From: Bacteroidaceae bacterium
Lineage (GTDB): Bacteria > Bacteroidota > Bacteroidia > Bacteroidales > Bacteroidaceae
Reading direction: 5' to 3'
NCBI GenBank assembly: GCA_024401215.1
Contig: JAKSLL010000028.1
Span: 1-39,409 of the forward strand
DNA: 39,409 nt
Shown here: piece after piece, positions 1 to 39,409 of the stretch
Numbering within the stretch: position 1 is the first letter of the stretch
Layout of the letters: each line of letters opens with the position of its first letter
Program-made: the position numbers and the translations under genes
The notes under the pieces: generated by a model
What the model was told of the DNA's origin: nothing
Database searches by the model: none
Seen by the model: only the letters and a program-made list of their open reading frames with translations

Positions 1-574
1 CCGAGATCGTACATTGGCTGGATAGGAGCGTTACAAGCGAGGAAGTCCCAAGGACGTGGACCGAAGCCGATAACCTTGAGGTTGCGAACACCGATAACAA
101 CGCGAGCGATGTTGCGGAAGTCAGCGAGTTCCTTAACAGCCTCAGCTGGAGTTACGTTTGGATATTCTGGAATATAAACCTTGAGGCGACGGAGACCTAC
201 GCTGTAAGAGAAGTTGAGGACACCACAGAGAGCGTCACCACGATCATTAGCGAGGTTAGCCTTGCCTTCCTCCTTAGCAGCGAGAACCATGCAAGGACCA
301 CCGAACTTCTGGCAGAAGAGAGTAGTAGGACCCTCTGGACCGAAGTTGCCGAGGAACATACATACTGCGTTGATGCCATTCTCCTTAGCCCAGTCGAGAG
401 CTTTGTATGTGTCAACGTCGTTCTCAATAGTTACTGGACAGTCATAAACTTCTGGAAGACCAGCTGCCTTTACTTCTGCCATAACAGCAGCGAGACGAGC
501 CTGAGTAAGAGTAATAGGGAAGCAGTCGCGGCTAACGCCAACGATACCAAGCTTCACTGTTGGTTGATTAATCA
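1..574 (-). CDS. L-fucose isomerase-like family protein (N-terminal 191 residues; cut by window edge)
   Basis: The frame is open from an ATG at 574 to the window edge, so the C-terminal part, where isomerases of this group bind metal and substrate, is not visible. The protein starts MINQPTVKLGIVGVSRDCFP and contains ENGINAVCMFLGNFGPEG and GDALCGVLNFSYSVG, which resemble the N-terminal domain of L-fucose/L-arabinose isomerase-like proteins of Bacteroidales. Such proteins interconvert aldoses and ketoses, but the exact sugar cannot be told from this half. A PfkB-type sugar kinase lies upstream on the same strand, which fits an isomerase-kinase pair, although a consensus promoter at 646-677 suggests this gene also has its own transcript. 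There are no indels or frameshifts. I am confident in the reading frame and moderately confident in the family. Confidence 0.75.
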
Positions 575-645
575 TTTTTTTGTAAATGTTTTAATAAATT
601 ATGTAAACTATGTTATTCTTGTTATAGAATTAACGATTGAGTATG

Positions 646-677
646 CAAATCTAAAAATTATATTTTGATTGAACAAA
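646..677 (-). promoter_or_regulatory. Bacteroidetes-type promoter for the isomerase-like gene
   Basis: On the minus strand TTTG (674-677) is followed after 20 bp by TAGATTTG (646-653). This matches the primary sigma factor consensus of Bacteroidetes (TTTG, 19-21 bp, TAnnTTTG). The start site would fall near 638-640, giving a leader of about 65 nt before the ATG at 574. It overlaps the end of the decayed ORF at 658-879. Confidence 0.6.
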
Positions 678-879
678 TTTTTATGTCAAAATATTGCGAT
701 ACAATGATATAGATTAAGTAATAGAGTATGTGATTGCCAGATATGGTGTAGGCAGGAATACCACAGGCTCTCATGCCACGATAGACCTTATCTCCTTCAA
801 CTGTAAAAGCTGGGATTCCACATGCTGTCATACCCCACAAACAAATAAACCCAGGCTTGTGACCTGAGGATAATATCAA
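658..879 (-). pseudogene. Small ORF with two 19-residue repeats, probable gene remnant
   Basis: This 73-codon frame starts only at TTG (877-879); the first ATG is at 829-831. It holds two adjacent copies of a 19-residue repeat, GMTACGIPAFTVEGDKVYR and GMRACGIPAYTISGNHILY. The shared pattern G-M-x-A-C-G-I-P-A-[FY]-T-[VI]-x-G looks like the short beta-strand repeats seen in some small Bacteroidetes hypothetical proteins. After the second repeat the frame becomes an AT-rich run of I, Y and L, as if coding sequence had decayed. It lies between the kinase (stop at 903) and the isomerase-like gene, and its end overlaps that gene's promoter. The repeat argues for real coding ancestry; the weak start and tail argue for a remnant. 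No function can be given. Confidence 0.35.
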
Positions 880-902
880 ACAAATATGATTGTATGCAAA
901 TA

Positions 903-1862
903 CTAAGTATTTGCTGTAATAATGCCCTTAGTGCCGAAATAAGAAGCATTGCGAGAGGCATACTCCTGAGCTTCCATCAGGCATTCACTGACAATCTCAG
1001 AGGTAAGATCAGAAAACTTTACCGCACCTCGCTTACCCAGGGCGTTGATGAATGAGGCAGTAGTCCAATCGCCACAGCCTTCGGTATCAACGACATTATC
1101 ATTCTGCACAGGAGGTAGTGTTACCCATCCTGCACCACGAAGATTGAAGCGCACGCCTTTTGCCCCAAGTGTCTGGATGATAAGTTTATCCTTCAACTCA
1201 TCGACAAAATCAAGATCTTCAACTGCTTCATCTGAGAATTTAATGATGTCACTCTCCTTCATACATTTGAGGTATTTGGCGAATTCCTTCAAATACATAC
1301 GCTGAATCTCATAATATACCAGAACACCTTGGCTGCGCATCCACTTGCCTAACTCTCGCCATGCAGCAGTGGTACTCTCAAAGAAGTAAACATCAGGGAG
1401 GAAGTCCAGCTGCTGAATGAACTTTGGTAGAGTCGCATCTTTACCCATAACTGTGAATGCCTTATCCTTAGGGAAACCACTGCCTGGAGCATGACGCTTG
1501 GAAAAACGACGTTTTGGATTGCCATTCTCATCAATATCATGAGTCACCTTTAAGAGATTAGTGCCACCCTCAGGAGTATTGGTGACGAAGCGAGTATTGC
1601 AGCCATAGCGCTTCATGTCAGCGGTCATCTTCATTCCTTCTTCGCTATTATCAAAGAGAGCGATAGGGTATGACTCCCAATCGAACCACCCCATAATGCA
1701 CATAACATTGCCTGGATTTGAACCAATCTCTTCTATGATGAGATTCTCCACGAACTTATTACGCTTGCCAGGCACGAATCCATTTGGATATTCACGCTTT
1801 ACGATAGTGTCAAGGTTATAGGAACCTACACCGATGATGCTGAGTTTCTTCTCTTCATTCAT
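903..1862 (-). CDS. PfkB-family (ribokinase-like) carbohydrate kinase
   Basis: This 319-residue cytoplasmic protein has the ribokinase fold pattern: an N-terminal GVGSYNLDTIV strand, a glycine-rich EEIGSNPGNV substrate-lid region, and near the C-terminus the PfkB signature DTEGCGDWTTASFINAL (259-275). D265 is the expected catalytic base that activates the sugar hydroxyl for phosphate transfer from ATP. The usual GAGD is GCGD here, a tolerated change. Length is normal for the family (about 300-330). The substrate cannot be read from sequence; the isomerase-like gene downstream makes a monosaccharide likely. The ATG at 1860-1862 is the natural start. The lipoprotein gene ends 50 bp upstream, so co-transcription is possible. 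Confidence 0.85.
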   Translation of the reverse strand: MNEEKKLSIIGVGSYNLDTIVKREYPNGFVPGKRNKFVENLIIEEIGSNPGNVMCIMGWFDWESYPIALFDNSEEGMKMTADMKRYGCNTRFVTNTPEGGTNLLKVTHDIDENGNPKRRFSKRHAPGSGFPKDKAFTVMGKDATLPKFIQQLDFLPDVYFFESTTAAWRELGKWMRSQGVLVYYEIQRMYLKEFAKYLKCMKESDIIKFSDEAVEDLDFVDELKDKLIIQTLGAKGVRFNLRGAGWVTLPPVQNDNVVDTEGCGDWTTASFINALGKRGAVKFSDLTSEIVSECLMEAQEYASRNASYFGTKGIITANT

Positions 1863-1912
1863 ACAAATTTTAGATTAATATGCGTTTTATTGCCTGCAAT
1901 CACATTAAAATA

Positions 1913-2398
1913 TCATCTTTTCACATTGCAGCTATCTCTGTTTACGTAAAATACAGGACCTGAATACGTACCAAGAAGGCTGAGGTAGATTTTCATCGAA
2001 CTTAAACCTATGGCTGGCGCACTATTTATTCCTTTTGAAACGAAATAGTTGCTATTTGACTTGTAAAGCTGATTCTCAATCTCTGCCAGAGTGATGCCTT
2101 TCTTCACATTTGCTTTGAATGTTTCGTTTGCACTGACATTGCATTTGTTGACAGCATAATCAATGACACTCTCATCAGACGTTGCATTCATGCTAAACAC
2201 ATAATAGCTGAATTTCAATTCCTGCAGAGCATTCTTGATTATTGAATCGTATTCTGCATCATTAGTATTTTCGTAAGCGATTGAATCACAATTGACAAAA
2301 TACTGAACTGTTGCTTCTGAACCTATCCCGTCAAGACATGATGTGATTCCGAAGACAGAACAAGCAGCGATAATAAACATTAAAAAATACTTTTTCAT
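1913..2398 (-). CDS. Small exported lipoprotein of unknown function
   Basis: A 161-residue protein beginning MKKYFLMFIIAACSVFGITSC: two lysines, a hydrophobic stretch, then a lipobox ending in C21. It should be cut by signal peptidase II and lipid-anchored. The mature part is polar, with several Asn/Ser-rich segments and two further cysteines, and ends FYVNRDSCNVKR. I do not recognise a domain. It lies between the PfkB kinase (downstream, same strand) and the AraC-type regulator (upstream, same strand, 79 bp away). The start at 2398 is well placed for the signal peptide. Confidence 0.75.
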   Translation of the reverse strand: MKKYFLMFIIAACSVFGITSCLDGIGSEATVQYFVNCDSIAYENTNDAEYDSIIKNALQELKFSYYVFSMNATSDESVIDYAVNKCNVSANETFKANVKKGITLAEIENQLYKSNSNYFVSKGINSAPAIGLSSMKIYLSLLGTYSGPVFYVNRDSCNVKR

Positions 2399-2477
2399 TT
2401 TTTTTTTTGATTTTTATATTGACCAGAGTGTATATTACTAAATAAATAATGTATTCACAGCACTTTAATGCATATTC

Positions 2478-3416
2478 TTACTTTCCAACAAATGAGATTC
2501 CTCGTCTTACAACATCATCAAACTCAGCATCATCTGTTATCTTTTCTTCTTTTCCGTGGCGATATTCAAGAGGTCCTATACCAGTGTTTGTTTTGAACCA
2601 TTTTCCAAAATAACTCTGATTTGGGAAAAACAAATCCTCTGAGATCTGACGAACAGAAATATTGCTTGACAATAGCATTCGCTTTGCTTCGACCAAAAGC
2701 GCTGTCGTAATCCATTGGCTTGGAGATTTACCTGTCTTAGACTTAATTATCGAACTGAAGTAACGGCGTGTAAGACATTGCTGGTCAGCATAATATGACA
2801 CCTCATGTTCGGAACGGAATTTACGATAAAGCAATGACACGAAACTCTGTAGCACTTCGTCTGTTCTTGATGCAGGAGTGGGGTCGAACTCTACATCCGT
2901 ATAGCATTGAACAATTTCAAGAATCAGGCAGTTGGCAAGTAGCTCTGCTTGTTTGCGAGCAATCTGCTTGACAGGTTTCGGGTCGTCAACCCATTTTTCT
3001 GCCATCTTCTGCTCCTCACTTAGTCTTTCAGCCCTCTCCAGAAGTTCCATGTAACTACATAGCGTATTACGCTGTGATTCGGAAACTATTTGATGTGGGT
3101 ATTTTTTAATTATGAAAAGAGCATTGAAATTTGTAACTTGATAGAGCAGAGGCTGAATGATATCCAAATCAGCCCCTATGAGTGTGCCTTGAAGATTTAA
3201 GCTATGCCCAAGAATGTGAAGTTCACTATATGAAAAATATACAATGATGGAATTTCTGCATAAATGAAATTCCTGTCCATCTATTATAATATCAACCTCT
3301 CCTTCTTTGCACAGAAAAACTCCTGTCTTGTTAATTTTTACGGTGTCATACTCGGCATCAAGTATGTTTACCTCACCACCATTTATTTCTCTGATGATAA
3401 TTCTATCATTGGTCAT
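2478..3416 (-). CDS. AraC-family transcriptional regulator
   Basis: A 312-residue protein with an N-terminal cupin-like sensory part (about 20-90), a linker with charged helices (about 115-150), and a C-terminal double helix-turn-helix of AraC type (about 190-286). The second helix-turn-helix contains ISVRQISEDLFFPNQSYFGK followed by WFKTNTGIGPLEYR, the typical family ending. It is transcribed away from the RND efflux operon, with a shared 197-bp spacer that contains inverted repeats, so the simplest reading is that it controls that operon and perhaps itself. The ligand is unknown. The C-terminal tail after residue 290 is acidic and not needed for DNA binding in the family. Confidence 0.85.
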   Translation of the reverse strand: MTNDRIIIREINGGEVNILDAEYDTVKINKTGVFLCKEGEVDIIIDGQEFHLCRNSIIVYFSYSELHILGHSLNLQGTLIGADLDIIQPLLYQVTNFNALFIIKKYPHQIVSESQRNTLCSYMELLERAERLSEEQKMAEKWVDDPKPVKQIARKQAELLANCLILEIVQCYTDVEFDPTPASRTDEVLQSFVSLLYRKFRSEHEVSYYADQQCLTRRYFSSIIKSKTGKSPSQWITTALLVEAKRMLLSSNISVRQISEDLFFPNQSYFGKWFKTNTGIGPLEYRHGKEEKITDDAEFDDVVRRGISFVGK

Positions 3417-3477
3417 AATGTGCTAATAATTTTTTTGCAAAATAACTAAAAATGAACAAAACACGCAACTTTTTTCA

Positions 3478-3550
3478 TTGATTTTAATCTTTAAGTAATG
3501 TTAAAAATCAAAATTCAGTACCTTTTGAACAAATGTTGTTAATTTTTAAC
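3478..3550. promoter_or_regulatory. Inverted repeats in the AraC/RND divergent spacer, possible operators
   Basis: Two dyads lie between the divergent genes. TTGATTTT (3478-3485) is matched exactly by AAAATCAA (3504-3511), and GTTAA...TTAAC forms a compact dyad at 3538-3550, just upstream of the -7 element at 3575. Their position fits regulator binding sites, but AraC proteins often bind direct repeats, so this is only a suggestion. Confidence 0.3.
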
Positions 3551-3574
3551 CACAAATAAAATATAAATAAAACC

Positions 3575-3582
3575 TAACTTTG
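3575..3582 (+). promoter_or_regulatory. -7 element of the RND efflux operon promoter
   Basis: TAACTTTG matches TAnnTTTG and sits 31 bp before the adaptor ATG. No good TTTG lies 19-21 bp upstream, which fits a promoter that needs an activator such as the divergent AraC-type protein. Confidence 0.5.
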
Positions 3583-3613
3583 CATTCGAAAAACAAAAAA
3601 CATTGAATAGGAT

Positions 3614-4687
3614 ATGAAAAATACTAATAATGTCATTTCTGTATTTCTCGCGGCAGTCTCATTGATTTCATGCGGCGAAAAGAAGGTACAAAGCAATGAG
3701 GCTCCATTAGTTGATGTAGTCACAGTAAAGAACTCAAATGAGATAGGTTCTCAATCCTTCACTGGCAAAACAAAGCCTGCGGAAGAGGTCAATCTTGCTT
3801 TTAAGGTTGCTGGTCAGATACAGCGTGTGCTGGTTAAAGAAGGTGATTACGTCAGGGCAGGACAGGTCGTGGCTGTTATGGACAGCCGTGACTACAATGT
3901 TCAATTGTCTGCCACACAGGCTGAATATGAACAGATTAAAGCAGACGCAGAACGTGTTATGGCTCTTTACCAAGAAGGAAACACGACAGCCAGCAATTAC
4001 GACAAAGCGCGTTACGGTCTTCAGCAGATAAGTCAAAAACTCGAGCATCACAAGAATCAGTTGGCAGACACACAGCTTCGAAGCAGCATAAACGGATATG
4101 TTCAGGCGAAGCTTCATGAAAGCGGTGAGACAGTAGCGGCAGGTATGCCTGTAATTTCTATCTTCGCAAGCGGAGACACCGAAGTGGAAATAAAATTCAG
4201 TGCTGCTGATTTTGCAAATATAGACAAATTCACAAGTTTCTATTGCAAATTCGATATAACAGGCGACGAGCAGTTCCCTCTTACCATTTCTCGCACAAGC
4301 CAAGAGGCTAATTCATCACAATTATATACTGTACGCCTAAAGTTCGCCACACCTGTCTCCAACAAGAGGATCACACCAGGAATGACAACTATGGTATATT
4401 CTGAGACAATCAATAAAAACGCATCAAATGTGTTCTATGTTCCATCATCGGCAGTAGTCAACAATAATGACAAAACTATTGTCTATGTTTATGATGAGAA
4501 GCAAGATGTGGTTAAGGCTCGACAGGTTAGCCTGAACAAAATCAATAGAGATGGCACTTCAATTATTGACAAAGGTTTGAAGCAAAACGAGAAGATTGTC
4601 GTGACTGGTGTGCATCATATTAAAGATGGACAGAAGGTGCGCCTCATGCAAAAACCATCATCTTCTAATATTGGAGGTTTACTTTAA
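3614..4687 (+). CDS. RND efflux periplasmic adaptor (membrane fusion lipoprotein)
   Basis: A 357-residue protein of the AcrA/MexA (HlyD) family. It starts with a lipoprotein signal peptide whose lipobox ends LISC (C20). A biotinyl-lipoyl-like half, VAGQIQRVLVKEGDYVRAGQ (about 68-87), leads into a helical hairpin (about 100-155). The second lipoyl half follows (LRSSINGYVQAKLHESGETV), then beta-barrel and membrane-proximal domains ending near KDGQKVRL. It links the inner-membrane pump to the outer-membrane channel encoded by the next two genes, with spacers of 76 and 79 bp, so the three form one operon. The length is usual for the family and all domains look intact. Confidence 0.9.
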   Translation: MKNTNNVISVFLAAVSLISCGEKKVQSNEAPLVDVVTVKNSNEIGSQSFTGKTKPAEEVNLAFKVAGQIQRVLVKEGDYVRAGQVVAVMDSRDYNVQLSATQAEYEQIKADAERVMALYQEGNTTASNYDKARYGLQQISQKLEHHKNQLADTQLRSSINGYVQAKLHESGETVAAGMPVISIFASGDTEVEIKFSAADFANIDKFTSFYCKFDITGDEQFPLTISRTSQEANSSQLYTVRLKFATPVSNKRITPGMTTMVYSETINKNASNVFYVPSSAVVNNNDKTIVYVYDEKQDVVKARQVSLNKINRDGTSIIDKGLKQNEKIVVTGVHHIKDGQKVRLMQKPSSSNIGGLL

Positions 4688-4763
4688 CTAAATTTAATAA
4701 TACATTTATTATTAGCAATATAACATTTGTATTTATTGCTAATATCAACAATATACTTACGAT

Positions 4764-7700
4764 ATGAATTACAGCAAATGGGCTCTTGACAATTCAAAGT
4801 TGATACACTTTCTGGTGGTGATACTCGTCATCGGAGGTGTTATGGCATACGACTCTATGTCCAAACTCGAAGACCCTGCCATTAAAGTCAAGCAGGCTAT
4901 GGTTGTGACCACTTATCCTGGTGCATCAGCTCACCAGGTTGAACTTGAAGTGACTGACCCTATCGAGAAAAGCATCAGAGAAATGTCAACGATAAATAAC
5001 TTGCAGTCATCAAGCTATGCCGACTTGAGTCTTATAACTGTTGAGTTGATTACTACTGTGCCAAATGACCAAGTGGAACAGCAATGGGACATGTTGAGAA
5101 GAAAGGTTGCAAATGCACAGAGCAAACTGCCTGCCGGTGCTTCTCCATCGATGGTGCGTGATGACTTTGGCGATGTATATGGCATGTTTTATGCCTTGAC
5201 AGGTGACGGGCAGACGGACTCGCAGCTTAGCGACTTCGCCGAACTTATAAAACGAGAAGTGAATGGCATCGAGGGAGTTAGCCGTGTGGAGATATATGGA
5301 CGGCGCACAGAGTGTATTAACATCGAACTGCGTCAGGAAAAGATGGCTAATCTCGGTGTTATGCCTATAGAAATTATTCAAACACTTAACAATCAGAACA
5401 AAACAAGCTATTCAGGCTATTATGACAATGGCAATAATCGTATTCGAGTGACTGTTGACGACAAATTTAATAATGTTGATGATATTGCCAACATGCTCAT
5501 TCAAGGTCATAATAACGACCAGCTGCGCATTAAAGACATTGCTATTGTACGAAAGACATACGAAGCGACAACACGCAACAAGATGGATCGTGACGGCAAG
5601 CGCGCTTTAGGCATAAGCATAGCATGTTCACCAGATTACGACATTCTTAAAGTGGGAAAGAAGGTTGAAGGTACAATTTCAAAAATCGAACATCGTCTGC
5701 CTGCAGGAATAGAATGCCAGAAGGTGTTTTTCCAGCCAGAGCGTGTTGACAACGCACTCAGCACATTCCTTATCAATCTGCTTGAATCTGTTGCCATTGT
5801 TGTGGTTGTGCTCATATTCTTTATGGGGTGGAGAAGTGGCGCTATTATCGGTACAAGTCTTGTAGTAATTGTATTCGGTTCGTTCCTCGTACTGCAAGGT
5901 TTCCATGGCACACTTCAGCGTGTGTCGCTTGCAAGCTTCATCCTTGCCATGGGCATGCTTGTTGACAACGCCATTGTGATTGTTGACGGAATACTCGTTG
6001 ATCTTAAAAAAGGTAAGTCACGTATAGAGGCGCTCACGTCTATTGGCAGCAGAACATCCATGCCGCTGCTTGGAGCCACATTGATAGCAATTCTTGCCTT
6101 CCTGCCTATATTTATGAGCCCCGACACAGCAGGTGTATATGTAAGAGACCTTTTTATTGTCATTGCTGTCAGCCTTCTCCTGAGTTGGCTTCTGGCATTG
6201 GTGCATGTGCCTATTATGAGTGACTGGATGTTTATGAAAATGGGCATCAGAAGCAAGAGGGCAAAAAGAAAAGCAAACACCGACAATGACGAAGAGGAGA
6301 ATCTATATAAAGGTAAGTCATACGACTTGCTGGAGCATATTCTCTGTTTCGGACTTAAGCATAAATGGACGATGATATTTATTGCTGTCGGATTACTGAT
6401 TGTCAGCACCTTATGTTATAAATTTACAAATCAGGCTTTCTTCCCTGACATGGAGTACGACCAGTTATATATGGAATATAAGTTGCCAGAAGGCACTAAC
6501 TCCACTCAGGTTGAAGAAGACTTGGAAAAGGTGCGTCAGCATCTGATAAAGCATGACTATATCACTCATGTCACCACATCTATCGGTGGCACACCTTCAC
6601 GATATAACCTCGTTCGCTCCATAGCAACACCCTCTTTGGCGTATGGTGAACTGATTATAGATTTTGATTCGCCGAGCTCATTAGTGGAGCATATAGACTC
6701 ATTGCAGAAAGAGGTGAATGAGATGTTCCCTGATGCTTATGTGAAGTTTAAGCGTTATAACCTCATGTTCAAGAAATATCCTATTGAAGCGTGTTTTTCC
6801 GGTCCTGACCCAGCTGTGTTGCACCAACTTGTTGATTCGGCACGCACTATAGTAGAAGCGTCAGACAAGGTTTATCTTACGACATCAGATTGGGAACCAA
6901 AGGTTCCTGTGCTTTCTATAGCATATAATCAATCTTCCGCACGAAACAGCGGACTTTCACGTAATGACATCGCTCTCTCTATGATGACATATACGAGCGG
7001 AGTGCCTATCGGTACATACTATGATGGCATTCACCCACAAAATATATATGTGAAATGTACTAATGATGACGGTGAAAATATTGATAATCTTGAAGATGCA
7101 AGAGTTTTTGGCATAATGCCAAATTTGTCACAATTCGTTGACAGGTCAACAATCAACAAGCTTATGTCGGGTGCTGTAAACAAAGACGATATCATTGAGA
7201 ATGTGATACAGACAACTCCTCTCAAGCAAGTGGCGCGCGGTATTGACATAAAATGGGAGGAACCTGTCGTGATGCGATTTAACGGACAGCGTGCACAGCG
7301 CCTGCAATGTTCACCTCGTCCGGGAGTTGGTACCGAAGCTGCTCGCAAAGCCATAGCTGAAGAGATAGAGAAGATTGAACTGCCAGAAGGCTATTCGCTC
7401 TATTGGGAGGGAGAGAAGAGAGCCAGCGACCAGGCGATGAAATACCTTTTCAACGGATTCCCAATATGCATTGTTGCCATGCTTCTTATCTTGATAATGC
7501 TCTTCAAAGATTACAAGAAGCCAGCTATAATCTTCTGCTGCATACCTCTTGTGCTTATTGGAGTCATTCCTATTGTCACCATAACAGGAAAGCCTTTTGG
7601 ATTTGTAGCTATTGTAGGTGTGCTTGGACTTATAGGCATGATGATAAAGAACGGCATTGTTCTTATGGATGAGATTAATGAGGAGATTTCATCGGGAATG

Positions 7701-7913
7701 CCTGCCCGTGAGGCTTTGATACATAGTTCAAAGTCACGTCTTCGACCAGTGATGATGGCGTCGCTAACAACGATCTTAGGTATGATTCCACTTGTGCCCG
7801 ACGCTATGTTCGGTTCACTTGCTGTGACAATCATGGGCGGACTTTTCATGGGAACACTCATCACATTGATTTTCATACCAATATTGTATGCGTTGTTTTT
7901 CAAAGTGAAATGA
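4764..7913 (+). CDS. RND-family efflux pump, inner-membrane permease
   Basis: A 1049-residue AcrB-type (HAE-1-like) transporter with the duplicated layout: TM1 near residue 12, a large periplasmic loop, TM2-6, a charged cytoplasmic linker (about 485-510), TM7, a second periplasmic loop and TM8-12. Proton-relay residues are partly kept: D401 in MLVDNAIVIVDG matches AcrB D407, while the neighbouring D408 position is N402, and K962 in MMIKNGIVLMDEI matches AcrB K940. A DN pair occurs in many HAE-1 relatives, so the pump is probably functional. It is driven by proton influx and exports drugs or metabolites through the adaptor and the TolC-like channel. The substrate is unknown. Confidence 0.92.
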   Translation: MNYSKWALDNSKLIHFLVVILVIGGVMAYDSMSKLEDPAIKVKQAMVVTTYPGASAHQVELEVTDPIEKSIREMSTINNLQSSSYADLSLITVELITTVPNDQVEQQWDMLRRKVANAQSKLPAGASPSMVRDDFGDVYGMFYALTGDGQTDSQLSDFAELIKREVNGIEGVSRVEIYGRRTECINIELRQEKMANLGVMPIEIIQTLNNQNKTSYSGYYDNGNNRIRVTVDDKFNNVDDIANMLIQGHNNDQLRIKDIAIVRKTYEATTRNKMDRDGKRALGISIACSPDYDILKVGKKVEGTISKIEHRLPAGIECQKVFFQPERVDNALSTFLINLLESVAIVVVVLIFFMGWRSGAIIGTSLVVIVFGSFLVLQGFHGTLQRVSLASFILAMGMLVDNAIVIVDGILVDLKKGKSRIEALTSIGSRTSMPLLGATLIAILAFLPIFMSPDTAGVYVRDLFIVIAVSLLLSWLLALVHVPIMSDWMFMKMGIRSKRAKRKANTDNDEEENLYKGKSYDLLEHILCFGLKHKWTMIFIAVGLLIVSTLCYKFTNQAFFPDMEYDQLYMEYKLPEGTNSTQVEEDLEKVRQHLIKHDYITHVTTSIGGTPSRYNLVRSIATPSLAYGELIIDFDSPSSLVEHIDSLQKEVNEMFPDAYVKFKRYNLMFKKYPIEACFSGPDPAVLHQLVDSARTIVEASDKVYLTTSDWEPKVPVLSIAYNQSSARNSGLSRNDIALSMMTYTSGVPIGTYYDGIHPQNIYVKCTNDDGENIDNLEDARVFGIMPNLSQFVDRSTINKLMSGAVNKDDIIENVIQTTPLKQVARGIDIKWEEPVVMRFNGQRAQRLQCSPRPGVGTEAARKAIAEEIEKIELPEGYSLYWEGEKRASDQAMKYLFNGFPICIVAMLLILIMLFKDYKKPAIIFCCIPLVLIGVIPIVTITGKPFGFVAIVGVLGLIGMMIKNGIVLMDEINEEISSGMPAREALIHSSKSRLRPVMMASLTTILGMIPLVPDAMFGSLAVTIMGGLFMGTLITLIFIPILYALFFKVK

Positions 7914-7992
7914 GCTGCTACGCCATATACTGCTGGATATTTTTTATCAATCAAATAGTAAGAACTTTCATTGACATTATTATATAAAATAT

Positions 7993-9399
7993 ATGACAAG
8001 AACACGTAAGTCAATAATTCACATATCTGCTTCATTGGTTCTTTGTGCTTTTTCTTTAGGCGCAAATGCACAAACGCTGAGTCTTGAAGATTGCAAGTCA
8101 AAAGCCATAGCAAACAATAAGTCGTTATCTTCGGCAAAGTATAAGTTTGAACAGACAACATACGACATGAAGTCTTATAAAGCTAATTATTTCCCAAAGA
8201 TAAACCTTACTGCCATAGACTTCTACAGCGATGCTTCAGGAAGTTTTGACATTAGCGGCGGACATCTCCCTATATATAATTATGTGGAAGCATTGGGACA
8301 GTTTGTCCCTAATGTAACGCCGAATGCAGATGGAAGCTATACATTAAACCAATATGCTGACTTTCCAGACCAGTCGATGAACTGGAAGATAAAGAATGTC
8401 TTTTTCGGCTCTTTTTCCATTATCGAACCTGTATATACCGGTGGCAAGGTATCTACCGCTTACTCTATGTCTAAAATAGGAGTCAATATGGCTAAAGAGA
8501 ACATACGACTCACAGAGTCTGAGGTCATTATCCAGACAGAAGAGGCTTACTATATGGCAATAAAGGCGAAAGAGTTGGGGGATGTGGCTCGTAAATATCG
8601 TGACTTACTAAACGAACTGAAAAAAAATGTTGACGGTGCTTTCCGACATGGAATGCGTACACGAAATGATGTCATGAAGGTGCAAGTCAAACTTAATGAG
8701 GCTGAACTGTCTATTCAGAAAGCAGACAATGGGTATCGACTTGCTCTGATGAATCTCTGTCATGTTATTGGCATGCCGCTCGACAGCAACATCTCTATCG
8801 ACAGCAATATCCCGAATGATGAGAATGGTGGCAGTGTTTTTGATGGAGGCATCAATAACCGTCCAGAATTCAATATCTTAGCGGGTAAGACCGAACTTGC
8901 CAAGAAAAATATCAAACTTGCGAAATCCGATTATCTGCCTGTCGTTGCTGTAGGTGGTGCTTACACTTATGCTAATGGAGGTGAGATGGCTGGCAAGCGA
9001 CTGCTCTCGGGTGGTGCATATAATGTCGGCGTGACTGTGAATGTGCCAATAGACATATTTGGAGGTACAACAAATAAGGTGCGTTCAGCTAAGGCTGCTT
9101 ATCAGATAACACAGCTTGAGCAGGAAGAGCTGAACGAAAAAATGCAGCTTGAACTTGCATTATGCAAAAATAATGTAGAAGAAGCAAAAACAGAACTTGA
9201 ACTTTGCAAGCTTTCGCTTGAGCAGGCTGCAGAAAACATGAAACTGTCAAAACAGCAATGTGATGTGGGTTTTGAAACTCTATCAGACTACCTTGAAAGC
9301 CAAGCTCTCTGGCAGCAGTCATATACAAATCTTGTACAAGCAAGATGCCAGCTACAGCTGGCGAAACTCAAATATAGAAAGGCTGCAGGCGTTCTGTAA
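7993..9399 (+). CDS. TolC-family outer-membrane efflux channel
   Basis: A 468-residue outer-membrane factor. It has a signal peptide (MTRTRKSIIHISASLVLCAF, cut after about ANA at residue 26), then two repeats of long coiled-coil helices and short beta segments: TLSLEDCKSKAIANNKSL at the start and EEAKTELELCKLSLEQAAEN in the second half. The trimer forms an outer-membrane barrel with a periplasmic tunnel that docks onto the adaptor. It is the last gene of the efflux operon. Directly after its stop lies one copy of the 11-bp-unit repeat element. The length is normal for the family. Confidence 0.9.
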   Translation: MTRTRKSIIHISASLVLCAFSLGANAQTLSLEDCKSKAIANNKSLSSAKYKFEQTTYDMKSYKANYFPKINLTAIDFYSDASGSFDISGGHLPIYNYVEALGQFVPNVTPNADGSYTLNQYADFPDQSMNWKIKNVFFGSFSIIEPVYTGGKVSTAYSMSKIGVNMAKENIRLTESEVIIQTEEAYYMAIKAKELGDVARKYRDLLNELKKNVDGAFRHGMRTRNDVMKVQVKLNEAELSIQKADNGYRLALMNLCHVIGMPLDSNISIDSNIPNDENGGSVFDGGINNRPEFNILAGKTELAKKNIKLAKSDYLPVVAVGGAYTYANGGEMAGKRLLSGGAYNVGVTVNVPIDIFGGTTNKVRSAKAAYQITQLEQEELNEKMQLELALCKNNVEEAKTELELCKLSLEQAAENMKLSKQQCDVGFETLSDYLESQALWQQSYTNLVQARCQLQLAKLKYRKAAGVL

Positions 9400-9429
9400 A
9401 GGGGTGTTATATATAAGCGCAAGATCTAC

Positions 9430-9509
9430 TTGTTGTGGTGTAAAAGGGTAGTTGAAAGGAAGTTAAAGGGCAGTTAAAGTGACAAATGTCTGTATATGGC
9501 AAGTGTCAA
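9430..9509 (+). repeat. 3'-end repeat element, copy A (four 11-bp units plus conserved tail)
   Basis: Starting at TTGTTGTGGTG there are four units like AGTTAAAGGGT, then a tail that begins GACAAATGTCTGTATATGGC and ends AAGTGTC. The same order occurs at 35199-35277 and 38958-39037 on the other strand. This copy lies 30 bp after the TolC-family stop and in its direction. Its end supplies the TGA stop (9506-9508) of the convergent DUF418 gene. Confidence 0.75.
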
Positions 9510-10687
9510 TTTACGGTAGTAGATATTATCCTTCCATAAGTCAACTTTCGCCAAATCCATTCAAAGGGTCCATATTGAAAGAACCTAAGCCAAATTGCGG
9601 AGAAAATCATTTCAGCAGCAAACACAGCAAGAGAGATTGCTTCCGTCTGCCATAATCCGAAAGATAATCCCCAACCAAGGCCTATCCCATAGAAAAGGAA
9701 TATGCCAATGATGCTCTGTGACAAGTAGCATGTGAGTGACATGCGTCCAGGGAAAGATAGGCATTTCCATATTTTCGACTTTGGGGTTTTCACAAATATA
9801 AGAGAAAAGAATGCCATATAAGCAATGCCCAATGGATAAACGCTTAATGTATAAAGTATAGAGTGGGGGATAGCTCCCATAGGTTGGCTAAATGCGTATG
9901 CAACAGAAAGGGGAAGTCCAATGGCAAATCCCCATGCTGCCACCTTGCGGAACATCTGCTTGTGCTGTTCTATAGAAGTGAGGCATTTGCTTTTGCCAAT
10001 AGCATAGCCTATGAGGAAAAGGCCAAGCACCTTGAAGTATCTATGTGAACTGACAAACTCCCACATTCTCTCCCATGCTCCTTGCATTAAGAAGGCATGA
10101 ACTCCCTCATAGCTTTCTGTATCACGCAACCATGTGGCAAAGTTATTTTCTGTGATACCATAAGATGCTGCTGTCTGCCACCACATATTATAAGGATATA
10201 CGGATGGGTCGATGAGTGTAATGGTTATCACAAGATCGCAAATAACCGGCAAAAACAGGAATATTGATGCAGCAATAAGGAGTGAACGTATATTAAGTTT
10301 GCTGAACAATGGCAATATCATTCCCATCAAAGCGTATAGTAAAAGAATGTCTCCACTCCAAAGGAACAGCAAATGCAGGAGTCCGATAAGAGTGAGCACT
10401 CCCATACGTCGGTAAAACACAACAAAGCCATTACGACCTTTACGCATACAGTTTTCTATAATAATGGAAAAGCCTATGCCAAAAAGGATGGAAAAGATAG
10501 TGTAGAATTTTCCGTCAACAAAAATAATCTGCAACCATCTGGTGATCATGTCAGCGTCTGCAGTCAACATGCTGCTTTGCTCCTCGCCAGAAAGGAAGGA
10601 ATAAAGCGAGAATTCAGGATAATTAGCAAGCGCAATACCCATTAAGGCAAACCCACGCAATGCGTCTAATAATATTAGTCGTTTCAT
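9506..10687 (-). CDS. DUF418 (YeiB-like) polytopic membrane protein
   Basis: A 393-residue integral membrane protein. It opens MKRLILLDALRGFALMGIA, the typical N-terminal signature of the DUF418/YeiB group (related to acyltransferase-3-like membrane proteins), and has about nine to ten hydrophobic segments. The C-terminal half contains MSLTCYLSQSIIGIFLFYGIG and ends in the FQYGPFEWIWRKLTYG motif common in DUF418 proteins. No transport substrate or enzyme activity is established. It is a single gene, convergent with the efflux operon. A TGTAACC/GGTTACA dyad sits 14 bp upstream of its start. Confidence 0.85.
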   Translation of the reverse strand: MKRLILLDALRGFALMGIALANYPEFSLYSFLSGEEQSSMLTADADMITRWLQIIFVDGKFYTIFSILFGIGFSIIIENCMRKGRNGFVVFYRRMGVLTLIGLLHLLFLWSGDILLLYALMGMILPLFSKLNIRSLLIAASIFLFLPVICDLVITITLIDPSVYPYNMWWQTAASYGITENNFATWLRDTESYEGVHAFLMQGAWERMWEFVSSHRYFKVLGLFLIGYAIGKSKCLTSIEQHKQMFRKVAAWGFAIGLPLSVAYAFSQPMGAIPHSILYTLSVYPLGIAYMAFFSLIFVKTPKSKIWKCLSFPGRMSLTCYLSQSIIGIFLFYGIGLGWGLSFGLWQTEAISLAVFAAEMIFSAIWLRFFQYGPFEWIWRKLTYGRIISTTVN

Positions 10688-10700
10688 CTTTTATTTCTAT

Positions 10701-10725
10701 TGTAACCATGATTATTGAGGTTACA
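10701..10725. promoter_or_regulatory. Inverted repeat TGTAACC-N11-GGTTACA upstream of the DUF418 gene
   Basis: A perfect 7-bp dyad (10701-10707 and 10719-10725) lies in the leader or promoter region of the minus-strand DUF418 gene. It uses the same GTAAC/GTTAC half-site as the array at 10968-11050, which is why it may be a binding site and not a chance palindrome. Confidence 0.35.
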
Positions 10726-10868
10726 AATTATAAATCAGTAGTGTCAAAGAGTATTATTTGTGATTTTTCTGCGAAACTATGAAAAAATATCTGTCTGTGC
10801 AAGTCTGTGATGCCCAAATAATGACATTAAAGTCATAACTTGTGTCTTTTAAGTATGAATATTAACAT

Positions 10869-10918
10869 AAGTAGGTGATTAAAGGATGAACATCTAATTA
10901 ATTTTGATTACCTACTTT
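10869..10918. repeat. Imperfect inverted repeat (AAGTAGGT arms)
   Basis: AAGTAGGTGATTAA (from 10869) pairs with the reverse complement of TTGATTACCTACTT (ending near 10918), 12 of 14 positions, around a loop of about 20 nt. It is in the 1-kb non-coding stretch, not next to a gene end, so its role is unknown. Confidence 0.4.
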
Positions 10919-10967
10919 TAATAATTGTGTTGGCAAACTTCATTTGTTTGCGATAGGTGCTATGTAT

Positions 10968-11050
10968 GTAACACCTGTAACACGCTCGATGTTACAAGTG
11001 TTACTTGCCGTGTGTTACAAGCGTAACATAGGGCGTGTTACGCTTGTAAC
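10968..11050. repeat. 23-bp-period GTTAC/GTAAC array forming two twin hairpins
   Basis: Eight GTTAC or GTAAC pentamers start at 10968, 10977, 10991, 11000, 11014, 11023, 11037 and 11046, so spacing alternates strictly 9, 14, 9, 14 bp. Each 14-bp unit is two pentamers around 4 bp, and 9-bp spacers separate units. Unit 4 is the exact reverse complement of unit 3, with 16-bp arms (11013-11028, 11036-11051). Unit 2 is the reverse complement of unit 1 with one mismatch. Two adjacent hairpins with 7-nt loops result. It could be an operator array, a structured RNA or an interspersed repeat. Confidence 0.8.
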
Positions 11051-11112
11051 ATTCTGCCGCATCAACATTGCTCGTGCTTGCGAAATTTGTTATGTTTGTG
11101 AAAATTTAAACA

Positions 11113-11152
11113 TAAAAAACTGCAGGGGTATTTCTCACGAATGCCCTGCAGT
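11113..11152 (-). terminator. Rho-independent terminator reading on the minus strand
   Basis: ACTGCAGGG (11119-11127) pairs exactly with CCCTGCAGT (11144-11152), and on the minus strand the stem is followed by six T residues. The phosphomannomutase gene upstream already has its own terminator at 11635-11673, so this one implies a separate minus-strand transcript in the gap. Confidence 0.6.
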
Positions 11153-11395
11153 AAAACAAACAAACCTATCCTAATCGTTAATCATTCATTTTAGAACCTA
11201 AACATGTCCCAAAATACTTTTTTATTACCAAATAATCATTAATATCCTTTACTTTATGTTACCTAATCTTACAAACCGTTATGATTACCAAATTATCATA
11301 AATACTACTCTGCAAAAAATAGATGTGTTATCATAGTCAAAGATCTATCGTCTTGGTTCGGTTTATGATTTAAATCATATCCCTTATTTTTTTTT
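11113..11395 (-). ncRNA. Candidate orphan small RNA or leader
   Basis: A -7 element (11402-11409) and a clear terminator (11113-11152) frame about 280 nt with no convincing ORF. Inside are two near-identical segments, ATGATAATTTGGTAATCATAA (around 11280-11300) and ATGATTATTTGGTAATAA (around 11225-11242). It could be a small RNA, or an attenuated leader left behind after loss of the gene it served. Confidence 0.35.
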
Positions 11396-11401
11396 GACAT
11401 T

Positions 11402-11409
11402 GCAAAGTT
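11402..11409 (-). promoter_or_regulatory. -7 promoter element for the candidate small RNA
   Basis: TAACTTTG on the minus strand matches TAnnTTTG. No clear TTTG is seen 19-21 bp upstream. The predicted start is near 11395. Confidence 0.35.
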
Positions 11410-11533
11410 ATGGCTTTTTCTGTTAACATGAAAATTTTATAATATGGTTTATGTGCCATTTGAAAAATTGTTATGTTTCAAAACGAACAGTAATGGATTG
11501 GGATGTGTCAAATCTGTATGTTTTTGTAAGTCG

Positions 11534-11572
11534 TAAATGTACCAAATGGCAGCATTTTTAAATGTACCAAAT
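11534..11572. repeat. Direct repeat TAAATGTACCAAAT x2
   Basis: Two exact 14-bp copies at 11534-11547 and 11559-11572, start to start 25 bp. They lie between the candidate promoter at 11402 and the terminator at 11635, in otherwise featureless AT-rich sequence. They could be binding sites for a dimeric regulator. Confidence 0.5.
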
Positions 11573-11634
11573 TATGCACACATTTATTAATCAGTAAGTT
11601 GCACGTTGTTAAAAGAAACCTTTGAAAATGGCAT

Positions 11635-11673
11635 AAAAAAACACGACTACAAGTGAATGTAATCGTGTTTTTT
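11635..11673 (-). terminator. Terminator of the phosphomannomutase gene (bidirectional)
   Basis: AAAACACGA(C)TACA pairs with TGTA(A)TCGTGTTTT around a 6- to 7-nt loop, with A and T runs on both sides. It stands 65 bp after the minus-strand stop at 11738 and could stop transcripts from both directions. Confidence 0.75.
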
Positions 11674-11737
11674 TATGTTTTTCTCCTTGTTTTTTTTTGT
11701 CTATGTCAAGACAACCTGATAAGGAGAATAATTTCAA

Positions 11738-13471
11738 TTATAAACCGAGGTCTGCCTTGATAGCTGCAACCTTCTCTTTAGCAGTTGCAACAGCGCTATC
11801 ATAGCATTTAGCACATCCCATCTCGCCCTTGACTTCTACATAGAACTTAATCTTAGGCTCTGTGCCTGATGGGCGAACAGAAATCTTTGTGCCGTCAGCA
11901 GTGAACCACTGAATAACATTGCTTGTAGTTGGCATATCAATAACAGATTCTGCACCTTCATTAACCATCTTGAGTGTCTTGTAGTCCTTAACGCATACAA
12001 CAGGGCTGCCACCAAGAGAAGTTGGAGGAGTGGCACGGAAGTCTTCCATCATCTGCTTAATCTCGTCAGCTCCGCTCTTACCTGGCTTTGTGACAGAAAT
12101 AGCATCCTGGTATGCGAAACCGTAATCAAGATAAATTTTCATGAGAAGGTCGTAAAGCGTCATGCCATTATCTTTAGCCCATGCTGCAATTTCACAGATA
12201 AGACAGATAGAAGCTGGAGCGTCCTTGTCGCGAACCTTATCGTATGGAAGGTAACCGAATGATTCCTCGCCGCCGCCGATATATTTCTGCTTTCCTTCTG
12301 AAATAGCTATTTCACGAGCAATCCACTTAAATCCGGTGTAGCAGTCGCGGATTTCCACATTGTTCTTCTTCGCAATCTCAACAATTGTCTCTGTTGTGAC
12401 AATAGTCTTAACCATGAAGTCTGTTGGATTAAGAAGACCAAGCTTCTTCTTATTCTCAATAATATAATAAGAAAGCATGAGTGCAGTCTGGTTACCATTG
12501 AGGATGCACCATTCACCCTTAGGGTCGCGACACACGATAGCGAGGCGGTCAGCATCTGGGTCAGTAGCAACAACAAGGTCTGCATTGAGCTTAGTGCCAA
12601 GCTTCATGCCAAGTGTCATTGCTTCTGCATTTTCTGGATTTGGAGAGACAACAGTTGGGAAATTGCCGTCGATAACCATCTGCTCTGGCACAACATTGAT
12701 ATTCTGGAAGCCCCATGAACGGAGACAAAGAGGTACGATGACACGACCTGTTCCATGCATTGCTGAGTAAACGATATTGAGGTCCTTCTGACGATTGATA
12801 ACATCCTGGTCAACAAGTGCCTCATGTACAGCCTGCATATAGTCATAATCCATCTCACCGCCAATAATCTTGATAAGATCTGGATTTGGCTCGAACTTCA
12901 CATCATCAATAGATACCTTATTTACTTCTTCAATGATGCCTGTGTCATGTGGTGCCAATACCTGAGCGCCATCTTCCCAATATGCCTTGTAGCCGTTATA
13001 CTCTTTTGGATTGTGGGATGCAGTAACATTTACACCTGCCTGAGCGCCAAGCTGACGGATGGCAAATGAAATCTCTGGAGTAGGGCGGAGACTCTCAAAA
13101 AGATATGCCTTGATTCCGTTTGCAGAGAAAATAGCTGCTACAGTCTCAGCATACATACGTCCGTTATTACGGCAGTCATGACCAACAACTACTGCTGGCT
13201 GTATGTTTGGGAATGCCTTGTTGATATAATTAGCAAAGCCCTGTGTGGCCATGCCAACGATATACTTATTCATTCGGTTAGTACCTACACCCATTGTTCC
13301 ACGAAGTCCGCCAGTACCAAATTCAAGGTTCTGATAGAATGCATCGATAAGAGCAGACTTGTCTTCTGCCTCGAGCATAGCCTTAACTTCTGCCTGAGTT
13401 TCTGCATCAAATGCAGGTGAGAGCCACTTCTGTGCTTCAGCCTCACAATACTTAATCAATTCTTGATCCAT
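11738..13471 (-). CDS. Phosphoglucomutase/phosphomannomutase (alpha-D-phosphohexomutase family)
   Basis: A 577-residue cytoplasmic enzyme that interconverts hexose 1- and 6-phosphates through a phosphoserine. All four family motifs are present: the active-site serine loop VTASHNPKEYNGYK (S152), the Mg-binding loop DPDADRLAIV, the sugar-recognition loop GGEESFGYL, and the C-terminal phosphate-binding loop RPSGTEPKIKFYVEV. The length matches the PgcA-like branch (about 550-580). Sequence alone does not separate glucose from mannose use. Its product would feed glycogen or cell-envelope sugar synthesis, and a glycogen branching enzyme is encoded elsewhere in the window. It is a single gene with its own terminator. 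Confidence 0.93.
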   Translation of the reverse strand: MDQELIKYCEAEAQKWLSPAFDAETQAEVKAMLEAEDKSALIDAFYQNLEFGTGGLRGTMGVGTNRMNKYIVGMATQGFANYINKAFPNIQPAVVVGHDCRNNGRMYAETVAAIFSANGIKAYLFESLRPTPEISFAIRQLGAQAGVNVTASHNPKEYNGYKAYWEDGAQVLAPHDTGIIEEVNKVSIDDVKFEPNPDLIKIIGGEMDYDYMQAVHEALVDQDVINRQKDLNIVYSAMHGTGRVIVPLCLRSWGFQNINVVPEQMVIDGNFPTVVSPNPENAEAMTLGMKLGTKLNADLVVATDPDADRLAIVCRDPKGEWCILNGNQTALMLSYYIIENKKKLGLLNPTDFMVKTIVTTETIVEIAKKNNVEIRDCYTGFKWIAREIAISEGKQKYIGGGEESFGYLPYDKVRDKDAPASICLICEIAAWAKDNGMTLYDLLMKIYLDYGFAYQDAISVTKPGKSGADEIKQMMEDFRATPPTSLGGSPVVCVKDYKTLKMVNEGAESVIDMPTTSNVIQWFTADGTKISVRPSGTEPKIKFYVEVKGEMGCAKCYDSAVATAKEKVAAIKADLGL

Positions 13472-13546
13472 AATATTATAATTATAATAATTCGTTTTTC
13501 AGAGTAGGGGATTGACAATTTCATCAATTCCACTACTTAACATTTG

Positions 13547-13554
13547 CAAATATA
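13547..13554 (-). promoter_or_regulatory. -7 promoter element of the phosphomannomutase gene
   Basis: TATATTTG on the minus strand matches TAnnTTTG, 76 bp upstream of the ATG at 13471. The upstream TTTG is missing at consensus spacing, so confidence is limited. Confidence 0.4.
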
Positions 13555-13561
13555 AAACAAA

Positions 13562-13575
13562 TATCCGAAAGGATA
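13562..13575 (-). terminator. Short hairpin after the GH2 gene, weak terminator
   Basis: TATCC and GGATA flank a 4-nt loop (GAAA as read on the plus strand, TTTC on the minus). On the minus strand a T-rich run follows. It stands 25 bp after the GH2 stop. The stem is only 5 bp. Confidence 0.4.
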
Positions 13576-13600
13576 GTATGTAATTTTCTTTTTTTTGAGG

Positions 13601-16042
13601 TTATTTAGTTGTAAATGTCTTTTTAACGGCTTTTAGGGTTGGAGAAGAAACTACAACATTCACTTTTCCTGCTTTTCTTGTGCTTCGGAGTATGCACTGA
13701 GCAAAACCTGTCTGCATTTCCTTTGTGTTAACATCCTTGAAAAGATATGATGTGTAATGATCACCATTGTCAAGCGACAAGAATGACGCCTCTCCATTTA
13801 CAGTAACGCTGACGGTATCGTTAGCATTAGGAACAATTCTTCCTTTGCTGTCAACGGCATAAATCTTAAGATACTTTAGCGACATGCCATCAGCAGTCCA
13901 ATCCTGTTTCTCTTCGACGACCTTCAAAGCAACAGCTTTTCCTGTGGTTTGAATTTCATCACGAGAAACTTCTTGACCTCCTGTGCGGGCAATGGCTGTC
14001 AGTTTTCCACCTTCGCCAAAATCAATTCCACTCCATAAGATGATATTACGCTTTGCCACTTGAGTTGTGTCATTCTTCTGAACTCCCAATGACTTACCAT
14101 TGTAGAATAGCTCAACTTCCTCTGCGTTTGTATAAGTGAAGACATTTGGATGAGTACCTGCTTTCTGATTCCAGTTTCTGTTGATTTTCTGTTGACCAAC
14201 CTTTATGTCATTCCACTCAAGACTTTCACCTTTTCCATCAACCACACCTATACATACGACTGGTTCTGAAGGTTTTATGCTTGCCTTTATGAGTGATGCT
14301 TGTGGATAAGGCTCGAGTGTGTGACTGAAGAATGAGTAATTCCATCCTTTCTTTGGCCAGCCATTGCTTTCACCCCAATATTCTATCGCACCCCACCAGC
14401 ATAGACCTACACCACGTTTTCTGTCCATACCATAATATGGCTGCTGTAACTGATTAGTCACGGCTTCAGATTGGAAAAGTATGAGGTCTGGCTTGTGGTC
14501 ATAATAACCATGATACGCATCCCATTGATAATTAAACGAAGCGACCTCGGTTACGCAAGACAATTCAGGTGGAACAAGATACGTTTTGAAGTCTGGGGTG
14601 TTTCGTTGCGCTCCAGCTCTGGCAGGAAACATCGCAACAGTTGTAGGACGGGTATTGTCATAACGCTTCAAGAACTGATTGAATATTCTATATGTTGTAA
14701 TGCCCCAATCATCAGTCTTATAACCACTCCAATCAGAACGTGTCTGAAGTTCATTACCTAAGCTCCAAAGAATGACAGAAGGATGATTACGGTCTCTCTT
14801 CACCCATTCTTTCATAAGTTCTGGCCATATAAGCATGAAAGGTTGACGACCTCCCCAGTAATCCTTGTCTGACCACTTGTCAATCAATTCGTCAATGACT
14901 AACATTCCATGTTCATCAGCAATTTCATATAAGTCATTAGAATAAGGGTTATGAGAACAGCGGATAGCATTATATCCGTATGATTTCAGAACACGGATCT
15001 GCCTTTCGATGGCATCCCTGTAAGCTGCAACTCCCAATGCTCCAAGGTCGTGATGATTTGCTATACCTGCCAAGAATACCTTCTTGCCATTTAACTTAAA
15101 TCCATATTCAGGACCATATTCGATTGTACGGAATCCAAATCTGTCAGAAGCAATATCTATAGTATCACCATTTTCTACAAGCACAGCTTCTACATTATAT
15201 AAATTAGGAGTGTCTATATCCCATATTTGTGGGTTAGTCACCTGCATCACAGGCAGTTGTACCTCTGTGTTGTTTTGAATTGTATGGTCAGGCATGCCTT
15301 TCTCTGTAGATGCTATAGTTTTGCCCTGAGGATCTTTCAATGAGGCTTTTATTACGATGTCATGCTGCTGCCAATTTTCCACTTGCACCTGAACATTGAC
15401 ATTGTTACCGTCAGTCGTTACATATAAGCCATGTCTGGCTATATGAGTGTTATTCGAAACTTTCATCCATACATTTCTGTATATACCTCCGCCAGTGTAC
15501 CAACGTGATGCATTTGTTTTGCAAGTTGAAGAATAAACAGCAATAACATTTTCCTCGTCAAACTTGACATATTTTGAGATGTCGGCCTCAAAACCGGTAT
15601 ATCCATATTCATTGCTTGCAACTTTTATTCCATTGATATAGACATCAGAGATGTACATAACACCTTCAAAATCAAGAGCGATACGTTTGCCCTTAATGGA
15701 TGATGGCACGTTTATTCGCTTTCTATACCAACCCTCAGCCATTTGCTTGAATCCACGACCTTTGTTTCCATTCTCATCCCATGGAAGTTCGAACTGATAA
15801 TCATGAGGTAAATCCAATTTGCGCCATGATGAATCATCATAATCCAAACGCTCAGCACCTGCGACGTTACCTAATTGAAATTTCCAATCAAAATTCAAAA
15901 GAACAGTCTTGTAATCACTGAATTCTTTTATTGATGTATTTGTCAAGGTTTTACCTTTGACTTCTTCAATATACTGAGCATGAATGCATTGTGGTAATAC
16001 AAATAATATTAAGAGAATTATTAAGTTAGAATTATATTTCAT
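13601..16042 (-). CDS. Exported glycoside hydrolase family 2 protein (beta-galactosidase-like)
   Basis: An 813-residue protein with a signal peptide (MKYNSNLIILLILFVLPQCI, cleavage after about HAQ at 23). A sugar-binding jelly roll (about 45-195, with WYTGGGIYRNVWM) is followed by an Ig-like domain (about 200-305) and the TIM-barrel core. The acid/base is E431 in RNHPSVILWSLGNE and the likely nucleophile is E526 in LILFQSEAV. C-terminal Ig-like domains follow, including a DUF4982-like part around EEVELFYNGKSLG. Family 2 enzymes remove terminal beta-linked sugars; beta-galactosidase is the most likely activity but other substrates are possible. It stands alone, without SusC/SusD genes nearby, and would act in the periplasm. 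Confidence 0.88.
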   Translation of the reverse strand: MKYNSNLIILLILFVLPQCIHAQYIEEVKGKTLTNTSIKEFSDYKTVLLNFDWKFQLGNVAGAERLDYDDSSWRKLDLPHDYQFELPWDENGNKGRGFKQMAEGWYRKRINVPSSIKGKRIALDFEGVMYISDVYINGIKVASNEYGYTGFEADISKYVKFDEENVIAVYSSTCKTNASRWYTGGGIYRNVWMKVSNNTHIARHGLYVTTDGNNVNVQVQVENWQQHDIVIKASLKDPQGKTIASTEKGMPDHTIQNNTEVQLPVMQVTNPQIWDIDTPNLYNVEAVLVENGDTIDIASDRFGFRTIEYGPEYGFKLNGKKVFLAGIANHHDLGALGVAAYRDAIERQIRVLKSYGYNAIRCSHNPYSNDLYEIADEHGMLVIDELIDKWSDKDYWGGRQPFMLIWPELMKEWVKRDRNHPSVILWSLGNELQTRSDWSGYKTDDWGITTYRIFNQFLKRYDNTRPTTVAMFPARAGAQRNTPDFKTYLVPPELSCVTEVASFNYQWDAYHGYYDHKPDLILFQSEAVTNQLQQPYYGMDRKRGVGLCWWGAIEYWGESNGWPKKGWNYSFFSHTLEPYPQASLIKASIKPSEPVVCIGVVDGKGESLEWNDIKVGQQKINRNWNQKAGTHPNVFTYTNAEEVELFYNGKSLGVQKNDTTQVAKRNIILWSGIDFGEGGKLTAIARTGGQEVSRDEIQTTGKAVALKVVEEKQDWTADGMSLKYLKIYAVDSKGRIVPNANDTVSVTVNGEASFLSLDNGDHYTSYLFKDVNTKEMQTGFAQCILRSTRKAGKVNVVVSSPTLKAVKKTFTTK

Positions 16043-16106
16043 ATGTTAGTTATAAATAATTAGCAAACAAATCGTCAATGACAATAATTGAAATATCAGA
16101 TGTGTA

Positions 16107-16114
16107 CAAAATTA
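16107..16114 (-). promoter_or_regulatory. Possible -7 element of the GH2 gene
   Basis: TAATTTTG on the minus strand fits TAnnTTTG, 65 bp upstream of the ATG. No good upstream element is seen. The rest of the 16043-16272 spacer is AT-rich with no other recognisable feature. Confidence 0.3.
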
Positions 16115-16272
16115 TGTGTTCTTATTTATTATAGTTACACAACTTATATATACAAATTATAGAGAATCTGCATCTTTTATATGGTGATTATTTATTTACA
16201 TACAAATTAGACCGAATCAATCTTATGTTAAATAAGCGTATCCATTTCTTTTATTGCCCTTTCTCATGTCAA

Positions 16273-16314
16273 AAAAAATAAGAGTGCGTCATAAGAATGG
16301 CACACTCTTATTTA
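16273..16314 (-). terminator. Terminator of the V-ATPase operon
   Basis: AATAAGAGTG pairs with CACTCTTATT, extended inward by an imperfect stem around the loop AAGA. On the minus strand eight T residues follow. It lies 22 bp after the stop codon of subunit K, the last gene of the operon. Confidence 0.85.
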
Positions 16315-16336
16315 TAATGTTAGTTTTATTAATTGA

Positions 16337-16795
<459 letters not shown>

Positions 16796-16831
16796 TTATT
16801 AAATATGCAGAATAAAATCGTGCATTAATTG

Positions 16832-18745
16832 TTATTTTTTCTCAAATGGCTTATATCCAACACCCTTACCTTCATATCCGGCATTCTTGAAATACTCAAC
16901 GAAATTAAGACGAAGTGGATGAACAAATGCTGAAATTGCAGACATTAACAAGTTGAATATATGACCTACAATGTAGATGATAACTGCGAATGGAATAGCC
17001 CACCCTGCTGCATCGCTTACCATATCTCCTATCATGTTGAACGCTCCTCCAAGCATGCCACCTGCAAGACAGAGAGCATAAAGTCGGATGTATGAAAGTA
17101 TGTCACCCATCAAACCGCTCGCCATATTGTATGTGTCATAAAGTCCAGCAAGAGGATTGATAAGGATTCCCTTCAAAGGACTTTTTGCAAGGCGACCAAC
17201 ATTGTTAAGAATATAAATTGCCAATGCTGCTACACCACCTATAGCGATGAGAACTATTGTCATCATGTCTTGTGAAAGAGCTCCAGCAAGACCTAAGACA
17301 CCTGTTATTACACCACCTACAAGCAAGAGAACCCATCCCCATGTGCTTATCTGCGAAGCAAAGCCTTCCTTCTTTGTGAAAAGTGCTGCTTTGATAATCA
17401 TTGCTAAGCAAATATGGAATACTCCGATAGAAATAGCAGCTGCCATCTGTATAGAATAAGATGTGCCTGGTACGTTGCCCTGTAACCAAGAAAGAACACC
17501 TCCAATAGCTGTGCTTTCAGGTATCCAGCCTGCTGTAACAATGTTTATTCCAAAGAATGTGCCAAGTAAGAATCCTATTATAGTAGTTGCAACTCCAAGA
17601 GCGAGAATCATATTTCCACATCCTGCAAGCATTTCCCCTACTATTGGTACTTTCTTTGTCTTTCCTGCCATATCCATTGCTCCATACAAAGCGATGAGCA
17701 GACCATAACCAGCGTCACCCATACAGATTGCAAAAAACAGTGTGAAGAACGGAGCAACTATTGGTGTTGGATCCCATTCATTATAACATGGGAATCCATA
17801 CATTTTAGTCAGGCGTTCAAACATTCTTGAATAGCCGTCATTCTTGAACTTAACAGGAACATTGTCTGTTGGAAGTGGTTCGCGAGTCTCAAAATAGATA
17901 TCAGCTTTTTCAAGGAATGCTTCAACATCTTTCTGCTTGTCCTCTGGGAACCAACCCTCTAACACTTTGACTTTACCTTGCGCAGCATCACATGTGTCAC
18001 ATTGCGCACTTTCAAAAGCAGCCTTGTTTTCAAGTTCTTTCAAATAAGCAAGAATGTCACCAAGATGCTCTGCATTGCAAAGTTGTTGAGCTGTAAGAGT
18101 ATCTACTTCAACAGAATACTCTTGACTCATCTGTTCTGCTTCAGACAAAGACATCTCAGGTAATTGAACAGAGAGAGCATCAACATCATCTTCTCCTTCC
18201 TGTGTAAATGTAACAAAATACACTTGCTTTGAATCTTGACTTATGATATTATCTCGATATTCAGGATAAATCTTATCAAAGCCTTTAGAAGGAGCAACAT
18301 GATAATGCATAGTAACGCCGACATGAGCAAGTCGTTCAATCTGGCCTCTGTCAAAATTTCCCCAAGGTTCAAGAAGCTGAACATCTGCCTTATATTTGGC
18401 AGCTTTTTGTTCTGCAACTTTTATAGCCTCAGACAAATCGTCAGCTTTTGAAATGACAAATTCAGCATTTTTTGCGTCGCCAAGCATAATATTGTCAACA
18501 TCTGCATTGAGGATATCAATGTATCTGCGCAATACTTCTTTAGCATGCTTAATCTGATTTTCAATTACAGCCAACCTTTCTGCTGGAGTTTGAATATTCT
18601 CTGCACTGCCCTCTTCTGGAGCACATTCGGTATTCTTCTCTAAAGGCTGAATATGAACAACACCAAGCTGCTGAAGTCCGTTGAGGAATTCATCATATTC
18701 CTTATGAAAAACAAGGAATGTGAGTTTTTTCATTTTTTGAATCAT
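16832..18745 (-). CDS. V-type ATPase subunit I (stator membrane subunit, a-like)
   Basis: A 637-residue protein. The N-terminal half (about 1-330) is cytoplasmic, with helical coiled-coil segments that hold the peripheral stalks. The C-terminal half has about seven to eight membrane helices. R554 in LSYIRLYALCLAGGML is the conserved arginine that faces the ring carboxylate during ion transfer. The length is normal for bacterial subunit I. Its ATG overlaps the TGA stop of subunit D by 4 bp (18742-18745), which implies coupled translation. The C-terminal LRLNFVEYFKNAGYEGKGV motif is typical of the family. Confidence 0.93.
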   Translation of the reverse strand: MIQKMKKLTFLVFHKEYDEFLNGLQQLGVVHIQPLEKNTECAPEEGSAENIQTPAERLAVIENQIKHAKEVLRRYIDILNADVDNIMLGDAKNAEFVISKADDLSEAIKVAEQKAAKYKADVQLLEPWGNFDRGQIERLAHVGVTMHYHVAPSKGFDKIYPEYRDNIISQDSKQVYFVTFTQEGEDDVDALSVQLPEMSLSEAEQMSQEYSVEVDTLTAQQLCNAEHLGDILAYLKELENKAAFESAQCDTCDAAQGKVKVLEGWFPEDKQKDVEAFLEKADIYFETREPLPTDNVPVKFKNDGYSRMFERLTKMYGFPCYNEWDPTPIVAPFFTLFFAICMGDAGYGLLIALYGAMDMAGKTKKVPIVGEMLAGCGNMILALGVATTIIGFLLGTFFGINIVTAGWIPESTAIGGVLSWLQGNVPGTSYSIQMAAAISIGVFHICLAMIIKAALFTKKEGFASQISTWGWVLLLVGGVITGVLGLAGALSQDMMTIVLIAIGGVAALAIYILNNVGRLAKSPLKGILINPLAGLYDTYNMASGLMGDILSYIRLYALCLAGGMLGGAFNMIGDMVSDAAGWAIPFAVIIYIVGHIFNLLMSAISAFVHPLRLNFVEYFKNAGYEGKGVGYKPFEKK

Positions 18746-19359
18746 AACGCTTCCTCTTCCTCCTTTCTTGCTCGTTTCTCTTGAAGTGATTTCAAGATTT
18801 TCTGTGAAGACTTAGAGAGATTCTCTTCATCTTCCATGAATCGCTTAATCTTACGCACTGCTTCCTGGAAACCAGGAATCTGAACTTTCTCAAAAAGATT
18901 AACTTTCTGAGTCGTCTTCTTTCGTGCGTGATCAAGAAGATGCAATTTTGCGAGAACGAATTCACGCTCGACTGCTGTCTTGGCTAATCCCTGCAAAAGA
19001 TTTATACCGTCAAAATACCATTTTGGCGATGAAAATAATCCAAATGGCTTAACATCAAGCTCAATGTTAGTTAATATAGGTACACGAACACCGGCAATCT
19101 TCTTTACATCAAGCTGAACATCTTTCAAACTTACTAACGATGCATCAAATTCGCCCCATAGAGCATACATCGATTCGTAGCCGCCAATCTGACTTTGCAG
19201 TTTCTTCTCCAAGACATCAGCTTCCTCCTTGCATTTCTTAACCTCAAGACGCAGAGCAGTCTCTTTGCTTTTTATAATCGGCAAAGTACGCTGACGCATC
19301 TTCAGATTCTTCTCAATCTGCTGAAGCGATGTTTTGTTATATTGAAACTTTATTGCCAT
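18742..19359 (-). CDS. V-type ATPase subunit D (central stalk)
   Basis: A 205-residue, mostly helical protein starting MAIKFQYNKTSLQQIEKNLK, matching the N-terminal coiled coil of bacterial subunit D. The second long helix is at the C-terminus (IPGFQEAVRKIKRFMEDEEN). It turns inside the A3B3 head and transmits rotation to the K ring. It follows subunit B with a 126-bp GC-rich spacer, which is unusual for this otherwise tight operon, and overlaps subunit I by 4 bp. Confidence 0.9.
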   Translation of the reverse strand: MAIKFQYNKTSLQQIEKNLKMRQRTLPIIKSKETALRLEVKKCKEEADVLEKKLQSQIGGYESMYALWGEFDASLVSLKDVQLDVKKIAGVRVPILTNIELDVKPFGLFSSPKWYFDGINLLQGLAKTAVEREFVLAKLHLLDHARKKTTQKVNLFEKVQIPGFQEAVRKIKRFMEDEENLSKSSQKILKSLQEKRARKEEEEAL

Positions 19360-19362
19360 TTA

Positions 19363-19485
19363 ATGCCCCCGACCCCTATTGAAGGGGCGGCCATCTGGTT
19401 GGGGGGAGATGGCACTATAGGTTATCCCCGAATAACATCCGCACAAAACATGTAGAGCGGCTGCCCCCTTCGAGGGTTAGGGAGC
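19363..19485. repeat. GC-rich palindromic element inside the V-ATPase operon
   Basis: The spacer between subunits B and D is G/C-rich, unlike its surroundings. Its ends are similar and inverted: CCCCCGACCCC-TATTGAAGGGGC at the left, and on the opposite strand CTCCCTAACCCTCGAAGGGGGC at the right. Both continue with related GGCC(A/G).CT and GCAGCCGCTCT sequence. Smaller dyads lie inside (CCATC/GATGG; GTTAT/ATAAC). It resembles the CCCCTAACCCC-type interspersed palindromes of Bacteroidetes, recalled from general knowledge. It ends exactly at the subunit B stop codon. Confidence 0.65.
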
Positions 19486-20808
19486 TTACTTCCAATAAAT
19501 ATCTGTGAATTCCTTCTTGATATTAACTTCTTCTAATTTGAAGTATTTGTGGAACAAAGACCATGTAACATCAAGCATTTCAGTAGTATCGAGATTCACA
19601 TCAATTGCAAGAAGTTTATTAGCATAATCTTTTGCGAAATCAAGACAACGATTGTCGTAATCAGTAAGATCGAATCCGTTTTCAAGCTTTGTCTTTGCAT
19701 TTGCAGCATCAGAATAAAGACGTATGGCAGCATTCATAACCTGTGAATGATCCTTTCTTGTCTTCTTACCAGATACAAGCTGCTTCAAACGAGAAAGTGA
19801 ACGGAATGGGTCAACAATAACCTTACCAATATCAGAATCGCGGCGGAGGAACAACTGACCTTCAGTGATGTAACCTGTATTATCTGGCACAGCGTGTGTA
19901 ATATCACCTCCAGAAAGTGTTGTCACAGCGATGATTGTTATAGAACCGCCACCAACATTCTCTGGGAATTGAACTGCCTTCTCATAGATTTTTGCAAGGT
20001 CTGAATACAGAGAACCTGGCATAGAATCCTTAGAAGGAATCTGATCCATACGGTTACTTACGATTGAAAGAGAGTCTGCGTATGATGTCATATCAGTAAG
20101 AAGCACAAGTACTTGTTCATGCTTTTCTACAGCAAAGTACTCGGCTGCTGTCAACGCCATATCAGGAATAAGAAGTCTTTCAACAGCAGGGTCTTCTGTT
20201 GTATTCATAAATGCAATGATGCGGTCGAGGGCACCTGCATTTGAGAATGTATTACGGAAGAAATAATAGTCATCATTTGTCATACCCATACCACCAAGTA
20301 TGATCTTATCGACCTTTGCACGAAGTGCCACCATTGCCATAACCTCATTGAATGGCTGGTCTGGGTCTGCAAAGAATGGAATCTTCTGACCAGATACAAG
20401 AGTATTGTTAAGGTCAATACCAGCAATACCTGTAGCAATGAGTTCAGATGGCTGTTTACGGCGAACTGGGTTCACAGAAGGACCTCCGATTTCAACTTCT
20501 TTACCTTCTATTGCAGGACCTCCATCAATTGGATTTCCATAAGCATTGAAAAAGCGTCCAGCAAGTTGATCACCTACTTTCAGTGAAGGAGATTTGCCAA
20601 GGAAAACCACCTCTGCGTCAGTAGGAATACCTCCTGTTCCTTCGAACACCTGCAGAGTAACATCGTCACCCGCAATTTTCACTACCTGAGCAAGCTTGCC
20701 ATTGATGGTTGCAAGCTCATCATACCCTACCCCTCTTGCTTTAAGGGAAACTGTGGCCTTTGTAATCTGACCAATCTTTGTATATATTTTCTGAAAAGCT
20801 GTTGCCAT
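19486..20808 (-). CDS. V-type ATPase subunit B (non-catalytic)
   Basis: A 440-residue protein of the B subunit family. It has a beta-barrel N-terminal domain (about 10-75), then a nucleotide-binding-like domain without a Walker A loop: at the equivalent place the sequence is LVSGQKIPFFADPDQPFNEV. The motifs TDMTSYADSLSIVSNRMDQ and SMPGSLYSDLAKIYEKA match the family, and the C-terminal helical domain ends DIYWK. It alternates with subunit A in the hexameric head. It begins 5 bp after the subunit A stop, so it is translated from the same mRNA. The length is usual. Confidence 0.94.
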   Translation of the reverse strand: MATAFQKIYTKIGQITKATVSLKARGVGYDELATINGKLAQVVKIAGDDVTLQVFEGTGGIPTDAEVVFLGKSPSLKVGDQLAGRFFNAYGNPIDGGPAIEGKEVEIGGPSVNPVRRKQPSELIATGIAGIDLNNTLVSGQKIPFFADPDQPFNEVMAMVALRAKVDKIILGGMGMTNDDYYFFRNTFSNAGALDRIIAFMNTTEDPAVERLLIPDMALTAAEYFAVEKHEQVLVLLTDMTSYADSLSIVSNRMDQIPSKDSMPGSLYSDLAKIYEKAVQFPENVGGGSITIIAVTTLSGGDITHAVPDNTGYITEGQLFLRRDSDIGKVIVDPFRSLSRLKQLVSGKKTRKDHSQVMNAAIRLYSDAANAKTKLENGFDLTDYDNRCLDFAKDYANKLLAIDVNLDTTEMLDVTWSLFHKYFKLEEVNIKKEFTDIYWK

Positions 20809-20813
20809 ATAAT

Positions 20814-22559
20814 TTACTGCTGCTCAAGCATTTGCTTGATTTGATTTACAAATGAATTATACTCCTCACTCTTATAAACAGAATAATTCATCTGCTTACA
20901 AATATTGATAAGTTTACGGAAATAACTTACACAATCAAGGAAATTGTCAAACTCAAAGTCTTTCTCACAGATATCAGTAACAAGATTAAGAATCTCTTCC
21001 TGACGCTCGAGAGAAGTTACAGCATCTACATCATCAAATGCATCTTGCTGAAGAATAACAAAGTCGATAATCTCTGATTTCCAGAATACTACATGATAAT
21101 CTACAGGAACACCGTCATCACCAAGGATATTGATCTGTTCAGCAATTTCCTTACCACGCTGCATTCTTGTCTTAAGATTGAGAACCTTAGGAATCCATTT
21201 GTCATTTATCTTCTTTGAAATGTATTCAGCAAATTCTGGATATTCAAGATATTTTGAATATGAGTCAATTGGATTCACAGCAGGATAGCGCTTCTTGTCG
21301 GCACGGTCCTGTTCAAGACCATAGAAGCATCGAGCAACTTTCTTTGTGTTTTCTGTAACAGGCTCTTTCAAGTTACCACCGGCAGGTGATACTGTTCCGA
21401 TGAATGTAATAGAACCGACTTCGCCATTATTAAGATAAACATATCCTGCTCTTCCGTAGAAGTTTGAAATCAAAGCACCAAGGTCCATTGGGAAGGCGTC
21501 AGGTCCAGGAAGTTCCTCCATACGGTTTGACATCTCACGAAGAGCCTGTGCCCATCTTGAAGTAGAGTCTGCCATAAGAAGAACACGAAGTCCCATTGAA
21601 CGGTAATACTCAGCCATTGTCATTGCAGTATAAACAGATGCTTCACGAGCTGCTACTGGCATGTTTGATGTATTTGCAATGATAATAGTTCTCTCCATCA
21701 GCTGGCGACCTGTATGAGGGTCAATAAGTTCAGGGAATTCAGTGAAGATTTCCACAACCTCATTTGCACGCTCACCACAGGCAGCAATGATTACGATATC
21801 TGCTTCTGCCTGCTTTGATATTGCGTGCTGAAGAACTGTTTTACCTGTACCGAATGGTCCAGGGATGAATCCTGTACCACCTTCAACAATAGGGTTGAAT
21901 GTATCAATTGTGCGGACACCTGTCTCAAGGAGTTTGAATGGACGAGGTTTCTGCTTGTAATTTGTCATAGCAAATTTCACAGGCCAGTGCTGAACCATGT
22001 CAACATTGATTTCTGTGCCATCTTCCTTTTGAAGGACAGCCATAACATCATGCACTCTATATTTTCCAGCAGCGGCAATGCTTTTTACAACAGCCTTACC
22101 TTCCATCTGGAATGGAGCCATAATCTTGAGTTTCTGCGAATTCTCTATTACTTCTCCCAGCCATGCTGAACCTTCAACAACATCACCAACCTTAGCAATT
22201 GGTGTGAAATCCCATTGACGATCAGCATCAAGAGGGTCTGTGTACTGTCCTCTTTTGAGGAATACACCATCCATCTTGTCAAGATCATTCTGAAGACCGT
22301 CATAATTCTTAGACAGCATACCTGGTCCGAGCTGGACTTCAAGCATGTGTCCTGTAAACTCAGCTGGAGAGCCTACTTTAAGTCCACGAGTGCTTTCAAA
22401 CACCTGAACATAAACGTCATTGCCTACAACCTTTATGACCTCACTCATAAGCTTATCTCCTCCTGTCTCAATGTAACAGATTTCACCCTGCTTCACTGGA
22501 CCATCAACGGAGAGAGTCACCATGTTGGCAATAACGCCACTAACAGTTCCTTTTGTCAT
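20814..22559 (-). CDS. V-type ATPase subunit A (catalytic)
   Basis: A 581-residue catalytic subunit that hydrolyses (or makes) ATP. The Walker A loop GPFGTGKT is at 234-241, the catalytic glutamate is E263 in AACGERANEVVE, and the long A-specific insert lies between residues 110 and 200. The C-terminal helical domain carries YSVYKSEEYNSFVNQ. The start at 22559 (MTKGTVSGVIANMVTL) is the family start. It follows the DUF2764 gene by 51 bp and precedes subunit B by 5 bp. Confidence 0.95.
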   Translation of the reverse strand: MTKGTVSGVIANMVTLSVDGPVKQGEICYIETGGDKLMSEVIKVVGNDVYVQVFESTRGLKVGSPAEFTGHMLEVQLGPGMLSKNYDGLQNDLDKMDGVFLKRGQYTDPLDADRQWDFTPIAKVGDVVEGSAWLGEVIENSQKLKIMAPFQMEGKAVVKSIAAAGKYRVHDVMAVLQKEDGTEINVDMVQHWPVKFAMTNYKQKPRPFKLLETGVRTIDTFNPIVEGGTGFIPGPFGTGKTVLQHAISKQAEADIVIIAACGERANEVVEIFTEFPELIDPHTGRQLMERTIIIANTSNMPVAAREASVYTAMTMAEYYRSMGLRVLLMADSTSRWAQALREMSNRMEELPGPDAFPMDLGALISNFYGRAGYVYLNNGEVGSITFIGTVSPAGGNLKEPVTENTKKVARCFYGLEQDRADKKRYPAVNPIDSYSKYLEYPEFAEYISKKINDKWIPKVLNLKTRMQRGKEIAEQINILGDDGVPVDYHVVFWKSEIIDFVILQQDAFDDVDAVTSLERQEEILNLVTDICEKDFEFDNFLDCVSYFRKLINICKQMNYSVYKSEEYNSFVNQIKQMLEQQ

Positions 22560-22610
22560 ATATGATTTGTTTTATTTTTCTAAATGGTATAAGATATAAT
22601 TGCGAGTATT

Positions 22611-23477
22611 TTAGGAGTTTACATTTTCTGTTTTTGGAAGGTGAGATGTAAACTCATCAGGAACTCTTGCCTCTCCTCGCAAGTTTTCAATAATATTTCG
22701 GAATGTCTCTTGACCTTTCTCTATGTCAAGTTTATCCCAACGTACAAGCATATCAAGTTTACAAATATAGGCAAATAATGCATCTACCGAGAAGCTGTCA
22801 AAAAATGTCTGATCATCAAGCCACAGCCATTTAAATGCATCCATCTTTTTCTCTTTCAATACAGGGTCTGTGCATTCAACGATGTCCATGATTGTATTCA
22901 TGTAATCATATTCACGAGAGAGATTGAAATCTTTCGAGCTATTAGCAAGAATCATCTCTGTGACATCATTTTCGCCTTTTATGTATTGTGCTATATTCCA
23001 ACCATTATCGCGAGCAAGAATTGCAGTAAGGATATTTGTTGTGTCGAGGTTGAGTTTATACCAATCCTTTACCATTTCATTAGGACATGCGCTTGAAGCA
23101 TATTCATAAAATCGATAAAGAATGTCATCCTCAGGGAAATATCCTACTTTTTCCTTATTCTCATGATATTCATGCACAAAATCTCTCATAAACTGAGGGA
23201 ATGAATTTGAATTTTCTTCTCCTTCTGTGGCAATAAGGTCGTCATACTGTTCTTTACTGAAATTCCCATTCTCTTCAATTTGAGCATCAGGATTCTTCAG
23301 CAATTTAACAAGGTTTACGCAGTCATTTTTGAGAAAGAAAAACGAGATAATCTTCTTGTCCTTGTTTGACAATTCAAAATCAATGCTTTCTTTCAAATCT
23401 GAAAAACTGACACTTATCTTTGTGTTTTCCAAAGAAATGTCAGGCAAACCTGTCATTAAACAATAGTAATTTCCCAT
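22611..23477 (-). CDS. DUF2764 protein, V-ATPase operon component (probable subunit C/d counterpart)
   Basis: A 288-residue, mostly helical acidic protein starting MGNYYCLMTGLPDISLENTK, the typical opening of DUF2764. It lies between subunits E and A, where other V/A-ATPase operons carry subunit C, and no other subunit C is present here. In the known complexes subunit C links the central stalk to the membrane ring, so DUF2764 is likely to do that job in Bacteroidetes. This is an inference from position and size. Subunits F and G are also not visible in the operon. No transmembrane segment is seen. Confidence 0.85.
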   Translation of the reverse strand: MGNYYCLMTGLPDISLENTKISVSFSDLKESIDFELSNKDKKIISFFFLKNDCVNLVKLLKNPDAQIEENGNFSKEQYDDLIATEGEENSNSFPQFMRDFVHEYHENKEKVGYFPEDDILYRFYEYASSACPNEMVKDWYKLNLDTTNILTAILARDNGWNIAQYIKGENDVTEMILANSSKDFNLSREYDYMNTIMDIVECTDPVLKEKKMDAFKWLWLDDQTFFDSFSVDALFAYICKLDMLVRWDKLDIEKGQETFRNIIENLRGEARVPDEFTSHLPKTENVNS

Positions 23478-23512
23478 ATATAATTAGAAAATCTTATTTG
23501 TTTCGTCTTGCC

Positions 23513-24103
23513 TTAGAAAATCATCTCTATAAGCTGAGGGCGAAGGAAGTTTTTGAAATACTCTTCAAATTCTGATTCTCCAAAATTCACTTTATATGAA
23601 GCATCTGCTGGCTGAATAGTAAATGAAGTCTTTATTCCGTTAACCTCTTCTATCTTAACTTTCTTATCAAGAAGGTCTTTTGCTTTCTTTGCGAACAATG
23701 CTTTAAGACTTTCAGCATCTGATGTAGAAATCACTATATCTTCACCTGATGCCCATTTTTCAGCGAGTTTAAGAATAAACTCATTCATAAACTCTTTGTC
23801 GCTAACGAGTGAAGAAGAGGCTTCTTTTATTATTTTGTCGCCAACAAGATTTGCGACATCACTTTTCAACGCATTCAAGGCTTGAGTAGCATACATTTTG
23901 ATTTCGCTTTTCGTGTTTGCTTCTAAGCTTTGAGCATCTTTTTTAGCTTGCTGCTCTATTTCTTCTGCCTGAGCCTTTGCTGCTTCAATAATTGCAGCTG
24001 CCTTTTCGTTTGCCTCTGCTATTATTCTGTCAGCTTCTGCGTTGCCCTTTTCGACCCCATCTTTAAGGAGTTTGTCTGTAAGCTCTTGAATTTTATTTTC
24101 CAT
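23513..24103 (-). CDS. V-type ATPase subunit E (peripheral stalk)
   Basis: A 196-residue protein beginning MENKIQELTDKLLKDGVEKG. The first 80 residues are an alanine- and glutamate-rich coiled coil (AEADRIIAEANEKAAAIIEA), followed by a globular C-terminal domain that binds the head. The frame extends upstream to a TTG at 24130, but the ATG at 24103 gives the family start, so I chose it. It is the first gene of the V-ATPase operon, 35 bp before the DUF2764 gene. Subunit E pairs with a small partner helix (G) in other systems; none is encoded next to it here. Confidence 0.88.
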   Translation of the reverse strand: MENKIQELTDKLLKDGVEKGNAEADRIIAEANEKAAAIIEAAKAQAEEIEQQAKKDAQSLEANTKSEIKMYATQALNALKSDVANLVGDKIIKEASSSLVSDKEFMNEFILKLAEKWASGEDIVISTSDAESLKALFAKKAKDLLDKKVKIEEVNGIKTSFTIQPADASYKVNFGESEFEEYFKNFLRPQLIEMIF

Positions 24104-24185
24104 GTTATTAAAATTTAAATTTATTTTCAATTACAAATTAACATATTATTTTTTGAATAAAACAAATAAATAAAAGTTTTTTTTC

Positions 24186-24217
24186 GTCGATTTAGAAAAA
24201 AAAACAAAAAAATCGAC
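24186..24217. promoter_or_regulatory. GTCGATTT/AAATCGAC inverted repeat between divergent genes
   Basis: An exact 8-bp dyad (24186-24193, 24210-24217) with a 16-nt A-rich centre lies between the V-ATPase operon and the divergent peptidase gene. It could be an operator for either, or a hairpin. No strong promoter was found for the ATPase side. Confidence 0.3.
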
Positions 24218-24287
24218 TTTTGTCTACAATAATGCTATGAATAGCAAACAAATATTCAATTTAGTTATCCATTTTAATTAAAATGAG

Positions 24288-24295
24288 TAAATTTG
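24288..24295 (+). promoter_or_regulatory. -7 promoter element that decides the peptidase start
   Basis: TAAATTTG matches TAnnTTTG. Transcription from it would begin near 24302, which is after the first in-frame ATG at 24283, so translation should start at the ATG at 24319, directly before the signal peptide. Confidence 0.5.
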
Positions 24296-24318
24296 CATGT
24301 ATATATAAGAACGTAATT

Positions 24319-25041
24319 ATGAAGCAATACTATATTTTGTTATTAATCACTGCTCTTTTCTCATATAAGTCTTTTGCAGCAAATAATGATATTGAGAATT
24401 TGAGAGCATGGAAGGCAGCGTCCGTAGTATCAGAGAAGTCAGTTAAAGAATATGGTGTTGATTCCTGTTTTATGGCTTTACCTATTGATGATGGCATATT
24501 TTCTCGTATATATCTCAAATCATATAAGAAGGAATGTACAATTAAAAGATCTTCCCTAAGGTATTTGAGGGTTTTGCATAGAAATATTGATGGTAATATC
24601 CAATTAGGCGAAATAATATGTAATGTTTCTGTAGCAAAGGATTTGCTTGAGATATTCAAGGAACTCTATACTAACAATTATAAAATAGAAAGAGTAACTC
24701 TTGTTGACAATTATGATGCTGATGATGAAAAAAGCATGACAGCAAATAATACTTCATGCTTCAATTACAGAAAGGTTTCAAACTCTACCAAACTGTCAAA
24801 GCATTCTCAAGGCTTGGCGATTGATATAAATCCGCTATATAATCCATGCCACAGACTTAAAACTGGCAAAGTAGAACCAGCAAATGGCAAACCTTATCTT
24901 GTTAACCGCAATAACCCTAATAAGTTAAAAATAAGTTTCATAGATAAGAATGATTTATGTTATAAATTATTCGTTAAACATGGCTTTATCTGGGGTGGAA
25001 ACTGGCAAACGGTAAAAGACTATCAGCATTTCGAAAAATAA
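24319..25041 (+). CDS. M15-family D-Ala-D-Ala carboxypeptidase-like protein, exported
   Basis: A 240-residue protein from the ATG at 24319, with a signal peptide (MKQYYILLLITALFSYKSFA). Zinc-site residues of the M15 fold are visible: H162 and D169 in KHSQGLAIDINP, and H237 in the final YQHFEK. WGGNW precedes the last histidine, as in the M15C/VanY-like group. Such enzymes cut D-amino-acid peptide bonds in peptidoglycan or its fragments. It would act in the periplasm. It is divergent from the V-ATPase operon and followed after 18 bp by the Fur-family gene. The longer reading from 24283 adds 12 residues before the signal peptide and is unlikely. Confidence 0.85.
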   Translation: MKQYYILLLITALFSYKSFAANNDIENLRAWKAASVVSEKSVKEYGVDSCFMALPIDDGIFSRIYLKSYKKECTIKRSSLRYLRVLHRNIDGNIQLGEIICNVSVAKDLLEIFKELYTNNYKIERVTLVDNYDADDEKSMTANNTSCFNYRKVSNSTKLSKHSQGLAIDINPLYNPCHRLKTGKVEPANGKPYLVNRNNPNKLKISFIDKNDLCYKLFVKHGFIWGGNWQTVKDYQHFEK

Positions 25042-25059
25042 TGATTTACAATCGTTTAT

Positions 25060-25470
25060 ATGGAAACAGAAGAAGCAATACTTTCACATCATCATATACG
25101 TCCTACTGCGGTAAGAATCTTAGTTATGCGTGCTATAATGCACAGGTCTGAAACATTCACTCTTAATGATGCTGAAAATTGGTTGCCAGAAATGGATCGT
25201 TCAAGTATATTTAGAACGCTGAAACTATTTGCAGAACATAAAATACTCCATGAGATTGATGATGGCTCTGGATTTTGTAAATACTGTGTGTGTAGATGTG
25301 AATCATCACATCATCTAAATCATATCCATTTTGCATGTGTAAAATGCGGCAAGACATACTGCCTGGAAGACCAGACAATACCTATTGTACAACTTCCTGA
25401 GGCATTTGTTGCTCAAGACTATGAATATATAGTAAAAGGTATCTGTCATAAATGTACAAAAACAGAATAG
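25060..25470 (+). CDS. Fur-family metal-responsive regulator
   Basis: A 136-residue protein with the Fur winged helix (about 10-70, RPTAVRILVMRAIM... and DRSSIFRTLKLFAEHKIL) and a C-terminal dimerisation domain. The structural zinc site is C93 and C96 (CVKCGKTYC) with C129 and C132 (CHKC), and H88 and H90 are candidate metal ligands. A further cluster, CKYCVCRC (73-80), stands where enterobacterial Fur has none. Whether it senses iron, zinc or peroxide is not decided by the sequence. It follows the M15 peptidase by 18 bp and precedes the aminotransferase by 37 bp, so the three may be co-transcribed. Confidence 0.85.
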   Translation: METEEAILSHHHIRPTAVRILVMRAIMHRSETFTLNDAENWLPEMDRSSIFRTLKLFAEHKILHEIDDGSGFCKYCVCRCESSHHLNHIHFACVKCGKTYCLEDQTIPIVQLPEAFVAQDYEYIVKGICHKCTKTE

Positions 25471-25507
25471 AGTCATCAAACTACACAATAATTAGTTAAT
25501 AACTATT

Positions 25508-26647
25508 ATGAATAATCAGATTGAAAATATAACTTCCTTCCTTGTTATGGATATCCTCGATAAAGCAAATGAAATGCAAAAAGAAGGGATAGACATAATT
25601 CATTTAGAAGTGGGTGAACCTGACTTTGATGTTCCTGAATGTGTTGCAGAAAGTGTTGCAAAAGCATACGCAGAACACAGAACACATTATACGGCATCAA
25701 TAGGAGATATTGAATTAAGAGAAGAAATCGTCAAATTATATCAAAGAGAATACAACGTACGAATAGAACCAGATCAGGTTATAGTGACAAGTGGGTCCTC
25801 ACCTGCCATCTTATTCTTAATGATACTATTATGTAATAATGGTTCTGAGGTGATCATCAGTAATCCAGGCTACGCTTGTTACAAGAATTTTATTCTTGCA
25901 GCAAATGGCACACCAGTCTATGTCCCCCTTTATGCTGATACTGGATTTCAATATAAAATAGACGACATCAAAAAGTGCATTACTGACAAAACAGCTGCTG
26001 TTATCATAAATTCTCCCATGAATCCTACTGGTTGCATATTGTCAGAAGCGTTCATGAAGGATTTGTCTGAACTTAATATCCCGATTATTAGTGATGAGAT
26101 TTATCATGGTTTAGAATATGGAGAAAAGGCTCACTCCATACTTGAATTTACTGATAACGCATTTGTTCTCAATGGTTTCAGCAAGCGTTATGCAATGACA
26201 GGTTTAAGACTTGGTTATATGATTGCTCCAAAACAATACATCCCTGCTCTTATAAAGCTGCAACAGAATTTCATGATATGTGCCAGCAGTACAGCTCAAC
26301 GAGCTGGAATAGCTGCGTTACAGGATAAGAGCGACTACGTGGAGTCTATGGTGAAAACATATAATGAACGACGCATATATCTGATAGATAGGCTTAGAAG
26401 AATGGGATTTGTAATCCCTAAGAATCCAGAAGGGGCATTTTATGTTTTTGCTGATGCATCTAAATTCACAAACAATTCATTGGAATTTGCTTTCGACATT
26501 CTTGAAAAGGCTCATGTAGGAGTTACACCGGGAATAGATTTCGGTACGAAAGGTGAAGGATACATAAGATTTTCGTATGCCAACTCAATAGAGAATATAA
26601 AAGAAGGATTAGACAGGCTTGAAAAGTACTTAACAGATTTGCAGTAA
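25508..26647 (+). CDS. PLP-dependent aminotransferase, class I/II
   Basis: A 379-residue fold-type I aminotransferase. Motifs in order: EVGEPDFDVPE (34-44, substrate and cofactor contact), TSGSSPAI (94-101, phosphate-binding turn), INSPMNPTG (167-175), the aspartate in ISDEIYHGLEYG (about 194-205), and the PLP lysine K226 in LNGFSKRYAMTGLRLGY. R376-type carboxylate binding appears as YIRFSYANS near the C-terminus. It resembles aspartate or aromatic aminotransferases, but the amino acid used cannot be told. The gene ends 18 bp before a long hairpin that separates it from convergent genes. Confidence 0.9.
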   Translation: MNNQIENITSFLVMDILDKANEMQKEGIDIIHLEVGEPDFDVPECVAESVAKAYAEHRTHYTASIGDIELREEIVKLYQREYNVRIEPDQVIVTSGSSPAILFLMILLCNNGSEVIISNPGYACYKNFILAANGTPVYVPLYADTGFQYKIDDIKKCITDKTAAVIINSPMNPTGCILSEAFMKDLSELNIPIISDEIYHGLEYGEKAHSILEFTDNAFVLNGFSKRYAMTGLRLGYMIAPKQYIPALIKLQQNFMICASSTAQRAGIAALQDKSDYVESMVKTYNERRIYLIDRLRRMGFVIPKNPEGAFYVFADASKFTNNSLEFAFDILEKAHVGVTPGIDFGTKGEGYIRFSYANSIENIKEGLDRLEKYLTDLQ

Positions 26648-26664
26648 ATCAGCATTTTACAAAT

Positions 26665-26759
26665 AATCGCTACGCTTTTGGTTTGACAAATTTATGGTAT
26701 TATCCAGCAGTAATTGCTAACTTAGCCATAATGTGTCAAAAACAAAAAGCGTAGCGATT
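26665..26759. repeat. 95-nt long hairpin (MITE-like or shared terminator) between convergent genes
   Basis: AATCGCTACGCTTTT at the left end is matched by AAAAGCGTAGCGATT at the right end, and the pairing continues imperfectly for about 33 bp (26665-26697 with 26726-26759) through TGACA/TGTCA and TTATGG/CCATAA. The loop holds a small AGCA/TGCT hairpin. It could end transcription from both sides, but the stem is much longer than a usual terminator and lacks a T run after it. Confidence 0.65.
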
Positions 26760-26812
26760 GTTATATGTCCTTAACTGTCTCGTTTAACTGAACGTTTGTA
26801 CTAATATAAGAG

Positions 26813-28054
26813 TTATGACTTCTTCTTTCTTGGTGCAAGTTCACCTTCTGCTTTGTCAGAGAAGTCGTAATACCACCAGAAAGTCTTTCCGTGAGAACGA
26901 TGAGTTTTATTTATGCGTTCTCTTTCATTTGAGATTCCCACTTTCTGATGACAGTAGTCGATATAATCATTTATCATTACTGTGTCATGAATGGTTGCTA
27001 TTGAATCTCCATTTATTACAATCTTTTCAGGGGTTTCTTGGTTGTTTGACATTATTATCAACGCTTCCTTAAATGCCTTTGGCAATGAATCATAAGGATT
27101 TGTCAATGTGTCAGAAAGGTTATAATAGACAGGCAATTCTTCAAAGAATGTCTGTAGCTTCTTTTCAAGAAGTAGGTTGCATAAGTAATAGTCGGCAGTA
27201 TGCTCGTTCCAAAGTGTATCGTTAAGAACGAGATAAAAGTATCTGTCGGTATTTCTTATATTGTTGCCGCAAACAGCTCCAAGATGGTGACAAATCCATT
27301 TGCTTGTCAAGCGAGTGCCTGGCATTGTGTCATTAAGGATAAGCAACCCATCTTTTCCATCATATTGCGGATATTCAAAAATCTTTTCTGGCAGCTGCCC
27401 CATCATAGACAGGGCATACATTCTCAGTTCTGTCAATCGTGCACTCGTACGAAGTGACTTCTCCCCCACCTTGCTCGCTTCTTCGTATTTACCTTCGAGA
27501 ATCAGTCGTTCTGTCTTCAGTTCAAAGTGATACACATCCGAAGTGTGCGGTATGGCTCCAACTGCCAACATGGTGAAAAACAAAATGATATAATTAGGAT
27601 AAAGCATAGAGCGGATGTTGTAGTTCAATACAATGTCTCCACTCTCTCCAAACTTTTTTATGCCTATAATAAGTAGAGCATATAATATGATTACGAGAGG
27701 TGCAATCCACAGCCATGGACCAAAAGAAAAATTCATCATCGCCTCTTCGTCAACATCTGTAAGTATTGCGAGAACCAATGCCGACGGTATGTATGACCAA
27801 GCATAATGTGTGGATGACAGTTGAGTAATGTAAGAAACCAACCATTGCAGACATAGCAATATGCCTGTGATGATTATTGCTCCAATCAAAATTGAATATC
27901 TCGTTATTCCATTTGAGTAAACATGCTGCGCTTGAGCAAGTATCTCTCCTTGAATGAAATAAAGATAACAGAATGAGAATAGAGAAAATAGAATTCCGCA
28001 GGAGTAGCGAATAACTCCCGCGGTTTTCTCTTTTTGTGATTTGTTATAATTCAT
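26813..28054 (-). CDS. Membrane protein of unknown function, possibly DUF6057
   Basis: A 413-residue protein with about five membrane helices in the N-terminal 190 residues (for example YSCGILFSLFSFCYLYFI and WLWIAPLVIILYALLIIGI). A soluble C-terminal part begins with TPR-like helices (LILEGKYEEASKVGEKSLRT). It looks like the DUF6057 family of Bacteroidetes, recalled without a search. The C-terminus is basic (APRKKKS). It lies 54 bp after the glycogen branching enzyme gene on the same strand, so they probably share an mRNA. No catalytic motif is visible. Confidence 0.7.
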   Translation of the reverse strand: MNYNKSQKEKTAGVIRYSCGILFSLFSFCYLYFIQGEILAQAQHVYSNGITRYSILIGAIIITGILLCLQWLVSYITQLSSTHYAWSYIPSALVLAILTDVDEEAMMNFSFGPWLWIAPLVIILYALLIIGIKKFGESGDIVLNYNIRSMLYPNYIILFFTMLAVGAIPHTSDVYHFELKTERLILEGKYEEASKVGEKSLRTSARLTELRMYALSMMGQLPEKIFEYPQYDGKDGLLILNDTMPGTRLTSKWICHHLGAVCGNNIRNTDRYFYLVLNDTLWNEHTADYYLCNLLLEKKLQTFFEELPVYYNLSDTLTNPYDSLPKAFKEALIIMSNNQETPEKIVINGDSIATIHDTVMINDYIDYCHQKVGISNERERINKTHRSHGKTFWWYYDFSDKAEGELAPRKKKS

Positions 28055-28108
28055 TTATATTTCTCTATGCCAGCAATGACTAAATAATATGCTGACAACA
28101 TTTAATAA

Positions 28109-30163
28109 TTAGTCGACCTTTCTTAATACGAGGGCAGAACGAGCAGGGATATAAAGCTTCAACCATCCTTTGCCGTCTTTCTCGTATATAGGATCGTAAT
28201 TTGTGAGGTGCTTCACACTGTCGTCGCTCAATCCGAAACCTCCGAATGCTTTGTTGTCTGTGTTAAGCACAACCTCGTAGGCACCTTGTGGTACTATGAA
28301 TCCATAGTCAGTGAAAGACTGATTTGGCGAGAAGTTAAATACGAAGAGCAGGCTTCCTCTTGTGTAAGCAAGAATCTGGTCGCCATCATTATGCCAAACC
28401 TCCTGTACAGGTGTCTTTTGGATGTTCTTCTCTGATTTGAGTGTTGAAAGCATTGCTTCATCAAAATCGCCTAAGTAGTGGTAACATAGTTCTTTATTGT
28501 CAACAAGATTCCACTGACGACGACAGTATTTATGGCTCCATCCATTACCTTCGCGTGGGAAGTCTATCCATTCTGGATGTCCCCATTCGTTACCCATGAA
28601 GTTGAGGTATGCTCCGTTTAATGTTGATGCTGTGACAAGGCGAATCATCTTGTGAAGCGCAATGCCTCGGTTTGCCATAAAGTTCTCATCGCCCTTCTTG
28701 AAGTGCCAATACATATCAGCATCAACAAGCTGGAAGATAACAGTCTTATCACCAACAAGAGCCTGGTCATGACTTTCCGCGTAGGTGACAGTTTTCTCAT
28801 CCTTTCTGCGGTTTATCATCTCCCAAAGTATAGAAGACGGTTTCCAATCTTCATCTTTGAGCTCTTTCATGGTCTTAATCCAATAGTCAGGCACATTCAT
28901 CTGCATGCGATAGTCAAATCCGTATCCTCCATCCTTGAATGGAGCGCAGAGTCCTGGCATACCCGAAACATCTTCAGCAATAGTTATTGCATTTTTGTTT
29001 ACTTCGTGGATAAGCTGGTTGGCAAGTATAAGATAACATATTGCGTCATCATCCTGTGCTCCATTGAAATAGTCAGGATAACCGCCAATCTGTGGATTGT
29101 GGTTAAGATAGAGCATTGACATTACACCGTCAAATCGGAATCCATCAAAGTGATATTCTTCCAACCAGAACTTGCAGTTAGAGAGTAAGAAATGGATTAC
29201 TTCGCCCTTGCCGTAGTCAAAACAGAGGCTGTCCCAGAGATTATGCTCTCTGCGTGGACCTGCATGGAAGTACTGAGAACCGTCCCCAGCAAAGTTTCCA
29301 AGACCTTCAAGCTCATTTTTAACAGCATGAGAATGAACGATATCCATGATTACCGCTATTCCCATCTCATGTGCTGCATCTACAAGCGCCTTAAGTTCTT
29401 CTGGTGTACCGAAGCGACTTGAAGCAGCGAAGAAGTTGCTGACATGGTATCCGAACGAGCCATAATAAGGGTGTTCGGCAATAGCCATGATCTGTATTGC
29501 ATTATATCCTTCTTTCTTTATGCGTGGGAGGATATTCTCTCTGAATTCTGTGTATGTTCCAACTTTTTCAGCATCCTGAGCCATACCAATATGGCATTCG
29601 TAGATGAGAAGAGGTGGTGTTGAAGGCTTAAATGTCTTTTTCTTCCATTCGTATGGTGTTTCTGGGCACCATGCCTGAGCAGAGAATATTTTTGTCACAT
29701 CGTCTTGAACGACTCTGTTTATCCATGCAGGAATGCGCTCTCCTTCTCCTCCATCCCATTTAACCTTCAGCTTGAAGAGGTCTCCATGCTTTATCTGCTT
29801 GTTTGTGAGTTTGATTTCCCAGTTGCCATTCTTCAATGACTTCATCTTGTACTTCTCATCTTCCTTCCATCCATTGAAGTCGCCAATCACATAAATCTCT
29901 GTAGCATTTGGTGCCCATTCGCGGAGCACCCAGCCTTTTTCTGTTCTGTGAAGACCAAAGTAAAGGTAGCCTGACGCAAATTCACTCAAAGTTTGCTTTC
30001 CCTGAGTGAGTTCATAAGCCTTCTCTATTGCGTGGAGATGGCGTCCAACAATGGCTTCCTCGTATGGTTCAAGCCATGAATCATTCTTCACCAAGCCGAT
30101 ATGCTTTACCTTAGATGTTGCGCTTTTCTTTGCTGCGCAATTTGCTTTCTTTGCTGTTGCCAT
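28109..30163 (-). CDS. glgB: 1,4-alpha-glucan (glycogen) branching enzyme, eukaryote-like GH13_8 type
   Basis: A 684-residue enzyme that cuts alpha-1,4 chains and rejoins them by alpha-1,6 bonds. A short lysine- and alanine-rich leader (1-20) precedes a CBM48 domain (about 65-170, REWAPNATEIYVIGDFNGW). The GH13 barrel follows with ECHIGMAQ, nucleophile D345 (DGFRFDGVMSMLY), acid/base E397 (TIAEDVSG) and D466 (YAESHDQALVGDK), then a C-terminal all-beta domain. The motifs resemble yeast and human branching enzyme (GBE1) more than E. coli GlgB, and the length also fits that branch. Transcription probably starts in the 77-bp spacer upstream and continues into the membrane protein gene. Confidence 0.93.
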   Translation of the reverse strand: MATAKKANCAAKKSATSKVKHIGLVKNDSWLEPYEEAIVGRHLHAIEKAYELTQGKQTLSEFASGYLYFGLHRTEKGWVLREWAPNATEIYVIGDFNGWKEDEKYKMKSLKNGNWEIKLTNKQIKHGDLFKLKVKWDGGEGERIPAWINRVVQDDVTKIFSAQAWCPETPYEWKKKTFKPSTPPLLIYECHIGMAQDAEKVGTYTEFRENILPRIKKEGYNAIQIMAIAEHPYYGSFGYHVSNFFAASSRFGTPEELKALVDAAHEMGIAVIMDIVHSHAVKNELEGLGNFAGDGSQYFHAGPRREHNLWDSLCFDYGKGEVIHFLLSNCKFWLEEYHFDGFRFDGVMSMLYLNHNPQIGGYPDYFNGAQDDDAICYLILANQLIHEVNKNAITIAEDVSGMPGLCAPFKDGGYGFDYRMQMNVPDYWIKTMKELKDEDWKPSSILWEMINRRKDEKTVTYAESHDQALVGDKTVIFQLVDADMYWHFKKGDENFMANRGIALHKMIRLVTASTLNGAYLNFMGNEWGHPEWIDFPREGNGWSHKYCRRQWNLVDNKELCYHYLGDFDEAMLSTLKSEKNIQKTPVQEVWHNDGDQILAYTRGSLLFVFNFSPNQSFTDYGFIVPQGAYEVVLNTDNKAFGGFGLSDDSVKHLTNYDPIYEKDGKGWLKLYIPARSALVLRKVD

Positions 30164-30240
30164 AGTAATTAGTGTATTGTCTCTTAGATGTTAGTTGTCT
30201 TATAAAGGTAAATCAATACAAGCTGAAAACTTACTGCTCT

Positions 30241-30684
30241 TTATGCTTTAACCTTGAATATTACTTTCTTGATTTCAGGATTTTCTGATACACAAGGAGC
30301 ATGACCGTCCTGTGGGAAAAATATGACAAACTCTCCAGGATTGATAGTGACATATTTTTCTGCTACCCCTGGATAGAATGTTATATCCTTTGCTGCGTTG
30401 TATTCTGTCTCTGTGAGATTTTTGCGAGGAGTGTAACCCATAGTCTCAGGACAAGAAAGAGGAATCTGAATGTCAATCATGACATCATGGCTTTCAATCT
30501 TTGCTTCGTCAACAGACTTTCCTTTTGCAATGGCATAGTTTACAAACAAGTCTTTACCCTCTATTTCGACCTTTCCTGGCTCGTGCGCACAAAGGTCATT
30601 ATTGTTAATATACTCAACAACTTTTGAAAACAAAGGATTGATTCCGATGTATTTATTGAGATTTTCTATTGTGTCAATAATCAT
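30241..30684 (-). CDS. YhcH/YjgK/YiaL family protein (DUF386, EbgC-like)
   Basis: A 147-residue protein from the ATG at 30684 (MIIDTIENLNKYIGINPLFS); the frame stays open 10 codons upstream but without family sequence. It has the cupin-like beta-sandwich pattern of this family: VNYAIAKGKSVDEAKIESHD, IDIQIPLSCPETMGY and FVIFFPQDGHAPCV, with the metal-binding E, H and D/H residues in ESHDVMIDIQ and DGHAPC. Relatives are linked to sugar metabolism, for example as the small subunit of evolved beta-galactosidase. Its reaction is not established. It is followed by the branching enzyme and preceded by the inositol-monophosphatase-type gene, all on the minus strand. Confidence 0.85.
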   Translation of the reverse strand: MIIDTIENLNKYIGINPLFSKVVEYINNNDLCAHEPGKVEIEGKDLFVNYAIAKGKSVDEAKIESHDVMIDIQIPLSCPETMGYTPRKNLTETEYNAAKDITFYPGVAEKYVTINPGEFVIFFPQDGHAPCVSENPEIKKVIFKVKA

Positions 30685-30760
30685 AAAATATATAAGTTTA
30701 GAATGAAAAAACAAATGAAATAATTGAAGGGAATTATCTAAGAAGTACCATACATGCTTA

Positions 30761-31570
30761 TTATTGCAATTCCTTTATAGCTTGCTGCATCTCATTGATT
30801 ATCGCTTCATGAAGATGTCCGTTAGTGGCTACTACTTGTCGCCCGCACTCCCATTTCTCGTCTGCGCCGCTGTAGTCGCTAATCTTGCCGCCAGCTTCAA
30901 GCAAGATACATGCTCCAGCTGCGACATCCCATGGCTGAATAAAAGATTCGAAATACACGTCTATCTTCCCTGCTGCAAGATAGCACAACTCACTTTCTGC
31001 GCTGCCGTATGAACGAATGCTTGCACAATGTCCATATAATCTGCCTGTCATATTAAGACAGAATGAGCGCCAGTCGTCAGCATTGTATGGATAGCCGACC
31101 ATGATTAGAGCCTTGTCCATATCTGATATGGAAGATACATGGATTGGTTTGCCATTAAGGAAAGCCCCCATGCCTTTTGCAGCATAGTAAAGTTCCTTTC
31201 TTGACACCTCGTACACAACACCGATCAAGAAATCATCAGCATTGCGAAGCGCTATGCTGACGCAGTAAGGTGCGAGGTCATGTATGAAGTTGGTTGTTCC
31301 GTCTAGCGGGTCAACAACCCAGTAATATTCGCATTCGTCGTTTTTCTGCTCAACCGTCTTCTCTTCTGTGATAAATCCAGCTTCAGGAAGAATCTCTTTG
31401 AGCCGAGCCACAATCATCTGCTCGGAATTCTTGTCAACATAACTCACATAGTCATGACTGTGCTTTGATTCTACTCTGTCCAAATCAAATGACACTCTTT
31501 GTTCTGCAATAAAAGTGCCAACTTTTACTGCAAGTTCTTTAACATCAGACAAGATACTTTGCAAGTCCAT
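30761..31570 (-). CDS. Inositol monophosphatase family protein (SuhB-like)
   Basis: A 269-residue protein from the ATG at 31570 (MDLQSILSDVKELAVKVGTF); the frame continues upstream only to a TTG at 31627. Lithium-sensitive phosphatase motifs are present: ITEEKT (metal-binding glutamate), the signature VVDPLDGTTNFIHD with its DP.D.T ligands, and the second motif PWDVAAGACILLEAGG with the third aspartate. The enzyme removes phosphate from inositol 1-phosphate or similar small substrates, and SuhB relatives also affect rRNA transcription in E. coli. The MORN gene lies 63 bp upstream and the YhcH gene 76 bp downstream. Confidence 0.9.
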   Translation of the reverse strand: MDLQSILSDVKELAVKVGTFIAEQRVSFDLDRVESKHSHDYVSYVDKNSEQMIVARLKEILPEAGFITEEKTVEQKNDECEYYWVVDPLDGTTNFIHDLAPYCVSIALRNADDFLIGVVYEVSRKELYYAAKGMGAFLNGKPIHVSSISDMDKALIMVGYPYNADDWRSFCLNMTGRLYGHCASIRSYGSAESELCYLAAGKIDVYFESFIQPWDVAAGACILLEAGGKISDYSGADEKWECGRQVVATNGHLHEAIINEMQQAIKELQ

Positions 31571-31633
31571 ATTCAACAAATTATAGGTCTTTACTATTTG
31601 CGATGTCTTTTTGAAAAGATATTCCAATGTTTT

Positions 31634-32758
31634 TTACTGGCCCATCAGTCTTCCACGATTGTAGATGCCCTTTTTTATAACATTGCCATTGCGATCTTTT
31701 TCAACGAATGAACCGTCCCTCTGGTTGTTCACGTAAGAGCCTTCAAAACGAGTGCCGTCAGGAAGTTCCTCGACACCTTTGCCATTTTTCATTCCGTCTT
31801 TGAAATGTCCCTTGAACTTAGTGCCGTCAGATAGTCGGAGCACACCTTCACCATTCATCTCGCCATTAGACCAGTCTCCATCATAGACATCACCATTTGC
31901 TCCTGTGAACTTTCCACGTCCATGTTCCTTATCTTCAAGCCAATAACCTTCGTACTTTGAACCATCAGGCCAAGTGTAAGTGCCAAATCCGTCCATAAGT
32001 CCGTTCTTGAACTGACCTACATATTTTCGCTTATCAGAATAAGAGAAGATGCCCTGTCCTGTACGTTCGCCATTGTTGTAATCACCTTCGTACACATCGC
32101 CATTCTTGAATTTGTATATTCCTTTGCCATGCATAAGGTCATCTTTCCATCCTCCTGTGTAGAAGTCACCATTTGCGTATGCGTATTTTCCCTGGCCATT
32201 GCGCATGTCATTCATCATGTCACCCTCATAGGTGGAACCATCTCTCCAGTCGAATACTCCTTTGCCGCACTTCTTGTCATCCTTCCATCCGCCTTTATAG
32301 AATATTCCGTTTGCCCAAGTGTAAGTTCCTTCGCCATGACGCTTGTCTTGGTACCATTCGCCTGCATACTTGTCACCATTGAAATAGAACATAGTACCGA
32401 ATCCTTGCTGATAGTCTATATACCAGAGTCCGTCGTACTTATTGTTGTTGGCAAAATAGTAAACACCCTTACCATGCTGATGGTCTTGATGCCAGTTACC
32501 TTCATATTTCTCTCCGTCGGTGAAAGTGTAGACTCCATAGCCCTGACGCTTACCTTTCGCATACTCTCCCTCGTAAGTGTCACCTGTTACAAAAGTTGTT
32601 TTTCCTTTGCCATGAGGTTTGCCTCCTTCGAGTTCTCCATAATATTTTGATTTATCTTTTGGGTTCAGATAGTTGCCAATCATAACCTTTTGTGCGAAAG
32701 AAGGCATTGATAGGAACAACATCGTAAATCCTGATATAATATACTTGCTAAATTTCAT
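31634..32758 (-). CDS. Exported MORN-repeat protein (14 repeats)
   Basis: A 374-residue protein with a signal peptide (MKFSKYIISGFTMLFLSMPS, cleavage after about FAQ at 23). From residue 39 to about 360 it consists of 14 successive 23-residue MORN units of the form YEGxWxxGxxxGxGxxxxxDGxx, for instance YEGEYAKGKRQGYGVYTF and YVGQFKNGLMDGFGTYTW. MORN units form an extended beta sheet that binds lipids or proteins. No catalytic domain is attached, so it is likely a scaffold or surface protein in the periplasm or outer membrane. It has its own promoter (32796-32803) and is separated from the YigZ gene by a terminator. Confidence 0.9.
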   Translation of the reverse strand: MKFSKYIISGFTMLFLSMPSFAQKVMIGNYLNPKDKSKYYGELEGGKPHGKGKTTFVTGDTYEGEYAKGKRQGYGVYTFTDGEKYEGNWHQDHQHGKGVYYFANNNKYDGLWYIDYQQGFGTMFYFNGDKYAGEWYQDKRHGEGTYTWANGIFYKGGWKDDKKCGKGVFDWRDGSTYEGDMMNDMRNGQGKYAYANGDFYTGGWKDDLMHGKGIYKFKNGDVYEGDYNNGERTGQGIFSYSDKRKYVGQFKNGLMDGFGTYTWPDGSKYEGYWLEDKEHGRGKFTGANGDVYDGDWSNGEMNGEGVLRLSDGTKFKGHFKDGMKNGKGVEELPDGTRFEGSYVNNQRDGSFVEKDRNGNVIKKGIYNRGRLMGQ

Positions 32759-32795
32759 ATAGTAAATGCTATAGTTATTTCTGTAATCTATTTTA

Positions 32796-32803
32796 CAAAG
32801 ATA
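32796..32803 (-). promoter_or_regulatory. -7 promoter element of the MORN gene
   Basis: TATCTTTG on the minus strand matches TAnnTTTG, with TTTC near the expected upstream position about 19 bp away. It is 38 bp before the ATG at 32758. Confidence 0.55.
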
Positions 32804-32885
32804 TTACATTTTTCGCAAATATGAAAGAAGCGTTAACTTTATTTATTATTTGCGACCCGAAAAATAGAAATATTTAAAACAAATA

Positions 32886-32911
32886 GGACAAAAACACTCA
32901 AGTTTTTGTCC
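32886..32911 (-). terminator. Terminator of the YigZ-like gene
   Basis: GGACAAAAAC (32886-32895) pairs exactly with GTTTTTGTCC (32902-32911) around a 6-nt loop. It lies 60 bp after the minus-strand stop at 32971, and on that strand is followed by TATTTGTTTT. Confidence 0.7.
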
Positions 32912-32970
32912 AAATTATTCTTTTATATGAAAGTGACTAACTGCACAAAATGTAAAACTTAACCTATTCT

Positions 32971-33567
32971 TCATTCCTCAACAAAAGATAATGTCTCAAC
33001 TTTTTCGAGTCTTGCTCTGAGTTTAGGCATAGAGTCTTTTCTTATCCTCAGCGTCATTGAGCAATCGGTGTCGTACCCTTGAGAAATGATGTCAGGCTGT
33101 TCTTCTTTTACTATCCTCATCACGTCATTCATGAAAGGATATTCAAACATGAAAGTCACCTCCTCATCTACAGTTTTTTCTATTATCTCAGCAGCAGCAA
33201 TGGCTTCAGCGGCAGCAGCCTTATAGGCAACAATAAGTCCTGATGTGCCAAGTTTTATGCCTCCAAAGTAGCGTACGACAATTATTAGGATGTTTGTCAG
33301 CTCGTTTGAATTTATCTGTCCGAGTATTGGCTTCCCTGCTGTGCCTGATGGCTCACCATTGTCATTAGCACGGAAGTCTAATCGTTCATGTCCCAGCATA
33401 TAAGCATAGCAGCAATGTCGAGCGTCATAGTATTTCTTTTGATACTCAGCTACATACTGCTTCACTTCTTCAACTGTTGTGACAGGAATAGCAAAAGCGA
33501 GGAACTTACTCCTTTTTTCGGAATAAGTACCCTCGCTTGTCGCTTTTATTGTCTTGTAACTGTCCAT
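32971..33567 (-). CDS. IMPACT/YigZ family protein
   Basis: A 198-residue protein. The N-terminal domain carries the family signature: RHCCYAYMLG, then NDNGEPSGTAGKPILGQI and VVRYFGGIKLGTSGLIVAY. The C-terminal domain is the small ferredoxin-like part with DTDCSMTLRIRK. Relatives are the human IMPACT N-terminal region and E. coli YigZ, which bind ribosomes or nucleic acid, but the reaction is unknown. It ends with its own terminator and lies 36 bp after the DUF1015 gene, possibly in the same transcript. Confidence 0.88.
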   Translation of the reverse strand: MDSYKTIKATSEGTYSEKRSKFLAFAIPVTTVEEVKQYVAEYQKKYYDARHCCYAYMLGHERLDFRANDNGEPSGTAGKPILGQINSNELTNILIIVVRYFGGIKLGTSGLIVAYKAAAAEAIAAAEIIEKTVDEEVTFMFEYPFMNDVMRIVKEEQPDIISQGYDTDCSMTLRIRKDSMPKLRARLEKVETLSFVEE

Positions 33568-33603
33568 TAAGGCGTCTTAAACAATTCAACAATAGAAGCT
33601 CTC

Positions 33604-34872
33604 TTATGAAAGCTTGTGGATGATGAGACCAGAACGCAGCTTTGGCTCAAACCATGTAGCCTTTGGAGGCATGATGTTGCCAGAGTCAGCAATGTCCATG
33701 ATCTGCTTCATGCTTACAGGATAGAGAGCAAGAGCGGCACGCATCTCACCTGAATCTACACGACGCTTGAGTTCGCCGAGACCGCGAAGGCCTCCTACGA
33801 AGTCTATGCGCTGAGATGAGCGTAAGTCACCAAGTTCAAGGATATCCTGAAGGATGAGACGTGAAGAGATATCTACATCAAGCACGCCGATAGGGTCATT
33901 CTCGTTGAATGTACCTGGCTTTGCATTGAGAGAATACCATTCTCCGTCGAGATAGAGTGAGAACTCGTGAGGCTGTGCTGGGCGATACTCCTCTACCCCC
34001 TTCTTCTCTACTGTGAAATTCTTTGCGAGTTTTTCAAGGAACTGCTCAGAAGTGTTGCCGTTGAGGTCTTTCACTACACGGTTATAGTCAAGGACTGTGA
34101 GCTGGCTTGCCTGGAAAGCAACTGCCATGAAGTAGTTATACTCCTCGTCACCCTTGTGGTTAGGGTTGGCATTCTTCTTCTCTGTTCCTACAAGAGCAGC
34201 AGCTGCTGAACGGTGATGTCCGTCAGCGATATAGAGTGCTGGCATCTTTGCGAACTCCTCTGTGATAGTCTTAATATCGTTGTCGTCGCTTACAATCCAA
34301 AGCTTATGACCAAACCCGTCGATAGGAGCTATAAAGTCATATTCTGGTTCTGTAGCAGCATACTTCATGATGAGCTTGTCGAGAACAGCGTTATCAGGGT
34401 AAGCGAAGAATACAGGTTCGATATTTGCGTTGTTCACACGAACATGCTTCATGCGGTCTTCCTCCTTGTCACGACGAGTAAGCTCATGCTTCTTGATTAC
34501 TCCCTTCTCGTAATCGCCTGAATAAGCACCGATTACAAGACCATACTGAGTCTTCTCCTTTCCGCCATTAGCAGGAAGATGCGAAGTCTGAGCATAGATG
34601 TAATACTGCTCCTTCTCGTCCTGAACGAGCCATCCATTATCTTGGAACTTCTGGAATTGGCGAGCTGCCTCGTCATAAACTTTAGGGTCATATTCAGAAG
34701 TACCTGGTTCGAAGTTGATCTCAGGTTTGATGATGTGGTAAAGAGACTTCTCGTTGTCGCCAGCTTCTGCTCGAGCTTCTTCTGAGTCGAGTACGTCGTA
34801 TGGACGGCTTTCAACCTCTTCTACGAGAGCCTTAGGAGGGCGAATGCCCTTGAATGGTTTTACTATTGCCAT
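33604..34872 (-). CDS. DUF1015 family protein next to serine biosynthesis genes
   Basis: A 422-residue cytoplasmic protein with the DUF1015 opening MAIVKPFKGIRPPKALVEEV and the characteristic MPALYIADGHHRSAAAALVG and RIDFVGGLRGLGELKRRVD. The family is widespread and often close to serA/serC, as here, but no reaction is firmly assigned. The DGHHR motif looks like a nucleotide or metal site. It has its own promoter (34913-34944), and the serA terminator and repeat copy B lie in the 509-bp spacer upstream, so it forms a separate transcript from serCA. Confidence 0.85.
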   Translation of the reverse strand: MAIVKPFKGIRPPKALVEEVESRPYDVLDSEEARAEAGDNEKSLYHIIKPEINFEPGTSEYDPKVYDEAARQFQKFQDNGWLVQDEKEQYYIYAQTSHLPANGGKEKTQYGLVIGAYSGDYEKGVIKKHELTRRDKEEDRMKHVRVNNANIEPVFFAYPDNAVLDKLIMKYAATEPEYDFIAPIDGFGHKLWIVSDDNDIKTITEEFAKMPALYIADGHHRSAAAALVGTEKKNANPNHKGDEEYNYFMAVAFQASQLTVLDYNRVVKDLNGNTSEQFLEKLAKNFTVEKKGVEEYRPAQPHEFSLYLDGEWYSLNAKPGTFNENDPIGVLDVDISSRLILQDILELGDLRSSQRIDFVGGLRGLGELKRRVDSGEMRAALALYPVSMKQIMDIADSGNIMPPKATWFEPKLRSGLIIHKLS

Positions 34873-34912
34873 GTTTGTATTGTCTTTATTATTATTGTGT
34901 TGAATTATTTTG

Positions 34913-34944
34913 CAAATTTAGTAAAAATAATGATGAAAAACAAA
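34913..34944 (-). promoter_or_regulatory. Consensus promoter of the DUF1015 gene
   Basis: On the minus strand TTTG (34941-34944), 20 bp, TAAATTTG (34913-34920). This is a full match to the Bacteroidetes promoter. The leader is about 35 nt. The rest of the spacer up to 35198 is AT-rich with a 49-codon frame (34905-35054) that I do not accept as a gene. Confidence 0.7.
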
Positions 34945-35198
34945 TAATCAAGTATCTGTTCGATATTGTTTTCGTATTTATCAAGAATCCGGAGAATCTC
35001 GAAGAGTTCGGTGTGGTCGAATTTGAGATGTTTTCTGTTTGCAGCAAACAGTTTCTAACGGAAATTTCTTGATTGGCGATTGGGGCGGATTTGTGTTTTT
35101 GTTTACACTTTAATTCGACTTTCTCAAGTTTGCAACTTGCTCGTTTTGGGGAGTAAAAGTGGAGTTAAAGAGGAGTTATCGCTTCGCTCGGAGTTAAA

Positions 35199-35277
35199 GA
35201 GACGTTTGCCTTGTCTGACATTTGTCACTTTGATTACCCTTTAACTTCTCTTTAACTACCCTTTAATTTCACAACAA
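35199..35277 (-). repeat. 3'-end repeat element, copy B (extended palindromic surroundings)
   Basis: Read on the minus strand: TTGTTGTGAAA, four 11-bp units like AGTTAAAGGGT, then GACAAATGTC and GGCAAACGTC. It is 44 bp after the serA terminator. Unlike the other copies it is followed by CTTTAACTCC-type units in opposite orientation (35150-35195), and it is flanked by short dyads (ACAAGT/ACTTGT; CAAGTT/AACTTG), so the whole 35101-35310 region can fold. Confidence 0.7.
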
Positions 35278-35320
35278 GTGGAGCGAAACTTGTACACTTT
35301 AATTGTATAGGTTGAAAAAG

Positions 35321-35355
35321 AAAGCGCACTAACCATTGAATGACCAGTGCGCTTT
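35321..35355 (-). terminator. Terminator of serA
   Basis: AAAGCGCACT (35321-35330) pairs with AGTGCGCTTT (35346-35355), loop 15 nt. It stands 27 bp after the minus-strand stop at 35382, with A/T runs at both sides. Confidence 0.8.
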
Positions 35356-35381
35356 TATTATATCAATAAGCCAAATGTTAA

Positions 35382-36302
35382 TTATTTGTTAACCTGGAAC
35401 TTAGTGATTCCTTCCTTGATGAATCCTACAATCTGATTTGCAGCTGCAAGACCAGCGTTTGTATTTGCTTCAGCTGTCTGAGCACCCATCTTCTTTGGAG
35501 TTGAGAAGTAGCGACCTTCAAACTTAGCGAACTCAGCATCAGCATCTGGCTTGATGTCTGTGATGTACTTGAGGTCAGTACGCTCAGCCATGAGTTCGAT
35601 GAGACCAGCCTCGTCGATAACCTCCTTACGAGCTGTGTTGATAAGGATTGCACCCTTCTTCATTGTAGAGCAGAGAGCCTTGTTGATAGACTGCTTTGTC
35701 TCTGCTGTTGCAGGGATGTGGAGAGATACGATGTCAGCCTCCTTGAAGAGGTCTGCCTGTGATGCCATAGCCTGAACACCTGCAGCTTCTATAGCCTCTG
35801 CTGGGCAGAATGCATCGTATGCGCAAACTTCCATGCCGAAGCCTTTAGCGATACGAGCAACATTGCGACCTACATTACCGAATGCGAGGATACCAAGCTT
35901 CTTGCCCATAAGTTCTGAACCTGCCTTGCCGTTGTAGAAGTTACGAACTGTGAAAACAAGAAGACCGAGAACGAGCTCAGCAACAGCGTTAGCGTTCTGA
36001 CCTGGAGTGTTCATAACAACAACCTTGCGTGCTGTAGCAGCCTCAAGGTCAACATTGTCGAAACCAGCACCAGCGCGAACAACAATCTTAAGGTTCTTAG
36101 CAGCATCCATCACCTCAGCGTCGATTTTGTCTGAACGGATGATGATAGCGTCAACATCAGCTACTGCTTCAAGAAGCTGTGCCTTTTCTGTATATTTCTC
36201 AAGAAGAGCAAGTTCGAAACCTGCACCTTCGATAATTTCCTTTATGCCAGCAACAGCAGGAGCAGCAAATGGCTTTTCTGTTGCAATAAGTACTTTTGCC
36301 AT
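35382..36302 (-). CDS. serA: D-3-phosphoglycerate dehydrogenase, short form with Lys active site
   Basis: A 306-residue D-2-hydroxyacid dehydrogenase that oxidises 3-phosphoglycerate to 3-phosphohydroxypyruvate with NAD, the first step of serine synthesis. The NAD-binding Rossmann core is LGILAFGNVGRNVARIAKGF (136-155). The catalytic arginine is R225 (LINTARKEVID). The usual active-site histidine (TPHxGA) is missing; the sequence is STPKKMGAQTAEAN (K270/K271), a form known from Bacteroidales and Entamoeba. There is no C-terminal ACT domain, so feedback inhibition by serine as in E. coli SerA is not expected. It follows serC by 83 bp and ends at a strong terminator. Confidence 0.92.
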   Translation of the reverse strand: MAKVLIATEKPFAAPAVAGIKEIIEGAGFELALLEKYTEKAQLLEAVADVDAIIIRSDKIDAEVMDAAKNLKIVVRAGAGFDNVDLEAATARKVVVMNTPGQNANAVAELVLGLLVFTVRNFYNGKAGSELMGKKLGILAFGNVGRNVARIAKGFGMEVCAYDAFCPAEAIEAAGVQAMASQADLFKEADIVSLHIPATAETKQSINKALCSTMKKGAILINTARKEVIDEAGLIELMAERTDLKYITDIKPDADAEFAKFEGRYFSTPKKMGAQTAEANTNAGLAAANQIVGFIKEGITKFQVNK

Positions 36303-36328
36303 AATGTTATATTTTTACTAAATAGCAA

Positions 36329-36364
36329 TCCTAGACATTCCAGAATCGACCAGAAAATCTAGGA
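36329..36364. repeat. Intercistronic hairpin between serC and serA
   Basis: TCCTAGA (36329-36335) pairs with TCTAGGA (36358-36364), with a small ATTC/GAAT hairpin in the loop. It lies in the 83-bp gap of the serC-serA unit and may tune the relative levels of the two mRNAs. Confidence 0.4.
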
Positions 36365-36385
36365 CTACCAAGTGAATTATTAAAA

Positions 36386-37456
36386 TTAAGCGTGAGCTGC
36401 TTCGAACTCCTGCATGCACTTAACGAGTGCCTCGCAGCCTTCAATGCTCATAGCGTTGTAGCAAGATGCGCGGAAACCACCTACATCGCGGTGACCCTTA
36501 ACACCAACCATGCCCTTAGAAGTAGCGAAATCAAGGAACTCCTTCTCAAGATCCTTGTACTCTTCCTTGAGTACGAAAGTGATGTTCATGAGTGAACGGC
36601 TGTCCTTCTCTGCTGTACCAACGAAGAGCTTGTTGCGGTCGATTTCGTTATATACGATAGCTGCGCGCTCTTCAGCAAGCTTAGCCATAGCTTCAACACC
36701 GCCGTGAGCCTTGATGTAGCGAAGGTTCATGAGTGCAGAGTAGATTGGCACTACTGGAGGAGTGTTGAACATAGAGCCCTTCTTTACGTGAGTGCGGTAG
36801 TCGAGCATTGTTGGGATGTGGCGAGTTACCTTGCCGAGAGCTTCGTCCTTAACAATGACAAATGTGAGACCTGCCATTGAGAGGTTCTTCTGAGCACCAC
36901 CATAAATCATTGTGTACTTGCTTACGTCGATAGGACGTGAGAAGATGTCAGAGCTCATATCTGCAATAAGTGGAATTGGGCAGTCGATATCCTCGCGAAG
37001 CTCTGTTCCGTAAATAGTGTTGTTTGTAGTGATGTGAAGGTAATCAGCATCAGCAGGGATTTCAAAATTCTTTGGGATGTAAGTGAAGTTCTTGTCAGCA
37101 GAAGAAGCAACTTCTACTACTTCACCAAATGCCTTAGCTTCCTTCTCAGCCTTTGTAGCCCAAACACCAGTGTTAAGGTAAGCAGCTTTCTTCTCGAGGA
37201 AGTTATAAGGAACCATACAGAACTCAAGACTTGCACCACCACCGAGGAAGAGCACTGAGTAACCCTCAGGAATGTTAAGAAGTTCCTTGAAGAGAGCAAC
37301 TGCTTCGTCAACTACTGGTTGGAAATCCTTTGCACGGTGGCTGATTTCCATAAGTGAAAGTCCTGAACCGTTGAAGTCAAGACAAGCCTGTGCAGTCTGT
37401 TCAATCACCTCGCGTGGGAGAATTGAAGGTCCTGCATTGAAATTGTACTTTTTCAT
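36386..37456 (-). CDS. serC: Phosphoserine aminotransferase
   Basis: A 356-residue fold-type I PLP enzyme that converts 3-phosphohydroxypyruvate and glutamate to phosphoserine and 2-oxoglutarate. The start [20 protein letters not shown] is the SerC signature. Also present are [13 protein letters not shown], the [11 protein letters not shown] cofactor loop, [26 protein letters not shown] and the PLP lysine K190 in [13 protein letters not shown]. The C-terminal [16 protein letters not shown] binds substrate phosphate. The length is normal. It is the first gene of the serC-serA unit, with a -7 element at 37525-37532. Confidence 0.95.
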
Positions 37457-37524
37457 TGTTTATTTTTAATATTATGTAAGATTTTCCTTTTGAAAAATGA
37501 TTATTATTTTGAAAGAAATCAATG

Positions 37525-37532
37525 CAAATTTA
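37525..37532 (-). promoter_or_regulatory. -7 promoter element of serC
   Basis: TAAATTTG on the minus strand, 68 bp before the ATG. The nearest upstream TTG is 23 bp away instead of 19-21, a weaker match. Confidence 0.45.
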
Positions 37533-37674
37533 CTAATAATTCATCAAACTTATTGCAAGATGCCAATATTTAACGTGTTTTTATGCTAAAATTGGCATTT
37601 TAAGCATTGATATTGGTATATGCATTTAGCAAATAACGGTCACTATGCACTTAATGAATCATCCCGCCTATTCT

Positions 37675-37705
37675 GCTGTTGATATGACGAAAATGTCATC
37701 ACAGC
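37675..37705 (-). terminator. Hairpin at the corA stop codon, weak terminator
   Basis: GCTGT(T)GAT(A)TGAC pairs with GTCATCACAGC and includes the corA stop codon. No T run follows on the minus strand, so it may protect the mRNA end instead of terminating it. Confidence 0.3.
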
Positions 37706-38625
37706 CAATTTTTTCTCTTGAACCACAGCAGAGAAAGCCCTGTGCTTACAATACATAAAATTATTGCTAATGGGAAACCGCCCCACCATGCCTCCATTCC
37801 GTTGATGAGGTTCATACCAAACATTGATGTTATGAGTGTTGGGAACATTATAATCATATTTAGCGAAGTGAGGAGTCTCATCACTTTGTTCATATTATTA
37901 TTAATAATGTTCGCATAAGTATCCATTGTTGAATCGAGAATCGAGATGTAGATATTTGTTGTCTCACGCGCCTGATTCATCTCAATATTGACATCCTCAA
38001 TAAGCTCAGCGTCAAGTTCGTCAACAGGAAGTCTGAACTTAATCTTGCTAAGCAGCGACTCGTTGCCTCTTATTGATGTGCCGAAATAAGTCAGCGAGTC
38101 TTGAAGGCGTGAAAGATTCACGAGGTCTTTGTTATCTATCTGCTTGTCAAGGTCGCGTTTAGCCTTCTCGATGAGTCCGTTCACCTGTTTGAGGTATTTT
38201 AGATACCATACAGAAGCGCTAAGGAAGAGTCGGAACACGAGGTCGGCAGCATCGGTGAATCCTTCAGCACGGCGCATCTGATGATTGATGAAGTCAAGCA
38301 TCATTCGTGTTTCTTGATTGCAGATAGTTACGATTTTGTCACCCTTAATCAAAATTCCAAGCGGAATTGTTGTGTAAGGACTGCGTGAAGTTACAGTTTT
38401 GAGATGCGGAATGCGTAAGATGATCATGAGCCAGCCCTCATCCATGTCATAACGGGCACGCTCGTCAGCATCCGAAACGTCATCCATAAAATAATCTGGC
38501 ATACCGAGTTCCTTCTCAAGGTATTCCCTATCGTCATCTACTGGGCATGTAACCTGCACCCAGCAATTTGGTTCCCAAGCATCAATGTGCTTGATACCAC
38601 CATTAAAATTCCAGAATGTGCGCAT
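37699..38625 (-). CDS. corA: CorA-type magnesium transporter
   Basis: A 308-residue protein: a large cytoplasmic N-terminal domain (about 1-240) ending in a long stalk helix, then two membrane helices. The ion-selecting signature is MFGMNLINGM (GMN) at the end of the first helix, followed by a short loop and a second helix with a basic tail (WFKRKNWL). It forms a pentamer that admits Mg and also Co or Ni. Both length and motif are normal. It has a long leader with a consensus promoter (38819-38849) and secondary structure, which suggests control after transcription starts. Confidence 0.92.
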   Translation of the reverse strand: MRTFWNFNGGIKHIDAWEPNCWVQVTCPVDDDREYLEKELGMPDYFMDDVSDADERARYDMDEGWLMIILRIPHLKTVTSRSPYTTIPLGILIKGDKIVTICNQETRMMLDFINHQMRRAEGFTDAADLVFRLFLSASVWYLKYLKQVNGLIEKAKRDLDKQIDNKDLVNLSRLQDSLTYFGTSIRGNESLLSKIKFRLPVDELDAELIEDVNIEMNQARETTNIYISILDSTMDTYANIINNNMNKVMRLLTSLNMIIMFPTLITSMFGMNLINGMEAWWGGFPLAIILCIVSTGLSLLWFKRKNWL

Positions 38626-38812
38626 TGTTTTTGAGACTTTGCTGATGAAAGAACAATATGATTGTGGGGCAAAGACTCATTCAACTCCGCGTAAGAGGTG
38701 AGTCTTATCCCAGGCAGTTCATACTATTCGAAGGATAATCGTCCATTTTCTATATTATTATTGTTTAATTTTATTGCAATTTGAGAGGTCGCAAAGACCG
38801 GTTACCTCAAAT
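38626..38812 (-). ncRNA. Structured corA leader, candidate attenuator
   Basis: The predicted transcript starts near 38812 and runs about 187 nt to the corA ATG. Its first hairpin is ATTTGAGGT with ACCTCTCAAAT (38779-38812), at the very 5' end. A later hairpin is AAGACTCA with TGAGTCTT. The right arm TGAGTCTTTGC can instead pair with GCAAAG a short way downstream, near the corA start, so the two structures exclude each other. This is the layout of an attenuator or riboswitch, but I do not recognise a known class. Confidence 0.45.
38705..38746 (-). CDS. Possible 13-residue corA leader peptide
   Basis: An ATG at 38744-38746 opens a short frame, MDDYPSNSMNCLG, ending in TAA directly before the AAGACTCA hairpin. 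Leader peptides control corA and mgtA in enterobacteria, which gives the idea, but short frames occur by chance and no ribosome-binding signal is readable in this group. Confidence 0.2.
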   Translation of the reverse strand: MDDYPSNSMNCLG

Positions 38813-38818
38813 CGAATG

Positions 38819-38849
38819 CAAATTTAGCACTATTTTTTGTAATGACAAA
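38819..38849 (-). promoter_or_regulatory. Consensus promoter of corA
   Basis: On the minus strand TTTG (38846-38849), exactly 19 bp, TAAATTTG (38819-38826). It is one of the best promoter matches in the window and defines the long corA leader. The stretch 38850-38957 shows no further feature. Confidence 0.75.
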
Positions 38850-38957
38850 GAAAAAGAATCTTAATTGAAGTATTCTTTTATGTTTTAGCGAACTATTGCT
38901 AAATAGTAATGGCTAAATATTATTTCGGAAGATTTTAATTGTGTTTTTAGAGTATTT

Positions 38958-39037
38958 TGGACGTTTGCCATATACAGACATCCGTCCCTTTAACTACCCT
39001 TTAACTCCTCTTTAACTACCCTTTAACTCCACAATAT
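38958..39037 (-). repeat. 3'-end repeat element, copy C
   Basis: Read on the minus strand: ATATTGTGGAG, four units (AGTTAAAGGGT, AGTTAAAGAGG, AGTTAAAGGGT, AGTTAAAGGG), then ATGTCTGTATATGGCAAACG. It starts 8 bp after the stop of the nuclease-domain gene, in that gene's direction. It is the most regular of the three copies. Confidence 0.78.
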
Positions 39038-39044
39038 GTAAAAT

Positions 39045-39409
39045 CTATACTATCGCCTCTATCAACGTGCGCCCATTAAGCTCTACTGGCGGCAGCAAAC
39101 CTGACTGCTTTTCCTTATTGAAGCAGAAGCTTACCATGTAGCCGGTTTGCAGATTGTACCGTTCGAGATATTCTGCAAGCTGTTTCTCTCCACGTTCATT
39201 ATATGACTGTCCTCGCCAAATCTTCAGCTCCACAATATACTGCTGACCGAGATAATCTATGATGATGTCGGTACGGGTGAGGTCGCGTGTCTGGGCTTCG
39301 CAGTAGTAATTGCCTATGCCGTTGATGATTGGGCGCAGGTAAGTGAGGAAAATTTTTCTGCCGTTGTCCTCGACAAACTGATCATCATGTCCGGGGCGAT
39401 AGATTTCGT
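39045..39409 (-). CDS. PD-(D/E)XK nuclease-domain protein, C-terminal part (cut by window edge)
   Basis: The frame enters at the window edge (first full codon GAA) and runs 120 codons to TAG at 39045-39047. The visible part has the PD-(D/E)XK core: an upstream glutamate region (NYYCEAQTRDLTRTD), D in RTDIIIDYLG, and E-x-K in QYIVELKIWRG, followed by QLAEYLERYNLQTGYMVSF. In Bacteroidales this C-terminal domain usually follows an AAA-ATPase-like domain in a group of about 500-600 residues, so the missing N-terminal part is probably an ATPase. It may be active or a remnant; this cannot be judged from the piece. Its role (defence, mobile element or regulation) is unknown. Confidence 0.75.
   Translation of the reverse strand, partial: EIYRPGHDDQFVEDNGRKIFLTYLRPIINGIGNYYCEAQTRDLTRTDIIIDYLGQQYIVELKIWRGQSYNERGEKQLAEYLERYNLQTGYMVSFCFNKEKQSGLLPPVELNGRTLIEAIV

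Follow-up and report, generated by a model that had tools for sequence, protein, structure and literature searches.

A probable MITE with ISPepr1-like ends and foldback-like tandem-repeat arms in a Bacteroidaceae genome

The repeat that occurs three times in the window (the whole 39,409-nucleotide stretch of DNA analysed here, contig C156 of a 4.35-Mb Bacteroidaceae draft genome of 234 contigs and 93.55% completeness) is most probably a MITE, a non-autonomous DNA transposon of ISPepr1-like IS4 elements carrying foldback-like arms; we put the probability of this reading at about nine in ten. Three features read from the sequences lead to it: conserved ends, target-site duplications and an insertion sequence (IS) with matching ends. 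The repeat displays the features of a MITE, namely inverted ends, a target-site duplication, short length, no transposase gene, many intergenic copies and IS-like ends. An earlier note on this DNA had offered, as one of two readings, a mobile element with target preference, and it is this alternative that is favored by the ends, by the 7-8-bp duplications, which mostly have A and T as neighbouring bases, and by the matching IS.

The element in the window and in its host genome

The three copies lie where the earlier note had placed them, and in numbers well beyond chance: when up to 3 mismatches are allowed, the 19-mer AGTTAAAGGGTAGTTAAAG matches the window nine times versus 0.02 expected from shuffled sequences, and the copies also surface as direct and inverted repeats. 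The 80-bp unit defined in that note is real, but constitutes only the left half (left arm and central module) of a larger element. In copy 2, that half is followed by a complementary right arm and a second end, and the whole is flanked by a duplication of TTAAAGTG. This complete, 181-bp copy, TACAAGTTTCGC...AAAGTCGAA, spans 35114..35294 on the minus strand, as defined by a profile match (positions 1-179 of 179 at 35115-35293, score 196) and by reading of its ends; one outer base was added per side, in agreement with the boundaries of the autonomous IS. The TTAAAGTG duplications occupy 35295..35302 upstream and 35106..35113 downstream, both on the minus strand. Still on the minus strand, the left arm (35225..35268) comprises four 11-bp units, AATTAAAGGGT, AGTTAAAGAGA, AGTTAAAGGGT and AATCAAAGTGA, followed by the central module GACAAATGTC..GGCAAACGTC (35201..35226), the "conserved tail" of the earlier note, whose outer bases GAC/GTC pair in the predicted fold to give a central hairpin. 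In the right arm (35150..35200), which is predicted to pair with the left arm, the units are inverted (CTTTAACTCC) and accompanied by the module GAGCGAAGCGATAACTCC. The complementarity of the arms alone reaches 31, versus a shuffle maximum of 23. No open reading frame (ORF) of 80 aa or more crosses 35114-35294, and Rfam returned no match above gathering score in the window.

Copies 1 and 3 are right-truncated relics consisting of the left arm and the central module. Copy 1 (9423..9509, plus strand) matches the profile from 9423, over positions 10-140 of 179, and by eye has no right arm after its central module. A stem is predicted between TGACA (9480-9484) and TGTCA (9504-9508), and the copy lies between converging ORFs, its tail reaching the end of the opposite ORF 9506-10687 (minus strand). 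Copy 3 (38959..39039, minus strand; profile positions 15-94 of 179) has a predicted stem between GGACG (38987-38983) and CGTCC (38963-38959); the ORF on its 5' side, 39045-39407 (minus strand), is cut by the contig end. The right arm of both relics was presumably lost by decay. The number of 11-bp units differs among copies, in steps of 11 bp.

At the genome scale, the core AGTTAAAGKGACRAATGTC, with up to 3 mismatches, gave 191 matches versus 8 for a reversed-pattern control. Since the core half-repeats on the opposite strand, places are counted twice and the 191 matches are not 191 elements: in the fetched host DNA, 127 core matches correspond to 108 places, 19 being matched on both strands. 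The number of core places in the genome is therefore between 108 and 172. The survey set comprised 84 host stretches around sites and the window (85 sources), in which the 127 raw core matches yielded 118 distinct contexts, 110 with enough flank. Among these 110 extracted copies, the left end was recognized in 59, the right end in 62 and both in 40, and many copies continue through the inverted-unit right arm to the second end AAAGTTGAA. The usual ends, TACAAGTTTCGC and TTCAACTTTCGC, are terminal inverted repeats alike at 10 of 12 positions, and those of copy 2, TACAAGTTTCGC and TTCGACTTTCTC, at 8 of 12. A profile built on 37 copies (the 40 both-ended ones minus 3 of odd length) detected 114 places in the 85 sources, including 7 without a core match; by local match, 46 showed both ends, 23 the left only, 21 the right only and 24 neither, some of the single- or no-end places being intact and trimmed by the local alignment or a contig end. 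Full copies are 127 to 206 bp long, most commonly 179, and several are near-identical (97-99% like the reference copy). Host contigs C2, C43, C53, C98, C162, C190 and C199 end inside an element copy, indicating that the repeat breaks the assembly and that copies were probably missed.

Target-site duplications were sought with the boundaries fixed so that the element runs from TACAAG to GTTGAA. Of the 40 both-ended copies, 23 lie between perfect duplications that measure exactly 7 bp in 14 cases and 8 bp in 9; duplications of 7 bp or more were found in 7 of 1560 mispaired-flank controls. The remaining 17 copies, a point against the MITE reading, comprise one with a 6-bp duplication, one with 4 bp and 15 with none, a few right ends among these 17 having probably been mis-picked by the search. 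The duplications sit in AT-rich sites, with A as the base preceding them in 16/23 cases and T as the base following them in 21/23. In the mechanism that we propose, an ISPepr1-like transposase would act in trans on the MITE ends, and the element would be cut out and pasted into new A(TWANNNA)T-like sites.

Position and orientation relative to genes

With gene positions taken from a simple, purpose-made gene caller, none of the 114 places lies inside a called gene; 11 extend into the end of one, the overlap being 55 bp at most. Sixty are in tandem gaps, 22 in convergent and 14 in divergent ones, and 18 are without a neighbour; the excess of convergent over divergent gaps has p=0.0004 against gap length and p=0.06 against gap number. 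In tandem gaps, 47 copies follow the direction of the genes and 13 oppose it (p=1.2e-5), a bias also found in high-scoring copies alone (27:9), and the stop codon is no more than 26 bp from the element in half of the 74 upstream genes sharing its orientation. We treat the orientation bias as real in the host genome, and not as proof of a 3'-end function.

The earlier note had placed every copy directly behind a gene and in the direction of that gene. This holds in the window in that the copies are located 24, 89 and 6 bp 3' of an ORF, but copy 1 also meets an opposite ORF, and the rule fails in many genome copies: of 96 copies for which both neighbours were called, 14 are in divergent gaps and 13 run opposite to the two neighbouring genes, 27 in all. 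Random orientation across the genome was named there as the outcome that would defeat a 3'-end function; the orientation is not random (47 versus 13), so that this check does not overturn the idea outright.

Several origins of the bias were considered and rejected. Target sequence does not account for it, as 93 element-free tandem gaps contain 87 sense and 89 antisense strong sites. Nor does the direction of nearby genes, taken as a proxy for that of replication: copies in convergent and divergent gaps follow the majority of non-adjacent genes in 15/34 cases, and all copies in 52/92. Predicted RNA stability is no better a candidate, the sense strand being the weaker in 20/40 host copies and 14/23 relatives. 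Finally, the bias is not stronger in tight gaps, those with at most 60 bp between element and gene on either side, which contain 26 of the 60 tandem copies. Among relatives, orientation defined by the ends is the reverse of that in the host genome (6 same, 17 opposite, p=0.035), and orientation defined by the GCGAAGCGATAAC module is 8:4 in two overlapping sets.

These data bear on the possibility that the MITE was later recruited, copies being kept near stop codons in the one orientation in which read-through is useful or least harmful. Such a scenario would accommodate a bias explained neither by target sequence nor by the direction of non-adjacent genes, as well as the retention of the left arm and central module in both truncated window copies. 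We nevertheless consider it unlikely, albeit a serious contender, as the bias is already present in high-scoring copies, shows no dependence on tight gaps, and changes sign in relatives when defined by the ends, with the module giving only 8:4.

A candidate autonomous partner

In one related stretch (L206), the end sequence adjoins a 45-codon open stretch. The corresponding 45-aa piece matches 14 of the 301 family genomes, among them the end of a full IS (L243); it has no match in plasmids, and matched one phage record. The L243 IS, with ends at 1477 and 3063, is 1587 bp long and carries a 483-aa ORF that matches, above cut-off, NCBIfam NF049925 (IS4_4, "IS4 family transposase", E 2.1e-115) and Pfam DDE_5 (6.1e-12). 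The IS of phage PP511379.1, Dulem virus 40 (L257 1069-2654, equivalent to PP511379.1 19819-21404), is 1586 bp long, with ends TTTAAGTTTCGCAAG, a 7-bp duplication, TGATTAA, and an open 483-aa transposase 52% identical to that of L243. This phage protein, XCD03599.1, is annotated as an endonuclease. A same-genus copy (L258) measures 1594 bp; its frames are broken, each of its ends carries 3 mismatches, and its duplication, TTAAGAAAA, is 9 bp long. A Segatella hominis plasmid carries a 42%-identical relative, with similar ends and no clear duplication. The copies L244 (broken) and L268 are 1487 bp and 1601 bp long, the latter with CTAAAGTTTCGCA; no clear duplication was found at L243, L244 or L268.

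The YREK residues Y361, R364, E368 and K375 are invariant in three transposases, with a spacing that fits YREK; D136 and D250 may be the catalytic aspartates. The ISPepr1 subgroup of IS4 is characterized, in the available part of its description, by lengths of 1500-1600 bp, ends YT-AA-YTT---A and duplications of 7-8 bp (PMC2266710). The partner IS, 1586-1594 bp in three copies, with ends TTTAAGTTTCGCA (L257) that fit YT-AA-YTT---A and a complete YREK, is consistent with this subgroup, an assignment made from size, ends and YREK; the MITE shares the 7-8-bp duplications. By contrast with subgroup members, the window element has no transposase, and its left end starts with TA instead of TT. IS-like ends are common to the MITE and to L243, L257 and L258, that is, to relatives and phage, but the TA of the host left end, where the IS and most listed relatives have TT, counts against the MITE reading.

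Within the genus, transposase matches were found in 5/45 genomes. It also counts against the MITE reading that no transposase copy was detected in the host, three IS4_4 matches being far below cut-off, although the assembly is a draft of 234 contigs and 93.55% completeness. The fetched host DNA contained no convincing IS-sized pair of ends. The facing ends C112:56006 and 58337 were rejected as an IS, as they belong to two small elements. Mobilization by a transposase other than the ISPepr1-like IS would fit a host genome without a copy of that IS and with 5 PF01609 matches, 4 of them over cut-off. This appears very improbable to us: the MITE ends and duplication length agree with the ISPepr1-like IS, whereas no pair of matching ends was found in the fetched flanks of the five PF01609 matches, which were rejected as the autonomous IS, and a single match of 11 bases, in L096, faces away from the gene.

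Separately, the plasmid records L269 (NZ_OY725798.1), OY726057.1 and NZ_OY725886.1, 1664-1665 bp long, encode an ISBf8-type transposase. The one that was inspected is circular with one annotated gene; these may be IS circles or assembly artefacts.

Predicted folds, and relatives with other arms

For copy 2, predicted RNA folds as good as that of the element were obtained with 7/200 shuffles on the gene-sense strand and 1/200 on the other, and for copies 1 and 3 with 52/200 and 14/200 shuffles, respectively. An intrinsic terminator was rejected, given the tight-gap copies and the lack of a T-run behind the element, whose right end is GTTGAA followed by the target site. A terminator-like hairpin with a T-run (AAAGCGCACT..AGTGCGCTTTCTTTTT), read by eye, is located outside the element at 35316..35355 (minus strand), between ORF 35382-36302 and copy 2.

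The other reading of the earlier note was a 3'-end function. In its full form, a host 3'-end element (terminator, mRNA stabilizer or processing site) placed after genes, it draws on the 47 of 60 tandem copies running with the genes, on the proximity of the upstream stop codons and on the convergent excess. We regard it as very improbable. Besides the missing T-run, a terminator-like hairpin already lies upstream of copy 2, predicted folds are only modestly better than shuffles, and fold energy favors neither strand relative to the genes. Moreover, a terminator would be expected to cause harm in tight gaps, where 26/60 tandem copies are found, 27/96 copies are divergent or antisense, and the bias is reversed in relatives (6 versus 17 by ends). 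The proposal that 11-bp units, close to one helical turn, phase A-tracts and bend DNA fares no better, because unit length is not conserved: relatives have periods of 7, 8, 9 and other lengths behind similar ends.

Returning to the MITE reading, the element matches 30/45 genomes of the genus, host included (E 0.001 or better). A related-core scan gave 33 stretches, 30 of which come from records of Prevotellaceae, Bacteroidaceae or Bacteroidales, rumen being a frequent source, and the others from one Flavobacteriales, one Staphylococcus and one Paenibacillus record. The end pattern TTYAAGTTTCGCAAGCTCAACTT, with 2 mismatches, was found in 45/301 family genomes and 12/30 genera, versus 0 for the control, although not all of these matches are MITEs. 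In the loci inspected, the arms behind such ends have units of 11 bp (AGTTAAAGGG), 9 bp (GAGTTAAAG), 8 bp (GGAGTTCA) and 7 bp (GGGGCAA/AAGGAGC and GAAGAGT, GTTGACA), among others. A list chosen for ends and duplication contains 29 elements (28 relatives and 1 host element, two being near-identical in two genomes) and, owing to this selection, provides no rate. Nine elements were picked by hand and their ends removed. In 7 of them, copy 2 included, the left and right arms are more complementary than in any of 300 shuffles; L220 is equalled or surpassed by at least one shuffle, and L183 has no such complementarity. The foldback layout, inverted arms of tandem sub-repeats, was found in 7/9 hand-picked elements.

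Other arrangements were noted in the same stretches. Tiny elements of roughly 32-75 bp have the same ends with little between (L134, L136, L137 at 1605-1637, L025, L037 and L059), ATAATAAA being present by eye on both sides of L137. L173 has similar ends, the duplication TAAGCGAG and a body without evident tandem units. Another dispersed repeat, GCACTACAGCCTCGTAGA(A/G)GCGGTCAGTAACC, lies near end-like sequences in L014 (about 1914) and L029 (about 677), and a further one, with several CATTCACG-like units, beside element copies in L032 (about 1309-1500) and L079 (about 6900).

Because other repeats replace the tandem-unit arms while the ends stay, the arms are probably dispensable for recognition. 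They may change by slippage, and by one arm serving as template for the other across the hairpin. Amplification of a local minisatellite, with no transposition involved, would explain the variation of unit number in 11-bp steps, but is refuted by the duplications and by dispersed copies with common ends, and its probability is negligible. We tentatively propose, at a little under even odds, that these elements represent a family-wide class of bacterial foldback transposons, in which ISPepr1-type ends would capture new tandem repeats and make complementary arms, the ends being kept and the body replaced, with an orientation rule relative to transcription in one lineage and the arms made and homogenized by template switching across the palindrome.

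Comparison with known systems relied on the available parts of the published descriptions. BrickBuilt of Porphyromonas gingivalis, present in 19 copies, is likewise an intergenic Bacteroidales MITE with tandem repeats and predicted long stem-loops, but is described with 23-nt units, unlike leader and tail, and IS5-type ends, GAGACC.., where the window element has 11-bp units in complementary arms and IS4-type ACAAGTTTCGC ends (PMC4596501). PINSR of Prevotella intermedia, compared by description only, is also an intergenic repeat of high copy number (188 bp, 177 and 184 copies in two strains), which its authors report to have no terminal inverted repeats and not to be a MITE (PMC4755523). The BOX element of Streptococcus pneumoniae, a composite boxA-boxB(n)-boxC, resembles ours by description in its modularity, variable tandem middle module, predicted stem-loop and ends proposed to match an IS; in the part of the source available, no statement was found of the boxB array pairing with an inverted array (PMC3049150). 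Foldback (FB) transposons such as Tm1 share terminal inverted repeats of variable-number tandem sub-repeats and a long target duplication, most often 9 bp, but are eukaryotic with a MULE-type transposase, and the likeness implies no common descent (PMC3169594). MITEs as a kind are already known. In our literature search we came across no account of this element, of ISPepr1-type MITEs, or of conserved IS ends joined to exchangeable tandem-repeat arms.

These results carry a warning, in that orientation or position beside stop codons does not by itself show a 3'-end function. They assign an end structure and a likely mobilizing transposase to a repeat that is abundant in uncultured Bacteroidales, many of which, judging by record titles, come from rumen samples. 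The natural series of kept ends and changing arms makes the origin and upkeep of foldback arm complementarity testable in bacteria.
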